Shown piece after piece: positions 1-64,000 of a stretch of 64,000 bases of DNA. How positions within the stretch are numbered: position 1 is the stretch's first letter; each line of letters starts with the position of its first letter. The position numbers were made by a program, and so were the translations under genes. Source of the DNA: Acidobacteriota bacterium (GTDB lineage Bacteria; Acidobacteriota; Blastocatellia; Pyrinomonadales; Pyrinomonadaceae); the NCBI GenBank assembly GCA_025463135.1, contig JAOAPY010000036.1, positions 1 to 64,000 of the forward strand, given 5' to 3'. The notes beneath the pieces were generated by a model that saw only the letters and a program-made list of their open reading frames with translations, searched no databases and was not told the DNA's origin.

Positions 1-138
1 GGGCTCTAAGCAACCATGCGGGTGACGATCTGTTGCACCTCTCGGCAAATCGCCTCCAACGGGGCAAGCGATCCACACGGTCAACGACATACTCTTTAAC
101 TTGCATGGCTTACCATACAAGCGGGTGGCAGCATAAAG

Positions 139-395
139 CCTGGGTTGAAGCGCAGCGGAACCCCAGGACAGTGACAGTTCAAGTAAGCGAGCCCATGAAG
201 TGGGCGACAGCGGCTTCGATGAAGGCGTTTGATGTAAACGTAACTCACGGCTGTTTCGCTGTGGCCCGCTTCGCGGGCTCGCAATCTATCGATGATCTGA
301 TCCTGGCGTTCCGCTGCGCTCCACCGAGGGCGGGGTCCCAGCCGAGCATCTCGGCCGGGCTGCGAGACTTTATGCTTCCGCCCGCTATCGCGGGC
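139..395. repeat. Cluster of five short hairpins in non-coding DNA
   Basis: This stretch has no convincing gene; the open frames on both strands look composition-driven. It contains a run of short inverted repeats: 139-167 (CCTGGGTT with GAACCCCAGG), 191-205 (GCCCA/TGGGC), 264-278 (GCCCGC/GCGGGC, loop TTC), 341-355 (GCCGAG/CTCGGC, loop CAT) and 380-395 (GCCCGC/GCGGGC, loop TATC). The third and fifth have identical stems. The density suggests a mosaic of REP-like extragenic palindromes. That class assignment is inference; the hairpins themselves are read directly. Confidence 0.6.
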
Positions 396-421
396 CAAGG
401 CGTTTGTATCACTCATTAAAA

Positions 422-682
422 TCAAACTCCCTCACAGCGCGGATCTTTTTCGAGCGAGCGCGTCTTGAGGAGGTCCCACGCGGTCCGATTTACCTTGGGC
501 GCCATATCGTAGTACCAGTGATCGTGTGCGGGAATCTCGATTAGTTCGACGGAAAATCCTTTGCCGTTAAGGTGGTCCCTAGTGGCTCTGGCTGTCAGCG
601 GGAAGGCGGGATCAATGTCTCTCACTTGAACGAGATGGGAATCTTTCGCTTCGCCATCTCAAACAATTCGTTATCAGATGCC
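422..682 (-). pseudogene. Eroded C-terminal remnant of an alpha/beta-hydrolase (esterase-like)
   Basis: On the minus strand the frame ending at 422 encodes a stretch with DIDPAFPL, then VELIEIPAHDHWYYDMAPKV, then a tail around NRTAWDLLK. This resembles the end of prolyl-oligopeptidase or PHB-depolymerase-like hydrolases, where HDHWYYD carries the catalytic His. Upstream this frame soon meets a stop. A second frame just upstream reads NELFEMAKRKIPISF, which would fit the preceding strand and helix of the same fold. The natural reading joins the two frames near 620-630. The nucleophile region and the rest of the gene are missing, so it is probably a truncated, frameshifted relic. Family assignment is by motif only. 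Confidence 0.45.
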
Positions 683-768
683 GCAAGGGGACCTTTGTCG
701 ACGGCTTAAGTGTCGACGGGGACGTAGAGGTAATACGCGCTTGCGGGTTTTCCCGACCAACTGAACCT

Positions 769-1689
769 TTATTGGTGGTGTGCAGAGCTCTTTGTATGAG
801 TGTCGTCAAGCTTATCAAAGCTCGCACTTAACTCCGCATAATCACTGAAAAACTCATGTGACATATCCCAAATAGCAGTGAACTCTTGTGCAAAGATCTT
901 GGGCCAAGCTGCATCTTTACCTCTTACGCAATATAAGGGGCTGCTATCGGAGGAAGAACTGAAGAGATATTGAGTGACAAAATGTTGGTCATCCACACGA
1001 AGAATCGAGCAGTATAAGGGCACATGAGAAAAAGTCCTCACTTGAAACCTGCTCTTAGATTCGTCTGGCAATCTTTGATGAACCTCCCAAAGGGTTTTAT
1101 AGACGTGATGCAACTTATCGCTAATAAAATGTCCGATATTGACGTCCTCCTCCGTCAAGAGTGGAAGATACTTGTTGTCCTTGTGCATAATCAGCCATCT
1201 AAAAGTGACATTGTCGTGCTCGATTTTCGTTAGGATTACATCAATGAGTTCGGTTGAGCGAGTCCATCCGAACATAGTGCGGCCCATCAGATCTACGCTC
1301 TCGACCGAATCTTTTATTAAGTCAACCCAGTTTGACTGGTTGCCATAGTTTCCCAACCTATCATAGACTGCCTCAAGACCTATGGTTTTGCTCCTTTCGA
1401 TTACATCGACAGCCTTTGATAGCCTCTCAATTTGTTTGCCTAAACTCTCGATTTGATTCTCGATGGGACTGCCCCCACTTAATCGCCACAGATAATCAAG
1501 AATGACTACTGCTATCGAGACGAGACCAAGATTCAGAGCAATTGCCTGTGGGATTGCTAACCCTTTCAATTCCAGCAGGAATGAGAAGACAATTAGGGTC
1601 GTACCGACGGAAAGGAAGAGAGTGTTTCGCATCCAAACTGATATGTTTGGTTTCACGAGCTGATTCAGTTGTTTTGGTTTGTGAGGCAT
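769..1689 (-). CDS. Two-TM membrane protein with a C-terminal PLD-like domain lacking HKD
   Basis: The product is a 306-residue protein of unknown function. Residues about 20-70 hold two hydrophobic segments (around LFLSVGTTLIVFSFLLEL and LNLGLVSIAVVILDYLW). A short coiled-coil stretch follows at about 78-100. The C-terminal 190 residues alternate strands and helices in a pattern like phospholipase-D-superfamily domains: DLIKDSVESVDLMG, then a VTFRWLIMHKDN strand, and a DDQHFVTQYLF segment before a final FAQEFTAIWDM helix. No HxK(x)4D motif is visible, so catalysis is doubtful. It probably sits in the inner membrane with the large domain inside. Similar architectures occur in sensor or effector proteins of defence loci, but nothing adjacent supports that here. 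The gene stands alone between the esterase relic and the groEL terminator. Confidence 0.7.
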   Translation of the reverse strand: MPHKPKQLNQLVKPNISVWMRNTLFLSVGTTLIVFSFLLELKGLAIPQAIALNLGLVSIAVVILDYLWRLSGGSPIENQIESLGKQIERLSKAVDVIERSKTIGLEAVYDRLGNYGNQSNWVDLIKDSVESVDLMGRTMFGWTRSTELIDVILTKIEHDNVTFRWLIMHKDNKYLPLLTEEDVNIGHFISDKLHHVYKTLWEVHQRLPDESKSRFQVRTFSHVPLYCSILRVDDQHFVTQYLFSSSSDSSPLYCVRGKDAAWPKIFAQEFTAIWDMSHEFFSDYAELSASFDKLDDTHTKSSAHHQ

Positions 1690-1863
1690 CTAGGTTTTCA
1701 AGTTCTCCCCGAGTTGCGGATGGACTCCCTGTGGCGCTTAAGACTGACGGCAGACTAGCATTGTTTTGGTATCTAAGCCTATCATAGCCAGCGCTTTGAT
1801 CCACTCCTGCTTGTCAGTATTATGCGCTTTGCGTGAGTAACGACGGAAGTAGATCAATAGCCG

Positions 1864-1906
1864 AAAAAAAAAGCGGCCTCGCTCTGGAAAAGAGCGAGGC
1901 TGCTTT
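1864..1906 (-). terminator. Rho-independent terminator of groESL
   Basis: A GC-rich stem (AGCGGCCTCGCTCT pairing with AGAGCGAGGCTGCT, loop about GGAA) is followed on the minus strand by a run of nine T (the A-run at 1864-1872). It lies about 90 bases past the groEL stop. The rest of the 1690-1997 gap shows no gene. Confidence 0.85.
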
Positions 1907-1997
1907 TGTTCTTGCGGAGGAGAAAACTGCATAGCATTCTCTCCTAGAACACAATCTCAGATCTGAGAAGTCAAATCTCAAATCGGAGAGTTGTGGA

Positions 1998-3683
<1,686 letters not shown>

Positions 3684-3715
3684 TCAGCAAAAAAGGCGGC
3701 TGAGTCTTTGTAAGA

Positions 3716-4045
3716 CTACTTGCCGCCCTTTTTGCCACCAGCTGCGCCTGCGCGTTCGATGATTCCCAGAATCTCGTCCTCGCGCATGATCAGCAATTCT
3801 TCACCGTCAAGCTTGATTTCAGATCCGCTGTACTTGCCAAACAAGACGCGATCGCCTGTTTTGACATCCAGTGGTTGGCGCGTGCCGTCATCCTTATATT
3901 TTCCTTCTCCGGCAGCAACGACTTCGCCTTCCTGGGGCTTTTCCTTTGCTGAATCGGGGATGATGATGCCCCCACGTACCTGTTCTCCCTCTTCAATCCG
4001 GCGCAGAATTACGCGGTCATGAAGGGGTTTGATGTTTGTAGCCAT
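3716..4045 (-). CDS. groES: Co-chaperonin GroES (Hsp10)
   Basis: The 109-residue GroES subunit forms the heptameric lid of GroEL. The conserved start ([14 protein letters not shown]), the mobile-loop region ([19 protein letters not shown]) and the end (EDEILGIIE) are present. A short extra Ala-Gly-Lys-rich tail ([12 protein letters not shown]) makes it about 10 residues longer than usual. AAGGAG lies about 10 bases ahead of the ATG. It is the first gene of the operon and is preceded by a leader of about 75 bases to the CIRCE element. Confidence 0.98.
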
Positions 4046-4122
4046 TCTCGATTGCTCCTTTCGATTTCTCTTTGGAAGTTAGGTTATTTATTAGAGCCTT
4101 GTGCCCAGCCATGCACGTCTTT

Positions 4123-4149
4123 CTGGCACTCACTGTTAGTGAGTGCTAA
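4123..4149 (-). promoter_or_regulatory. CIRCE operator (HrcA binding site)
   Basis: The 9-9-9 inverted repeat reads CTGGCACTC, nine-base spacer ACTGTTAGT, GAGTGCTAA. The right arm matches the CIRCE consensus exactly and the left arm differs at two outer positions. It sits directly after the predicted -10 box of groES, the classic place for repression by HrcA. No hrcA gene is in the window. Confidence 0.93.
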
Positions 4150-4178
4150 GAATAAAACGTTGAGTGAAGGGTTGTCAA
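4149..4178 (-). promoter_or_regulatory. Sigma70-type promoter of groESL
   Basis: On the minus strand a perfect TTGACA (4173-4178) and TATTCT (4149-4154) are separated by 18 bases. The -10 box abuts the CIRCE element, so HrcA binding would block the start site. No other good promoter is visible closer to groES. Confidence 0.8.
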
Positions 4179-4313
4179 CTGAGGGACTGTGGATGGTTGT
4201 GGAGCAGGTGATTTGGTAAGACGCATTTCCCATTGAGGGCCATGGTTACAGAACCGGGAGCGGGGTAGCGACCGGATCCTCCACACAAGGACGCGTTGGT
4301 AAAAAAGCATAGG

Positions 4314-4337
4314 AATCATGATGTAGTAATCATGATG
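4314..4337. repeat. Two direct copies of AATCATGATG, 14-base period
   Basis: AATCATGATG occurs at 4314-4323 and 4328-4337, separated by TAGT. Each copy contains the palindrome ATCATGAT. They lie between the Fis-type gene and the groES promoter. They could be paired binding sites or a chance duplication; nothing else supports a role. Confidence 0.3.
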
Positions 4338-4388
4338 ATTGAAGGATCCGTTCGCTTCTAAACGAAGGGTAAGTGGGGACAAGTCCGC

Positions 4389-4631
4389 CTAGCCCGCGGC
4401 GCGCTTGGCTGCACGGGCGGTGGCGCGTTCCTGTTTTTGATAGATGGCCACTCTTTTTGAGAGAGTATTGCGATGAATGCCCAGGATTGCCGCAGTCTTG
4501 GATAGGTGCTGTTCGTGCTTTTGCAGTGCCTTTTGGATGTATAGCTGCTCGAATTCCCCAACCGCCTCGTCCAGGAGGATATGGCCTTCGAGCATTTCGT
4601 TGATTAAGGCTTCAAGCTTTGAGCGCATCAT
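4389..4631 (-). CDS. Fis-type helix-turn-helix DNA-binding protein
   Basis: This small protein of 80 residues ends in a Fis/NtrC-type HTH (KTAAILGIHRNTLSKRV). It is preceded by a long amphipathic helix (LDEAVGEFEQLYIQKALQKHEQH) of the sort that mediates dimerisation in Fis. It has no receiver or AAA+ domain, so it is a stand-alone DNA-binding protein rather than an enhancer-binding activator. The basic Ala/Arg/Lys tail may add DNA contacts. It lies downstream of purC on the same strand, with a 223-base gap that shows no gene. Target sites are unknown. Confidence 0.8.
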   Translation of the reverse strand: MMRSKLEALINEMLEGHILLDEAVGEFEQLYIQKALQKHEQHLSKTAAILGIHRNTLSKRVAIYQKQERATARAAKRAAG

Positions 4632-4854
4632 CGTCCAGTTTCTAAACTCGTGCGATGTCAGGTCTCGTTCCGAATTCGCACATCAAGCAGCGGAGTTTGG
4701 GCCAAAGTACCAAGGACAAGAGCCCTTACTAAGCCGGGTCCTAAATTCAATGTTGAATCCCAGCATCCCGTCGCTACCGCTCCGGGTTCTGTATTGTATT
4801 GCCCGGTTAGACGTCGAAAATGATCCACTACGACTAAGCCGGGTGGTCGCTCCG

Positions 4855-5751
4855 CTACAATTCTTCGCCAGTCAGGAGTTTGTAGGCTTCGAGGTAGCGA
4901 GCAGTGGTTGCCATGGCAATTTCCGACGGAATTGCCGGAGCCGGCGGCTGCTTGTTCCAATCGAGAGTTTCCAGGTAGTCCCGGACGAATTGCTTATCAA
5001 AGGACGGTTGCGATTTACCAGGCGCATATTCACCCAGCGGCCAGAATCGAGACGAGTCAGGGGTCAGCGCCTCGTCAATCAAAATAATCCGGCCATTAAC
5101 GTCCCGACCGAATTCAAACTTGGTATCTGCAATGATGATTCCACGAGTGCGAGCATACTCACGCGCTTCGTTGTACAGCCGCAATGATGTGTCGCGCAGG
5201 AACGTAGTATCTTCGTCACCCAACAACTCTCGCATCCGCTGTTCGCTGATGTTTTCGTCGTGGCCTTCTTCCGCCTTGGTAGCGGGAGTAAAAATTGGTG
5301 CGGGGAGTTCCTGCGATTCAATCAAACCTTCAGGCAAGCGGTGTCCGCAAATTTCGCCGGTCCGCTGATAGTCTTTCCATCCGGAGCCAACGATATAACC
5401 GCGCACCACGCACTCGACCGGAAAAACTTCGGTGCGCTGAACCAGCATCGATCGCCCACGGAGTTGATCGGCATGACGGCGAATTGGTTCAGGCATCTCT
5501 TCAATGCTGGTGGTAATAAGATGATTTGGTACTACTGCGCCGAGCTTCTTGAACCAGAATTCGGACAGGGCTGTCAGGACTTCACCCTTGCGCTCGATGG
5601 GCGTGGGCAGGATGCAGTCGAAAGCAGAGATGCGATCCGTGGCCACGAGTAGTAGTTGCTGATCGTCGACAGCATACACATCGCGCACCTTACCGCGCCG
5701 GGTCACTTTGAGATCGGAGATAGGAGATTGTAGAAGAGCGGCAGCACTCAT
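4855..5751 (-). CDS. purC: SAICAR synthetase (phosphoribosylaminoimidazole-succinocarboxamide synthase)
   Basis: This enzyme of de novo purine synthesis joins CAIR and aspartate with ATP to give SAICAR. The 298-residue length corresponds to the longer form of the family rather than the roughly 240-residue E. coli form. The N-terminal KVTRRGKVRDVY and TDRISAFD, the middle VQRTEVFPVECVVRGY and the late DTKFEFG and LIDEALTPDSSRFW motifs are all characteristic. AGGTG lies about 8 bases before the ATG. No other pur genes are in the window. Confidence 0.96.
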   Translation of the reverse strand: MSAAALLQSPISDLKVTRRGKVRDVYAVDDQQLLLVATDRISAFDCILPTPIERKGEVLTALSEFWFKKLGAVVPNHLITTSIEEMPEPIRRHADQLRGRSMLVQRTEVFPVECVVRGYIVGSGWKDYQRTGEICGHRLPEGLIESQELPAPIFTPATKAEEGHDENISEQRMRELLGDEDTTFLRDTSLRLYNEAREYARTRGIIIADTKFEFGRDVNGRIILIDEALTPDSSRFWPLGEYAPGKSQPSFDKQFVRDYLETLDWNKQPPAPAIPSEIAMATTARYLEAYKLLTGEEL

Positions 5752-5776
5752 GAAAATTCACCTGCGGATCTTTTAT

Positions 5777-5808
5777 TGAGAGCGAGCGGCATCTTGCTCG
5801 CGCTCTCA
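5777..5808. other. Hairpin between the DinB-like gene and purC
   Basis: TGAGAGCGAGC pairs imperfectly with GCTCGCGCTCTCA across an 8-base loop. On the minus strand it lies after the DinB-like stop and ahead of purC. It lacks a following T-run, so it is not a standard terminator. It may be a REP-like palindrome or a leader structure. Confidence 0.45.
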
Positions 5809-5843
5809 GCCTTTGTCAAGCAAACATCAGTTTTATGATCGGC

Positions 5844-6320
5844 CTATGGTTGCAACGCAGCGCGCAGCGCGCGAATCTGCGCTGCATGATTGTGTGCATG
5901 CGCGGAGTAAATCTTTAACCAATCTGCGACAGCATAGCGACCACTCTCAGTATGACTGCCTTCGCGGTCCCAATCGGCGCCGCTCATTTGGTCGATGACC
6001 TGCGCCGTGTTGGCACGCGCGGCATGGAATGCTTCCAGTGCCGGCGCAACATCGCGCTCGTTATATTTCAGGCGCATAGCATACTCGTCCTGATCGTATC
6101 CTTGAATAACTGGATGTTCTTCGCACAACAACCTTCGCAAACGAATGGCGGCAGCGGTTTCGCTGTCTGCGAGATGGTGCACGATTTCTCTCGCGCTCCA
6201 CTTTCCGGCGATGGGATGAGCCGTCATTGATTCGGCGGGAAAGTCCTTGAGGCTTTCGATCACTTCTTCATACCCGGCTTTGTACCTGGCGATCAGATCC
6301 TGTCTTTCTTCAGGGGTCAT
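5844..6320 (-). CDS. DinB-family protein (putative metal-dependent four-helix bundle)
   Basis: The product of about 158 residues resembles the DinB/YfiT fold. These proteins bind a metal ion through three His and often act as thiol-dependent transferases. Candidate ligands are the His in EIVHHLADSE and the late HAHNHAAQIRAL cluster. I start it at the Met of MTPEERQ because AAAGGA lies about 9 bases upstream; a longer frame to 6404 adds an unrelated Cys-rich stretch. It lies upstream of purC on the same strand, with an intervening hairpin. Substrate unknown. Confidence 0.8.
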   Translation of the reverse strand: MTPEERQDLIARYKAGYEEVIESLKDFPAESMTAHPIAGKWSAREIVHHLADSETAAAIRLRRLLCEEHPVIQGYDQDEYAMRLKYNERDVAPALEAFHAARANTAQVIDQMSGADWDREGSHTESGRYAVADWLKIYSAHAHNHAAQIRALRAALQP

Positions 6321-6527
6321 GGAGATGTCCTTTTCGAGTAGTGGCCCGGTTCGGGTTTTTGTAACGCAAGCTGCATTACAAATCAGGCAACTACCACTTT
6401 TCAAGTTTGGTGGTTAGTCGTGTAACAATATGGGTTCCATAGCGATGTTGCACGTTTTTACAATGGTATGCATATCACACCGCGATCCGTTTCTTGAAAC
6501 GGAGCCTGATGACTTACGGAAAAATAT

Positions 6528-9137
6528 ATGAAAACAAAGTCTTACAACCGATCTCGAATTGGCATAATAGCTTTATCGCTTGTCTTTGCGCTTGTTTCGA
6601 TGCCGGTCCTTGCTCGACGCCCGCCAGCCGGACAAGTTCAGATCCAGCAGCACGCTGTAAGGCCGCTGCCGCCAACGCAATATATTCCCAGTCACGACTA
6701 CGACACGACGCATATTGCGCTGACTCTGCACTTTGATTGGGAGCGCGAACAGACGGCCGGTACGGCAACGATTAGTTTCGCGCCGTTGGTAAAAGACTTG
6801 AACACGGTCGAATTTGACGCGGCCAACATGACCTTCGGCGGTGTGAAGTTGTCTTCGGGATCGTCTCTCAAGTATGAAGCCGACGCTGAGAAGCAAAAAC
6901 TGCGCATCGTTTTGGACCGCGCGTATCAACCGTCCGAAAACGTCACGCTGATTATCGATTATCACACTAATGGCCCTGTGCCGAAGCTGGTGGGTCTGGT
7001 AGGTGGGGGCTTGAAGTTTATTAAACCGACACCTGATGATCCCACGCGCCCAAAACAGATCTGGTCGCAAGGTGAGACTGAATATAATCATTATTGGTTT
7101 CCCAGTTACGATCACCCGAATGATTTTTTCACGACCGAGATAACCGCCACTGTCGAAAAGCCTCTGACTGTAATCTCGAACGGCAAACTTATTGAAACCA
7201 AAGATAGTGGAAATGGCGAGCGAACTTTCCATTGGAAGATGGACCAACCGCATGCCGGCTATCTGACTTCGATCGTTGTCGGTGAGTTCACGCCGGTGGT
7301 GCAGGACTATGCGGGTATTCCGGTGATCACCAACGTCTACAAGAACGAAGTCGCCGAAGGAAAAGTAACCGCAGCGCGTCTGGCCGAGATGGTGAAGTTC
7401 TTTTCAGAAAAGACCGGGCTTAAATATCCTTATGCCAAATACGCGCAGACTACAGTGCGGGATTTTGGCGGCGGGATGGAAAACATCAGTGCCACCACGC
7501 AGACGGACAATATGATTCACGACGCGCGAACCGAACTTGATCAGACGCAGGACGGATTGCAATCGCACGAACTCGCCCACCAATGGTTCGGCGATTACGT
7601 GACTTGTCGTTCATGGTCCGACATCTGGCTCAATGAAAGCTTCGCCACGTATTTTCAGGCCATGTGGGATGAGCATCACCTGGGCCATGACGATTTTCTT
7701 TACCTGGACGTGAAAGGGAATCAGGATCAGTACTACACCGCCTGGCGGTCAGGCAGTCGCCGGCCCATCGTAACCAAAAACTATCTGACCCCGGATTCTG
7801 TCTTTGACACCTACGCATATCCACGAGGCGGGGCTGTGCTGCACATGTTGCGTACCTGGTTGGGCGAGGATAATTGGTGGCGGGCCATCAATCATTATCT
7901 GACGAAGTACGCCCACCAACCGGTCGACACCGAGGAGTTTCGCATTGCCATCGAGGAATCGACGGGTCAGTCCATGGACTGGTTTTTTGATGAGTGGCTG
8001 TACCGTATGGGCCACCCGGTTTTTCAAATCACCAAAAACTATGATGCTGTTACGCGAAAGTTAACCCTGACAGTCAAACAGACGCAGAAGGTCGATACTG
8101 AATGGCTGTATCCACAAGCCGGCTTGTTCCAGACACCGGTCGACGTCGAAATTGTGACCGGCAAGAGCGCTCGAGTCGAACGCGTAAACGTCGAAGCCAA
8201 AGAGGAGCAATCTTTTATCTTTGCTGCCGACTCTGAACCGCTGCTGGTTAATTTTGACTATGGCAACACACTCATCAAGCAAGTCGAATTCAACAAGTCG
8301 ACGGCAGAGTTGATGTACCAGGCCTCTCGCGACTCGGATGTTATGGGTCGGATGTGGGCGCTGGCCCAACTGACTGAAAGGATGCAAAACGAGGTTACCG
8401 CGGTTTCGGATCGCGACGTGATTGCGACTCAGGTGGCGGAGGTGCTGACGAAGGACAAGTTCTGGGGCATGCGCCTGGAAGCAGCGAAGACCCTCTCGAG
8501 GGGAGGCGAAATCGCCCGACGGGCATTAGTCTCGGCGACCGCGGAACAGAATGCTCGGGTTCGTGCGCAGGTGCTAACCTCGTTAGGAGCGTCCAGGGAT
8601 CCGGCCCTGAGTAAGATATTTCTTCAATCTCTCAACGACCAGAGTTATGCAGTAATAAGGGCAGCGTCGCTGGCCCTGGGTGATACGAAGAGCCCGGAAG
8701 CGTATGAAGCCCTGAGCAGCCTACTCGAAGTGCCGTCCTGGCGAGATACGATTAAAGTGTCCGCACTGAACGGTTTGACAGCTCTAGGGGACAAGCGGGC
8801 GCTGGACGTAGCCCTGCGCTTGTCAGAAAAGGGAAACGCAGCTGCGGTCAGGGCCGGAGCCTTGAGGTTGTTAGGCGCATCCGGGAATAACGATCCCCGC
8901 GCCTTTGTCGCTTTGTCCGAAACGCTCAGAGAGGCCTTCGCGAAGGGAGATCTGGTAATTTCCACCGCTGCGGCTGAAGGGTTAGTGAAAGCGGGTGATG
9001 ATCGAGGGCTGGCTCTGCTTGAAGAATTGCTAAAAAAGCCTGAAGGCTTGCCGCAAATTCGCACTGTCCTGACTCAATTGTCAGAAAGCTTTCGCCGCAA
9101 TGCACTTGGTCCCAAAAACGATGCAGCGCATCCCTAA
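6528..9137 (+). CDS. Secreted M1-family aminopeptidase with C-terminal HEAT repeats
   Basis: This is an 869-residue zinc aminopeptidase of the gluzincin clan. A signal peptide (about residues 1-29, ending VLA) sends it out of the cytoplasm. The M1 N-terminal beta domain is followed by the exopeptidase motif GGGMEN (Glu318). The zinc site is H347-E348-x-x-H351 with the third ligand Glu370 in WLNESFATYF. Residues about 600-860 form Ala/Leu-rich helical pairs typical of HEAT repeats (for example DPALSKIFLQSLNDQSYAVIRAASLALGD), replacing the usual ERAP-like C-terminal domain. It probably degrades peptides in the periplasm. It is transcribed alone; 9138-9462 after it holds only a possible promoter for the next gene. 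Confidence 0.92.
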   Translation: MKTKSYNRSRIGIIALSLVFALVSMPVLARRPPAGQVQIQQHAVRPLPPTQYIPSHDYDTTHIALTLHFDWEREQTAGTATISFAPLVKDLNTVEFDAANMTFGGVKLSSGSSLKYEADAEKQKLRIVLDRAYQPSENVTLIIDYHTNGPVPKLVGLVGGGLKFIKPTPDDPTRPKQIWSQGETEYNHYWFPSYDHPNDFFTTEITATVEKPLTVISNGKLIETKDSGNGERTFHWKMDQPHAGYLTSIVVGEFTPVVQDYAGIPVITNVYKNEVAEGKVTAARLAEMVKFFSEKTGLKYPYAKYAQTTVRDFGGGMENISATTQTDNMIHDARTELDQTQDGLQSHELAHQWFGDYVTCRSWSDIWLNESFATYFQAMWDEHHLGHDDFLYLDVKGNQDQYYTAWRSGSRRPIVTKNYLTPDSVFDTYAYPRGGAVLHMLRTWLGEDNWWRAINHYLTKYAHQPVDTEEFRIAIEESTGQSMDWFFDEWLYRMGHPVFQITKNYDAVTRKLTLTVKQTQKVDTEWLYPQAGLFQTPVDVEIVTGKSARVERVNVEAKEEQSFIFAADSEPLLVNFDYGNTLIKQVEFNKSTAELMYQASRDSDVMGRMWALAQLTERMQNEVTAVSDRDVIATQVAEVLTKDKFWGMRLEAAKTLSRGGEIARRALVSATAEQNARVRAQVLTSLGASRDPALSKIFLQSLNDQSYAVIRAASLALGDTKSPEAYEALSSLLEVPSWRDTIKVSALNGLTALGDKRALDVALRLSEKGNAAAVRAGALRLLGASGNNDPRAFVALSETLREAFAKGDLVISTAAAEGLVKAGDDRGLALLEELLKKPEGLPQIRTVLTQLSESFRRNALGPKNDAAHP

Positions 9138-9347
9138 CAGTGCTGAAAGGCCTTTCCAATCGCCCGAACAGGAATTTGGAGTAAGCCAACCGGGCGGCTT
9201 TCTTCCCATTTCGGCGTCCAACGAGGAGTCGCCCTGCGCTTGCCGGCTGCACTTCAAAATGTGGAATCGCGGAGCCGTTACGGAACGGGATTAGTGATTG
9301 AGGGTGACCGAAAACCGTCAGGTATTGAGACCGGCAAAACTTTAGGC

Positions 9348-9377
9348 TTGAGTTTGTGGCGCTTTGTACGGTAGTAT
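9348..9377 (+). promoter_or_regulatory. Possible sigma70-type promoter ahead of the response regulator
   Basis: TTGAGT (9348-9353) and TAGTAT (9372-9377) are spaced by 18 bases, about 85 bases before the response-regulator ATG. Each box has two mismatches or fewer to consensus. The rest of the 9138-9462 gap shows no gene or strong hairpin. Confidence 0.35.
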
Positions 9378-9462
9378 TCATTCGCCCGAGTAGCGCTGTC
9401 CATGGCGCGTCCCCTCTTAACCTCCTGCTTGTCAGTACTTACTTATTGGACCAAAAACGCCA

Positions 9463-10233
9463 ATGATCGCTGACAGACAGAACAAACCACTCAGGGAAAA
9501 CCACTCTTTAGTCGATTCGGGCGACCATAAAGTTTCTTTACTTGTGGTTGAGGACGACCAAAACATTTCAACCGCGATTAGTGAGTACTTTTCTCGCGCA
9601 GGCTACAGCGTGAAAACCGTGGAAGACGGATTAGCAGGTGTCAAAGCGGCATTGGACGATCGTCCGGATGCCGTAGTGCTCGACCTGATGCTTCCCAAAA
9701 TGGATGGTCTGGCCGTTTGCAAGGAATTGCGGGAAAAGATTAGTTACCTGCCGATTCTGATGCTTACAGCAAAGGACGACGTGGTTGATAAAGTGCTGGG
9801 GTTAGAGATGGGCGCGGACGATTATATTACCAAGCCTTTTAGCCTGAGAGAACTTGAAGCACGCATTAAGACGGTTCTCCGACGCACGCACAATGCCGCT
9901 GCCGCAGCAGACGGTCTGAATAACGAGGCGCCAATAGTTCGCGGAAAGCTGCGTATCGATGCAGAGAAACGAGAAGTTTCAATTGGTGACCGTGAAGTTG
10001 AATTAACACCCAAAGAGTTTGATTTGCTGAAACTCTTTGCTTCGAACCCGGGTAGGGTGTTTCCGCGTAAGTACCTGCTGGAAAAGATCTGGGACTACTC
10101 TTACGAAGGCTATGACCGTACGATTGATTCACATATTAATCGGCTGCGAGCCAAAATTGAGGACAACCCGGAAAACCCACAAATGGTTCTGACCGTTTGG
10201 GGCATCGGCTACAAATTCAGCGACGAGCACTAA
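9463..10233 (+). CDS. OmpR-family response regulator (receiver plus winged helix)
   Basis: The 256-residue regulator has a receiver domain at about 24-137 with acidic residues E30-D31-D32, phospho-acceptor Asp74 (VVLDLMLPKMDG), Thr102 and Lys124 (YITKPF). A winged-helix DNA-binding domain follows at about 155-255 (KEFDLLKLFASNPGRVFPRKYLLEKIW, then the RTIDSHINRLRAKIED recognition helix). The first 22 residues are extra and a later start is possible. No histidine kinase is adjacent; the nearest on this strand is at 31286. It lies 162 bases before gene A and could control or be co-transcribed with the A-B-C cassette, though this is inference. Confidence 0.93.
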   Translation: MIADRQNKPLRENHSLVDSGDHKVSLLVVEDDQNISTAISEYFSRAGYSVKTVEDGLAGVKAALDDRPDAVVLDLMLPKMDGLAVCKELREKISYLPILMLTAKDDVVDKVLGLEMGADDYITKPFSLRELEARIKTVLRRTHNAAAAADGLNNEAPIVRGKLRIDAEKREVSIGDREVELTPKEFDLLKLFASNPGRVFPRKYLLEKIWDYSYEGYDRTIDSHINRLRAKIEDNPENPQMVLTVWGIGYKFSDEH

Positions 10234-10395
10234 ACCAACGGTCGCTGACTCTCCGTAAATTCCACCGCAGTAGTTTCGATTGACATACCACCTTTAGACT
10301 CCCTGGGGAGAATGAGGCCGCCCCCGCAACAGACCCGGACCGCCGCGGCTGTCAACCTCAGCATATTCCCTCCGGGACCGACCGACTTCAAAATT

Positions 10396-12801
10396 ATGCG
10401 CAAGCCTGACTCGTTAAAGATCAACGCAAAATTAGCGGCATCGATTCTGGTGCTCATCGGGCTGAGTTTTACGCGCGGTGCTGATTCGCAGGCGCAGGAG
10501 TACCGAGGTGAGCCCGTCACAGTATCGAGCGTCTCCAGTCGTGCTGCGGCCAACGGCACCGTCGTGTCGATTGCCGCGGATGGGCCACTGAACCGAGCCC
10601 AGACCTGGCAGGACCGCGAAGGTTACCATGTAGTCGTGCCGTCGGCCGGTACGCAAAACGCAATCAAGACCGGCAATGGAATAAAAGTCAGGCAGTTGGA
10701 TCGTTCACTCGAAATTGTGATCCAGACCAAGCCGGGTGCCAACGTCACCGTGCAGCCAACCGGCAACCGTCTGAATCTGAACGTGGACGGAAAGCTCGAT
10801 CCGCGCGAAACGGAAAACCAAAACGCAAAGTCAGAAGCAACGCCGCGAGTTGACGATGGACTCAGCGCCGACAGCTCCAAGGTGGCACGCCTAAACAAGA
10901 CCACAGGCGCCGACTCGCCGTCAGCTAAGAACGAATCCAATCAAACCACCCCTGCCTATTCTGGTCCAGCGGTTAGTTCACCTGCCGCCGCGGAATCAAC
11001 ACAAGACCTAAAGGGCCAGTCAGAAATGCCCACCGGAGAATCAAGTGTCATGTCAGGCGCAACAGTTTTGATAGCACTCGGTCTGGCCTGCATTGGCCTT
11101 CTGGTTTTGCATCGCCGGCGCTCCAGCGCCGCAGTCGCCGTAAGGGAAGAAGACGACGGCTTTGAGATGATTGATGACTTTGGGGAATCTCGCTCAACGG
11201 GCGCCGCCGCAGTCAAATCAGGAAGGAATAATGAAGGCCCGGAAAATCTTATGAAGCTCAGTACGTCAGCAAGCAACGGTGGGTCGCCACAAAGGAAGAC
11301 GCCGGCCCGTCTGCCCGTAGCCATGCCGGTCTCTTTGTATGGGGCTTACCAGGTCGATATGGAGATTGGAAAATTGGTGCAGGGCCACGCGCACAGAATT
11401 GATGTGATTGGTTCACGCGCGCCCGACGATCGTCGCGCTATCGAGGCTTCATTGCTTAAAATGTTGTCCTCGGGGGCGGCAGATGAAGAATTGCAGCGCC
11501 GCGCCCGCGGTGCTTTGGAAGAATATGGTTTTGTTGCTCGGCAGAGTGCGGCGCTGCTCACGGCTTCCGATCCTTACGAGCGTACTTCGGCAGCAAGAAT
11601 GCTCGGCGACGTGAAGTCACCTGCCGCGCTGCCGTTCCTCCTCGAAGCTCTTTACGATCATGAATCGCTGGTACGGAATCAGGCTGTGCTTAGCATTGGC
11701 GAACTCCGGTTGCCGTCAGCAATAGGCGCCCTCCTGGATATCGCTCGCAAACACCCGGATGTACCAGGCTCGCTGTTGAGTCGCGCGCTCAGTGCGTGCT
11801 CAGTGGAAGGATTGGACTTTTTCGACGCCGGTATTCCCGCCCCTCGCCTACTCAACGGAGTCAATGCTCGCCTGCTGGCAGAGGAAATCACCAATCTCGA
11901 GCCGGCGGCAACCTTCGAAGATCTACCGGAATCGGCGGATGAAGAGAGATTTGTACAGGCTTTGGCGCAAGTTCAGAGTGAGGACCTAAGCGAACGCTCA
12001 GAGGCCATCAAGGTGCTCGGCCAATTCTCGGTACGAAGTTCCGTCACAGCCCTGGCGAAAGTGGCGGGTCTGGATCCGGAAGCAAGTCTTAAAGCGTTGG
12101 CCATTTCAAGCCTGGCTTTCATCAATCATGAATCTGTTTTTCCGGCGATCCTAATCGCCATGGCGGACGAATCGCGCGAGGTGCGCGCGGCAGCCGCCAG
12201 ATCGTTATCGCGATTGAGCTTTGATCGCGCCGATGCCTACATCCGCGTGACGGAAACCGACGATGTCGAATCTTTGCGCGACGTCGCCGAAGCTTGCATC
12301 AAGGCTGGAATTGCCACGCAAGGCATCGACAAGATGAGTAGCGGCGATCACCAGGCCTACGAGTCCATGGCTGTAGTGTCTTTGCTCGTAAAAGCAAAAC
12401 GATTCGAGCCACTGCTTGAGGCGATGACTAATCATTCGGATTTGGATGTGCGCCTGGTGGCTATCCATATTCTGGGATTAGCGGGCGAGCGGTCGCTTAT
12501 TGAATCGCTGCGACAGTTGCTGGACAATTCCCACGACGATATAGTCAGCGAAGCTCTACTGGAAGCTATCACGCGGTTGGAAATGCCTCGGGAGGCTCAG
12601 CAGACTGAGAGCGCATCCGATTGTGAGTTGGAAGGCCAGCCGATCAACGAAGTCGCCGTGACCACGAACGATGAAGTGGAACAGGAAGCAGGATACGACT
12701 TCGTATCACAGCCTGTAAGTCAGACCGAAAACCAACCTCCACCCGAGCCTGCTCTAACGGAAGTTGAGAGCTCTGGACTGCCGGCGCCCCCGATTGCATA
12801 A
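10396..12801 (+). CDS. Protein A: AMIN-like domain, TM helix and cytoplasmic HEAT repeats
   Basis: The product is a membrane protein of about 801 residues, not a known family by full architecture. A signal-anchor or signal peptide (NAKLAASILVLIGLSF) leads into an AMIN-like beta domain at about 40-135 (QTWQDREGYHVVVPSAG, LDRSLEIVIQTKPGANVTV). A Ser/Thr-rich linker follows, then a TM helix near 220-240 (ATVLIALGLACIGLLVL) ending in RRR, which puts the C-terminus in the cytoplasm. Residues about 314-770 are HEAT-like. AMIN domains in AmiC and secretins bind cell-wall or envelope components. The domain resembles that of protein B, and the HEAT region resembles both ends of protein C. The start is uncertain: an upstream ATG at 10312 keeps frame, but 10396 gives the better signal sequence. 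Confidence 0.8.
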   Translation: MRKPDSLKINAKLAASILVLIGLSFTRGADSQAQEYRGEPVTVSSVSSRAAANGTVVSIAADGPLNRAQTWQDREGYHVVVPSAGTQNAIKTGNGIKVRQLDRSLEIVIQTKPGANVTVQPTGNRLNLNVDGKLDPRETENQNAKSEATPRVDDGLSADSSKVARLNKTTGADSPSAKNESNQTTPAYSGPAVSSPAAAESTQDLKGQSEMPTGESSVMSGATVLIALGLACIGLLVLHRRRSSAAVAVREEDDGFEMIDDFGESRSTGAAAVKSGRNNEGPENLMKLSTSASNGGSPQRKTPARLPVAMPVSLYGAYQVDMEIGKLVQGHAHRIDVIGSRAPDDRRAIEASLLKMLSSGAADEELQRRARGALEEYGFVARQSAALLTASDPYERTSAARMLGDVKSPAALPFLLEALYDHESLVRNQAVLSIGELRLPSAIGALLDIARKHPDVPGSLLSRALSACSVEGLDFFDAGIPAPRLLNGVNARLLAEEITNLEPAATFEDLPESADEERFVQALAQVQSEDLSERSEAIKVLGQFSVRSSVTALAKVAGLDPEASLKALAISSLAFINHESVFPAILIAMADESREVRAAAARSLSRLSFDRADAYIRVTETDDVESLRDVAEACIKAGIATQGIDKMSSGDHQAYESMAVVSLLVKAKRFEPLLEAMTNHSDLDVRLVAIHILGLAGERSLIESLRQLLDNSHDDIVSEALLEAITRLEMPREAQQTESASDCELEGQPINEVAVTTNDEVEQEAGYDFVSQPVSQTENQPPPEPALTEVESSGLPAPPIA

Positions 12802-12835
12802 TGCAGTCGGCAGCGTCTTTCCCCCATTTGCCCCA

Positions 12836-14119
12836 ATGAACTCATCACAAACTCAGCACTCAGGATCGCAAAGCAACAGGCGCGGAACTGTCTTGACTCT
12901 GTCGCTTTCTCTCGTTGTTTGTTTCAACCTGCTGCCCGTCATAGCCCAGGTAAGGAGCCCCAAGCGCATCACTTCAGTTTGGACCGCTACGACTGCTGAA
13001 GGCTCCAGGGTGCATGTAGTCTCGGACGCCCCCGTAAATGATTACGAAGGCTACACGCGCGGCGGGCGCTTTTACGTGAAGATTCCCCTGGCGGATCTGC
13101 CTACAGCACGTGGCAGTTTGCTGGGACGCGGCTTTGATGACGTACAGATCCAACGGTATGGAGACGGCATCATCATTTCCTTTCGGCTGCAACCCGGAAC
13201 TTCCGCACGAGTGGAACAAGCGGCCAATCGGCTGGAAATTGTTTTCACAACACCAGCTGGTTCAAGAAGTGCGGTGGCCGGAGCCAGAGAAACCGACGAT
13301 GCTAATCGTACGCGCGCACGACGAATTGCGGACTCTGCCGGTCCTTCTCCGGCAACGTCACCTGCCTCTGCCCGGGAAGAAAGATCGATACGCCGGCCCA
13401 GCGGCCACCGTCACCTCCGATCGGGTGCTGGCGCCGTGGGTACGACCAGCAGAGTGGAAACTGCTCGAAACAGCGGCAGTTCCGGAGTCAAGGGAAGCAA
13501 GCCTGAGCGGGATAGTCGGAATTCCGGTCCAGCGGAAAAAGGAACGCCCACTCGACCCAATACTGAAGTGTCCTCTGGGGCTTCAACCTCTGCCCGCCCC
13601 ACTCCGGCTGCAACACCAACCAGGACCCCGTCCAGTCTTTCGGGCTCCGCTTCACCTGCGGGCACACCAGCCTCGGTCGCAACGCCGCGACCCAGCGAAT
13701 CCTACAGCCAACTCTCGTCATCGCCTACTCCAAATAAAACCGCGACGACAAGAGACAACGATTGGAAGAGTCGAGCCCATTATTGGAGAGTTTGGGCAGA
13801 GTTGAATTGGCTGCCGATACTGATCGGTGTCCTCGTCGCCCTGGCTTTGTTGGTGCTGCTCTTTTTCTGGCGCGCTGCTAAGCGCAGCCGCGGCGATGCC
13901 GCCGATTGGGATGAATCATCAAACGAAACAGTAGCTTCAACGAAAGCGGCGCCGGAATCTCTAACCGCCGGGGCATCACAATCAGTCGACCCAACGCCCG
14001 TCGCGCCTGTACAAACTCAAACAGCGGCAGCAGGACAAACACATTCGTCGAACGCAGCGCCCAGCGAACAAGTAAACCATCAGGGCGAGGAAGCAGAGCG
14101 GGAGGTTTTTGAACTATGA
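12836..14119 (+). CDS. Protein B: AMIN-like domain, Pro/Ser/Thr-rich linker, TM helix
   Basis: This envelope protein of about 427 residues begins with a signal sequence (GTVLTLSLSLVVCFNLLPVIAQ). Residues about 45-140 form an AMIN-like beta domain (RITSVWTATTAEGSRVHVVS, then GRGFDDVQIQRYGDGIIISF). It aligns by eye with protein A, sharing the pattern V-x-I/V-x-D-x-P-L/V-N and LQPGTSARVEQAANRLEIVF. A Ser/Thr/Pro-rich stretch of about 180 residues could span the periplasm. A TM helix (LPILIGVLVALALLVLLFFW, about 324-344) ends in RAAKRSR and leaves an acidic cytoplasmic tail of about 80 residues. The gene is 34 bases after A and overlaps C by four bases (ATGA), so translation of B and C is likely coupled. 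The start at 12836 avoids a 72-base extension inside A. Confidence 0.8.
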   Translation: MNSSQTQHSGSQSNRRGTVLTLSLSLVVCFNLLPVIAQVRSPKRITSVWTATTAEGSRVHVVSDAPVNDYEGYTRGGRFYVKIPLADLPTARGSLLGRGFDDVQIQRYGDGIIISFRLQPGTSARVEQAANRLEIVFTTPAGSRSAVAGARETDDANRTRARRIADSAGPSPATSPASAREERSIRRPSGHRHLRSGAGAVGTTSRVETARNSGSSGVKGSKPERDSRNSGPAEKGTPTRPNTEVSSGASTSARPTPAATPTRTPSSLSGSASPAGTPASVATPRPSESYSQLSSSPTPNKTATTRDNDWKSRAHYWRVWAELNWLPILIGVLVALALLVLLFFWRAAKRSRGDAADWDESSNETVASTKAAPESLTAGASQSVDPTPVAPVQTQTAAAGQTHSSNAAPSEQVNHQGEEAEREVFEL

Positions 14120-17100
14120 GTGTCGAGTTTCTATTTCAACTTTGCGCGCAACACGGTATCAAGTTGACGCTGGCAACCGATGGCAGCGATCGCCTCCTGG
14201 TGGACGCCCCTAAAGGGTCCTTAACGCCCTCTCTGCGCGAAGCCTTAACCGCTCACAAACCCGAGTTGATTGCGGCTCTTAAAGCTCAGTCGCAGGCCGA
14301 CGCTGAATCAGTCACCGTGGTGCGAGCGGAGGTTGAGGCAACAACCACGGCTGCGCCTGCAGTCGAGCCTGACGTCGCCGTGCCTGCTGTCCACAGTAGT
14401 GCTAGGCCGGCTGGATCGACAAAAGCGAATTCAGAAGCAGGTCAATTGGAACGTGCCGAGGTCGAGGTCAGGAATCTTCTCGAGGGACGCAGCTATGACG
14501 TGCAGGTGCTCGATGCCTCAGACACAGCCACGCGTCAGGTAATAGCAACGGCCCTGCTTTCAGCCTTCTCGGATCCGAATACGGAGCAGCAGGGACGGGC
14601 CAGACAGGGATTTTTGGACCACGGATATTTTGATGAAACCACGCGAGAGCTGCGGACCGCGGATTCTCCGGCAGCACGCGCGGCCGCGGCGCGCAAGTTA
14701 GGCGCGGCCGGCAGCCGGCTGGCCACTCCGCACGTCATTGCGGCGTTGAGCGACACCGCTCCCGAAGTGCGACGCAGTGCCGTCGAAGCGTTGGGCGCGA
14801 TTGGCGACCCCGCTGCAGTGGCGCCCCTGAATGACCTCGTGGTGCGCGAGACGAGCCGCCAGGTGCCTCCGAGCGCAGTTCGACAGGCCATCGACTCCAT
14901 TACTGCCGTTGTGTCTCCCATGGCGGCCGTTAGCGAAGCCTCGCCTGAAGCGGTGATCTCGGAACCTATCAGTGAAGCCCATGATACGAATGATGCTTCA
15001 TCATCTACCGAAGTCGCTCCGCCAGAAACCGCAGAACCTTCTTACACCGAGAAGTTGTCACTCGAGGAAGAGAGCCTTCTATTGGAAGAAGAAGCGCTTC
15101 GCAAAGCTGTCGAGGAAGTTGAACTGAGAAGGTTGGCGGCCGAAGCTGCGCGTAAAGAAGCTGAGCAGGAAGCGCGGTTGAAAGCCGAACAGGAAGCCGT
15201 TGCCAGGGCGGACGCTGAACAGCGCCGTCTGGTCGAAGAACTGGCTCGCAAACAGGCAGAGGAAGAAGCGGCCCGCCGCCTGGCTGCGGAAGACGCACGC
15301 ATGAAGGCAGAGGAGGAAGCCCGGGCCAGGGCTGAAGAAGAAGCGCGCAACCGCGCTGAAGAGGAAGATCGTTTCCGCGTCGAAGCGGAAACGTTGAGGA
15401 GAGCCGCGGAAGAACTTGCCAGGAAGAGAGTCGCCGCCGAAGCAGCACGTAAAGAGGCGGAAGAAGCAGCGCGTCTTCGCGCCGAGGAACTCGCTCGCCG
15501 GCAGGCCGAAGAAGAAGCGGCCCGCCAGCACGCCATAGCTGAAGCGCTGCGCCACGCCAAAGAGGAAGTTGCCCGTCGTATGGCTGAAGAAGCTCGACTG
15601 CGCGCGGAAGAGGAAGCCCGACTGCGCGCAGAAGAAGAAGCTCGACTGCAAGCAGAAGAAGCCCGACTGCGTGCCGAAGAGGAAGCCCGCCTACGCGCGG
15701 AAGAGGAAGCTCGGCAACGTGCCGCGGAAGAGGCGCGCCGACTGGCTGAGCAAGAAGCCCTCCGTTTGGCTATCGAAGAAGAAGCCCGCCAAGCCGCGGA
15801 GCGACGACGCCGTCAAGAAGAAGAGCGACTGCGCATAGAGGCTGAGGCCCTGCTACAGGCTGCAGAGGCGGTCGCGCGTCAGAGAGCAGAGATTGAAGCG
15901 GCCCGTCGTAAGACTGAGGAAGATGCGCAACGTCTGGCCGAAGAACAGGCGCGCATGCAGGCGGAGGAGGAGGTTCGTCGCCAGGCCGAAGCAGAGCGAC
16001 TGAGAATTGCTGCTGAAGTAAGTCAGCGCGCGGAAGCGGAGCGTCGCCGTCTCGAAGAGGCGCGCGCCCACGCTGAAGCAGAACAGCGGCGCATGGAAGA
16101 AGAGGCCCGACGGTACGCCGAAGAAGAAGAGCTGCGCCTGGCCGCGCTTGAGGCGGTAAAGCAGAAGGCTCAGGAGGATCTGGTCCAGCGCGTGGAAAAG
16201 GAACAGCGCATCCGCAGTGAAATCGAAGCCTTGCGCCAGGCTGAAGAGCAGCAGCGCCAGCGTATTCAGGAAGCGGAAAATCGTCGCAAGACGGAATCCG
16301 AAGCGCGTCGCCAGACGGAAGAACTGGCCCGTCTGAAGGCCGAAGAACAACAACAACTGCGGGCCTGGGAAGAAGCACGGTTGCTGGCCGAGGAAGAGGT
16401 TCATCGGCAGGCCGAGGCGGAGCGTCAGCGGTTGGAAGCGCAGCGGTTGCGGGTCGAGGAAGAGAGGCGTCGCACTGAAGAAGAACGTGAGCGTCTCGAA
16501 GCCGAGATGCGCCAGCGTACGGAAGAAGAGGAGCGTCACCTGGCGGCCCTGGAAGCCATTCGTCATCAGGCTGAGGAACAGGCGCGTGCTCGTGCGGAAA
16601 AAGCATTGCAGATGCAGAGCGAGATCGAGGCCCTGCGTCAGGCAGAGGAAGTCCGTCTGAGAGCGGAAGAGGAAGCCCGCTTACGCGCCGAAGAACAGCG
16701 TCACGAGTTCGAAGAGGCGCGGCGTCTTGCGGAAGCAGAGCGCGCGCAAGTCGAAGCCGAAGTAAGGCAACACGCCGCTGAGCGCGAGAATCAACTCGGG
16801 GCTCTCGAATCATTGCGCGAACAGGCGAAACTGGACGCGCAGATCCGCGCGGAACGCGAACTCCAGGTGCGCGCTGAAATTGAAGTGCTGCAACAGGCGG
16901 AGGAAGTGCAACGCCGGCAAATAGAAGAAGCCGAGAGTATTCGGCGCGAAAAGGCCCAGCAACTGCAACGAGAAGAAGAGGCCCTGCGGCAAACCGAACT
17001 GGCGCTGCAACAACATCGGGCCGAAGTAGCGGCGATCCGGAGAAAGGCGGAAGAGGAAACTGAGATGCTCGCTAAAGAGCAGGAACGTCTCAGGCTCGAG

Positions 17101-18453
17101 GAAGAAAGCCGTTCGTCCGCCGAAGAAGAGCGCCGCCGGCTGGAAGTCGAAACCCGCCATCGCGCTGAAGAAGAAGAGCGAACCCGGCTGCATGAATCCC
17201 GCCGGCGCGCTGAAGAAGAAGCCCAGAGAATTGAAGAAGAATCCCGTCGCCGCGCAGACGAAGATGAACTCAAACAGGCCGAGTTGCAGATGCTGCGCCG
17301 GAAAGTTGAAGAAGAAACGCGCAACCGGGCCGAGCAGGAAAGACGGATTCGAGTCGAAATCGAAGAGCTCAACAGGGCCGGCGAAGAGCAACGCCGGCGA
17401 CTCGAAGCGCAAGCCGGACTGCGAGCGGAAGCTGAAGCTCGGCTTAAGCTGGAAGAAGAACGCCACGCAGCCGAAGAGCGGGCGCGGCTAAAAGCTGAAG
17501 AAGACGCGCGCCGTTTGGCTGAAGGTGCGGCCCGGCGTCGTGCCGAGACCGAGCGGCAACGCCTCGACCTGGAAGCGGAACGGGCGGCTAATGAAGAAGC
17601 CCGACGCTTTGCCAACCGGCCGCCTTCTCCCGTCGTTGCTGAACCCTCTGATCAGTCGCAGTTGTCAGTTGATGAGTTGCCTGCGTTGGAATCTGAATGG
17701 ATGGATGTCGATCTGGAACAGCCTCGTCTCTCAGTGCGGCCGCTTTCCGGCCCGGCACTCCAGTATGAAACCAGCGAGCCGACCCCCGCCGCCCACGTCA
17801 TTCAGGCGCATGAGATCGAGGTGGTCCGCGAAGAGAAAGGACTGCTGGCAGTCGACGAGGAATCCGCCGGCGTGCCCTCAGAAATTCTCAAACGGCTCAA
17901 AAGTGAAAATTCAACAGACCGAGCGGCGGCGCTGACAGAACTCAGCCAAACGGGCGGCGAAGATTCGTTCCACTTGATCAATAGGTCGTTTGACGATGCC
18001 GCACCTGAAGTTCGCAATGCCGCAGCTCGGGCCCTGCACGATGTTCAGTCCGATCGGGCGGCTTCGTTCACAAGGGCGCTTCGGGAAGGTTCGCCGGAAC
18101 GAAGACGAAAGATTGGCGCCGCGTTGGCCGATTCCGGTCTGGCGAGTCAGGCTATCAACAATCTTACCGGTGAGAGTCGAGAGCGCACTTACGATGCATT
18201 TTCACTCTTGTTCCTGATGGCCAAGGCGGGAGAAGTGCAGCCATTGATGCGCGCGATCGAGGACCACGCCAACATCGAAGTTCGCCTGGCCGTCGTTAAG
18301 CTGCTGGCCCTGAGCGGCCAGTCGGAAATCGTGCCCGCGTTCCGCCGCCTGGCGGTCCGTGGATCGTTGCCTTCGGAAGTGAGATCGGCAGTCATGGAAG
18401 CGATATACCAGATCAGCAGCCAATCCCGCGAGACGGCCCATTCGGCCGCTTAA
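14116..18453 (+). CDS. Protein C: TubC_N-like domain, HEAT repeats split by a giant coiled coil
   Basis: This is a 1445-residue predicted cytosolic protein with no signal or TM segment. Residues about 3-55 resemble the TubC N-terminal docking domain of NRPS/PKS enzymes (FLFQLCAQHGIKL, then APKGSLTPSLREALTAHKPE). Residues about 112-266 hold a region homologous to protein A (LLEGRSYDVQVLD, then HEAT repeats ADSPAARAAAARKLG and APEVRRSAVEALGAIGD). About 315-1163 is an almost unbroken Ala/Glu/Arg coiled coil (EEEARLRAEEEARLR-type), long enough for roughly 120 nm if fully helical. About 1254-1445 returns to HEAT repeats matching the C-terminal part of A. It is the last gene of the cassette, followed by a strong terminator. 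Likely a scaffold or filament-forming partner of A; function unknown. Confidence 0.85.
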   Translation: MSVEFLFQLCAQHGIKLTLATDGSDRLLVDAPKGSLTPSLREALTAHKPELIAALKAQSQADAESVTVVRAEVEATTTAAPAVEPDVAVPAVHSSARPAGSTKANSEAGQLERAEVEVRNLLEGRSYDVQVLDASDTATRQVIATALLSAFSDPNTEQQGRARQGFLDHGYFDETTRELRTADSPAARAAAARKLGAAGSRLATPHVIAALSDTAPEVRRSAVEALGAIGDPAAVAPLNDLVVRETSRQVPPSAVRQAIDSITAVVSPMAAVSEASPEAVISEPISEAHDTNDASSSTEVAPPETAEPSYTEKLSLEEESLLLEEEALRKAVEEVELRRLAAEAARKEAEQEARLKAEQEAVARADAEQRRLVEELARKQAEEEAARRLAAEDARMKAEEEARARAEEEARNRAEEEDRFRVEAETLRRAAEELARKRVAAEAARKEAEEAARLRAEELARRQAEEEAARQHAIAEALRHAKEEVARRMAEEARLRAEEEARLRAEEEARLQAEEARLRAEEEARLRAEEEARQRAAEEARRLAEQEALRLAIEEEARQAAERRRRQEEERLRIEAEALLQAAEAVARQRAEIEAARRKTEEDAQRLAEEQARMQAEEEVRRQAEAERLRIAAEVSQRAEAERRRLEEARAHAEAEQRRMEEEARRYAEEEELRLAALEAVKQKAQEDLVQRVEKEQRIRSEIEALRQAEEQQRQRIQEAENRRKTESEARRQTEELARLKAEEQQQLRAWEEARLLAEEEVHRQAEAERQRLEAQRLRVEEERRRTEEERERLEAEMRQRTEEEERHLAALEAIRHQAEEQARARAEKALQMQSEIEALRQAEEVRLRAEEEARLRAEEQRHEFEEARRLAEAERAQVEAEVRQHAAERENQLGALESLREQAKLDAQIRAERELQVRAEIEVLQQAEEVQRRQIEEAESIRREKAQQLQREEEALRQTELALQQHRAEVAAIRRKAEEETEMLAKEQERLRLEEESRSSAEEERRRLEVETRHRAEEEERTRLHESRRRAEEEAQRIEEESRRRADEDELKQAELQMLRRKVEEETRNRAEQERRIRVEIEELNRAGEEQRRRLEAQAGLRAEAEARLKLEEERHAAEERARLKAEEDARRLAEGAARRRAETERQRLDLEAERAANEEARRFANRPPSPVVAEPSDQSQLSVDELPALESEWMDVDLEQPRLSVRPLSGPALQYETSEPTPAAHVIQAHEIEVVREEKGLLAVDEESAGVPSEILKRLKSENSTDRAAALTELSQTGGEDSFHLINRSFDDAAPEVRNAAARALHDVQSDRAASFTRALREGSPERRRKIGAALADSGLASQAINNLTGESRERTYDAFSLLFLMAKAGEVQPLMRAIEDHANIEVRLAVVKLLALSGQSEIVPAFRRLAVRGSLPSEVRSAVMEAIYQISSQSRETAHSAA

Positions 18454-18560
18454 GAAGAGCAAGGAGCGAAGGGCAAACAGCAAGTCGAGGGGTGAACTTC
18501 GAGTCAGCACCACCTGCGTTAGCGGGTGGGTGGATAAGACAGAGACCGTCCTGCGATTAG

Positions 18561-18606
18561 ATCGTGAATGGAGCACTACTCAGCTTCATTCACGATTTTT
18601 CTTTTC
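18561..18606 (+). terminator. Rho-independent terminator of the A-B-C cassette
   Basis: ATCGTGAATGGAGC pairs with GCTTCATTCACGAT across an 8-base loop (one G-T pair), followed by TTTTTCTTTT. It lies about 110 bases past the stop of protein C. The rest of 18454-18747 has no gene; an AGGAG ribosome site precedes the next ATG. Confidence 0.85.
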
Positions 18607-18747
18607 ATGCGGCCGTTCTTGCTCGTTTCGGTTTCGGGTTCACGGTTCACGGTCTTTCGCGCTCCCGTTGTTTCTGGCTAATCGCTCCCCAGTGCGCGTA
18701 AAATCTCCCTGGAAAAAATTCTCAATCTCACCCTCAGGAGACAAACG

Positions 18748-21700
18748 ATGAAAACACTTACGTTCCTCGTTCGTCAGTCGTCACTGACGTTGTGCGTTGT
18801 TCTTTTTTCAGTGTTGGCCACGACGGCTCAAACACTCACCTTCAATTACCAGGGCAAACTACCCGATGAATACAATCAACCAACCGGGTCCTTTGATTTT
18901 CAGTTCAACTTGTACGACGAAGTCAACGGCACAAACGCGCCACTTAATGCCACACCAATTGTTCTTGAGGACGTGGCAGTAATAAACGGCATGTTTAGTG
19001 TATCGCTCAACTTTGGCAGTCTCTTCAGCAACGGCGCTGATCGCTACCTGGAAATCGGAGTACGACCCGGCGACAGCACCGGAGCCTTCACCACGCTGGA
19101 CCCGCGGAAGCAAGTCACTTCGGCTCCATACACTATTCGCAGTTTATCTGCTGCGACTGCGGACGCTGCCACCAACGCTGAAAACTTAGGCGGGACTTCT
19201 TCCAGCGACTTTGTGCAGACAACGGATCCGCGGTTGACGGATCCACGACTGCCGATTCCGGGCAGCAACGACTACATTCAAAACACGACCAGTGTGCAGT
19301 CTGCTGCGAACTTCAACATCGACGGCACCGGTACCGCGAACGTGCTCAATGCTTTGACGCAATTCAACATCGGCGGTAATCGCGCTCTGAGCGTTGCTGG
19401 CGAAGGAAATATTTTTGCCGGCCTCGATAGTGGCCACAGCAATACGAATGGTAACAATAACTCATTTTTTGGGTCCGGTGCAGGTCAAACCAATAATACC
19501 GGATTCCGCAACTCGTTTTTCGGGTCAGGGGCGGGCTCCAGCACTGGAACAGGACACAACAACGTGTTTCTTGGAGGAAGCGCAGGGGCGACGAATACGA
19601 GCGGAAGCTTCAATGTGTTCATCGGTGAAAGTGCTTTCGTCAATAACACCGGATTCAATTTCGCGGGTACCAGTAGTTATAACACTTTCGTGGGCGCCAT
19701 TTCGCAGGTCACACCCGGGAATGCTCTCTTCTTCGCCAGCGCCATTGGTGCGCGCTCCGTAGCCACCGCGAGCGATACGATAGTCCTGGGAAAAATTGCC
19801 GGCGTCTATGACGGTGTCTCACGGCCGGCTGACACGGTGCAAATTCCCGGATCCTTACAAGTCACAGGATCGGTTACTGCTAGCAACTTCAATGGTGCAG
19901 CGTTAACGAACATCAACGCCTCCAATATCACCACCGGCACTCTCGACAACGCTCGACTTAACGTCATACCGATCAGCAAAGGCGGCACGGGATTAACATC
20001 GGTAGGCGCCAACGGAAGTTTCCTGCGCAGCAACGGTACAGCCTTTACGAGTTCTGCTTTGCAAGTAGGGGACGTGCCCGATTTGAGCGCGAGCTACATT
20101 CGCAATCAAACAGGCTCGGCCCAAAGCGGCGGTTTCAATCTTTCGGGCAACGGCACGGCCACTGTGTTCAATGCGACGACCCAATTCAACATCGCCGGCA
20201 CTCGTGTTCTGAGCGTCTCAGGAACCAACAATACTTTTACGGGCGTTAATGCCGGCACTGCTAACGTCACCGGAGCGGACAACGCTTTCTTTGGTTCAGA
20301 CGCTGGTAGAGTCAACACGTCGGGTACTGACAATGCCTTTTTTGGAGTGCAATCCGGCCGCCAGAATACTTCTGGTGGGAACAACTCATTCTTTGGCGTG
20401 AATACGGGTTACGGTAATACGTCCGGACACAGCAACTCGTTTGTCGGTATGCAGGCGGGCCAGAGCAATACAGCCGGTCACAATAACTCCCTCTTCGGCT
20501 ATATTGCGGGTATCAATAACGCAACCGGCAACTTCAATTCAGTCTTTGGTTCCAACGCCAATGTTGGTTCAGACAATCTCTCCTATGCTGGAGCAATCGG
20601 CTCAGGAGCTCTTGTGAATGCGAGCGACACGATTGTTTTAGGGAAGGTTGCGGGAATATATGACGGCGTATCACGATCGGCGGACACGGTACAGGTTCCG
20701 GGCAACTTGAACGTCGTGGGAACAATTTCCGGCAACATTGATGGAGCAAACCTAACTAATCTGAATGCCTCAAACATAACGACTGGAACGCTTGCGGATA
20801 GCCGCCTCTCTTCAAATATCGCGACACTTTCCGGGGCGCAAACCTTTACGGGCGCCAAGACCTTTGCAAACGGCATCAATGGCGACGGCTCAGGCTTAAC
20901 CGGACTAAACGCCAACAACATCACCAGCGGAACTCTCGACAACGCTCGGCTTGGAATAGTGGGAGTCGCCAATGGCGGAACAGGCTTAACGACAGTTGGA
21001 GCAAGTGGAAATTTCCTGCGCAGCAATGGCGCGGGTTTTACGAGTTCAGCACTGGCGGCCACAGATATTCCGGCCGGCAACACAAACTACATTCAAAACA
21101 CCACGACGCCGCAAACCGGAGCCAACTTCAATGTTTCGGGCAATGGTGTCGTGGGAGGCGATCTTTCGGTAAGTGGGTCACTCAACGCGAGTGGTTCCGG
21201 CTTAACCAATCTCAATGCCGCGAACCTGACAAGTGGGACGCTCGATAACGCGAGGCTGGGTTCGATTCCGACGGCGAACATTGCCGACAGCGCTATCACG
21301 GCGCCGAAGATAGGGGGCTCAGCGGTAACGACCACGAAAATTGCCGACTCAGCCGTGACGGCGGCGAAGATTGCCAGCAACGAAGTGGTCAAGAACCTGA
21401 ACGGGCTGACGGATAACGTGACGTTAGCGGCGGGCGATAATGTGACAATCACGCCAGCGGGTAACACTCTGACGATTGCGACCAACGGCGGCAACTTCAT
21501 TCAAAACTCAACCACTCAACAACCTGGCAGTAACTTCAACATTACGGGCAACGGCTTGGCCGCGAACCTGACCGCCAGCGGCGCGTTATCGGGAAGCGTT
21601 GTCAATACCGCGACGTACTTCAACATCGATGGAAATAGGGTCTTGTCGCAACTCGGCAGCAACAATATTTTTGTCGGCTATCAAGCCGGCTTGAACAACA

Positions 21701-23031
21701 CCACCGGCGACCGAAATGCGTTCTTTGGGATCACAGCGGGCAGAAACAACATCTTAGGACATACCAATTCCTTTGTTGGCTTCCAGGCGGGATACAACAA
21801 TACGAGTAACTCAAACGCGTTTTATGGAGCCTACACTGGCTTAGCCAATACTGAAGGCTACTACAATGCTTTCTTTGGCACGAGCGCGGGTTACAGCAAC
21901 ACGACTGCCGGTAACAACTCTTTTTTCGGCACAAACGCAGGCTTTACCAACACGACGGGTTACGGAAATTTATTTCTCGGCTCCTTCACTGGTTATTACA
22001 CCACAACGGGCTACAACAACTCGTTTGTCGGCACAAACTCCGGCCTGGCAAATACGACCGGAATTGCCAACACCCTGCTCGGGGCGAACTCTAATGTCGC
22101 CGCCAATAACCTTTACTTTGCTACCGCTATTGGCTCCGAAGCAACGGTCAGCACGAGCAACACGATTGTATTAGGACGCACCGCGGGGCAAGATACTGTT
22201 CAGATTCCGGGCAGCGTCGGGATTGGCACCTCAACTCCTAACGCCCAACTCCACATCATGACTCCCAGCACCTCGGGAGACGCGCTAAGGCTACAGCGGA
22301 ACGTTAATACTAACGGCTGGGGCGTGGCCCAGTACTTCGGTCTGAAAAATAGCAGTAGCGGTGCAACTGACTATGCCGCCATCACTGGGTCAATCATGAA
22401 CAATACTGCCGGCTCCGAGAGCGGCGCGATGGCGTTTTATACACGTAACGCTGGGACGCTGACTGAGCAGGCGAGGTTGGACAACAACGGTAACCTTGGC
22501 ATTGGCACGACTTCACCTACAGCCAAACTTCATGTTGCCGGAACCACCACGGTTGACGGAATTCTAAAACTGAACGCGCTCGGTACTGCGGGTGGGAGTA
22601 GTCTCTGCCGCAATTCATCCAATCAAGTCGCGGCCTGCTCGTCCAGCTTACGTTACAAAACAAACGTCGCTCCGTTCACATTTGGCTTGAGTCTGGTGCG
22701 ACGCCTGCGCCCGATTCGGTTCGCGTGGAAAGACGGCGGCATGAAGGATCTCGGATTTGGCGCCGAGGACGTCGCTGGTGTTGAACCCTTGCTCGTGACC
22801 TACAACGCGAGCGGCCAGGTCGAAGGCGTCAAGTACGATCGCATCTCAGCGGTTCTGGTGAACGCCGTCAATGAACAACAAACGCAAATCGAGAAGCAAC
22901 AGACACGGCTGGAATTGCAACAAGCGCAGATAAAGGCGCAACAAGCACAAATCAATCAACAGCAGGTCCTAATCGACGGGTTGAAGAAAGTGCTTTGCCG
23001 CCAAAACTCCCGCGATCCCGTTTGTCAGTAG
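18748..23031 (+). CDS. Giant secreted fibre protein with C-terminal S74 intramolecular chaperone domain
   Basis: This 1427-residue repetitive surface or secreted protein begins with a signal peptide (about 1-28). A beta-rich N-terminal domain ([21 protein letters not shown]) follows. Then come three long modules, each with YIQNxT-type and xxFNIxGNR-type segments. They lead into many short NNSFFGxxAGxxNTTG repeats like trimeric adhesin (YadA-head) or tail-fibre shafts, and linkers with [11 protein letters not shown]. Near 1299-1304 the motif SSLRYK places Ser and Lys five residues apart, as in the self-cleaving S74 chaperone of endosialidase tail spikes. The domain continues with [14 protein letters not shown] and ends in a Gln-rich coiled coil. 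It likely trimerises and releases this end. No phage structural genes are near, so it looks like a cellular surface fibre. Confidence 0.85.
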
Positions 23032-23119
23032 AGCAAAGCAAAGAGCAAACGGCGAAGAGCGAGGGGCAAAGGGCGAAGGGGACCAACTCTTCGCTCTTTG
23101 CTCTTTGCCCTTTGCCCCG
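23032..23119. repeat. Low-complexity inverted repeat of GAGCAAAG/GGGCAAAGG units
   Basis: The left half is purine-rich (units such as GCAAAGAGC, GAAGAGCGAG, GGGGCAAAGGGCGAAGGGG). The right half is its approximate reverse complement (CTTCGCTCTTTGCTC, TTTGCCCTTTGCCCC). It fills the whole space between the fibre gene and uvrB and could act as a terminator-like stem. A single left arm of the same kind lies at about 18456-18484, after protein C. Confidence 0.7.
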
Positions 23120-23138
23120 CTTACTATTCCTTACCACC

Positions 23139-25127
23139 ATGTCTTTCAAGTTAAAGTCGGATTACGAACCAAAAGGGGATCAACCGCAGGCAATCGACGC
23201 TTTAGTCCGAGGTCTCGAAGACGGGGCCAAGGACCAGGTGCTGCTCGGAATCACGGGTAGCGGCAAGACATTTACCATTGCCAGCGTGATTCAGAAAACC
23301 CAGCGGCCCACCCTGGTAATGGCCCACAATAAAACGCTGGCGGCGCAGTTGTATCAGGAATTCAAGAGCCTGTTTCCGGAAAACGCCGTTGAGTATTTTG
23401 TCTCGTACTACGATTACTATCAGCCAGAGGCGTACATGCCTTCGGCCGATTTGTATATTGAAAAAGAGGCCATTGTTAATGACGACATCGATCGCCTGCG
23501 CATGTCAGCTACGCGAGCGCTTTTCGAGCGGCGCGATGTCATCGTAGTTGCCAGCGTGTCGTGCATCTACGGTCTGGGCGATCCCGATGCGTACTATGGC
23601 ATGCTGCTTTTTCTCGAGCCGGGCGAGCGCCTGACGCGTGAGGCGCTGCTCCAAAGACTGGTTGAGTTGCAATACGAACGCGCCGATGTTGATTTTAAGC
23701 GCGGGTCCTTTCGTGTCCGTGGTGATGTGGTGGACCTGTTCCCGAGTTATCAGGACAACGCCTATCGCATCGAACTGTGGGGCGACGAGATCGATTCCAT
23801 CTCCACTATCGATCCACTCCTCGGCGAAGTAATTCATAAACACACTGCGCGCGTGCCGATCTATCCCAAGACCCATTATGTGATGTCCAAAAACACCATC
23901 AAGCAGGCGATCAAATCCATCCGCGCCGAGCTTGAGTGGTGGGAACCAAAACTGATCGCTGAGGGCAAGCTGGTCGAAGCCCAGCGCCTGCATCAGCGGA
24001 CGATGTTTGATCTCGAGATGATCAAGGAGATGGGCTTTTGCCGCGGCATTGAAAACTACTCGCGGCACCTGACCGGGAAGAATCCCGGCGATCCGCCGCC
24101 GACTCTGCTCGATTACCTGCCGCGCGACACTATGATGGTGATTGATGAAGCTCATCAGACTGTGCCGCAGGTGCGCGGAATGTTTGAGGGGGACCAGTCG
24201 CGCAAACGGACGCTCGTAGAGTACGGTTTCCGCTTGCCGTCGGCTCTCGACAATCGGCCGCTCAATTTTCGCGAGTTCGAGGAGCGCATTGGCCAGACTG
24301 TTTATGTCTCTGCCACGCCCGGACCTTATGAATTGACAAAGGTGAGCGGCGAAGTTGTTGAACAAATTATTCGACCCACCGGGTTAATGGATCCCGAAGT
24401 CGAAGTGCTGCCTGTCAAAGGACAGATCGATCACCTGTTGGAAGAATGCCGCCTGCGCGCCGAACGCAAGGAGCGCGTCCTGGTGACGACCCTGACCAAG
24501 CGAATGTCCGAAGATCTGACTGAGTATTTCACTGAAGTTGGGGTGCGCGTTCGCTACCTTCATTCGGATATTGTGACCCTCGACCGCATCAAGATTCTGC
24601 GCGATCTGCGACGTGGAGAATTCGACGTGCTGGTGGGAATCAATCTGCTGCGCGAAGGGTTGGACCTGCCCGAAGTTTCATTGGTCGCGATTCTCGATGC
24701 TGACAAGGAAGGCTTCCTGCGTTCTGAATCTTCCCTGATTCAAACCATCGGCCGGGCGGCCCGAAACTCGAGAGGCAAGGCAATTCTGTACGCCGATCGA
24801 GTTACCGATTCCATGAAACGGGCGATCGGTGAAACGCGCCGGCGCCGGTCCGTGCAGGAAGCCTACAACCTCGAACATGGCATCACGCCGCAGACAATCA
24901 TCAAGCCGATTGAAGCGACACTAGTCACTGCTTACGAAGCAGACTATTTCAAGGTGCCCCTCGATCTCGACGAATACGAAGAATATTCGGCGGAGAAAAT
25001 CGGCCAGACTATCGATCAGCTGGACAGAGATATGCGCGAGGCAGCGAAGCGATTTGAGTTTGAGAAAGCCGCCGAGCTGCGCGATCGAATCAAGTATCTG
25101 CGCGAGAGGGAATTGCAGCTGAGTTGA
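23139..25127 (+). CDS. uvrB: UvrABC excinuclease subunit B
   Basis: This 662-residue DNA-repair helicase verifies damage and positions UvrC for dual incision. The start [19 protein letters not shown] is typical. Walker A (GITGSGKT), the beta-hairpin region ([20 protein letters not shown]), the DEAH-like box ([13 protein letters not shown]), motif VI (QTIGRAARN) and the C-terminal UVR helix ([18 protein letters not shown]) are all visible. An in-frame extension back to 22995 only reads through the low-complexity inverted repeat, so I start at 23139. No clear Shine-Dalgarno precedes this ATG. Confidence 0.97.
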
Positions 25128-25137
25128 AGGCGACCGT

Positions 25138-25293
25138 CTCATTCTCACCCAGTTTCAACCGGGTGATTAGCGTGCTATATGACGCGAAAACGTTTCAACG
25201 GTTTACCTCTTAGTTGTGAAGGTCACAATTGAGAAACCGTTGAAACTGTTATTACTAGTGTCGATGGATCCGCTACACCCGGGTGTGAATGAG
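25138..25293. repeat. Triple-nested inverted repeat between uvrB and the FAD oxidase
   Basis: The outer arms are CTCATTCTCACCC (25138-25150) and GGGTGTGAATGAG (25281-25293), with one mismatch. The middle arms GTTTCAACGGTTT (25192-25204) and AAACCGTTGAAAC (25234-25246) match perfectly. The centre is TTGTGA-AGG-TCACAA (25214-25228). The whole 156-base element could fold as a single large cruciform. Two differently built nested elements sit in the next two intergenic gaps. Confidence 0.75.
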
Positions 25294-25321
25294 AGGAGTT
25301 GCAAGCTGATTTCACGATAGC

Positions 25322-26818
25322 ATGCTCATCCAAACTCAACCGGACCAGATCCAATCTTTCCTTTCCGATTCCAGCTACGTGCAGGGCGGCCACGCTGAGC
25401 GTGTAGTCTTTCCCAAGGACGCGAAAGAAGCCGCGGAAGTTTTGGAGGCGGCGACGCGAGAACATAATCCAGTGACCGTCTCTGGCGCCGGAACGGGCAC
25501 CGTCGGCGGGCGCGTTCCTTTCGGCGGCATCATTCTGGCCACCGATAAACTGGATCACATCAAGCGCATTGTTCGAGAAGATGCAGGCGGCCTGGCTGTC
25601 GCCGAAGCAGGCGTGATTCTAAGCGATCTACAGCAGGCTGTTAACTCTGAAGGCTTGCTTTACCCGCCTGATCCAACCGAACGCGGTTGCTTTCTCGGGG
25701 GCAATGTGGCGACCAACGCCTCAGGCTCACGCACTTTCAAATATGGGCCCACGCGGAATTACGTGCAGCGGCTGACGATTGCATTGGCCGGCGGTGACGT
25801 TATTGATCTTCATCGAGGGGAACTTTTCGCCGCGGCTGATGGTCGCATAAGAATTCCACTTTCCAACGGTCGAGAAATTGAAGCGCAGTTGCCATCATAT
25901 TCAATGCCGCGGCTTCGCAAACACGCGTCGGGCTATTTCGTAGCTCCGGGAATGGACATCATAGATTTATTTATCGGCAGTGAAGGAACGCTGGGCGTGG
26001 TAATCGAAGTTGAAGTGAAGCTGTTACCAAAGCCTGAGGGACTCTTAAGCGGAGTTGTGTTTTTTGCGTCCGAAGAAAAATTGCTGACGTTCGTCAGTGA
26101 GGCACGTGAGCGGTCCCTTCATTCGCGGCAAACGAGCGTGGCGGAGGATATTGATGCGCGCGCCCTGGAATTTTTTGATAGCCAGTCACTCGGCTTTCTG
26201 CGGCAACGCTACGAGACGATTCCGTCAGCCGCAGTCGGAGCGATTTTTTTTGAGCAGGAGACAACGCCCGCAAGAGAAGAGGCGCTAATGAATGGATGGT
26301 TGTCGTTGCTTGAAGAGCATGACGCGCTCGCTGAGCTGTCATGGTTTGCCACGAACGAACCGGATCAGGCCAGGCTACGCGAATTTCGGCACCAGCTTCC
26401 CGTACTGATGAATGAATGGTTCGCGCGCCATAACCAACGTAAAGTTTCGACCGACATGTCAGTTCCGGATAAGGAGTTTTCCGGAATGCTCCGATTTTAC
26501 GAGGAGACTCTGCAAGCCGATGAGCTGCGCTACACCATCTTCGGGCATATTGGCGACAACCATGTTCATGTAAATATTCTGCCGCGGAATGATGATGAAG
26601 GCGCAAGGGCCCGCGAAATTTACGTGCAGTTCCTGAAGCGCGCGGCTGCCGTGGGCGGCACTCTTTCAGCGGAACATGGAGTCGGAAAATTGAAACGCGA
26701 ATACCTGCAAATTTTCCATAGCGAGCAACATCTGCGCGAGATGGCGGCGTTGAAACGCGCATTCGATCCTGCGGGAATATTAGGGCGCGGGAATATTTTT
26801 GCCGAAGAATATTTGTAA
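25322..26818 (+). CDS. FAD-linked oxidase (GlcD / D-lactate dehydrogenase type)
   Basis: The 498-residue flavoprotein belongs to the VAO/PCMH family. The N-terminal FAD-binding part shows VSGAGTGTVGGRVPFGG, LYPPDPTERGCFLGGNVATNASGSRTFKYGPTRNYV and FIGSEGTLGVV. The C-terminal FAD-oxidase domain carries the metal-site region YTIFGHIGDNHVHVNILP and SAEHGVGKLKREYL. Such enzymes oxidise 2-hydroxy acids (glycolate, D-lactate) to keto acids. Here the exact substrate cannot be read, and no glcE/glcF partners are adjacent. It is transcribed alone between two nested inverted repeats. Confidence 0.88.
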   Translation: MLIQTQPDQIQSFLSDSSYVQGGHAERVVFPKDAKEAAEVLEAATREHNPVTVSGAGTGTVGGRVPFGGIILATDKLDHIKRIVREDAGGLAVAEAGVILSDLQQAVNSEGLLYPPDPTERGCFLGGNVATNASGSRTFKYGPTRNYVQRLTIALAGGDVIDLHRGELFAAADGRIRIPLSNGREIEAQLPSYSMPRLRKHASGYFVAPGMDIIDLFIGSEGTLGVVIEVEVKLLPKPEGLLSGVVFFASEEKLLTFVSEARERSLHSRQTSVAEDIDARALEFFDSQSLGFLRQRYETIPSAAVGAIFFEQETTPAREEALMNGWLSLLEEHDALAELSWFATNEPDQARLREFRHQLPVLMNEWFARHNQRKVSTDMSVPDKEFSGMLRFYEETLQADELRYTIFGHIGDNHVHVNILPRNDDEGARAREIYVQFLKRAAAVGGTLSAEHGVGKLKREYLQIFHSEQHLREMAALKRAFDPAGILGRGNIFAEEYL

Positions 26819-26819
26819 G

Positions 26820-26928
26820 CTACAGGTGTTTAGAATACCGCCTTCCAGGCGGGTTTTCGATTTATCCGAAACCAGCTTAATTTTCAGCGCAAAAACCCGA
26901 CTGAAGTAGACAGCCTAAGCGCCTGTAG
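26820..26928. repeat. Nested inverted repeat between the FAD oxidase and aroC
   Basis: The outer arms CTACAGGTGTTTAG (26820-26833) and CTAAGCGCCTGTAG (26915-26928) pair at 12 of 14 positions, the rest being G-T. Inside are CGGGTTTT (26850-26857) with AAAACCCG (26892-26899) and a local CCGCC/GGCGG hairpin (26838-26852). It starts right at the FAD-oxidase stop codon. Confidence 0.65.
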
Positions 26929-26981
26929 GGCATCTCTGATTTGTCCTTCCCACAGATCAAATCTACAATCGTTATACCCTG

Positions 26982-28151
26982 ATGCTTCGTTTCACTACAG
27001 CCGGAGAGTCACACGGCCGCGCCCTGGTCGCGATTGTTGAAGGTCTGCCCGCAGGTGTGCCTGTGGATATAGACCAGATAAATCACGAATTGAAGCGCCG
27101 CCAGTGGGGCTATGGCCGCGGCGGCCGGATGAAGATCGAGCAGGACGAGGTCCAGATTCTGAGCGGTGTGCGCCATGGATTAACACTCGGTTCGCCGCTG
27201 GCCCTGATGATTGATAACAAAGACTGGGCCAACTGGACCGAGGTGATGGCGACCGAAGCGCGCGACCTGGAACCCGAGAAGTCGCGCCGGGTAAAGCGCC
27301 CTCGCCCCGGCCATGCAGATCTTGCCGGAGGATTGAAGTTCGGCGCGCGCGATCTGCGCAACATACTCGAACGCGCATCGGCCCGCGAAACCGCGGCGCG
27401 GGTCGCGTGCGGCGCGCTGGCCAAACAGTTGTTGACGCAATTCGGCGCCGAGATTCGCAGCCACGTGATCCAACTCGGCGGCCTGCCGGAAAAACCTCTG
27501 GAGCTTTCCTGGGAAGCAATCAGCGCCATTCGCGAAGATGCGCCGCTGCGGTGCGCCGATGAACTGGCGCAGCAAAGCATGATCGAGTTGATCGATCAGA
27601 AGCGTCACGAGGGTGATACGTTGGGTGGAATTTTTGAGGTAGTCGCTCGCGGACTTGTTCCCGGGCTTGGCTCGCATACTTCCTGGGACGGCAAACTGGA
27701 TGGGCGTCTCGCGCAGGCCGTAATGTCCATCCCTGCGGTCAAGGGTGTAGCGATCGGCGCCGGCGTGGAAGCGAGCAGCTTGCCAGGATCTGAGGTTCAT
27801 GACGAGATTGCCTACAACGCCGAAACTAAAGACTTTATTCGGGCGACGAATCGCGCGGGCGGACTCGAGGGTGGCATCACCAACGGCGAAGAACTGCGCA
27901 TCCGCGGCCATCTGAAACCGATCTCGACTCTGCGCCGGCCCCTGCGATCCGTTGACATCGACACTAAGCAGGAAGAAGCGGCGGCCTTCGAACGATCTGA
28001 TATCACCGTCGTGCCGGCAGCCGGAGTGATTGGCGAAGCGATGACCGCGCTGGTGCTGGGCTCGGCCCTGCGCGAGAAATTCGGCGGCGACAGTCTGGGT
28101 GAAATGAAACGGAACTTTGAAGGCTACCGGGAACAATTGCGCGGGTACTGA
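26982..28151 (+). CDS. aroC: Chorismate synthase
   Basis: The final shikimate-pathway enzyme removes phosphate from EPSP to give chorismate and needs reduced FMN. Length (389 residues) is normal. The start [21 protein letters not shown] is typical, as are [30 protein letters not shown] and the [15 protein letters not shown] signature. So are the late [16 protein letters not shown] and [11 protein letters not shown] segments. A second shikimate gene, aroDE, lies at 43111 and is not linked. No clear Shine-Dalgarno precedes the ATG. Confidence 0.97.
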
Positions 28152-28198
28152 TATTTAGGTCGGCGGGTAGCGGTGAGTAAACACCAAACGCGTTCGCC

Positions 28199-28383
28199 AA
28201 TTCCAGCCCCAGGCAAGACCCTGGGAAAAAGAGTTAAGTCTGATATAGGAAACACTAAAGGTGTTGGCAAAGGTCAGGAGAGAATTCATTCCGAAGCGTG
28301 CTACCAGGCTTTGGCAACCCTTTCACGGTTAATAAACCCGTTACGAATATCGTGCCCCCGGGGTGTTACCCTGGGCTGGAATT
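28199..28383. repeat. Nested inverted repeat between aroC and polA
   Basis: The outer arms AATTCCAGCCCCAGG (28199-28213) and CCTGGGCTGGAATT (28370-28383) pair with one bulge. The inner arms AAAGGTGTTGGCAAAG (28257-28272) and CTTTGGCAACCCTTT (28309-28323) pair imperfectly. It fills most of the 279-base gap; no gene is seen there. Confidence 0.65.
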
Positions 28384-28430
28384 AGCGAGCGCCCTGGGCG
28401 TTCCGACAGACTAAGAGCGACAGTTGTAAG

Positions 28431-31160
28431 ATGCCAGCCAAGAGCAATTCCAACAACGGACCTAAAGGGCGAGTCTTTCTGATCGACTCGATGTCCCATA
28501 TCTTCCGCGCGTTTTATGCGCCGATGATGAACCGCACCGCGCCCCTGTCAAACTCGCACGGACAAGTCACGCAGGCCGTATTTATCTTTACCAACATGTT
28601 GCGCAAGCTGTTGCTCGATGAAAAACCGGACTACATCGCGGCCATCTTTGAATCCGGCGAGAAGACCTTTCGGCACGAAACCTTTGCCGACTACAAAGCC
28701 AATCGCCTGCAGATGCCCGAAGATCTCGCTTCGCAGTTACCGTACATCATCCGCCTCTGCGAAGCTTTTAATATTCCCGTCATCAACGCGCCCGGTTATG
28801 AAGCAGATGACGTGATTGGCACGCTGGCGGTGCAGGCTGAGAAGAAAGACGTGCAGGCTGTCATTGTCTCCAACGATAAAGACATGTGCCAGTTGGTCCA
28901 TGATCCTTTTGTGGTGGCCATGCGCACCAACTCGCAGGTCGCGAAGCGAAAGGAATACGTGCCGCCTATCGAATGGTGCGACGAAGCCTGGGTGGAAAAG
29001 AAGTTTGGCGTGACTGCCGATCAGGTTGTCGATCTGCTGGGTCTGATGGGCGACTCGATCGATAACATCCCCGGTGCGCCCGGTATCGGCGCGAAGGGCG
29101 CGGTGCAGTTGATCAAGGACTTTGGTTCCATCGAGAACGCCCTCGAGCGTTGGGAAGAAGTAAAGCACAAGACCTATCGCGAATCGCTGCGGGACAACGC
29201 GCCGCTGATTCGGCAATCACGGGAACTCGCCCGCATCAAGTCAGATCTCGACGTGGAATTGGACCTGGACCAGCTAAAGGCGCGGCCGCCGGATCGGGCC
29301 GCAGCTTATGAGTTGTTTCACGAGCTGGAGTTCCAGGCGCTCACGCGGGAATTTGCCGATGCCGCGCAGGCGGCGCCCGCTGGCCTTAATGAGGCACTCG
29401 ACTATCGGCTTATCCGGAAAGAGTCAGAACTAAGGGCTTTAGTTCAAACGCTATGGAATGCCGAGCACGTAGGGATCGCCATTGCCGAGCCGGCTGAGAG
29501 TGAGGATGAACAACGCTGCCTGCTGCCACAGGAAGGAGCGTTCGGAATTGCGTTTTCAAGCGCGCCTGGCAAAGCAGCCTATGTCGATCTGGAAAAGTTT
29601 GCCGAAGGCCGCGAAGTCGCTCTTGTCCTGTTGCGCGAAGTGCTGGCGAACGGCCTACTGGAAAAATCCGTTCACGATTTGAAACGGGCAATCGGTTTGC
29701 TCGCGCCGCTTGGCATTACGCTCGAAGGCGTTAAGGACGACACTTTTCTTGCCGCCTATTTGCTCGATCCGAGTCGCAGTAAGTACGACTTGAGTGAGCT
29801 GGCGAGGGAATTGACCGGTGTAGAAGCCGGGGGGGCCGCGCCCGCTGGTTGGACAGAGTTGATCTGGCAGACCGCGGCCGCCGCCGATCTTACCGCCCAG
29901 GCAGCGCGCGTGCTGCACGAGCGCATCCTCGAAAAGAAGTTGGAAACGATCTACTCGGAAGTAGAATTGCCGCTCGCTCCGTTGCTCTATCAAATGGAGC
30001 GCGCCGGATTGAAAGTTGATCGCAAGGTGCTCAACGACTTGTCTAACTTTCTGGGCCAGGAACTTGTCCGTTTGACCGAGCAGATCTATAAGCTGGCGGG
30101 TCATGAGTTCAATGTTGGTTCGCCCAAACAAGTGGGTGATGTACTCGCGGATTTGAATATCGGCAGCGGGCGCAAGACTTCGACCGGCCGCATCTCGACC
30201 AGCAAAGCGGTATTGGAAGAACTAGCGCAAACCTATGAACTGCCGCGGCTGATTATCGAGTATCGTGAGCTTGATAAATTGAAGAGCGTATACACGGACG
30301 CTTTGCCGCATCAGATCGCGGCGGATGGCCGCATCCATTGCCAGCTGAATCAAACGGTGGCGGCCACCGGACGACTGTCGTCAAGCGATCCCAATCTGCA
30401 GAACATTCCCATCCGCAGTGAGCTGGGAAGGCGTATTCGCCGCGCGTTTGTGGCCGAAGCAGGCTTTAAGATCATCTCTGCCGATTATTCGCAGCTTGAA
30501 CTGCGATTGCTGGCGCACATCACCCAGGATCCGGTCATGCTCGAGGCCTTTCAGAATGGCGAGGACATTCATAACCGCACTGCACGACTGGTGTTTCATG
30601 CAGAGACCGATGCCGAGCTGAAAGAGGCGCGCCGCTTTGCCAAGATTGTGAACTTTGCGATTGCCTACGCGATTGAACCGTGGGGTTTATCTCAGCGCGT
30701 CGGTATTTCTCGCGAAGAAGCAAAAAAAGTCATTCAGGATTATTACAACACCTACAAAGGTGTGCGGCGTTACATGGAAGAGGTACCGTTGCGCGCGCGT
30801 GAGCACGGCTATGTTCGATCCATCTACGGCCGCATTCGTCCGCTGCAGGGCATTAATGATCGCAACGCCAATATTCGCAAGGCCGCCGAACGCGAAGCGA
30901 TCAACATGCCCATTCAGGGCACGGCCAGTGATATCGTAAAAATCGCCATGTTGCATGTCGAGGAAGAATTCAAACGCGAAAAACTAAAAGCCCGCATGCT
31001 TATGCAGGTGCATGACGAACTGCTGGTCGAAGCACCGGCTGCGGAGGTCGAGCGTGTTGTGGAGGTACTAAAGCACGAAATGGAAACAGCGGTGAAACTC
31101 GACGTACCGCTAATCGCCGACGTCGGCATCGGTGACAACTGGATGGACGCCAAACCGTAA
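28431..31160 (+). CDS. polA: DNA polymerase I
   Basis: The 909-residue repair and Okazaki-fragment polymerase has an N-terminal 5'-nuclease domain: VFLIDSMSHIFRAF, GYEADDVIGTLA, SNDKDMCQLV and LMGDSIDNIPGAPGIGAKGA. The middle 3'-5' exonuclease fold at about 320-510 lacks the DxE pair at the expected first motif (it reads VGIAIAEPAES), so proofreading is probably lost. The polymerase domain has motif A (SADYSQLELRLLAHI), motif B (RRFAKIVNFAIAYA) and motif C (MQVHDELLVEAP). Motif B keeps the Arg, Lys, Phe and Tyr of the O-helix but has Ala in place of two usual Gly. It stands alone, followed by the histidine kinase. Confidence 0.97.
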   Translation: MPAKSNSNNGPKGRVFLIDSMSHIFRAFYAPMMNRTAPLSNSHGQVTQAVFIFTNMLRKLLLDEKPDYIAAIFESGEKTFRHETFADYKANRLQMPEDLASQLPYIIRLCEAFNIPVINAPGYEADDVIGTLAVQAEKKDVQAVIVSNDKDMCQLVHDPFVVAMRTNSQVAKRKEYVPPIEWCDEAWVEKKFGVTADQVVDLLGLMGDSIDNIPGAPGIGAKGAVQLIKDFGSIENALERWEEVKHKTYRESLRDNAPLIRQSRELARIKSDLDVELDLDQLKARPPDRAAAYELFHELEFQALTREFADAAQAAPAGLNEALDYRLIRKESELRALVQTLWNAEHVGIAIAEPAESEDEQRCLLPQEGAFGIAFSSAPGKAAYVDLEKFAEGREVALVLLREVLANGLLEKSVHDLKRAIGLLAPLGITLEGVKDDTFLAAYLLDPSRSKYDLSELARELTGVEAGGAAPAGWTELIWQTAAAADLTAQAARVLHERILEKKLETIYSEVELPLAPLLYQMERAGLKVDRKVLNDLSNFLGQELVRLTEQIYKLAGHEFNVGSPKQVGDVLADLNIGSGRKTSTGRISTSKAVLEELAQTYELPRLIIEYRELDKLKSVYTDALPHQIAADGRIHCQLNQTVAATGRLSSSDPNLQNIPIRSELGRRIRRAFVAEAGFKIISADYSQLELRLLAHITQDPVMLEAFQNGEDIHNRTARLVFHAETDAELKEARRFAKIVNFAIAYAIEPWGLSQRVGISREEAKKVIQDYYNTYKGVRRYMEEVPLRAREHGYVRSIYGRIRPLQGINDRNANIRKAAEREAINMPIQGTASDIVKIAMLHVEEEFKREKLKARMLMQVHDELLVEAPAAEVERVVEVLKHEMETAVKLDVPLIADVGIGDNWMDAKP

Positions 31161-31285
31161 CCTTGGACTGTAACCTGGGACCGCAGCCTGGGACCGCACG
31201 CATCCTGCGTGCTAACGTGCGTTTGCTGACCTCGCAAAATGAACCACCCGACATTGGTTACAGCACTTGAGTTCGGAACTAACTG

Positions 31286-33115
31286 ATGAGTAGTCGCGAA
31301 AAAGACAACCACCCCACCGATCCTGATTTCGATCCGCAGGTGGTCTATCGTCGTTCCGATCAACCTGCCGGCGGGACGGGTGGAATCCAACCTCCGGCCA
31401 CAGGCGCCAGTGCCGGTCGTGAACTGGCACCTGCCGTCACTCCTCTGATCATCGGCTTCACGCTGCTCCTGATGGTCATCTCGGTACTTGCCTACCTCAG
31501 TGTGCGTCGCGTTGACGATGTGGCGGTCCAGGTACTCGATTTGGAACACGTCCATGCGGCGCGGGCAAACCTCCTGCTGCAACTGCGGCTCGCGCTTACG
31601 AAGCTGGACAACGAGGCCCGCGCGCAACAGGATGCCCAGGCGGGTAGGGGTATAAAGCCGCCCTTTGATCTGCCTTTGCGCACCGCACGCGAAGCGATGA
31701 AGAAACAAGTCCCGCTGCTCGAGCGTCCCCCGCTTTCCCAGGATCCAAAATGGAGTCAATTTCGTACCGACCTCGAATCGTATGTGGCGATCACCGGGGA
31801 TTCGCGGCGTTACTCGCTGGAAGGCTTCTCGAAATTCCACACCGTTGACGCTGAGCTAAATGACCTGTTTAGCGACTCGACTCAAGAGCAAGCTGAGGTT
31901 TTTCATAAAAGCGAAGCCATTCAACAGCAGGCCGTGCGTTCTATTCGGCTTTGGAGCGTGATCGCCCTGCTGGTCGGTTTTGTCGTTGCAACCGGGACCA
32001 TTTGGGAAGTGCAGCGACGTTTCCAGCAATTGCGTCGCAGCGCAGACGAAGTGCGACGAGAACGAAGCTTCAGTAATCAAATGCTGGAAGGAATGGTGAG
32101 CGCGGTGGTAGCCATCGATCAGGATGATCGCATTCGCAGCGCCAATCGCGCCTTTTTCGATATCTTTCCGGGCGCCAGTATCGGGGCATACGTGCGCGAA
32201 AAATTCGCGCCGGACGAGGCCATGCAGATGTTGGAAGTGGCAATCGGCTCACGGGTTCAAGAAGCCCCCTATCGGGGCCGTTACCTTTGCCCCACCGATG
32301 TTCCGGGAGTGCAAAAGAGTTTTGATGTTTATTCATCGCCGCTGGCCATCGATGGAGTTGGGGGCCAGATAATTACCCTCGTCGATGTCACCGAAGCGGC
32401 CGAGGCCGAGCGCGTGATGCGCCGCAATGAATCCCTGGCCGCAGTTGGCCAGGCCACCACCCAGGTGGCGCACGAAATCAAGAACCCACTCGGTACGATT
32501 CGATTGGGAGTATCGATGTTGCGCGACAATGTCAGTGAAGACAAAGAGGCCCTGCGGACGATCGATCTGGTTGAGCGCGGCGTAAATCATTTGAACAAAC
32601 TGGTCTATGACGTGACCGAGTTCTCGAGACAAAAACCGCTTGCGCGTTCCTTAGTCGAGCTTGATGAGTTGATCAACCGCAGTCTTGAGCTGGTGGCTGA
32701 ACGGATCAAAGAAAAGGCGACGCCGGTAACGAAGTCGTTCAGTAGCCAGACGCTGCGCGGCTCGTGGGATGCCGATCAGTTGGTGCAGGTCTTCGTCAAT
32801 GTGATTGCCAATGCCGTGGACGCCAGCCCCCAATCCGGTCTCATCACCATTGAAACCGAAATGTTGAATGCAAAAGCCGGCAATACTCACACTGGCTCAG
32901 GCGCTGTCGCTCGCGTGATAGTTTCAGATCAGGGAAGTGGCATGGAGCAGGCGACAATGGATCGCATCTTTGAACCATTCTTTTCCACCAAACAGCGCGG
33001 CACCGGGTTGGGGTTGGCCATCGTCAAGCAGATTGTCGAACAGCACGATGGGCGGATTTCCGCGGAAAGCGAATCGGGGAAGGGCGCGCGGTTCATCATC
33101 GACCTGCCACTCTAA
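31286..33115 (+). CDS. Membrane sensor histidine kinase with PAS domain
   Basis: The 609-residue two-TM kinase has a first TM near residues 50-72 (LIIGFTLLLMVISVLAYLSV), then an extracytoplasmic helical sensor region of about 140 residues. The second TM is LWSVIALLVGFVVATGTIWEV. A coiled linker leads to a PAS domain (MVSAVVAIDQDDRIRSANRAFFDIF), then HisKA with His396 (VAHEIKNPLGTIRLG) and an HATPase domain (VNVIANAVDASPQSG, DQGSGM, FFSTKQRGTGLGLAIVK). The last pattern is close to NtrB-type kinases. No response regulator is adjacent, so its partner is unknown. It converges on hemL with only 70 bases between. Confidence 0.93.
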   Translation: MSSREKDNHPTDPDFDPQVVYRRSDQPAGGTGGIQPPATGASAGRELAPAVTPLIIGFTLLLMVISVLAYLSVRRVDDVAVQVLDLEHVHAARANLLLQLRLALTKLDNEARAQQDAQAGRGIKPPFDLPLRTAREAMKKQVPLLERPPLSQDPKWSQFRTDLESYVAITGDSRRYSLEGFSKFHTVDAELNDLFSDSTQEQAEVFHKSEAIQQQAVRSIRLWSVIALLVGFVVATGTIWEVQRRFQQLRRSADEVRRERSFSNQMLEGMVSAVVAIDQDDRIRSANRAFFDIFPGASIGAYVREKFAPDEAMQMLEVAIGSRVQEAPYRGRYLCPTDVPGVQKSFDVYSSPLAIDGVGGQIITLVDVTEAAEAERVMRRNESLAAVGQATTQVAHEIKNPLGTIRLGVSMLRDNVSEDKEALRTIDLVERGVNHLNKLVYDVTEFSRQKPLARSLVELDELINRSLELVAERIKEKATPVTKSFSSQTLRGSWDADQLVQVFVNVIANAVDASPQSGLITIETEMLNAKAGNTHTGSGAVARVIVSDQGSGMEQATMDRIFEPFFSTKQRGTGLGLAIVKQIVEQHDGRISAESESGKGARFIIDLPL

Positions 33116-33185
33116 TTGCGACCTGAACGCCTCGTCTGGTAAGTCAAGTCTTGAATCGAATATTGTCGGTCTGAGGGTTGCCTCG

Positions 33186-34490
33186 CTAGAAATTCACTAT
33201 GGAGAGCGCTCGCGCTGCAGCGTTGATTGTGCGATCAATAATCTCGTCAGTATGTGCGGCGCCCACGAACGCCGCTTCAAACTGTGAGGGTGCGAGATAG
33301 ACGCCTTCGGCCAGCATGCCGTGAAAGAATCGTCCATACATATCACGATTGCTTCGGTTGGCGGTGGTCCAATCAACAACCCGCTGATCGGTGAAGAACG
33401 TTGTGAACATCGAGCCGACGCGGTTAGTTATCGTCTGGACACCCGCGGCAGATGCTGCTTTTGAGATTCCCTCGCAGAGTCGCGCGCTCGATTGTTCGAG
33501 GCGCTCGTAAATTGAAAGGTCGCGTAAGCGACGCAGAGTAACCAGACCCGCAGTCATGGCCAGCGGATTACCAGACAAAGTACCAGCTTGATAAATGGGA
33601 CCGGCCGGCGCGATATGTCGCATCAATTCTTTGCTGCCTCCGTAGGCACCGACCGGCAGACCGCCGCCGATGATCTTGCCCAACGTCGTGATGTCGGGAT
33701 GGATGTCGTAAAGCTCCTGAGCGCCTCCGCGGGCCACGCGGAATCCGGTCATCACTTCATCAAAGATCAGCAGCGCGCCATTGCGGCGCGATAATTCCCG
33801 AACCGACTGCAGATAACCATCATTCGGCGGAACGCAGCCCATGTTGCCGACCACGGGTTCAATAATCACGGCGGCTATGTCCCGATGCCGGGCGAAGATC
33901 CGCTCCAGAGCTTCGGCATCATTGAAGGGAGCCGTGATTGTGCTCTCGGCCAGAGCTGCGGGGACGCCCGGACTGTCGGGTAAGCCAAGCGTAGCGACGC
34001 CGGAACCAGCTTTGACCAGCAAACTGTCGCCGTGCCCGTGATAACACCCTTCAAACTTTACCAGCTTCGTGCGGCCAGTGACGCCGCGCGCCAGGCGAAT
34101 AGCGGACATCGTCGCTTCGGTACCGCTGTTGACCATGCGGACCATTTCGATCGAAGGTACGGCAGCAATAATCTCCTCAGCAATTTCTACTTCCAATTCA
34201 TTAGGCGCGCCGAAGCTTGTGCCGCGTAACAATGCCTCGCTCAGCGCGGCGATCACTTCCGGATCGGCATGGCCCAGGATCATCGGTCCCCAGGAACCGA
34301 CGTAATCAATATAAGTGCGGCCATCAACGTCGGTCATCGTGGCTCCGCTCGCGCTCCTGATAAAGCGCGGCGTACCACCCACGCCGCGAAAGGCACGAAC
34401 CGGAGAATTCACGCCGCCGGGCAGCAGTTCAACCGCGCGCGCGAATAGTTCGTCTGAGCGCTCTCCGCCGTCGTGTTGTGATAAAAGCAT
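33186..34490 (-). CDS. hemL: Glutamate-1-semialdehyde 2,1-aminomutase
   Basis: This 434-residue PLP enzyme converts glutamate-1-semialdehyde to 5-aminolevulinate in the C5 route to heme and cobalamin. Motifs include [55 protein letters not shown] and the PLP-binding Lys272 in [18 protein letters not shown]. Length and start fit the family. It lies downstream of hicA on the same strand with only 15 bases between them, so some read-through from the toxin-antitoxin genes is possible. Confidence 0.97.
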
Positions 34491-34505
34491 TACTAGCTCC
34501 GGATC

Positions 34506-34751
34506 TTAGTCAGAATAGAAGTATCTTATTAAGTCGCTTTCCGGTATGTACCGAGAGGACTGCCGAAGAATTGCTCTTAGCGTCCCCCTTTCCAGTTCGC
34601 TGTGATTAGGCAGAGTGAGAGTCTGCTTTGAACCGTCCGCCGCAAGACGTCGCAACTTGATGTGACTTCCTCTCTGAGAGATCTGCTCAAAGCCGAACAG
34701 GGCCAGTATGCTTACGAGGTCCGCCCCTGAAAGGCGTCTAAGCTTCGGCAT
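34506..34751 (-). CDS. hicA: HicA-type toxin (mRNA interferase)
   Basis: The 81-residue product starts at MPKLRRLSGADLVSILALFGF and has the HicA double-stranded-RNA-binding-like fold. Its catalytic His is in SQRGSHIKLRR, followed by TLPNHSELERGTLRAILRQ. HicA cleaves mRNA in the cytoplasm and is neutralised by HicB. The frame continues upstream into hicB without homology, so the Met at 34751 is the proper start. That gives a 14-base overlap with hicB and a hicB-hicA order. The length fits intact HicA. Confidence 0.88.
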   Translation of the reverse strand: MPKLRRLSGADLVSILALFGFEQISQRGSHIKLRRLAADGSKQTLTLPNHSELERGTLRAILRQSSRYIPESDLIRYFYSD

Positions 34752-34971
34752 GGAAAAGGGTTTCGATTTCGAAACTAGCGAGGATCGATGGTGTTGGCGC
34801 CAAATCAAAATCAGCGAGGTCCTCGTCTTCCAGGTGAAGTGCGATCGCCTCCTGAATATTCTCAGCCAGTTCGTCGAGAGTCTCGGCCTGTGTAACAACC
34901 GGCAGGTCCAGGCATTCCGCGATGTAATATTTGTCGCCTTTGTGAATATGAACCTGGATAATCCGCTTCAT
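34738..34971 (-). CDS. hicB: HicB-type antitoxin
   Basis: The 77-residue partial-RNase-H-fold antitoxin reads IIQVHIHKGDKYYIAECLDLPVVTQAETLDELAENIQEAIALHLED, the classical HicB pattern. It has no obvious C-terminal HTH or ribbon-helix-helix domain, so it may not repress transcription by itself. It is the first gene of the pair and overlaps hicA by 14 bases. Its promoter must lie in the 113 bases to the NFACT gene. Confidence 0.88.
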   Translation of the reverse strand: MKRIIQVHIHKGDKYYIAECLDLPVVTQAETLDELAENIQEAIALHLEDEDLADFDLAPTPSILASFEIETLFHAEA

Positions 34972-35084
34972 ACCGTCTTCCTTCGTAACTGGGCATCCGT
35001 TGACGGAGAGATTCTATCACCGACTGATTCCGAATAGTAACTGGATAGAACGCGCGGTCATTGGTGTTGGGCAGAGCTCAAGCT

Positions 35085-36533
35085 TTAGATTCTTTCAATG
35101 CCTTCCTTCGGTTCGACGGTGAGGGTGCGAAAGCTGGCCAGGCGCACCAGTCCGGGAGCGGCGCCTTTGATCCGGGACACGTATTTCTGTTGGGTGTAAT
35201 TCACGTTGACCTTCGCATCGTTGTTTGCCTGACTGAAGCGGGCGGCGAGTTGCGCTGCTTCGATAATGGTCCTGTGTGGTACATCTTTGCGGGTTGGGTT
35301 ACGGACGATCACGTGCGAGCCCGGATAATCAGCCGCGTGCAGCCAAAGATCCTGCGGCCTGCCAATGCGAAAAGTGAGTTGGTCGTTATCTTTCGAGGCG
35401 CGACCGACCAGGACCTCGTATCCATCCGATGACGAATAACGTCGCATACCGGGAATTCTGTCCGGGCCCCGCTTGGATTTCAGAGCGTCGGGTCTTTTCT
35501 TTTCCGGCTTCAGTTCGTCCACAAAACGGGTGAGGGCGTCGTCGTCGCGGTCAGCGATGACTTGCGCCAGGGCTGTCTGTTGTCGCTCCAGGACTGCCAA
35601 CTTGGCATCTATTTCTTCAAGACGCTTGCCGATTTGCTCGGCGGCCCGCCGGGCTTTGCTGTAGCGCGCAAAGTACTTCGCTGCCTCGGCCTGTAGAGTA
35701 GTCTTCTCGTCGATTTCGATTTCAACCATGGGCACATCTGCTGCGTAAAAGTCCTGCAGCTGCACCCTGTTACCACTCCGGCGCGCCTGAGCAATGTTTG
35801 CGAGTAGTAGATCACCGATGCGCTTGTGCTGCTCTGCCTGGCCATGCTCCAGCAGATCGTCTTTCAGATGTTTCTGGAGTTTCTGTAAGCGCGAAATTTC
35901 CTGACGCAATCGCGCGCGCACAGTCGCAGCTTTGGTGTCGAATAATCGCGCCGATTCGAGACCCAGATAGTGCTGGTCCGCGGCCGCGGACAGCGATGGG
36001 AATGCGCCTTTGACAAATGGCGGCTCACTCCTGGTGTCGTCCCTGTGTACTGCCGGAGGGAAGTATTGCTCGCCAACCGTTTGGCCCGGCCCACTCAGGG
36101 TTCGTTGGACATGCGTGATCTTTCCCTGGTCGTCCAGGAGAAAGAGGTTTGCGGAGCGCCCGGTCAGCTGGGCCACCAGCACGCGTTGCCGGACTTCGCC
36201 AGTATCTTCCTGTCGCACGAGAGTAAATCTCAAGACACGTTCCGCCTCATCCTGGCTGACTGCTGTCAAACTTCCTCCAGTGAGCTTGATGCGCAGTGCC
36301 TGACCAAACTCGTCGAGCGGTTGCGACTGCTTTTCCAATTCGCGCACGGGCCGCACGATTAGATAGATCCTTGGTGACGCCGGATCGACGCTTAGAAAAA
36401 GATAGCCACTTTCGCTGCGGCGAAAGTCGATTGCGAATGAGTGCGCGGATAGTTGAAAGATTTTGCCCGGAACACAGTTTGTCAGGGCCAGGCTGAGTTC
36501 GTCGACGATCTGTTTGAGGGTCTGTTGATTCAC
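35085..36533 (-). CDS. NFACT-family protein (RqcH / FbpA-like)
   Basis: The product of about 482 residues has the NFACT layout. The N-terminal domain (TLKQIVDELSLAL, RVLVAQLTGRSANLFLLDDQGKI) is followed by a long coiled coil at about 230-350. A C-terminal NFACT-R domain comes last (YEVLVGRASKDNDQLTFR, PQDLWLHAADYPGSHVIVRN). RqcH proteins bind stalled 50S subunits and direct alanine tailing. Where RqcH has a critical Asp-Arg pair, this one reads AERVLRF, an apparent Glu-Arg change. The likely start is a GTG (VNQQTLKQ) at 36533; an ATG 41 codons upstream adds non-homologous sequence. Activity is therefore uncertain. Confidence 0.83.
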   Translation of the reverse strand: MNQQTLKQIVDELSLALTNCVPGKIFQLSAHSFAIDFRRSESGYLFLSVDPASPRIYLIVRPVRELEKQSQPLDEFGQALRIKLTGGSLTAVSQDEAERVLRFTLVRQEDTGEVRQRVLVAQLTGRSANLFLLDDQGKITHVQRTLSGPGQTVGEQYFPPAVHRDDTRSEPPFVKGAFPSLSAAADQHYLGLESARLFDTKAATVRARLRQEISRLQKLQKHLKDDLLEHGQAEQHKRIGDLLLANIAQARRSGNRVQLQDFYAADVPMVEIEIDEKTTLQAEAAKYFARYSKARRAAEQIGKRLEEIDAKLAVLERQQTALAQVIADRDDDALTRFVDELKPEKKRPDALKSKRGPDRIPGMRRYSSSDGYEVLVGRASKDNDQLTFRIGRPQDLWLHAADYPGSHVIVRNPTRKDVPHRTIIEAAQLAARFSQANNDAKVNVNYTQQKYVSRIKGAAPGLVRLASFRTLTVEPKEGIERI

Positions 36534-36746
36534 GGGCGTTCTGTAAAGAAGACTTGACGTTTGACCAATTCGCGTTGTGGCAGAGGCTTCAGGAAGCTCT
36601 GAGCAAGTTACGAAGAGACGTTTCCTAGCCCGCGGCGCGTGCTCAAGCAAACTCAACTCCCGTCGACTTGATCAGGGCTTCCTTCAGTCTGTGATTTCGG
36701 CCGCACCATCATAAACTGAAGTCTGGGTTGCTACATTGACATAAGT

Positions 36747-36779
36747 AAAAAAGACCCTGCTCTGTCAAGCAGAGCAGAG
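36747..36779 (-). terminator. Rho-independent terminator after the RDD gene
   Basis: On the minus strand CTGCTCTG pairs with CAGAGCAG across CTTGA and is followed by TCTTTTTTACTT. It lies about 40 bases past the RDD-gene stop. Confidence 0.8.
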
Positions 36780-36816
36780 CCTATACCGAATCTCAGCGGG
36801 TCTCAATTATGAACGA

Positions 36817-38022
36817 TCAATCTCGAACGACCGCGGTGCGAGTCAGACGATCGTGTGCGGTCTTGCCTTCTCCCCGAGCAAAAGCCATCAACAGCCCGAT
36901 GCCCAGGGTAGCCAGTGACAACAGGTAGACAAATGCGCGTCCAGCCGATTGATTTCCGGTTGGAATCAGTCCATTCCGCGCATCAACCGCGCGCAACGAT
37001 AACAGGCGCATCCCAAGGGTGCGTCCGGTCAGCGCGGTCGAAACGGTGGCGTAAAAAAACATCAAGAGGGCGACGATCCCAGACATCAGAGCGATTATTC
37101 GCGGCTGATGCCAGTTCCCATCCTGCAATTCGATGAGTGCAGCAAAGGGCAGCGACAAGAAGCCGACGGTGATTACATCCAGAACTGCCGCTACAAAACG
37201 AGTTGAGAGTCGAGCGCGATCTTCCACCTGCACTGGACCACCTGCGAGCCCAATCGAATCGAGATATGACAACGCAGGATCGTTCAGATCGTCACCTATC
37301 AGCCGCTTTGGTCTTGGCTTTTCGATTGGTTCGGCTTGAACCTCCAACAGCGGCTCGAGGTCGGGTGGCGGAGGTTCGCTCTCTAATTCTGGCGCAACTT
37401 CAGACTGCGAGATGATAGGAGCCTGTACGACAACCAAATTGTGGCTGCGCTCAGTATTGATCTCGGGCTCGACATCAGACATCACACCAATTGCCGGCGC
37501 AACTTCTGCCGTAAACTCTACTTCCGTTTCGTGGTCGCGGGCGATGGCCACGGCCGTCGCTGTCCGTGAGTAACCGCTGCTGTTTGACGCTGCTACCTGG
37601 TGAGCGCGTTCAATACGACGCAGTGCCGCAGCAAGCACCGGGTTAATTTCCGGCGCCTCCGTCTGAGGTAATAATTCCAGTTGCGGAGGAGTTGCCGGCG
37701 GTACCTCAACTCCCAGCGCGAAGGCTTCCTCGGTTGCCACTGACAACTCAACAGCGGCCTCGCGCGCCTTTCGTTCCTGCACTTCGCGCACGCGTTCGCT
37801 CAATTCTTTACGCCATTGGGGCATGGCGCGGCGCGTAACGCCCGGAAATTCAATGAGTCGCGAAGCCGGTCTGGCTTCCAAAGGGGAATCGGCCATTTCT
37901 GAGTCTTCCAAGTCTAAAGGATCTGGCTCGAAGTCCAGGGTGGCGAACGCGTCGGCGTTGGCTGCTAGAGGTTGCGGACACTGTTTCGGACTATGCTCGG
38001 TGCCACACGAGGGACATAGCAT
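36817..38022 (-). CDS. RDD-family membrane protein with N-terminal zinc-ribbon-like motif
   Basis: The 401-residue protein starts with CPSCGTEHSPKQCPQ, a short Cys cluster resembling a zinc ribbon. A long charged, Glu/Pro-rich cytoplasmic stretch follows, with a helical segment WRKELSERVREVQERKAREAA. The C-terminal 150 residues are an RDD domain: STRFVAAVLDVITVGFLSLPFAAL, a middle TM around IALMSGIVALLMFFYATV, and RTLGMRLLSLRAVDARNG. A last TM follows before HDRLTRTAVV. RDD proteins are small-molecule or ion transporters or of unknown role. It is the first gene of its own unit, with a terminator after it. Confidence 0.85.
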   Translation of the reverse strand: MLCPSCGTEHSPKQCPQPLAANADAFATLDFEPDPLDLEDSEMADSPLEARPASRLIEFPGVTRRAMPQWRKELSERVREVQERKAREAAVELSVATEEAFALGVEVPPATPPQLELLPQTEAPEINPVLAAALRRIERAHQVAASNSSGYSRTATAVAIARDHETEVEFTAEVAPAIGVMSDVEPEINTERSHNLVVVQAPIISQSEVAPELESEPPPPDLEPLLEVQAEPIEKPRPKRLIGDDLNDPALSYLDSIGLAGGPVQVEDRARLSTRFVAAVLDVITVGFLSLPFAALIELQDGNWHQPRIIALMSGIVALLMFFYATVSTALTGRTLGMRLLSLRAVDARNGLIPTGNQSAGRAFVYLLSLATLGIGLLMAFARGEGKTAHDRLTRTAVVRD

Positions 38023-38205
38023 AAAAGAGGGCCTCCAGTCGGGGACACTAAATCAGCCTTCTCGAGCGACTGGCGTTGCCAACCCAAAGTCCGTACCTTA
38101 AGCCAGTCGGGCCGCATACTATCAGGAATTACTTTAACTGGTCAACCAGAAAATGTAGCAGGGGTTGAGGTTGGTAGGGTTGCTTAAACGGCCGCGGCGG
38201 CGGGT

Positions 38206-38583
38206 TCAGAGTGGTGTCCGGCCGGCAAAACCGGTCTCGACGTCGTGCCACCATTCCAGACGGTCACCCTCGCCAAGTTGCCAGCACAATAAAACGACTC
38301 GGCCGTCACGAAGTGAAGGAAAATCGATGAGCCCGCGACTGAAATCCTTTAACTGGACTCCCAGTGCTTCGAGTTCGCCGACAAGCGAGGTCATGTCGAT
38401 GAGATTGGCTGCATATTGCACCCCACTGGCGATGCCGCCGCCGCCCTGCTCAGCAAACTCAGCAGCCAGTTTGGCGTTGCTTTCCTGAGAAATGATCTGC
38501 GCGTGGGCACGTTGGATTTTACGCACCAGGTCACGCACTGCCGGAAGCAGGGAATTGGCTTCTTCCACGCTGAATATCTTCAT
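38206..38583 (-). CDS. DUF2203-family protein
   Basis: The product of about 125 residues starts at MKIFSVEEANSLLPAVRDLV. The family signature is clear: GVQLKDFSRGLIDFPSLRDGRVVLLCWQ split by typical spacing, then GEGDRLEWWHDVETGFAGR. The function of DUF2203 is unknown; the N-terminal half is a helical hairpin. An upstream Met nine codons earlier is less likely. It lies 42 bases downstream of the NYN gene on the same strand and may share its transcript. Confidence 0.88.
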   Translation of the reverse strand: MKIFSVEEANSLLPAVRDLVRKIQRAHAQIISQESNAKLAAEFAEQGGGGIASGVQYAANLIDMTSLVGELEALGVQLKDFSRGLIDFPSLRDGRVVLLCWQLGEGDRLEWWHDVETGFAGRTPL

Positions 38584-38625
38584 TTGTTCGTTTCCATCCG
38601 CTAACGGCAATGTTTTTTCAACCAG

Positions 38626-39357
38626 TCAGTTATCGTCTGTCACGCGGATGAACTCAGTCGAAGTTTCAAAAACTTCGCCGTCAGCTTCGACGGTTGATTC
38701 CAGAACAACACGCATCGCCGTTTCAAATAGTTCGGCTGGATCAATCTGCTGGGCCTCGAGGTGTGAGTGAACATAGGAGCCAGGTGGTTCGTGTAACTCA
38801 CGTTCGTCATAACGTGACCCATGCGGCACGTCTTTCCGAACTCGCTCTGCGATCTCGCCGAGGTCAATAAAATAGTCCGCCACATCGATCAGCTTTGGCG
38901 CCGTATTCGAGCGAAAGCCGGCGACCTCAACACGGCAACCCTTGTAAGCGACCGCATTAACGGCGTAGACGAAATCCTCGTCGCCGGATACGAGAACCGC
39001 AGTGTCATATCGGCCTGCCAACGAAAGCATGTCAACGGCGATCTCGACATCAAGATTTGCTTTCCTCGTGCCATCGTAAAAAGTCTTCAACTCTTTCTGG
39101 ATCACCCGGAACCCATTGCGGCGCATCCACAGCAGAAATCCCTGTTGTCGTTCCGCTCCCACGTCGACGCCGGTGTAAAAGAAAGCTCGCAACAACCGTC
39201 CGTCTCCGAGTAAGACTCGCAGGAGTTTGTTGTAATCGATGTCGATGTTGTGAAAGCGGGCCGCGTGAAAAAGATTGTTGCCGTCGATGAATACCGCTAC
39301 TCTGCCGCGATGGCCCAATTGCCACGAAATATTGTTGGTCGGATCATAATTGTTCAT
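38626..39357 (-). CDS. NYN/LabA-type (DUF88) putative ribonuclease
   Basis: The 243-residue protein has a PIN-like NYN domain at about 18-165. Acidic residues sit at the expected places: VAVFIDGNNLFHAARF, ANLDVEIAVDMLSLAGRYDTAVLVSGDEDF split over two strands, and the SNTAPKLIDVADYFIDL end. NYN nucleases are metal-dependent RNases or RNA-processing enzymes. The C-terminal 70 residues are acidic and not recognisable. It is upstream of the DUF2203 gene on the same strand. Target unknown. Confidence 0.87.
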   Translation of the reverse strand: MNNYDPTNNISWQLGHRGRVAVFIDGNNLFHAARFHNIDIDYNKLLRVLLGDGRLLRAFFYTGVDVGAERQQGFLLWMRRNGFRVIQKELKTFYDGTRKANLDVEIAVDMLSLAGRYDTAVLVSGDEDFVYAVNAVAYKGCRVEVAGFRSNTAPKLIDVADYFIDLGEIAERVRKDVPHGSRYDERELHEPPGSYVHSHLEAQQIDPAELFETAMRVVLESTVEADGEVFETSTEFIRVTDDN

Positions 39358-39455
39358 CTAATGGGGCCTCTAATAGTATTTCTTAGTCTCAATTAGCATG
39401 CGTCGTCGTCAGGCGTTGGTCAAGTGGAAAGGCGTCTGAATTCGTCAATTTGCCA

Positions 39456-40304
39456 TCAGGGAGAGACGGCGATCACTTCGTCCTGTAGAGCATCGAGATA
39501 GATGATCTTAACCGGCGCGTTTGTCAGGCCGATCTCCCAGGCGAGATGGAATTCCAGTGTTGCACCCGGGCTGGACAGCACTAGCGGATAGACCACCAAC
39601 TGTTGCACGTTAACCTGAGTCGCAGCAGTAACCGTGTAGGTGTGTTGCCCCGCTGCGTCGCTATAGTTGAACGTCCGCCCAACCAGCTTGGCTGGAATTC
39701 CGTCAGCTGGTGTGGTCGGCAATGACGTTTTGAGTGCGGCCTGGATGCGGTCGCTCTCCGGAATTGCCGTGCTGGTCAGGCTCAGTACGCGGCGATCCGG
39801 CGCGAACCGCACCTCGACCTTGCCATAGTCTCCGCGCAGGGGATAGCTGAATGGTCGCTGCTCGTAGGATGCGGTTTTGCTGCCATCGCCGCCACTGCTT
39901 TCGCCGACGAGGGAAAGCTGGGCCGGCTCGGCGCCAATCAACGTTTTCCACTCAGTCAGGAAGCGTCGCACCGACTCTCTCGTTTCTTCGGCACTCATCT
40001 GGGCCGAGGTGCCGACCTTGGGCAGATACAGAGGACCGCTGAGATTTTCCGGCAGCCTCTGAATGGTGGCGGTGATTGGTTGCAGTGCCAGCGGCGGTTT
40101 GCCTGAGATGCCCTGTTGATTTGTCAATTGTCCCCAGGCGGCTGCGGCAGCCTCGTTGCGTTGCGTCTTTTCCGTCAGCAAGACTGGATATGGTGGCTGG
40201 TTGCGTGAAGGTGCGCCGGGGCTGATTGGTTGCACTGCCGCGCACGCGGCCAGGCTCAGCGCCAGACCAAAGAGAAAAATGATTCGCACCCGCATTTGTG
40301 GCAT
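39456..40304 (-). CDS. Putative lipoprotein with FTP/PepSY-like region
   Basis: The protein of about 282 residues has a signal peptide ending in a lipobox (FGLALSLAAC), so it is probably lipid-anchored. A middle region (ETRESVRRFLTEWKTLIGAEPAQLSLVGES) and the later strand pattern (KVEVRFAPDRRVLSLTST, FHLAWEIGLTNAPVKIIYLDALQDEVIAV) recall the propeptide-like FTP/PepSY folds. That comparison is tentative. It is divergent from the gene at 40440. Function unknown. Confidence 0.65.
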   Translation of the reverse strand: MPQMRVRIIFLFGLALSLAACAAVQPISPGAPSRNQPPYPVLLTEKTQRNEAAAAAWGQLTNQQGISGKPPLALQPITATIQRLPENLSGPLYLPKVGTSAQMSAEETRESVRRFLTEWKTLIGAEPAQLSLVGESSGGDGSKTASYEQRPFSYPLRGDYGKVEVRFAPDRRVLSLTSTAIPESDRIQAALKTSLPTTPADGIPAKLVGRTFNYSDAAGQHTYTVTAATQVNVQQLVVYPLVLSSPGATLEFHLAWEIGLTNAPVKIIYLDALQDEVIAVSP

Positions 40305-40439
40305 TCTACTATCGAAAGAGCTGGACACGTATTGAAAAATCCCCGATGACGAAAGCAGCCAGGGTTGAGATACGTTTACCGCCCACCGCTTTACCGGCCA
40401 GGCAATGGATTTTTTCAGCTAAGTTCCCGGGAGGATTTA

Positions 40440-41477
40440 TTGTCGAAAGACGACGAAAAGATCGCGATATCCGCAGACCTGTCCCTGCCGCAAACTGAGC
40501 CGCAGGGATTTACTGCCGAGCAAATGGTGCGTTGTGAGGAATGCCTGCGCGCCAATCCACCCACTCGGGTCGAGTGCCTTTATTGCGGCAAAGCGCTGCC
40601 CTTGAACGAAACCAGTGCGGCTTTCGCCAGACCTTTGTTACGCCCACTGGAGAAATGGGAAAAAGGCTATAACTGTGTCCTGATCAAATCACCGGTCGAG
40701 GAGTTGAGTGACCAATCGATGGCTGAGGCAGCACGATTGCTCCGTCTGGCCGTCGCCGATCTTACCCGCATCATTCAGTCGGCACGACCGATGCCTGTGG
40801 CCCGCGCAGCGACGCAGGAAGAAGCAGCGCTTATCGAACGAAATCTCCGGGCCCTCGGCCTGGAGACAATAATCGTGTCGGATGAGGCTCTGGCGTTGGA
40901 AGCTTCGCCGCCCCGCCGGTTGCGAACCATAGAAGTGTTGGAAGACAACCTGGTATTACTGCCGACATCAGGCGAAGGAAAGACTATTGCGTGGAGCGAT
41001 ATTAATCTCATACTTTCCGGACGCTTATTCATCAGGCAAGTGGAAACTAAAGAGCGAAAACGGCGGGGGGCCGAAAAGCAGATTCTGGATGCCAGAGAAA
41101 CGATGAACGATGAAGCCGTGCTTGATATATTTGCGGAGAGCCATGACGGCGGATGGCGGATCCTCGCGAACAACTTCGACTTTTCGTGTCTGGGGGAACG
41201 CAAGGCATTGCTCGCAAGCGAAAACTTCACGATCTTAACGAGGTTGATTCGGGAGCGTGCGCCGCAAGCCGAACCTGACGATTCGTACCACGGTCTGCGT
41301 CGCACCCTCGAGTTGGTGTGGCCATCAGAGCAACAATCTTCGTCGCTCGGCTGGCGTCGGGACCGAGCCGGCAAATACAGTACTGGTGAAGCGGCGATTA
41401 CGAGCAATGAGACTCAATTCACGCGTTATTCGCGTCTTTGCCACTTCTTGAAATCTGAACTTAGATCTGAGATTTGA
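40440..41477 (+). CDS. Zinc-ribbon protein of unknown function
   Basis: The 345-residue protein has a four-Cys zinc ribbon near residues 29-50 (CEECLRANPPTRVECLYCG). About 290 residues of mixed alpha/beta sequence follow with no family I recognise. I start it at TTG (40440) because GGGAGGA lies about six bases upstream; an ATG further up (40365) has no ribosome site. The last residues (LKSELRSEI) are encoded by the start of an intergenic ATCTGA-type repeat, which also provides the stop codon. It is followed 52 bases later by rlmB. Confidence 0.7.
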   Translation: MSKDDEKIAISADLSLPQTEPQGFTAEQMVRCEECLRANPPTRVECLYCGKALPLNETSAAFARPLLRPLEKWEKGYNCVLIKSPVEELSDQSMAEAARLLRLAVADLTRIIQSARPMPVARAATQEEAALIERNLRALGLETIIVSDEALALEASPPRRLRTIEVLEDNLVLLPTSGEGKTIAWSDINLILSGRLFIRQVETKERKRRGAEKQILDARETMNDEAVLDIFAESHDGGWRILANNFDFSCLGERKALLASENFTILTRLIRERAPQAEPDDSYHGLRRTLELVWPSEQQSSSLGWRRDRAGKYSTGEAAITSNETQFTRYSRLCHFLKSELRSEI

Positions 41478-41505
41478 AAATCTGAAATTCTGAAATCACT
41501 CTGAT
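41446..41505. repeat. ATCTGAGATTTGAAATCTGA-type repeat (copy 1)
   Basis: This is a run of ATCTGAA/GATTTGA units that are partly self-complementary. It spans the end of the zinc-ribbon gene and the gap before rlmB. A longer copy lies at 44610-44720 and a shorter one at about 1945-1992. Confidence 0.7.
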
Positions 41506-41529
41506 GCACAGTCACCACCTGAACAAATA

Positions 41530-42351
41530 ATGAAGCCGCGAAAACTGAACGACAGCCGGAATGAAAGCGAAGAAACGCGACAGTCCGCGACGCCGGCGGA
41601 CCGCATTCACGGAATTATTCCCGTCGTTGAGGCCTTGCGCGCCGGCCGGCGAACAATAGAGCACATCTCAATTGTCGACGGGGCCCGTCACGAACGACTG
41701 CGCGAACTGCTTGACCTCGCCAGGGCCGCGCGGGTTCCGGTTAGAAAAGTACCGCGGATCGACCTGGACCGAGCGATGGGAACAGCAACCCATCAGGGCG
41801 TGATGGCAAAGATTGCCGCGGCTCGGTATGCGGACGCGGACGACTTGCTGGATGAATTGGCGGGACGAGTCGGATCCGATGACCCGCCACTCGTGCTGGG
41901 CCTTGATGGACTTGAAGATCCGCGGAACTTCGGCGCCGTTCTCAGAACCGCGGAGTGCGCCGGGGTGCACGGCGTATTTACCACGGAACGTCGCGCGGTT
42001 GGCCTGACAGAGACGGTGGCCAAAGCAGCGGCGGGCGCACTCGAATACGTTCCGGTGGCCCGAGTCACAAACCTGGCCAGATTGATAGAGCAATTGAAAG
42101 AACGTAACATCTGGGTTGTGGGCACAAGCGGCGACGCTTCCCGCGAGTACACCGATTGGGATTGGACGTTACCGGCGGCAATCTTTCTCGGCAGCGAAGG
42201 TAGCGGGCTACATCGATTGGTGCGGGAACGCTGTGACACTCTGGTGCGTATTCCATTGGTCGGCCGACTTGAGTCCCTGAATGTTGCTGTCGCGGCGGGA
42301 GTGATGCTTTATGAAGCGTTGCGGCAGCGGATGATTAAGCGGAATCGATAG
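41530..42351 (+). CDS. rlmB: SpoU/TrmH-family 23S rRNA 2'-O-methyltransferase (RlmB-like)
   Basis: The 273-residue RNA methyltransferase has an N-terminal substrate-binding domain (GIIPVVEALRAGRRTIEHISI) and a SPOUT knot domain. The three motifs are LGLDGLEDPRNFGAVLRTAECAGV (split over the first helix), IFLGSEGSGL and IPLVGRLESLNVAVAAGVMLYE. The family methylates the 2'-OH of G2251 in 23S rRNA using SAM. Assignment to RlmB rather than another TrmH homologue rests on the N-terminal domain. A basic N-terminal extension of about 25 residues precedes it. Confidence 0.9.
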   Translation: MKPRKLNDSRNESEETRQSATPADRIHGIIPVVEALRAGRRTIEHISIVDGARHERLRELLDLARAARVPVRKVPRIDLDRAMGTATHQGVMAKIAAARYADADDLLDELAGRVGSDDPPLVLGLDGLEDPRNFGAVLRTAECAGVHGVFTTERRAVGLTETVAKAAAGALEYVPVARVTNLARLIEQLKERNIWVVGTSGDASREYTDWDWTLPAAIFLGSEGSGLHRLVRERCDTLVRIPLVGRLESLNVAVAAGVMLYEALRQRMIKRNR

Positions 42352-42377
42352 TGAGCTGGAGGATGATTGGCGGGTCC

Positions 42378-42397
42378 GACGAACTCTAGTTTGTCGT
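42378..42397. repeat. REP-like palindrome CGACGAACTCTAGTTTGTCG
   Basis: This 20-base imperfect palindrome lies between rlmB and the next gene. A near-identical copy (one base different) lies at 60504-60523, ahead of the integrase start. Confidence 0.65.
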
Positions 42398-42476
42398 TGA
42401 CCTGGTCGACAGGCCTCTGCAACGGACGGGCAACGGCGATCGATAAGTCAAGGGCGAGGCAGGAACGGAGGCCACA

Positions 42477-43007
42477 ATGTTTTGTCCCAAGTGCGCAACC
42501 CAAAATATTGACGGGGCCAGTTTTTGTCGCGTGTGCGGCGCCAACATCAGCCTGGTCCCCCAGGCCCTCAGCGGTCAGCCTATCGCCGTGGGGGGCGACA
42601 GCCGAGCAGCTCGTCGTTCGCGTAAGCGCGACGGCCGAGAACCCACTATAGAACACGCACTCAAAAACGTCTTTGTTGGTATTGCTTTTCTGCTCGCGGC
42701 AATTGCGCTTGGATGGACAGGCGAAGGTAGATTCTGGTGGTACTGGTTGTTGATTCCGGCATTCTCGAGCCTGGGAAAAGGCATCGGCGAGTACGTAAAG
42801 CTCCGAGAAGCAAAGAAACAACCATTGCCTCCTTCCACTTACACAGCGCCAGCGCTGGCTCCGCCCCCAGCACGAGTCTCGTTACCGGTGCGCAACACCG
42901 GTGAGCTTGTGGCCCAACCTCCGAGCGTAACAGAGGGCACCACTCGTCATCTGGGAGCAGAAGCACCAACCAGACATTTGGATTCACAAAGCGATTATCA
43001 GAAGTGA
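42477..43007 (+). CDS. Zinc-ribbon membrane protein of unknown function
   Basis: The 176-residue protein begins with a zinc ribbon (MFCPKCATQNIDGASFCRVCG). After a basic linker it has two closely spaced hydrophobic segments (FVGIAFLLAAIALGW and WWYWLLIPAFSSLGKGIGEYV). The remaining 70 residues are a Pro/Thr-rich tail with TRHLGAE and TRHLDSQ near the end. This layout is common in Acidobacteriota membrane proteins of unknown role. It sits between rlmB and aroDE in a same-strand series with gaps of about 100 bases. Confidence 0.8.
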   Translation: MFCPKCATQNIDGASFCRVCGANISLVPQALSGQPIAVGGDSRAARRSRKRDGREPTIEHALKNVFVGIAFLLAAIALGWTGEGRFWWYWLLIPAFSSLGKGIGEYVKLREAKKQPLPPSTYTAPALAPPPARVSLPVRNTGELVAQPPSVTEGTTRHLGAEAPTRHLDSQSDYQK

Positions 43008-43110
43008 ATACGGATATTACCAACTGATACGAACGAGTTGATTTTGAGTTGAGGCGATGCGTAGTGCTTACTCGCTCAGGTAAGCGACGCATCGTCTCGT
43101 CATATGGGCG

Positions 43111-44625
43111 ATGGAAAAGAAGCAAATCCGCATCTGTGTCCCCGTTTGCGCAGGCACGATTGCCGACCTTCGACGCGAGAGTCTGCGAGCCGCTCAGATG
43201 GGCGATATCGTAGAGCTCAGAATTGATTGCCTGGTCGAGGGTGTAACGGTCAAGGATTTGGAGGAGCTGGCAGCGGAGCTTAACCGGCCGGTGATTATGA
43301 CGTTTCGTTCCAAGGAGCAAGGAGGATTTGGCGCCACAAACTTTTCATCTTTCATGAATTTACTGTTCGAGCGGCAACAAAAAATCGACATCGAGCTCGA
43401 AGCGGTGGAGCATCTGTATTACCGTTCGACCGCGCCTCCCACTCGCGCTGAATGGGAGCGGATCATTTGTTCTCATCATGATTTCACAGGCGTTCCGGAG
43501 GACCTCGATCAAATTTATGAGCGCATGGTGGTCACGCCCTCAGGCATTTTGAAGATTGCGGTCATGGCCAACGACATCGTCGATTGCGTTCCGATGTTTC
43601 AGTTGCTGAAGCGTGCACGAGATTCAGGACGCGAGATAATTGCGATTGCGATGGGCCCGGCAGGCGTGGCAACCCGCATTCTGGGACCGGCATACGGTTC
43701 GTATTTGAGCTATGGCGCCCTTGATACCGAAGCTGCTACGGCACCGGGGCAAGTCACCGCGCAAGAACTACGAGAGCTTTATCGTATCGATCTCATCAAT
43801 CCGCAAACCCAGGTCATGGGCATCGTGGGCTTGCCCGTCAGTCATTCAATCTCACCACAGATCCACAACGCGGCGTTTGCCGGAGCTGATATTGATGCAG
43901 TCTATCTTCCGCTCGAAGTGCGCGATGTGACCTCTTTCATGAAACGCATGGTCCATCCGCGATCGCGCGAGATTGATTGGAACCTGCGCGGCCTGAGCAT
44001 CACGGCGCCGCATAAGACCGCGGTGCTTGATTGCCTCGACTGGATCGATCACTCCGCCAAAGAGATTGGCGCAGTGAATACGATAGTGATCGACGAAGAC
44101 CTGTTGCGCGGCTACAACACTGATGCGTTATCAGTACTAAAGCCTATAAAGGAACGGGTGGGCGCATTGAGAGGTGCTCGTTGTGCCGTGATTGGGGCCG
44201 GCGGAGCGGCCAGTGCCCTCTTATGGAGTCTCAGGAATGAAGGCGCACTTTCAACCGTATTCGCGCGCGATGAAGAGAAGGGACGTGCGCTGGCCGCAAA
44301 GTTTGGCTCCCAGTGGGAACGGCTTGAGGACGCGTCATTCAAAGAGTTTGATTTAGTAGTCAACGCAACTCCCCTGGGCACGCGCGGCGCATTTGAAGAC
44401 GAGACGGCTGCGACTGCGGTCCAGCTTCGCGGTGCGCGTCTCGCTTACGATCTGGTTTACAATCCCAGCGAGACTTTATTTCTGCAGCAAGCGCGTGCTG
44501 CAGATTGTGACACGATTGGTGGGTTGGAAATGCTGGTGTTGCAGGCGGCGGAACAGTTCACGCTGTGGACCGGCTTAGAGGCTCCGGTGCAAGCGATGCG
44601 CGAGGCGTCTCAATTTCAGATTTGA
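43111..44625 (+). CDS. aroDE: Bifunctional 3-dehydroquinate dehydratase (type I) / shikimate dehydrogenase
   Basis: The 504-residue fusion carries two successive shikimate-pathway steps. Residues about 1-225 are type I dehydroquinase: VELRIDCLVEG, VIMTFRSKEQGG, the active-site His in IICSHHDF, and the Schiff-base Lys in GILKIAVMAND. Residues about 230-504 are shikimate dehydrogenase: GLPVSHSISPQIHNAAF, SITAPHKTAVLDCLD with the catalytic Lys, the NADP-binding VIGAGGAASALLW, and GLEMLVLQAAEQFTLWTG. The same fusion occurs in plants and some bacteria. The last residues (SQFQI) and stop are formed by the ATCTGA-type repeat that follows. Confidence 0.95.
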   Translation: MEKKQIRICVPVCAGTIADLRRESLRAAQMGDIVELRIDCLVEGVTVKDLEELAAELNRPVIMTFRSKEQGGFGATNFSSFMNLLFERQQKIDIELEAVEHLYYRSTAPPTRAEWERIICSHHDFTGVPEDLDQIYERMVVTPSGILKIAVMANDIVDCVPMFQLLKRARDSGREIIAIAMGPAGVATRILGPAYGSYLSYGALDTEAATAPGQVTAQELRELYRIDLINPQTQVMGIVGLPVSHSISPQIHNAAFAGADIDAVYLPLEVRDVTSFMKRMVHPRSREIDWNLRGLSITAPHKTAVLDCLDWIDHSAKEIGAVNTIVIDEDLLRGYNTDALSVLKPIKERVGALRGARCAVIGAGGAASALLWSLRNEGALSTVFARDEEKGRALAAKFGSQWERLEDASFKEFDLVVNATPLGTRGAFEDETAATAVQLRGARLAYDLVYNPSETLFLQQARAADCDTIGGLEMLVLQAAEQFTLWTGLEAPVQAMREASQFQI

Positions 44626-44720
44626 GATTTCGGAATTCGGATTTGAGAGCTGAGACCGAAATCTGAGATCTGAGATTTGAAATCTGAAGTATCTGAAATC
44701 TGAATTCTGCAATCCGAAAT
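44610..44720. repeat. ATCTGAGATTTGAAATCTGA-type repeat (copy 2)
   Basis: About 110 bases are built almost entirely of ATCTGA, GATTTGA and AAATCTGA units and their complements. They begin within the last codons of aroDE and end just before the ThiF/MoeB ATG. Only the flanking genes limit it; no ribosome site is visible ahead of the next ATG. Confidence 0.75.
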
Positions 44721-44723
44721 CGC

Positions 44724-45740
44724 ATGGGTCGCTACAGTCGTCAAATACTCTTCAGTGGCATCGGCGCTGATGGTCAAAATAGCTTGCGTGACTCGCGCGC
44801 GGTAATTATTGGCTGCGGCGCGTTGGGCACCGCACAAGCTGAAGCCCTGGCGCGGGCGGGCGTTGGACGCTTGCGGATCATCGATCGCGATTTTGTCGAA
44901 GACTCGAACCTGCAGCGGCAGACCATGTTTACCGAACGTGACGCGGCTGAACGCCTGCCGAAAGCCATCGCGGCCGTCAATCACATCCAGCAGATCAATT
45001 CCGAGATTAGTCTAGAGCCCGAGATACTTGACGTTAACTATACTAACATTGAGCGCCTCATCCGGAATTGCGACGTCGTGCTGGACGGCACCGACAACTT
45101 TGCCACTCGTTATCTCATCAATGATGCGTGCGTCAAGCATGGTATCAACTGGATTTACGGCGCCGCGGTTGGCTCCTATGGCGTGACGATGACAATTCGC
45201 CCGGGCGAAACTGCTTGCCTGCGCTGTATTTTTGAAGAGGCGCCACCGGCCGCAAGCGCGCCCACCTGCGACACTGCCGGCGTGATCATGCCGATCATCA
45301 GCATCGTCGCCGCAGTCCAGGTCAGTGAGGCGCTTAAACTTTTGACCGGACAATTCGCCCAACTGCATAACTCGCTGATGCAGTTTGATGTTTGGCGCAA
45401 CGAGTGGAGAAAGATTAGACCCGGCGGGCCCGTTCCGGATTGTTCTACCTGTGGATTAAGGGATTTTAAGACGCTCGCGGCCACCGGAAATGATTTCGCC
45501 GCGGTCCTCTGCGGCCGCAACGCGGTTCAGATATCACCCACCATGCCGACCGCCATAGATTTTCACACGCTGGCCGAGCGCCTGAGTCCTGCCGGCGAAG
45601 TCAAATTCAATGACTATCTGCTGCGCTTTCGGGCTGGTGAATATGAGTTGACAGTCTTTCAGGATGCCCGTTCGATCATTCGAGGCACTGATCAAATAAC
45701 TACGGCGCGCTCGCTTTACGCCCGGTACATAGGAAACTAA
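44724..45740 (+). CDS. ThiF/MoeB/HesA-family sulfur-carrier adenylyltransferase
   Basis: The 338-residue E1-like enzyme starts RYSRQILFSGIGADGQ and has the ATP-binding loop AVIIGCGALGTAQAEALARAGVG. It also has DRDFVEDSNLQRQ and DGTDNFATRYLINDAC. Two zinc-binding pairs, CLRC and CSTC, match the family. The C-terminal 90 residues form a separate domain seen in many MoeB/ThiF homologues. It should adenylate the C-terminus of a ThiS- or MoaD-like protein for sulfur transfer, but no such carrier or thi/moa gene is near. The pathway cannot be chosen. Confidence 0.88.
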   Translation: MGRYSRQILFSGIGADGQNSLRDSRAVIIGCGALGTAQAEALARAGVGRLRIIDRDFVEDSNLQRQTMFTERDAAERLPKAIAAVNHIQQINSEISLEPEILDVNYTNIERLIRNCDVVLDGTDNFATRYLINDACVKHGINWIYGAAVGSYGVTMTIRPGETACLRCIFEEAPPAASAPTCDTAGVIMPIISIVAAVQVSEALKLLTGQFAQLHNSLMQFDVWRNEWRKIRPGGPVPDCSTCGLRDFKTLAATGNDFAAVLCGRNAVQISPTMPTAIDFHTLAERLSPAGEVKFNDYLLRFRAGEYELTVFQDARSIIRGTDQITTARSLYARYIGN

Positions 45741-45750
45741 GTTTCAAAAT

Positions 45751-47964
45751 ATGAATAGCCAAAACCTTTTCAAACGCGGTGTATCAGTCTCTGCTTTCAC
45801 CGTACTTTTCATTTGCTCCACGTTGATCGTTTTTGCAGGTCAGCCAATCATCTGGGAAACCGGCAGTCGTGCCGAACTTCTTAAGGGCGAGTCACACGGT
45901 GTGTCGATAACCGATACCGGCGTCTTGATGTTGGCGCCGCAGTTCAAACAACTTTTCAATACTGAACAGCCCTACATTTGGTCTACAGCGGTTGATGGGC
46001 AGGGAAATATTTACCTGGGGACGGGTCACGACGGAAGAATCTTTCGGGTAGCCGCGGACGGACGTGGCGCTCTGCTCTACGATGCTGCGGAACTCGACGT
46101 CACCGCGCTGGCCATCGGTCGAGATGGCGTGCTCTACGCAGGTACATCGCCGGATGGGAAGGTCTATCGAATTACTGCCGATGGCCGCGCTGAAGTCTTT
46201 TTTGCTCCTCCCGACAAATACATTTGGGCACTGGCATTATGGCCTGATGGTTCTCTGGCCGTCGGCACCGGGGACAATGGCAAGCTTTATCGCGTGCGGG
46301 CAGCGGGCGCAAAACCGGAAGCCTCGCTGCTGATCAATACGAATCAGACGCATGTCATGTCCCTGGCTGTGACCGCGCAGGGCGATTTGATCGCGGGTAC
46401 CGATCCCGGTGGATTGGTGTTGCGAATTTCCCCGGACGGCAAAGCATTTGGTTTGTTTGATGCTCAGTTGCGTGAGATTCACGCCCTGGCTCCCGCCGCT
46501 GATGGTTCAATTTATGTGTTGGCTTTGGGTGAAGCCGCCGCAACCACGCGTCCGCAAACCACTGCAAATCCAACGCCATCTTCTGACTCGTCGGTGCCCA
46601 CGGCCAGTGTGACGATCACTGCGATGGACGAAGTGAGTGGGGCGTTGCAGCAAGCGCAGGCGGCCGGCCGCAGCCGCAGCGATACCGCAAATGCGCGCAG
46701 CGCGGTTTTTCGGATTCTGCCTGATGGCGGCACCGACACAATCTGGTCATCCAGTTCAATAACCGCCTTTGCCATTGCCCCCGCTCTCCATCCAGGCAGT
46801 GTGTTGATCGGAACCGCGGACAAGGGGCGAATTTACTCCGTCACTAACGACGGTCGCGACACCCTCTTGCTGCAATCCGGCGAAGGACAAATTTCCGGCT
46901 TCATTGCACGTGCCGGCGATGTGCTGGCTGCCTCAAGCAATCAGGGTAAGTTGTTTCGCTTTGGCAACGATGTGGTCGGCGAGGGCTCATACGAATCGCC
47001 GGTGCGGGATGCGCGTTTGCTCGCCAGCTGGGGCCGTATCTGGTGGCGGGGCGAAGGGAATGTTGAAGTGCAAACTCGCAGCGGCAACGGAGAGCGTCCC
47101 GATGCGACCTGGAGCGATTGGAGCCCGGCTTATCGCGATCCCGCCGGCAATCAAATTTCGAGTCCCCGCGCGCGCTTCGTCCAATGGCGTACCACCTTGC
47201 GCTCAACCGCGCGGAGCGGCAGCTGGATGGAAGACGTGAGCGTCGCCTACATGCAGCGCAATGTTGCTCCCGAAGTGTTGTCGATTACCACGCTGCCCAT
47301 CGGTGTGGGCTTGCAGGCAATGCCGCAGGCGCCTGCTGACCCAAACATAGAATCGTCGGGTCTGGATCCGGCGCTGTTCGGAGCGGTGGCGCAAATTCCG
47401 CCGCGTCGCCTTTATCAGCGGGGCGCGCGTTCGATTCAATGGCAAGCTGAGGATCGCAATGGGGATACGCTTGAATATTCAGTCTATTACCGAGCCCTAA
47501 GCGAGAAGACCTTTCGGTTGTTGAAGGACAAGCTGCGAGATAATTTCCTGACCATAGACGGAGCTACTCTGGCAGATGGACGTTATGTGATTAAGATCGT
47601 TGCCTCAGATGCTCCCGATAATCCACCCGGCAAGGCCCTTTCAGGTGAACGTCTCAGTGAACCCCTCGACATCGACAACACGCCGCCCGTGGTTCGAGTC
47701 GCAGGGCCACCGCAAATCAACCAGAATATGGTCCGTCTGATCTTTGACGTCGAAGACGCTACTGGTCGAGTCAAGCGTGCGGACGTCAGTGTCGACGGCT
47801 CTCCCTGGAGCCCGACTTTTCCCGATGACGGCATTGCGGACAACGCGCGCGAGCGTTACACCATCGATCTACCGTTGGCGGCGTCCGGAGAGCAAACCGT
47901 CTCCTTACGGGCGTTCGACAGCAGCGGTAACGTCGGTAGTGTTAGCTTTACAGTCAGGCGCTGA
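45751..47964 (+). CDS. Secreted beta-propeller protein with C-terminal Ig/Fn3-like domains
   Basis: The 737-residue protein begins 10 bases after the ThiF-family stop. A signal peptide (about 1-30) precedes a run of propeller-type repeats with the pattern GxxYLGTGHDGRIFRVAADG, VLYAGTSPDGKVYRITADG and LIAGTDPGGLVLRISPDG. The chain is interrupted by a low-complexity insert near 270-310. The last 200 residues look like Ig/Fn3 domains (IQWQAEDRNGDTLEYSVYYR, then RVAGPPQINQNMVRLIFDVE, ending SFTVRR). It is probably an exported ligand-binding or surface protein. Function unknown. Confidence 0.8.
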   Translation: MNSQNLFKRGVSVSAFTVLFICSTLIVFAGQPIIWETGSRAELLKGESHGVSITDTGVLMLAPQFKQLFNTEQPYIWSTAVDGQGNIYLGTGHDGRIFRVAADGRGALLYDAAELDVTALAIGRDGVLYAGTSPDGKVYRITADGRAEVFFAPPDKYIWALALWPDGSLAVGTGDNGKLYRVRAAGAKPEASLLINTNQTHVMSLAVTAQGDLIAGTDPGGLVLRISPDGKAFGLFDAQLREIHALAPAADGSIYVLALGEAAATTRPQTTANPTPSSDSSVPTASVTITAMDEVSGALQQAQAAGRSRSDTANARSAVFRILPDGGTDTIWSSSSITAFAIAPALHPGSVLIGTADKGRIYSVTNDGRDTLLLQSGEGQISGFIARAGDVLAASSNQGKLFRFGNDVVGEGSYESPVRDARLLASWGRIWWRGEGNVEVQTRSGNGERPDATWSDWSPAYRDPAGNQISSPRARFVQWRTTLRSTARSGSWMEDVSVAYMQRNVAPEVLSITTLPIGVGLQAMPQAPADPNIESSGLDPALFGAVAQIPPRRLYQRGARSIQWQAEDRNGDTLEYSVYYRALSEKTFRLLKDKLRDNFLTIDGATLADGRYVIKIVASDAPDNPPGKALSGERLSEPLDIDNTPPVVRVAGPPQINQNMVRLIFDVEDATGRVKRADVSVDGSPWSPTFPDDGIADNARERYTIDLPLAASGEQTVSLRAFDSSGNVGSVSFTVRR

Positions 47965-48200
47965 GGTCAAAGAATCATTTCTGCACGATAGCGTGCGATT
48001 CGCTACGTAAAGCGTGCGCACATCTATGACGCCCTGCTAGACTAAACGCGCGGCTGGTCCGTCAAAGCTGTTTGCATTGGGCTATTGAGTTCGACTACCG
48101 GAATTGTTGTTTTGGCATCCATATTGCACCAATAACGTTGGCGCGTCTCCGTTCTCCCTCCCATGCGCCTTCTTTCAGGCATGAGGAGGCTAAAAACGAA

Positions 48201-48392
48201 ATGGTTAAGTTCAGACAAAAATTATTGACGGCAGCGATGGTTCTCGGCATGTCCGTTAGCGTTTTCGCTCAGAAAGGCAGCGATAACAGCAATAAACGGC
48301 CGCCGAAGGATCCCCCGCAAGTTGTCGTCAAGGAGAAGCCGCAGAAACCACCACCGAGTAATCCGAGTGACAAGAAAAAAGAAAGACCCTAA
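48201..48392 (+). CDS. Small exported Lys/Pro-rich protein
   Basis: The 63-residue product has a signal peptide (MVKFRQKLLTAAMVLGMSVSVFAQ) and a short mature part rich in Lys, Pro, Asn and Asp (RPPKDPPQVVVKEKPQKPPP). A GAGGAGG ribosome site about 12 bases upstream supports this start. A strong terminator follows. The mature peptide is highly basic and looks unstructured. No family is recognised. Confidence 0.65.
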   Translation: MVKFRQKLLTAAMVLGMSVSVFAQKGSDNSNKRPPKDPPQVVVKEKPQKPPPSNPSDKKKERP

Positions 48393-48419
48393 TTAAATCG
48401 TCCAGCTATGACGATTTCG

Positions 48420-48457
48420 AAAGCCCGTGCAGGTCCACTTGCGCGGGCTTCTTTTTG
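48420..48457 (+). terminator. Rho-independent terminator after the small exported protein
   Basis: AAGCCCGTGCA pairs with TGCGCGGGCTT across about 9 bases and is followed by CTTTTTG. Confidence 0.85.
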
Positions 48458-48647
48458 TTCCAGCCGTTCCCTGCAAAGTCAATACCGTAGAGCTCCTGCT
48501 ATACTCGCACCGAGCTTTAGACTAGAATTTTGCCGTCCATGCTCCTGCCGTCTCGTTCCCGAGAGGACAATATCTTTCTATGAGCGCAACCTTGCTTAAT
48601 CCTGCTGACAAATGCTGTGCTGTAATTTGAAGTGAGATGATCTGCAG

Positions 48648-51600
48648 ATGAATGACACTCTGAATAGCAATGATCTCTTCGAAGAAAGCAGGCTGCAAGA
48701 TGAAGGCGCAGAGCTTCTGATTGTCGGCATCGGCGCTTCGGCCGGTGGCATTCGGGCCTTGAAACAATTTTTTGCCCAGGTACCCGTCGACAGTGATATG
48801 GCTTATGTTGTGATCCTTCACCTCTCACCGGATCATGACAGCCGTCTCGCGGAAGTACTGCAGACGACTGCCGCCATCCCCGTCACGCAGGTTGACGAGC
48901 CAGTTCGAGTCGTTCCGAATCATGTTTATGTCATCTCGCCCAATCAAAGCCTGACAATGACTGATGGGCACCTCGCACTCTCCGAAATGACCCGCATCGA
49001 AGAGCGTCGGGCACCGGTAGATATTTTCTTTCGCACCCTGGCAGACTCGCATCACTCGCGAGCTGTTTGCGTGGTCCTGTCAGGCACCGGCGCCAACGGT
49101 TCAATGGGCATGAAGCGAGTGAAAGAGATGGGCGGCGTGGCGATTGTTCAGGATCCGCGGGAAGCCGAATACAACGATATGCCGAGTAACTCGATTGCCA
49201 CGGGACTGGTTGACTACGTGCTTCCCGTGGCGCAGATACCCGCGAAGATCCTCGCTTATAAAAGAAGGCTCACGAGCCCTGGGCTGGTTGCCGGGCCACT
49301 CGAGTATCCGGCCACGAATGAACAGGCACTCCGCGAAATTTTCACCCAGTTGCGCGTAGGTACCGGGCACGATTTCTCAAACTATAAGCGGGCCACGGTC
49401 CTGCGCCGCATTGAGCGGCGCCTGAACCTGCATGAACTTGCTGATCTGTCTTCGTATGCCGGCTATATGCGGGACCATACGGAGGAAGCAAGCGGGTTAT
49501 TAAAGGACTTGCTGATCAGCGTGACTAACTTCTTTCGCGACTGCGAATCGTTTGAGGCCCTCGAGCGTGGAATCATTCGCAGCCTCTTTGAAGGTAAGAC
49601 CGCCGCCGACCAATTAAGAATCTGGATTGCCGGCTGCGCCACCGGTGAAGAAGCATATACGATGGCCATGTTGCTCTCTGAAGTAAGTCAAACCCTGAGC
49701 GATCCCCCGGCCATTCAGATTTTTGCGACCGACATAGACGAAGAAGCCATAGCCAAAGCACGCGAGGGTTTATACACGCTGAATGATGCGGCTGATGTAT
49801 CCGCGGAAAGGTTGGGCGAATTTTTTACCATAGAAAAAAATGGTTATCGCGTGCGCCGCGAACTCCGAGAGATGGTGCTCTTCGCGCGTCACAACCTTAT
49901 TAAAGATCCACCCTTCTCGCATGTCGATCTGGTTTCCTGCCGCAATCTGCTTATTTACCTTAATCGATCTGCACAGGAGCGGGTGATGCAAACGCTGCAC
50001 TTCGCACTTAATCCCGGTGGTTTTCTATTCCTCGGCAGCTCCGAATCAATTGAAGGTTCCGGCGATCTGTTCATGACGGTCGATAAGGAGGCGCACGTAT
50101 ATCAAAGTCGCGCCGTCGCCGCGCGCCTGCCGCTGCCGAATCCTGAAGTCTCTAGTACACCTTCACACGGCCGGCCGGCGCTCGATCACACCCAGGGTGT
50201 TCGGCTGCTTGATCGACTTTCTTATGCCGATTTGCATCAGCGACTGGTCGAAGAATACGGACCCCCCTCGATCGTTGTCACCGAGGAGTATGACATCCTG
50301 CACATTTCAGAGAGTGCCGGTCGCTATCTACGGATCCGGGGTGGCGAACCTTCACACAATCTGCTCAAGCTGATCCGGCCGGAACTGGGAATGGAATTAA
50401 GGACCGCCCTTTTTCAGGCGGTGCAGAATCGCACCAGTGTTGAAGCGCGTGAGATTCCTGTCTTGATAGGAGAGCAGACGCGCTTTGTTAACCTGCTCGT
50501 GCGGCCGGTCTTGCGGACCGAAGACACGGCGCGCGGTTTCATCCTGGTCATGTTTGAGGAGATGGACAAGGACTCGACGGCCAAAGATGCGATCGCCCCA
50601 CTTGATCGTTCTACCGATCACGTTGACGAAGAGTTGATCAAAATAAAGGCGCAGCTGCGCGTCACCGTCGAGCAATACGAGACCCAGACCGAGGAGTTGA
50701 AAGCTTCGAATGAAGAACTCCAGGCCACCAACGAAGAGCTGCTCTCAGCTGCCGAAGAGTTGGAAACGAGCAAAGAAGAGTTGCAATCGGTCAATGAAGA
50801 ACTGACGACCGTTAATCAGGAATTGAAAATCAAGATCGACGAGTTAAGCCAGACCAACAACGATCTTAAGAACCTGATGAACTCGACGCAGATCGGGACA
50901 ATATTCCTGGACCACTTGCTGCGCGTAAAACTTTTTACGCAGGATGCTCGCGAGGTGTTTAATCTGATTCCCGCGGACATCGGTCGTCCCCTGCTCGATC
51001 TCACCAGCAAACTGGTGTCTGAAAATCTGCAGGCTGACGCTTTGCGGGTACTTGCCGGCAAGGCGTCCGTGGAGCGCGAGGTCGAAACGCGCGAAGGACG
51101 CCGGTATTTGATGCGCCTGTTGCCCTATCGCTCGGCTGAAGATCGCATCGACGGCGCGGTCATGACCTTCACCGATTTGACCGACCGTAAAGCTGCCGAA
51201 GACCGCTTGCGGATCAGTGAAGAGCATATGCGCCTGCTAGTCGAAAGCGTGACGGATTACGCTATCTTCACTGTTACTCCCGAGGGTGAAATCGCCAGCT
51301 GGAACTCCGGAGCGGAGCGTGTCTTCGGTTATACAGAGGCCGAGATGATCGGCCAATCCGCCGACATTCTTTTTACCGCGGAAGACCGCGCCCGCGGCTT
51401 GCCACAACAGGAAATGAAGACAGCGGCCGCTGAGGGCCGGGCTGCGAATGAACGCTTTCATCTGCGCAAAGACGGCTCGCGGTTTTACGCGACCGGTGTG
51501 ATGACACCGTTGCGGGAAGGAGCCGTTAAGGGCTTTGCCAAGATCGCGCGTGACTTGACTCTACAGCAGGAACAGGACGCGATACGGAGCTCGCGCGATC

Positions 51601-52373
51601 AACTTGAAGTGCGCGTGCGGGAACGCACCGGAGAGTTGGAATCCTCCAATTTTTCACTAAAGGAGGAAGTTCGCGAGCGGGGTGCGGCGGAAGCGCGAGC
51701 CAAGGGATTGCTTAGTCTGCTGGTGACCGCGCAGGAAGACGAGCGGCGGCGCGTCGCGCGTGATTTGCACGATCAGCTGGGACAACAACTGACCGCGCTG
51801 CGACTGGCGCTGGCCCTGGTGAAAGAAGAGTGCACTAACGATACCATCCTCAGCACGAAGGTTGAACAGGTGCAGGAAATGGCCAGGCGGGTGGACGAGG
51901 ACGTGGACTTTCTCGCCTGGGAGTTGCGGCCGGCGGCACTGGACGACCTCGGTTTGATAGTCGCCCTCAGCAACTTCCTCCAGGAATGGTCCAACCACTT
52001 TAATGTTGCTTCGGAGTTTCACTCCACCGGCTTAATGAACGATCGGCTCCTGCCGGAGATTGAAACCTGCCTGTACCGCATCGCTCAAGAGGTCTTGAAT
52101 AACGTCAGCAAGCATGCGCAAGCCAGTCGGGTAGATGTGATTCTGGAACGCCGTGACCATCACGCGGTCCTGATCATTGAAGACGACGGTGTCGGGTTTG
52201 ATACTAAAAAGCCGGGAGCCACGACGGATGATGGACGCGGGTTGGGACTCATTGGGCTGAGCGAGCGCGTCGGACTGGTGGGTGGGACCCTGGATATTGA
52301 ATCGGCGCCAAACGCCGGCACGACCATCTTTGTGCGCGCCCCGATCTCGTTCGTTGGTGAAGGAGAGTCATGA
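48648..52373 (+). CDS. CheB-CheR-PAS hybrid sensor histidine kinase
   Basis: The 1241-residue cytosolic protein joins several modules. A CheB-like methylesterase lies at about 20-210 (Ser31 in GASAGG, His58 in HLSPDH). A CheR methyltransferase lies at about 220-490 (ITNFFRD-like LLISVTNFFRD, IWIAGCATGEEAYT, LVSCRNLLIY). A coiled coil of NEELQATNEEL type follows at about 675-745, then two PAS domains (second at about 870-985). A HisKA_3 domain with His1041 (DLHDQLGQQLTALR) and HATPase_c end the protein. At the CheB acidic position it has Asn150 (SGTGANGSMG) instead of Asp, so esterase activity is doubtful. It overlaps its response regulator by four bases (ATGA). The input signal is unknown. 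Confidence 0.93.
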   Translation: MNDTLNSNDLFEESRLQDEGAELLIVGIGASAGGIRALKQFFAQVPVDSDMAYVVILHLSPDHDSRLAEVLQTTAAIPVTQVDEPVRVVPNHVYVISPNQSLTMTDGHLALSEMTRIEERRAPVDIFFRTLADSHHSRAVCVVLSGTGANGSMGMKRVKEMGGVAIVQDPREAEYNDMPSNSIATGLVDYVLPVAQIPAKILAYKRRLTSPGLVAGPLEYPATNEQALREIFTQLRVGTGHDFSNYKRATVLRRIERRLNLHELADLSSYAGYMRDHTEEASGLLKDLLISVTNFFRDCESFEALERGIIRSLFEGKTAADQLRIWIAGCATGEEAYTMAMLLSEVSQTLSDPPAIQIFATDIDEEAIAKAREGLYTLNDAADVSAERLGEFFTIEKNGYRVRRELREMVLFARHNLIKDPPFSHVDLVSCRNLLIYLNRSAQERVMQTLHFALNPGGFLFLGSSESIEGSGDLFMTVDKEAHVYQSRAVAARLPLPNPEVSSTPSHGRPALDHTQGVRLLDRLSYADLHQRLVEEYGPPSIVVTEEYDILHISESAGRYLRIRGGEPSHNLLKLIRPELGMELRTALFQAVQNRTSVEAREIPVLIGEQTRFVNLLVRPVLRTEDTARGFILVMFEEMDKDSTAKDAIAPLDRSTDHVDEELIKIKAQLRVTVEQYETQTEELKASNEELQATNEELLSAAEELETSKEELQSVNEELTTVNQELKIKIDELSQTNNDLKNLMNSTQIGTIFLDHLLRVKLFTQDAREVFNLIPADIGRPLLDLTSKLVSENLQADALRVLAGKASVEREVETREGRRYLMRLLPYRSAEDRIDGAVMTFTDLTDRKAAEDRLRISEEHMRLLVESVTDYAIFTVTPEGEIASWNSGAERVFGYTEAEMIGQSADILFTAEDRARGLPQQEMKTAAAEGRAANERFHLRKDGSRFYATGVMTPLREGAVKGFAKIARDLTLQQEQDAIRSSRDQLEVRVRERTGELESSNFSLKEEVRERGAAEARAKGLLSLLVTAQEDERRRVARDLHDQLGQQLTALRLALALVKEECTNDTILSTKVEQVQEMARRVDEDVDFLAWELRPAALDDLGLIVALSNFLQEWSNHFNVASEFHSTGLMNDRLLPEIETCLYRIAQEVLNNVSKHAQASRVDVILERRDHHAVLIIEDDGVGFDTKKPGATTDDGRGLGLIGLSERVGLVGGTLDIESAPNAGTTIFVRAPISFVGEGES

Positions 52374-53032
52374 GCACAGCGAAAGTTCGCATCCTGCTCG
52401 CCGAAGATCACGAAACCGTCCGCGCGGGCCTGAAGCTGATCGTCAACTCGCAGCCTGACATGGAGGTGGTGGGCGAAGCAACGGATGGCCGCAGCGCCAT
52501 TGCGCAAGCTGAGAAACTGCTGCCCGACATCGTGTTGATGGACATTTCCATGCCGCAGTTGAACGGTTTGAAAGCGACCGAGAAACTAAAGGAGTCGCGC
52601 CCCGAAATAAAAGTCCTTACGCTCACCCGGCACAAGGACGACGGTTACTTACAACAATTGTTGCGCGCCGGCGCCTCTGGGTATGTACTTAAACAAAGCC
52701 CACCGTCCGAATTGCTTCATGCCATACGGGCCATCGTCGCCGGCGGCAAGTACCTTGATCCGGCAGTCGCAGGCAAAGTGATGGGCACCTATTCGGGAAG
52801 GCAATCGGCGACAACCAGCGGCAAGCCGCAAGAGAGTCTTAGCGACCGGGAAGAAGAAGTCCTGAGGCTGATCGCCTGGGGCCACAGCAACAAGGAGATT
52901 GGCGCGCGTCTTGAAATCAGCGTCAAGACCGTCGAGGTTCATAAAGCCAATTGCATGAAAAAACTTGGCATGCGCAGTCGCATCGACATTGTGCGTTACG
53001 CACTGCTACAGGGTTGGCTGCAAGATACGTAA
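52370..53032 (+). CDS. NarL/LuxR-family response regulator
   Basis: The 220-residue regulator has a receiver domain (acidic pair in LAEDHETVR, phospho-acceptor Asp58 in VLMDISMPQLNG, Lys in GYVLKQSPPSEL). A LuxR-type HTH at about 150-215 follows (LSDREEEVLRLIAWGHSNKEI and KTVEVHKANCMKKLG). Its start codon overlaps the stop of the hybrid kinase, so the two are a cognate pair. HisKA_3 kinases usually pair with this class. The output genes are unknown. An inverted repeat just after the stop may end the transcript. Confidence 0.95.
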   Translation: MSTAKVRILLAEDHETVRAGLKLIVNSQPDMEVVGEATDGRSAIAQAEKLLPDIVLMDISMPQLNGLKATEKLKESRPEIKVLTLTRHKDDGYLQQLLRAGASGYVLKQSPPSELLHAIRAIVAGGKYLDPAVAGKVMGTYSGRQSATTSGKPQESLSDREEEVLRLIAWGHSNKEIGARLEISVKTVEVHKANCMKKLGMRSRIDIVRYALLQGWLQDT

Positions 53033-53035
53033 GTA

Positions 53036-53120
53036 AGAAAGGCAAAAGGTAAAAGTGCAGATCCGGGTTCGCTTTCCGTGCTCGATACTTTACCTTTTAC
53101 CTTTTTACTTTCCTTACTTT
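53036..53120. repeat. Low-complexity inverted repeat of AAGGCAAAAGGTAAAAG units
   Basis: The left arm (GAAAGGCAAAAGGTAAAAG) and right arm (CTTTACCTTTTACC plus TTTTTACTTTCC) pair approximately across about 32 bases. It starts four bases after the response-regulator stop. It has the same style as the inverted repeat after the fibre gene at 23032. The rest of 53121-53376 shows no gene. Confidence 0.65.
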
Positions 53121-53376
53121 CCCGATTAGGGATACTCCCTATCCATTCTGCTCACTTTCCCAATTGGCTTGTACCTGCATTCGTGCCAGAGTCGAATTGT
53201 CACCTATAGAACTCAGGATGCTCGTCGGCGAGACAGGGAACGCGAGCCCCGCCTGCGTTAAGGTGAGTTCAGATTAAGACAGAACAACGGGAAGTGCGGG
53301 GTTGGCGATAGAACCACTTTGGCACCAGGCTGGTCTTCAATTCTTGCCGGCCACGCATCGCGTCGCCGGTTTGGCA

Positions 53377-53398
53377 GAGCTCATGATGTCATGAGCTC
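53377..53398. promoter_or_regulatory. Perfect palindrome, candidate operator of the Crp-family gene
   Basis: GAGCTCATGA and TCATGAGCTC are exact reverse complements separated by TG. The centre lies about 58 bases before the ATG of the Crp-family regulator, a typical distance for autoregulation. It does not match the E. coli CRP or FNR consensus. The role is inferred from position only. Confidence 0.45.
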
Positions 53399-53445
53399 GA
53401 ATGTGGGCTGAACCTCACTTGTTTTAAGGCGACCTTTGGTTAGTT

Positions 53446-54276
53446 ATGAAGGAATTTACAATCACCCCAGCGACTGTTCCCGGCGTCGTCCTCGGCAGAC
53501 TGCGACCTTCAATTGGTGATCGCATCACAACCACAAACGCACCTGACGATAGGAACAGATTTCACTCCCGCATACCATTCAACGGCCTCTTCACCAACAA
53601 ACTTCTGGCTCAATTCCCAGGCGCTGATTTTGCTCGCCTGTTGCCCTGCATCGAACCGATATCGTTGTCGGCCGGAGACAATATTACCGCGTTTGGCGAG
53701 AGCATCAGGTTTGCTTACTTTCCGGAGACCGCGGTAATCGCGCATCTCTATTTACTTGAAGACGGCAGCATGCCCGCCATCACTCTGATCGGCAACGACG
53801 GGATGATTGGGCTGTCGGCGATTTTCGATTCCGCCGCACCTCTGTATGAGACCCAAGTCACCATCGGGGGCACCGCCCTCAAAGTCAACGCGGAAGTATT
53901 GAAGCAGGAGTTTGCGCGCGGCACGGGATTGCAGCAGGTGATATTGAACTATGCCGGCGCCCGGATGGCCCAGGTGTCGCAAAAAGCGGTCTGCAATCTG
54001 CGCCATAAATTGGATGCGCGCTTGTGCACCTGGCTTTTGATGGTCCAGGACCGGGTGCGCGAAAAGCCATTGCGCCTGACCCACGAAAAGATCGCACACT
54101 ATCTGGGGACGAGACGCGCCGGCATTTCAAGCGCGTGTAACGCTCTGCGCGAAGACGGGATCATTAATTATCAACGCGGCACAATTCGCATTGTGGAGCG
54201 CAACCTGCTTGAAGCCGCCGCCTGCGAGTGCTACCAAACCTTCCGCCAAATATCCCAGACTCCAATTCCAGCCTAG
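53446..54276 (+). CDS. Crp/Fnr-family transcriptional regulator
   Basis: The 276-residue regulator has a variable N-terminus of about 45 residues. A cyclic-nucleotide-binding-like beta-barrel follows (FARLLPCIEPISLSAGDNI, YFPETAVIAHLYLLEDG, GNDGMIGLSAIF). It lacks the RxAxx phosphate-binding cassette of cAMP-responsive Crp and the Fnr Cys cluster. A long dimer helix leads to a winged HTH (RLTHEKIAHYLGTRRAGISSACNAL). The ligand is unknown. A 14-base tandem repeat overlaps its stop codon, and a perfect palindrome lies upstream. Confidence 0.9.
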   Translation: MKEFTITPATVPGVVLGRLRPSIGDRITTTNAPDDRNRFHSRIPFNGLFTNKLLAQFPGADFARLLPCIEPISLSAGDNITAFGESIRFAYFPETAVIAHLYLLEDGSMPAITLIGNDGMIGLSAIFDSAAPLYETQVTIGGTALKVNAEVLKQEFARGTGLQQVILNYAGARMAQVSQKAVCNLRHKLDARLCTWLLMVQDRVREKPLRLTHEKIAHYLGTRRAGISSACNALREDGIINYQRGTIRIVERNLLEAAACECYQTFRQISQTPIPA

Positions 54277-54299
54277 TGGCCCGACCCTAGTGGCCCGAC
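54272..54299. repeat. Tandem pair of CCTAGTGGCCCGAC at the Crp-gene stop
   Basis: Two perfect 14-base copies lie end to end; the first contains the TAG stop codon. It looks like a local duplication. Confidence 0.7.
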
Positions 54300-54400
54300 A
54301 ATGGGCAGCGAATCTTGGAGCTCCAACGCAGCGCGATGTTCTTATCGGCTGACGCAGGACAACCAGGGAATCAACAGCGTGAAGTTTGTCGGACATCCGA

Positions 54401-54477
54401 TGTACAACAGGCTGCCAGCCTGTCGCTGCGTGCGGCGCCTCTGCTGAACGGTCTGCAGGCTGGCAGCCTGCAGTACA
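54401..54477. repeat. Bipartite palindromic element with CAGGCTGCCAGCCTG and GCAGGCTGGCAGCCTGC
   Basis: Two palindromes (ACAGGCTGCCAGCCTGT and GCAGGCTGGCAGCCTGC) are flanked by TGTAC on the left and GTACA on the right. The element can form two small hairpins or one large stem. It lies in the 342-base gap between the Crp gene and the convergent radical SAM gene. A further hairpin, CTTTCGCA/TGCGAAAG, lies near 54551-54568. No gene is seen in the gap. Confidence 0.7.
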
Positions 54478-54618
54478 AAGTGGAGCAGGTTTTTCGTGAA
54501 AGGTAATGACGTACTGTGGAATCTGCGCCTACCCACAGCAGCGACAAAACCCTTTCGCAGTTGCGAAAGTTGTTGTAGGCAGTTTTATTCCCCAGCATAG
54601 GAAATCCCGAGCTCGAAT

Positions 54619-56094
54619 TTAGCCAACGCTTTCAACGTACTTCCCGCTCTTTTCGCTCGCTTCGCTGGCTGTAAGACCAGCGACCGACGCTGAGCGATCA
54701 GCTGCTGAGGTTGGCACCGGTGCGAGAACAGCTTCAAGAAGAGGCCGCATCTGTGACAACTGCTTGATCCGAATGGCCAGGTCCCAGGCGCGCTCAAACT
54801 TTTTCCATCCGGCGCTGTAGAAGAAGTGTTTCGCGCGGTGCTTTGTCGACTTGTGCGCCGACGCTGCCCCAAAAATGTTCCTCCAGCGGTAAAACTCCCG
54901 GTACGCCCAGTCGTAACCGCGCTTCAATTTCTCCGGCGACAGACTTGTAGGTCGATAGACGACGTTGCGCGTGTCGTACAAGTCCCAGTTCCGCGTGACG
55001 ATTCGATCTTGTCCAGCCATGTCCGTGAACAACTGAGTACCGGGGTACGGCGTCAGAATATGGAAGGTGGCCGTGGTGATTCCAACTTCGACGGCCCAAT
55101 CTACGGTGCGGGCGAAGACGTCGCGGTCGTCTCCATCCAAGCCGAAGACGAAGCTGCCGTTGATCATGATGCCTAGGCTGTCCAGCCGGCGCACTACCTC
55201 GCGGTAGCTGCGGCCGAGGTTCTGGCGCTTGCCGGCACCCTCGAGGCTACGGGTGGAAAGCGTTTCGAATCCAATAAACAGACTTCGCAGACCCGCTTCG
55301 GCTGCTTCTTCGATCACGTCATCGCGCAGGATCGAATCAACCGTTGCGGCACCCTGAAAGATGCGGCCCATCCCTTTCATGCCGCGGAAGAGATCTCGCG
55401 CGAACCGGCTATTCCCCAAAAGATGATCGTCCAGGAAGTAGAGATGCCGGCCGGGAAGGCGGGCTATTTCGGCGAGTGCGTCGTCCACGACCTGCGTGTA
55501 GAACGACCGTCCTCCTTCGAAGAAACCATCCTTGTAGCAGAAGGTGCAATGATGAGGACAGCCTCGCGAGACGACAATCGAGTTCGGCACCAGATACCGG
55601 TGTCGCTGAATAAGGTCCCGCCGTATGGGCGGTAGCCCTTCCAGCGTACGCACCGACGATTCGTAGCGGGGATGTGGCGCACCGGCTGCCAGGTCTTTCA
55701 GAAATTGCGGGAAGGTGTGCTCGCCGGGCCCGATAAAGATCGTGTCTGCGTGCGGCGCCGCTTCATCCGGCAGCGACGTGACGTGCAGGCCACCGAGCAG
55801 TACATATGAACCACGCGCACGATAGTGATCAGCGATCTGATAGGCCCGATATGCGTTGGTGATGTAAACCTGGATGATCACCAGGTCAGGTTCGTCGTTG
55901 AGGTCAAGCTTCTCGACGTGCTCATCCTGAAGGGAGATCTCGAGGTCGGGATCGAGGTACGCGGCGAGCGTTGCCAGACCCAGCGGCGGAAAGAGCGAGT
56001 ACTTGATCGGCCGCCAATAGGGACTCGTTGCCTCGGTCAGCGCGGGAAGAATGAACTTCACGCTTCTAAGCGATCGATAGGGCATATTAGTCAT
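54619..56094 (-). CDS. B12-binding-domain radical SAM protein
   Basis: The 491-residue protein has an N-terminal cobalamin-binding-like Rossmann region (PPLGLATLAAYLDPDLEISLQD, VLLGGLHVTSLPDEA, ADTIFIGPGEHTFPQFL). A radical SAM core follows with the [4Fe-4S] motif CPHHCTFC, then YFLDDHLLGNSRFA and FIGFETLSTRSLEGAGK. The C-terminal 100 residues are helical. Such enzymes often methylate or rearrange lipids, bacteriochlorophyll side chains or natural products. No substrate can be inferred, as it stands alone. It is convergent with the Crp-family gene. Confidence 0.9.
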   Translation of the reverse strand: MTNMPYRSLRSVKFILPALTEATSPYWRPIKYSLFPPLGLATLAAYLDPDLEISLQDEHVEKLDLNDEPDLVIIQVYITNAYRAYQIADHYRARGSYVLLGGLHVTSLPDEAAPHADTIFIGPGEHTFPQFLKDLAAGAPHPRYESSVRTLEGLPPIRRDLIQRHRYLVPNSIVVSRGCPHHCTFCYKDGFFEGGRSFYTQVVDDALAEIARLPGRHLYFLDDHLLGNSRFARDLFRGMKGMGRIFQGAATVDSILRDDVIEEAAEAGLRSLFIGFETLSTRSLEGAGKRQNLGRSYREVVRRLDSLGIMINGSFVFGLDGDDRDVFARTVDWAVEVGITTATFHILTPYPGTQLFTDMAGQDRIVTRNWDLYDTRNVVYRPTSLSPEKLKRGYDWAYREFYRWRNIFGAASAHKSTKHRAKHFFYSAGWKKFERAWDLAIRIKQLSQMRPLLEAVLAPVPTSAADRSASVAGLTASEASEKSGKYVESVG

Positions 56095-56282
56095 TCAGCC
56101 GTCTCTGGCCTGCATGATTTCTCAAAGTGAAGTGCAGTGTAAATGACTTTGCGATGCAAAGTCAATCGATAAAAATTCCGGATAGTTTGAGTGGGTTCCG
56201 CAATTGCTAAATGGACCACCTGGCAATAGAATCTCCGAGCTCCATTCAGTCTTATCAATCTATAACCCAGTAAGGAGACGAT

Positions 56283-56747
56283 ATGAACAGAAGAGTGATC
56301 CTATTTACCTTGGTGGCACTGTTTGTCGGTGTGACTGTGGGCCTGGCCGCTAACCCCCATATGGGCACCTGGAAGCTTAACGAAGCAAAGTCGAAGTTCG
56401 CTCCGAAGGCGCCGAAGAACCAGACAGTGGTCTACGAGGCCGTGGGCGATAGCGTCAAGGTCATTGTGGATGGCGTTGATGGCGACGGCAAACCGACTCA
56501 TAACGAATGGACCGGCAAGTTCGACGGCAAATTCTACGACCTGGCAGGTGATCCTACGGCTGACAAGCGATCGTACCGAAAGATAAACAACAATACGTTG
56601 GCCCTAACCAATCAGAAAGGTGGCAAGGTAACCTTAACCGGACGAATAACTGTTTCAGCGAACGGCCGAACTCGCACCGTGACCACGTCCGGAACCGATG
56701 CGAAAGGAAAGAGGGTCACTAGCACGGCCGTGTACGACAAGCAGTAG
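56283..56747 (+). CDS. Small secreted lipocalin-like protein
   Basis: The 154-residue product has a signal peptide (RVILFTLVALFVGVTVGLAA). An all-beta mature part follows: GTWKLNEAKSKF, VVYEAVGDSVKVIVDGVDGDG, KRSYRKINNNTLALTNQKGG and GRTRTVTTSGTDAKGKRV. The pattern resembles lipocalin-type barrels found in many secreted acidobacterial proteins. Function unknown. AAGGAGA six bases before the ATG gives a strong ribosome site. Confidence 0.8.
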   Translation: MNRRVILFTLVALFVGVTVGLAANPHMGTWKLNEAKSKFAPKAPKNQTVVYEAVGDSVKVIVDGVDGDGKPTHNEWTGKFDGKFYDLAGDPTADKRSYRKINNNTLALTNQKGGKVTLTGRITVSANGRTRTVTTSGTDAKGKRVTSTAVYDKQ

Positions 56748-57050
56748 AGGTTTCTTCATCGCCAATCCCGCGATCGCGATGTTTTGTGTTGGTTTATACG
56801 TTGAGGTCTTGTCCGTTATTAGAACCAAACCCCCATTGCGACACCTTGCCACTGCCAAGCGTCACCTCAGATAACGCCCCCCATCATCCCGTGTCTTTGA
56901 GGTTGCAAATCGTGACCTCAAAGACGCTCAGCTGTGGTTGAGTGGGACACGCGTACTTGGTTCCACCTCACTTCAACCCCGGACCGGGTCCCCAGCCCAG
57001 CATCGGAGCTGGGCGACTTGCTGGCGACAGTAGGCTGTCAATGGCGAAGA
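56748..57050. other. 303-base gap with hairpins, no gene seen
   Basis: The gap between the lipocalin-like gene and the convergent LVIVD gene holds CCCGGACCGGG near 56980 and a CCCAGC/GCTGGG hairpin near 56992-57013. The segment GGGTCCCCAGCCCAGCATC resembles GGGTCCCAGCCGAGCATC at about 334-350, so both may belong to one repeat family. Confidence 0.45.
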
Positions 57051-59096
57051 TCAATTTGCGGGTTGCTTCAGGATTTCTGCCAGGGCCTGCAATCGGTTTG
57101 AGTCTGCGGTACTCTTCGTCATGGCAGCGCTCTTTTCCAACGATGGTGCGAGGCCTTTGAGTTTTGCGAGATCTCCTCCATTCATGTGCGAAGTCTCTGC
57201 GCTTTGGATCGCCTCCCGCAGGGCTGCGATTCGATCAGCGGGCAGACCTTGTGATCGCTCCAGCTGATCCACATACGCCTTCGCCACGACCAACTGTCGC
57301 GGCCACTCAATTTTTTCCTGGTTCTGCACATTGAACTCAGTTACGCGAACCGCTTTCGCGGCGTCGATTTCGTTCTGGGTCAGGAATTTCGTCGGCGTCA
57401 GCTCAAAGATATCCAGGCCGCGGGCTATCTCCGAAGCGTAAATATGACCGTTGTACCAGTAGGCGGACCAGTCGCCGCCGAGCACGAGCATCTTTGGATC
57501 AATCGGCCCGCGATCGAAATAGCCGATTTCAACCGGATGCTCTGCGTCGGTGAAGTCCATGATGGAGATGCCGCCCTGGTACCAGGCTTGCACTTCGATG
57601 TCGCGGCCGGGAATTGGAATGAGCGACCCGTTGTGCGCTACACAGTTCTCGCTGTCGGTCTGGGCAGCCGGCAACTTGTAGTAGCTCGCAAAGCTCAGCT
57701 TGTTATCCTTCAAATGGAAAACCGCATCAGCGCCCCATTTGTTCGGATCGTTTGCCCGGCATCGCGCGCCTAGTCCGCCGCCCCACTCATCGGTGAAAAC
57801 GATTTTTGTCCCATCGTTTGAAAACGAGGCCGAATGCCAATACGAATAGTTCGGATCGTTAACCGCGTCCAGACGCTTTGGATGCGCGGGATCTTTAATG
57901 TCCAGGACTATTCCATTTCCATCGCAGGCGCCTGCCGCCAACCCAAGCGCCGAGTACACGGTGATGTCATGGCACTGATTGCTGTCAAATGGCTTTTCCA
58001 GACCGTCCTTGCCATGGGTACCGCCGTTATTCAGGCCATTTAGGGCACCCGTCCTGGGATCGATAAACACACGAGGACTGGATACCACCTGCGCAGTTTG
58101 CGGCGCCGCCAGAGGCACTTTAATCACATCAATGCGAAACAGTGCTGTATTAGGATCCTTGTCCGGAGCTTCTCCCGAGCATCCGGCCAACTCTTCGTTT
58201 TGACGGACGAAAGAGGTGCCGGATACGTAGATATAGACATTGTTCTTATCATTCGGATCGATGACCAGCGTATGCGTGTGGGAGCCGCGGCAAGTCTGCA
58301 CCGCGGCCACCTGCTTCGGATTCTTGATGTCGGCAATATCGAAAATTCTCACGCCACGGAAACGATCTTTTTGCGCTGCCGGCGGCTTTCTCTCTGCCGG
58401 TGCCTTTCGTTCTGCTCCTGCGGGCGTCGGAGGCTCCGGAGGAAATCCTTGTATGCCGCAATCCAGACGGCCATTCGGTTGCTCTACCGACATAAAGAGC
58501 AGGTTTTGGTAAACCGACACGTCCCCCTGTCCACCCGGACACACCATCGAAGTCAACAAGGCGGCCTTTGCCGGATTGGAGATGTCATAAATGTTGACGC
58601 CATAAAAGTTTCCCTGAAACAGATAATTGCCCTGGAAGGCAAGGTCTGAGTTTGCAAAAGCGAGTTGAGCGAGAACTAACTTTAACGGCTTTGGCATCTT
58701 CGAAGAGTCGCCGATGCCGAGCTTACCCAGGGTCTTTTGCACTTTCGCATTATCAGGATCGTCGGAGCCGAGTTGAAAGGTGTCAGGCTTTTTGAGCAGC
58801 ATGAGGTGCTTGATGCCCATCGCTGCTTCACCTGCGTCATACATTCCCGGCGCCAGTTTGGCGCGCGGGTCATTGGCATCTGAGCCCGTCATTCCAGCCG
58901 GTAGGGGCGGCGGCGCCGCCGGAGCAAAGGGATTCCCTCCGCCGTTCTCGTTGGCCCGTTTGGTTTCCGGCGCCTTCGTGGACTCCTTAGACGGCGATGG
59001 CGAAGGCGTTTGCGCCTGGATTTGCGTTGCAAAACATAAGCAGAACAAAAGGGAAGCTAAGAGCAAACGGAAAGCTATAGTGTGTACTCGATTCAT
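57051..59096 (-). CDS. Secreted LVIVD-repeat (beta-propeller-like) protein
   Basis: The 681-residue protein has a signal peptide (LLLASLLFCLCFATQIQAQ), a Pro/Ser-rich linker, and LVIVD-type propeller blades. Examples are NYLFQGNFYGVNIYDISNPAKA, FRGVRIFDIADIKNPKQVA, HDITVYSALGLAAGACDGNG and YQGGISIMDFTDAEHPVEIGYF. A Pro/Ala/Lys-rich insert near 230-250 interrupts one blade. Cys residues in the blades suggest disulfides in an oxidising compartment. The C-terminal 130 residues are helical. It is probably an exported binding protein; function unknown. The DUF305 gene lies upstream on the same strand. Confidence 0.85.
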   Translation of the reverse strand: MNRVHTIAFRLLLASLLFCLCFATQIQAQTPSPSPSKESTKAPETKRANENGGGNPFAPAAPPPLPAGMTGSDANDPRAKLAPGMYDAGEAAMGIKHLMLLKKPDTFQLGSDDPDNAKVQKTLGKLGIGDSSKMPKPLKLVLAQLAFANSDLAFQGNYLFQGNFYGVNIYDISNPAKAALLTSMVCPGGQGDVSVYQNLLFMSVEQPNGRLDCGIQGFPPEPPTPAGAERKAPAERKPPAAQKDRFRGVRIFDIADIKNPKQVAAVQTCRGSHTHTLVIDPNDKNNVYIYVSGTSFVRQNEELAGCSGEAPDKDPNTALFRIDVIKVPLAAPQTAQVVSSPRVFIDPRTGALNGLNNGGTHGKDGLEKPFDSNQCHDITVYSALGLAAGACDGNGIVLDIKDPAHPKRLDAVNDPNYSYWHSASFSNDGTKIVFTDEWGGGLGARCRANDPNKWGADAVFHLKDNKLSFASYYKLPAAQTDSENCVAHNGSLIPIPGRDIEVQAWYQGGISIMDFTDAEHPVEIGYFDRGPIDPKMLVLGGDWSAYWYNGHIYASEIARGLDIFELTPTKFLTQNEIDAAKAVRVTEFNVQNQEKIEWPRQLVVAKAYVDQLERSQGLPADRIAALREAIQSAETSHMNGGDLAKLKGLAPSLEKSAAMTKSTADSNRLQALAEILKQPAN

Positions 59097-59199
59097 CGTT
59101 TCTCCTTTTAATATGGCGTATCTAAAGTTCTAAACAATAATCCTGTCCTCGCAGCAGAGCGGCGAAATGTCTATAGAAATCTTGCCGAATAAGACTGCC

Positions 59200-59260
59200 T
59201 CGCTCCAGAGGAGCGAAACGTGCTTTCACCGGATCAAATGTCTCGCTCCTCCGGAGCGAA
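59200..59260. repeat. Two copies of the palindrome TCGCTCC(N)GGAGCGA
   Basis: TCGCTCC-AGA-GGAGCGA (59200-59216) and TCGCTCC-TCC-style GGAGCGA (59243-59259) have the same stems with different short loops. They lie in the 276-base gap between the LVIVD and DUF305 genes, where no gene is seen. Confidence 0.65.
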
Positions 59261-59372
59261 AGAGGTCTCTTGGAGTCTCCGTTCTATTAACATTAGGTCC
59301 CTACGACCGAAGACGACTCCAGCCACAAAAACCCCCGGACTGGTTAGTTGCGAGAACTTTAGAGACATCACA

Positions 59373-60089
59373 CTAGAGGGGTTTTTCCCGCAGCATGGTT
59401 TGCATGATCCTGATCTCAGCGCGTTGGCCACTGTCGACATCCGTCGCGAAGTTGAACAGTTCGGCATCCTGCCCCGCACCCGCAGTGTCGAACAAGTCCT
59501 TCACCATAATCAAGGCGCCGTTGTGGTGCTGAATCATTCCTGTCAAAAACAGTCGGTCGAACTCCGCGCCCTTTGCTCTTTTGAGAGCCTTCATCTGCAC
59601 TGGCGTAAGCATGCCAGGCATAAGCATAGGTTGCATAGACATATCCATGCCTGGCATTTCCGGCATCGCCGGCGAAACCGGATCTCCCCGGGCCGTCAGC
59701 CACCGTTTCATAAATTTTATTTCTTCTGACTGCGAGTGGCCGATTCGCGCCGCTAACGATCGAAGTTCCTTCGTCGTCGTATGCGACGCGATCAGCGCGG
59801 TCATCTCAACCGCTTGCGCGTGATGCATGATCATACCCTGCATGAACTGAACATCTGCCGACGAACCTGGCGGCAGTGTCGCCCTCGTCGATGGCGGCAG
59901 TATACTCGTCGGCTGGCCCGGCGCGCCGGGCTGCACCACGATCGACGTCGGCGGCGGACCAGGCTGCTGTGCGCAGACCGGCAGCGAGAACAACCCGGCG
60001 AGAGTACTGGCTCCTACCAGCCCGCTTCGCCACGCTCCTCCCCTTTCTGATTGGAACCTGCGCTGGCCCTTAGAATAAAAAGACTTCAT
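59373..60089 (-). CDS. Secreted DUF305-family protein
   Basis: The 238-residue protein has a signal peptide (LVGASTLAGLFSLPVCAQ) and a Pro-rich linker. A four-helix DUF305 domain follows with the two His motifs FMQGMIMHHAQAVEMTALIA and MIQHHNGALIMVKDL. A Met-rich segment (PAMPEMPGMDMSMQPMLMPGM) lies between the helix pairs. DUF305 proteins are ferritin-like, and several are linked to copper handling; the Met-rich loop would suit copper binding. That role is inference. It is upstream of the LVIVD gene on the same strand. Confidence 0.88.
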   Translation of the reverse strand: MKSFYSKGQRRFQSERGGAWRSGLVGASTLAGLFSLPVCAQQPGPPPTSIVVQPGAPGQPTSILPPSTRATLPPGSSADVQFMQGMIMHHAQAVEMTALIASHTTTKELRSLAARIGHSQSEEIKFMKRWLTARGDPVSPAMPEMPGMDMSMQPMLMPGMLTPVQMKALKRAKGAEFDRLFLTGMIQHHNGALIMVKDLFDTAGAGQDAELFNFATDVDSGQRAEIRIMQTMLREKPL

Positions 60090-60260
60090 CGGCGCGAATG
60101 GTTAAGCATTGGGTTTCACTTTATCACAACGCGCCGCTAAGGGCACTTGGGGTCAGGCCTGCGATTCGATCGAAAATTCATGCGACAAAACCGTCCTGCT
60201 TGTGAAAAATCGGGATCGCTTTTGACTTCAAAGCGTGTGCGAAATGTGTGGCAATAGAGA

Positions 60261-60293
60261 ACGGGCGACGCCATGATCGCTGGCGTCGCCCGT
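60261..60293 (-). terminator. Perfect 13-bp hairpin downstream of the tRNA 3' end
   Basis: ACGGGCGACGCCA and TGGCGTCGCCCGT are perfect complements around a 7-base loop. On the minus strand it comes 11 bases after the tRNA CCA and is followed by TCTCTATTG. This fits the original terminator of the split tRNA gene, though the T-run is weak. Confidence 0.55.
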
Positions 60294-60303
60294 AGTTGGA
60301 TAT

Positions 60304-60348
60304 TGGTGCCCGCTAATGGATTCGAACCATTGACCCCTCGCGTGTGAA
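60304..60348 (-). other. 3' half of a tRNA-Val(CAC): attachment site of an integrated element
   Basis: On the minus strand the sequence gives, in order, an anticodon loop TTCACAC (anticodon CAC) and a 3' anticodon-stem strand GCGAG. Next come a variable loop GGGTC, a perfect T-arm (AATGG-TTCGAAT-CCATT), the acceptor strand AGCGGGC, a discriminator A and CCA. The 5' half (acceptor GCCCGCT, D-arm, 5' anticodon stem) is absent to the right, where the sequence diverges exactly at the anticodon loop. This is the usual scar of integration by a tyrosine recombinase, whose gene starts 225 bases away. The intact tRNA should be at the other end of the element, beyond the window. Confidence 0.8.
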
Positions 60349-60503
60349 TCGTTTTTGGACCGTTTTCTCGCGATATCTCCCGTTATCAAAAAGTGGCTCA
60401 AAGACCGATGTTTATTGGCTAGTAATGAAATCAGCTTTAACTTGACAACGCTGCTATGCTCTCAGAATCACATCCAAAAAGTGTGCGAAAGTGTGTGCAA
60501 GTC

Positions 60504-60523
60504 CGACGAACTTTAGTTTGTCG
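60504..60523. repeat. REP-like palindrome CGACGAACTTTAGTTTGTCG
   Basis: This is the second copy of the 20-base palindrome at 42378-42397, with one base different. Here it lies inside the element, between the tRNA scar and the integrase. Confidence 0.65.
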
Positions 60524-60572
60524 AAGTCGAACGCCACACCTTCAAGTTTGTTGTGCAACAGGAGGTGTCGAA

Positions 60573-61790
60573 ATGAGAGCACGAGTTGGATCAGTTGTCA
60601 GAAGAAAAGGTCGCGGCAGGGGCGCGAAGCCGACGTGGTGGGCGCGCGTCACATACACCGATCCAGTGACGGGAAAGAGACATGATCGTCAGCGACGAGC
60701 TGAGAACAAGGTGGACGCGGGCGACTTGGTCCATGACCTTCTCGCGGAAGTCGATGCAACTGGTGGACGGTCGCTCGCGAAGGAGCACATGACGTTTCTC
60801 GATCTCGCGACCTACTTCGAAAAGCAATACCTCAAGCCAGCCGAATACGTGGACGGGCGCAAGGTTGCCGGCGTCAGGAGCCTTTCGCGGGCTGTGGCGG
60901 CTGTAAAGGTCCTTAAAGAGCACTTCGGCCAGCGGCAGCTTCGCGGCGTTACTCATAGCGATATTCGCGACTTTAGGGCCGAAAGACTTGCGACTAAGAC
61001 GAAGGCAGGGAAGCAGCGCAGCGTCGCCGCCGTCAATCGCGAGCTCGAGAAATTGCGCAGGCTTTTAAACATCGCGGAGCGCGAGGGCTGGATTCTGCGG
61101 AACCCGATGCGTAGCGGAGATCCGTTAATCAGCGTGGCTGACGAACGGAAAAGGGAACGGATCATCACCCGCGATGAAGAACTGCGTTTGCTCACCGCCT
61201 GTGATGATCGGTGGCGCAGACACTTGCGGCCAATAGTAATCTGCGCCCTTGATACCGGCATGAGGCGAGGTGAGATTCTGTCGCTCAAATGGAGTGACGT
61301 CGATTTCGAAGAACGCGTGTTGACCATCCGCGCTTTCAATACAAAGACCATGAAGCGGCAGGTGTCGTTGACCATACGCCTCGCCCTGGAACTGGAGACG
61401 CTCTGGGAATCATCGCCGAAGACCAGAGACGGGCTCGTATTTGGTTTCACCAATAACGTCAAGCGCAGTTTCACATCGGCGCGCACCGCAGCGGGCTTGC
61501 CGGATATTCGCTTTCACGATCTCCGCCACACTGCCGCGACGCGCTTGGTCGCCGCCCACCTTCCATTGCCGGAAGTTGGCCGCGTCTTGGGCCACACACA
61601 GGCGAACACAACTTATCGCTACGTGAACGCGAACATCGAAACCACAAGGCGGGCTGCAGCGGCCCTCGACGCATTCAACTCGGAAGGCCTGGAACAAATC
61701 GCAGTTGCGGAATCAGCAGAAGCGTCCGAGATGGTACTGGACGCAACCGAGGCGGTAAACTGGCGGACGCAGAGCCAGCCGGAGTGGTAA
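60573..61790 (+). CDS. Tyrosine recombinase / integrase
   Basis: The 405-residue phage-type integrase has an N-terminal AP2-like/SAM-like DNA-binding part (TWWARVTYTDPVTGKRHDRQR, then a core-binding helix bundle). A catalytic domain follows with Arg231 (DTGMRRGEILSLKW), His315-x-x-Arg318 (RFHDLRHTAATRLV), His341 (LGHTQANTTYRYVN) and the nucleophile Tyr350. I start it at 60573 because GGAGGTG lies six bases upstream. The longer frame from 60456 would run through a REP-like palindrome. It lies next to the tRNA half-site and reads away from it, as expected for the enzyme that integrates this element. Confidence 0.93.
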   Translation: MRARVGSVVRRKGRGRGAKPTWWARVTYTDPVTGKRHDRQRRAENKVDAGDLVHDLLAEVDATGGRSLAKEHMTFLDLATYFEKQYLKPAEYVDGRKVAGVRSLSRAVAAVKVLKEHFGQRQLRGVTHSDIRDFRAERLATKTKAGKQRSVAAVNRELEKLRRLLNIAEREGWILRNPMRSGDPLISVADERKRERIITRDEELRLLTACDDRWRRHLRPIVICALDTGMRRGEILSLKWSDVDFEERVLTIRAFNTKTMKRQVSLTIRLALELETLWESSPKTRDGLVFGFTNNVKRSFTSARTAAGLPDIRFHDLRHTAATRLVAAHLPLPEVGRVLGHTQANTTYRYVNANIETTRRAAAALDAFNSEGLEQIAVAESAEASEMVLDATEAVNWRTQSQPEW

Positions 61791-61815
61791 ACTGAATTGA
61801 ATCTGGAGAGTCACT

Positions 61816-62136
61816 ATGGCAACACTGGAACAAATACTAGACGAAGCGAGGAAGCTTCCCATTGACGAGCAGCGCCGGCTCCGCGACGCGTTGGAAGCTC
61901 TCACCACTAACGGCGACAAACAGCCTTCCTACCGAACTCACGCGGAAGAACATGCTTGGGTCGAAGCCCACCGTGAAGAATTCCTCGATCAGTGGGTTGC
62001 GCTTGATGGAGGCGATCTCATTGCGCACGGTACCGATGCGCGCACTGTGTATGACGAAGCTCGGGCCAGAGGCACGACTGCCCCCTACCTCGTTCACGTT
62101 GTCCCAAACGTCGAGGCGTATGTCGGGGGATGGTGA
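61816..62136 (+). CDS. DUF5678-like small protein
   Basis: The 106-residue product has a first half of charged helices like the front of antitoxin-type proteins (MATLEQILDEARKLPIDEQRRLRDALEAL). The second half (EEHAWVEAHREEFLDQWVAL, DGGDLIAHGTDARTVYDEAR) matches the DUF5678 pattern. Such proteins are commonly encoded directly ahead of a small retropepsin-like protein, as here. Function unknown. It starts 25 bases after the integrase stop and ends six bases before the protease-like start, forming a likely operon. Confidence 0.7.
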   Translation: MATLEQILDEARKLPIDEQRRLRDALEALTTNGDKQPSYRTHAEEHAWVEAHREEFLDQWVALDGGDLIAHGTDARTVYDEARARGTTAPYLVHVVPNVEAYVGGW

Positions 62137-62142
62137 AGCCAA

Positions 62143-62546
62143 GTGCATCTACTCGAGTTTGAGACCCTCCACACTTATGGAACAGAAAAAAGAAGCATCG
62201 AGCTTCCCGTGACGCTCCGGTTTGGTGACCGTACGGTCACATTTCCAGCCCAACTCGACACAGGTGCCACGTTCTGTGTATTTGAACGGGGATATGGCGA
62301 TACGCTGGGGTTGTCCGTCGAGTCCGGCGAGCGAATTCGTTTACCACGGCGACGGGAAGTTTCGACGCTTACGGTCATATTGTGACGTTGGAAACGTTGC
62401 GCTATTCGTTTGATATAACGGTTTACTTTGCGGCGCAGGAGAGTTTCAAGCGGAACGTGTTGGGCAGACGCGGTTGGCTGGACCACGTACGCCTCGGCTT
62501 GGTTGATTACCAAGGTGAACTTTATCTAAACCGATACAGCGATTGA
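62143..62546 (+). pseudogene. Frameshifted retropepsin-like (clan AA) aspartic protease
   Basis: A GTG-started frame encodes about 66 residues of a retropepsin-like fold: PVTLRFGDRTVTFPAQ, the catalytic LDTGATFCVFER and YGDTLGLSVESGERIR. It then passes into unrelated sequence and stops near 62385. In another frame from about 62340 the rest of the fold continues: FTTATGSFDAYGHIVTLETL, YSFDITVYFAAQESFKRNVL, then GRRGWLDHVRLGLVDY, ending at 62546. Joining the two needs a single-base shift near 62336-62342. Either the gene is broken or the assembly has an indel. The intact product would be about 134 residues. Confidence 0.7.
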
Positions 62547-62718
62547 TTTAGTTTTTGCCTGATTGCCTCTGGGAGTCTCACTCCATCTGCGAATCAGACG
62601 GTGACGCAGCTTGGTCTGAAGAGGTCAAACGACGTATACCTGGGATCGATGTCGCAACTGTCGAATAAATTCCATGGGGAGAAGTACCGCTTCGCCATTC
62701 AAGGATACAACCTTGATT

Positions 62719-63600
62719 TCAAGCAACCGCGCGCAATCCATCATTAATTGCAGCAATGGCAGACCCGGGCGGTAAGTCAACCTTATCGGAAAAGATGAAG
62801 ACCTCGGCACCTTTATACGCCCGAGCCGCGTTATATTGAAGCATGTATTGAAAGGCTCGACGTTCTCGGTAGTGAGCGAGTACATCGGGACATGAATCAT
62901 AGGAAACTACCCATGGAAGCTTCACTCGAGTCTGAATAACCTTCGAAATCCTCGCATGATCAGTTGCCTTATAGTGATTAGGGTAAAGTCGGTCTGCCTT
63001 ATGAAAGTATGGCGGATCGCAATAAACAAGGGTCTTGACCGGCAGTCTGGGCAAATAATCTATCAGGAAGCGTTCAGCATCCCAATTCCTGATTTTGATA
63101 GATGCTCGCTTTGCAGCGATCGCTTCAATACGGGTTATTAGTTCGTTCCGCGGAAACCTAGCATCTATTTTCCACTTGCCGGTCTGACTTAGGCCGCCTA
63201 TCACACCTCCTGTGAGTATCCCGGAGCGATTGCATCTGTTGAGATAAAACATGGCGAATCCTAGGTCCAAGCGATCTGCGACATGGCGAACCTTAAAAAC
63301 CTCTCGTTGTCTTTTCCATTCATCCACAGTCAGCGAAGCTCGTGATATCTTTCGGCAAAAGTTTTCGGTTTCATTCAGTATTGAGTGCCAGAAGGCATGC
63401 ACTCCGATGCAGGAATCATTGAGGTGAACATGTGATACTCGCTTTCTTAGCAATAACTCGAAAGCGATACCAGCGCCTCCTGCATAAGGCTCAACATAGT
63501 GACCACCGAGCAAATTGTTCGCCGTGAGTATTTCATCAAGAAAAGGCCAGAGTCGCTGCTTTCCGCCTGGATAGCGCAATGGTGTCTTGTACGTAGTCAT
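62719..63600 (-). CDS. D12-class (Dam-like) DNA adenine-N6 methyltransferase
   Basis: The product of about 293 residues has the Dam architecture: N-terminal PLRYPGGKQRLWPFL, SAM-binding YVEPYAGGAGIAFELLL, and the catalytic DPPY in TLVYCDPPYF. Motif X is supplied by the first segment. It should methylate adenine at a short DNA site. No restriction enzyme is visible beside it, so it may be an orphan or protective methylase of the element. I start it at MTTYKTPLRY; a longer frame to 63660 overlaps the upstream gene. That gene, on the same strand, ends 20 bases earlier, so the two are probably one unit. The gap at 62547-62718 shows no gene. Confidence 0.9.
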   Translation of the reverse strand: MTTYKTPLRYPGGKQRLWPFLDEILTANNLLGGHYVEPYAGGAGIAFELLLRKRVSHVHLNDSCIGVHAFWHSILNETENFCRKISRASLTVDEWKRQREVFKVRHVADRLDLGFAMFYLNRCNRSGILTGGVIGGLSQTGKWKIDARFPRNELITRIEAIAAKRASIKIRNWDAERFLIDYLPRLPVKTLVYCDPPYFHKADRLYPNHYKATDHARISKVIQTRVKLPWVVSYDSCPDVLAHYRERRAFQYMLQYNAARAYKGAEVFIFSDKVDLPPGSAIAAINDGLRAVA

Positions 63601-63620
63601 TGGCAATCCAAAGGAAAGAT

Positions 63621-64000
63621 TCAGCCGTTCATCTCTTCCAATAGTGGAAAGACGTTCCAAAAGAGAAGGCTGATGTCGGACGGCGAGATGGAAAAAGATG
63701 GGCTGTGAATGAGTTGATTGAAGGATGTTACCGAGAGGATGCCATTAGGTTTTCCGAGTTCAGTCATGGCACCGTGAAGCAGCTTCACCTTTGCCTTATC
63801 GGCGCCGTTGTGGGTTCGATGTTTGGTGATGTCGCGGAGAACATCTACAAGTTTTTTGTCTGAGCCATCAGATTTTTGTGCGGAAGGCCCCCCGGACTTC
63901 TTGTGGTCGCTGCAATATGCCTTCGCCGACAATTCAAAAATGCTTCTCAACAAGAAGCAAAAAGCATGAGGATACTCTTCGTGCCTGAGGCTCTTGATCT
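63621..64000 (-). CDS. Partial gene: helical C-terminal domain, runs off the window
   Basis: The frame stays open to the last base of the window and ends at 63621, giving about 126 residues of the C-terminus. It reads KSLRHEEYPHAFCFLLRSIF, ELSAKAYCSDHKKSG, then LVDVLRDITKHRTHNGADKA and SVTSFNQLIHSPSFSISPSD. The LLRSIFELSAKAY pattern is like helical C-terminal domains of ParB-like or defence-associated proteins, but this is only an impression. It lies directly upstream of the methyltransferase. The N-terminal part is needed to name it. Confidence 0.6.
   Translation of the reverse strand, partial: IKSLRHEEYPHAFCFLLRSIFELSAKAYCSDHKKSGGPSAQKSDGSDKKLVDVLRDITKHRTHNGADKAKVKLLHGAMTELGKPNGILSVTSFNQLIHSPSFSISPSDISLLFWNVFPLLEEMNG

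Follow-up and report, generated by a model that had tools for sequence, protein, structure and literature searches.

Organization of the A–B–C locus and domains of its products

Three genes, hereafter A, B and C, lie on the forward strand of the window, the 64,000-nucleotide stretch of DNA that was analysed; the regulator, the parts of A, B and C and the hairpin given below lie on the same strand. Gene A (10396–12801) encodes an 801-residue protein with a signal or anchor segment, an AMIN-like domain, a membrane helix and two HEAT blocks; gene B (12836–14119) encodes a 427-residue protein with a signal or anchor segment, an AMIN domain, a Ser/Thr/Pro-rich linker, a membrane helix and a short tail predicted to be cytoplasmic; and gene C (14116–18453) encodes a 1445-residue protein composed of a TubC_N docking domain, a first HEAT block, a long charged helix and a second HEAT block. 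As stated in the original prediction, the genes are tightly packed: the open reading frames place A and B 34 bases apart, and the stop of B and the start of C share the four bases ATGA (14116–14119).

The OmpR-type response regulator that had been placed upstream of A is present (9463–10233; Pfam Response_reg and Trans_reg_C domains), with no adjoining kinase gene; its top NCBIfam profile is RpaB-like, with a score under that profile's cut-off. None of the single-gene loci described below has it. Since it is kept beside A in at least 22 of the 25 informative loci, this putative control of A–B–C is plausible. A shared terminator had also been proposed: a hairpin of 16 pairs with a T-rich tail is found at 18559–18598, but the number of sites in the terminator scan as a whole is not above that in shuffled sequence.

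The A–B–C order, whose conservation had been expected if the three genes belong together, is kept in related genomes (named according to GTDB: Pyrinomonadaceae and other Acidobacteriota MAGs), as is, within the family, the neighborhood groEL–SAICAR synthase–(DinB)–(M1 peptidase)–response regulator–A–B–C–uvrB–FAD oxidase–chorismate synthase. The M1-family peptidase, encoded in the window two genes upstream of A (6528–9137), also has C-terminal HEAT repeats; roughly half of the loci retain the peptidase upstream of the regulator. Between C and uvrB, the window contains a gene (18748–23031) for a repeat protein of 1427 residues that has an S74 endosialidase chaperone domain at its C-terminus; the gene was not seen at this place in the relatives examined. 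Note that in some relatives (L203, L204, L205, L206 and L208) other proteins are encoded between the regulator and uvrB in place of A–B–C: one with TPR repeats, one of the DUF4388 type, one of unknown kind and a short HEAT protein that is related to the last block of C.

The outer domain of B (12944–13273) was folded with AlphaFold from 34 sequences, relatives of both A and B (mean pLDDT 89.5). Compared with known structures, the model matches 5h3k (Z 12.8), AmiC (4bin, Z 12.6) and PilQ (3jc8, Z 11.9; 4aqz, Z 10.6), and the highest-ranking match of unrelated fold is a small heat shock protein at Z 8.0; the modeled domain thus has the AMIN fold. The assignment was made through structure because the Pfam AMIN profile (PF11741) is borderline: its best E-value is 0.027, it appears in three of the 34 members, in none of which it reaches the cut-off, and it has no match in the A or B of the window. 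The AMIN alignment had no match among PDB sequences, and no AMIN relatives were found elsewhere in the genome of the window. The outer domain of A (residues about 40–133; 10513–10794) is termed AMIN-like because it is homologous to that of B (26% identity over 94 residues, E 2e-6); a model of A displays a beta domain at residues 42–131, with pLDDT mostly above 90. The claims that A and B share an AMIN-like outer domain and that B is a second membrane protein of this kind therefore hold; the profile check proposed with them gave a strong result for HEAT but, as above, a borderline one for AMIN.

In hydropathy analysis, A and B both show a hydrophobic segment at the N-terminus and, further on, a single membrane helix, at residues 220–243 of A (11053–11124, followed by Arg-rich residues) and 326–344 of B (13811–13867, hydropathy 3.12); the model of A consistently shows a signal helix at 6–26 and a membrane helix at 221–250. 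The same scan finds no membrane helix in C. Because basic residues come after both membrane helices, the HEAT parts, as well as the B–C docking discussed below, are predicted to lie on the cytoplasmic side. The AMIN domain is predicted to anchor to peptidoglycan. The envelope-to-cytoplasm scaffold envisaged at the outset fits this topology.

The HEAT blocks of A span residues 317–468 (11344–11799; HEAT_2, E 5.8e-29, and model) and 517–741 (11944–12618; Pfam and model). In C, HEAT block 1 (residues 111–262; 14446–14901; HEAT_2) corresponds to a block that is fused behind the membrane helix of B in relatives, and HEAT block 2 (residues 1263–1440; 17902–18435) is homologous in 20 aligned relatives, with a mean column identity of 69%. 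At E <1e-20, 83 of the 119 family genomes have this last block, a count that takes in A and the single-gene relatives too. It also occurs elsewhere: in one genome (G055, L099:3296–5257), a Ser/Thr protein kinase is fused to a C-type HEAT block 2, a possible hint of a signaling role, and genus g3 has at a separate locus (L194, L195, L196, L200 and L201) an extra long protein of about 1100–1545 residues, in which helical stretches precede a terminal HEAT block 2 like that of C.

Between its HEAT blocks, C contains a Glu/Arg/Ala-rich stretch predicted to form a long helix (residues 309–1180; 15040–17655), which was studied by charge-pair and periodicity analysis. Because E–R pairs at i+4 are enriched (z 10–15) and heptad hydrophobic periodicity is not found (power at period 3.5 is only 0.2), this region is more likely to be a charged single alpha-helix than a coiled coil. 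Thus, of the soluble coiled-coil protein proposed earlier, the lack of a membrane helix stands and the coiled coil is the less likely form. If helical throughout, these 870 residues would be about 130 nm long. Several fused relatives have a probably disordered Ala/Pro/Glu linker as their spacer.

Paralogy of A and BC, and fused and split loci

The similarity between the inner HEAT regions of A and C proved significant in a within-genome search (E 9.5e-18 for block 2 against block 2, and 8e-6) and is collinear, A 312–482 corresponding to C 111–290 and A 566–728 to C 1269–1433. A tree built from HEAT block 2 separates the C copies, all in a single clade, from A (100/100). A and B+C moreover have one layout (signal peptide, AMIN, membrane helix and two HEAT blocks), from which BC is set apart by the long spacer between the HEAT blocks. 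Because the shared regions are collinear, the C copies form a clade of their own and an AMIN domain and a membrane helix precede both, A and BC are, at the sequence level, tandem paralogues, duplicates of an AMIN–membrane helix–HEAT–HEAT protein. These AMIN–HEAT envelope proteins are an undescribed family in Pyrinomonadaceae; the literature searched contained no paper joining AMIN and HEAT, TubC and HEAT, Pyrinomonadaceae and HEAT, or DUF3631 and docking. Within the family, the A of genus g3 (L040, L044, L045, L057 and L059) is devoid of the AMIN domain, B and C being retained, and in another set of genera (L060–L070) a single protein of about 350–460 residues, with a membrane helix and HEAT repeats, occupies the place of A–B–C.

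In 11 related loci (L042, L043, L046, L047, L049, L050, L052, L053, L054, L056 and L071), BC is one uninterrupted gene encoding AMIN, membrane helix, HEAT, spacer and HEAT. Five further loci look fused and are kept outside this count, being affected by frameshifts, N runs or contig ends (L038, L048, L051, L055 and L058); L039, whose sequence ends inside HEAT block 1, was treated as fused in the state tree. BC is split in 10 loci, the window included, and the cut falls at either of two positions: before HEAT block 1 in three loci (window, L034 and L035) and after it in seven (L036, L040, L044, L045, L057, L059 and L072). On a concatenated tree, where the fused L058 falls among split relatives, at least three changes between split and fused are required, or four if the cut position is counted, so that the 10 split loci do not represent 10 independent events. 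Since neither A nor the single-gene relatives are cut, a fused ancestor is slightly favored over a split one. The possibility that the B/C cut of the window is a sequencing error was rejected: the tail at the junction is complete and comes with a gene overlap and a new domain, and nine other genomes have the cut too.

These data bear on the original prediction that A bridges three separate proteins, contacting B through the AMIN domains outside and C through the HEAT repeats inside. The shared domains and the conserved gene order speak for such a bridge, which we nevertheless consider improbable: collinear tandem duplication accounts for the domain sharing, the A of genus g3 has lost its AMIN domain in loci where B kept its own, and the link between B and C does not need A, since both form a single gene in 11 loci. 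The contact supported by the sequences is that of B with C, through a docking tail and a TubC_N domain at the gene junction.

A predicted docking joint between B and C

B ends with REVFEL-COOH (14099–14116), a conserved ending of the short linear motif (SLiM) type, and C begins with a TubC_N, or beta-hairpin docking, domain (residues 1–56; 14116–14283; PF18563, E 3e-9 over residues 5–56). The original prediction, which recognized the HEAT parts, had missed both this domain and the matching tail. All 10 split loci combine three features: (i) a B ending in [ED]REV[FI]E[LI]-COOH; (ii) the identical four-base ATGA overlap; (iii) a C starting with TubC_N. Neither a B-type tail nor TubC_N is found in any fused BC gene. 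The co-occurrence is thus strict. Among the 499 complete open reading frames of the fetched loci, the looser ending [ED]RExxE[LI] occurs in nine, each a B from outside the window. In a survey of 119 family genomes, the scaffold TubC_N profile matched 11, namely the 10 with a split BC and one with a nonribosomal peptide synthetase (NRPS; G083).

The TubC_N profile built from the 10 relatives matches docking domains of known structure (EpoB 5t7z, E 2e-10; 6cgo; AerJ 8aqq; TubC 2jug), and 14 of its columns are invariant among these relatives, including R26 and D30, which are the equivalents in C of R24 and E28 on strand β2 of Kj12C. In the published Kj12 complex, the five C-terminal residues of the tail form a strand antiparallel to β2, secured by two salt bridges, to R24 and E28 (PMC6195595, PMC9113145). 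Setting R26 of C opposite the tail residue E(−1) puts D30 opposite R(−5). In 21 tail/domain pairs, residue 30 is an arginine in four, and R30 never meets a tail R(−5). This charge match between tail position −5 and residue 30 is no more than suggestive, because register and tails were picked after inspection. In FR-901375 biosynthesis, the contribution of the tail is modest beside that of the docking domain (PMC13324335), and the B tail alone may therefore be weak too.

We consider it very probable, from sequence comparisons, that A and BC are paralogous scaffolds and that, where BC has been cut in two, as it is in some soil Acidobacteriota of the Pyrinomonadaceae, a docking joint of the type used by NRPSs and polyketide synthases (PKSs) recreates the fused protein. 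In the proposed mechanism, the AMIN domain would hold the envelope side of a scaffold that comprises an outer AMIN domain, a single membrane helix and inner HEAT solenoids; REVFEL-COOH would add an antiparallel strand to strand β2 of TubC_N at the N-terminus of C. The cytoplasmic tail of B would apparently dock in this way onto C, substituting for a peptide bond, and C would therefore be recruited by B to the cytoplasmic side of the membrane. Docked B and C would work beside the paralogue A like the fused BC of relatives, and A/BC as a whole would serve as a tether or spacer between envelope and cytoplasm. The physical binding of B to C is a prediction, the structure models being those of single chains.

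Two other readings of the junction can be weighed against this joint. The B tail might serve another partner, as a protease recognition tail or a PDZ-type ligand, the TubC_N of C binding an NRPS or some other protein. PDZ domains can read hydrophobic-X-hydrophobic-COOH endings, and the B tail has this form. We regard this as very unlikely: the tail is present only where TubC_N begins the next gene and is missing from fused BC; the TubC_N of C is the only one in the window genome, so that this genome has no TubC_N-bearing NRPS; and in NRPSs and mobile-element genes, too, these tails stand before TubC_N. Least credible of all is that B and C are co-expressed without binding, TubC_N being the leftover of a recombination with an NRPS gene; this domain is indeed best known from NRPS/PKS systems, but its 14 invariant columns include both salt-bridge positions, the B tail is conserved too, and in a TubC_N-only tree, which has too few columns, the scaffold copies group weakly with those of mobile elements rather than with those of NRPSs.

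Within the phylum, the joint that we favor for B and C recurs: NRPSs and mobile-element DUF3631 proteins have it, and this membrane scaffold has it at two different places. In related genomes, the NRPS genes upstream of TubC_N encode the tails NREEIEL, AREYGEL and DREEGEI. Tail, ATGA overlap and TubC_N may together be a portable joint, dropped into the linkers of unrelated long proteins and giving two docked subunits, a generalization from these occurrences to which we give an even chance.

The joint seen in the window was also noted outside its family, in further families of this phylum. In L107 (1066–1656 and 1656–3146, reverse strand) and L141 (2–1492 and 1492–1902, forward strand), DUF3631 proteins end with EREVFEI or DREVFEL, and the gene of a small TubC_N protein follows with the ATGA overlap. 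L143 has a gene whose product ends with DREHFEL before TubC_N, a candidate for the same joint. Short TubC_N genes also follow AAA/DnaB-like, DUF3631 or VapE-like proteins with different tails (L118, L121, L122 and L148), and in L121 excisionase-like and integrase-like open reading frames lie downstream of the short TubC_N gene.

Relation to known systems

The SLiM/TubC_N docking pair is already known; none of the papers searched described such a pair in a membrane scaffold outside biosynthesis, with uncut relatives and two cut positions. Beta-hairpin docking pairs have been studied as the glue of antibiotic assembly lines, and the scaffold described here is unrelated to biosynthesis. The uncut chain of relatives provides a natural control, by which the same protein can be compared fused and docked; the scaffold loci also supply new tail/domain pairs, and the joint hints at a general way of splitting large proteins.

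An AMIN fold on the outer side of the membrane is common to A/B, the amidase AmiC and the secretin PilQ. A and BC differ in tying the AMIN domain, via one membrane helix, to HEAT repeats predicted to be cytoplasmic. With its single membrane helix and long charged helical spacer, BC resembles TolA, and the TolA profile matches C weakly, through composition and under its cut-off (E 9e-7). Unlike TolA, however, C has no membrane helix, its spacer is predicted to be cytoplasmic, and HEAT blocks replace the TolA C-terminal domain.

The closest likeness in the B/C junction is to the docking pairs of NRPS and PKS–NRPS systems (TubB–TubC, EpoA–EpoB, Kj12A/B/C and Bamb_5917/Bamb_5915), which, like B and C, are encoded by adjacent genes; in both, the upstream subunit ends with a short acidic-hydrophobic tail, the downstream one starts with TubC_N, and the β2 salt-bridge positions are the same. 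Unlike in these systems, the upstream partner is a membrane AMIN protein and the downstream one a scaffold of HEAT repeats and charged helix; Pfam searches of A, B and C detected no carrier, condensation or adenylation domain, so that B/C differs from NRPS pairs in having neither carrier protein nor condensation domain. Finally, the scaffold has relatives in which the chain is uncut, and its joint lies at two different linkers.
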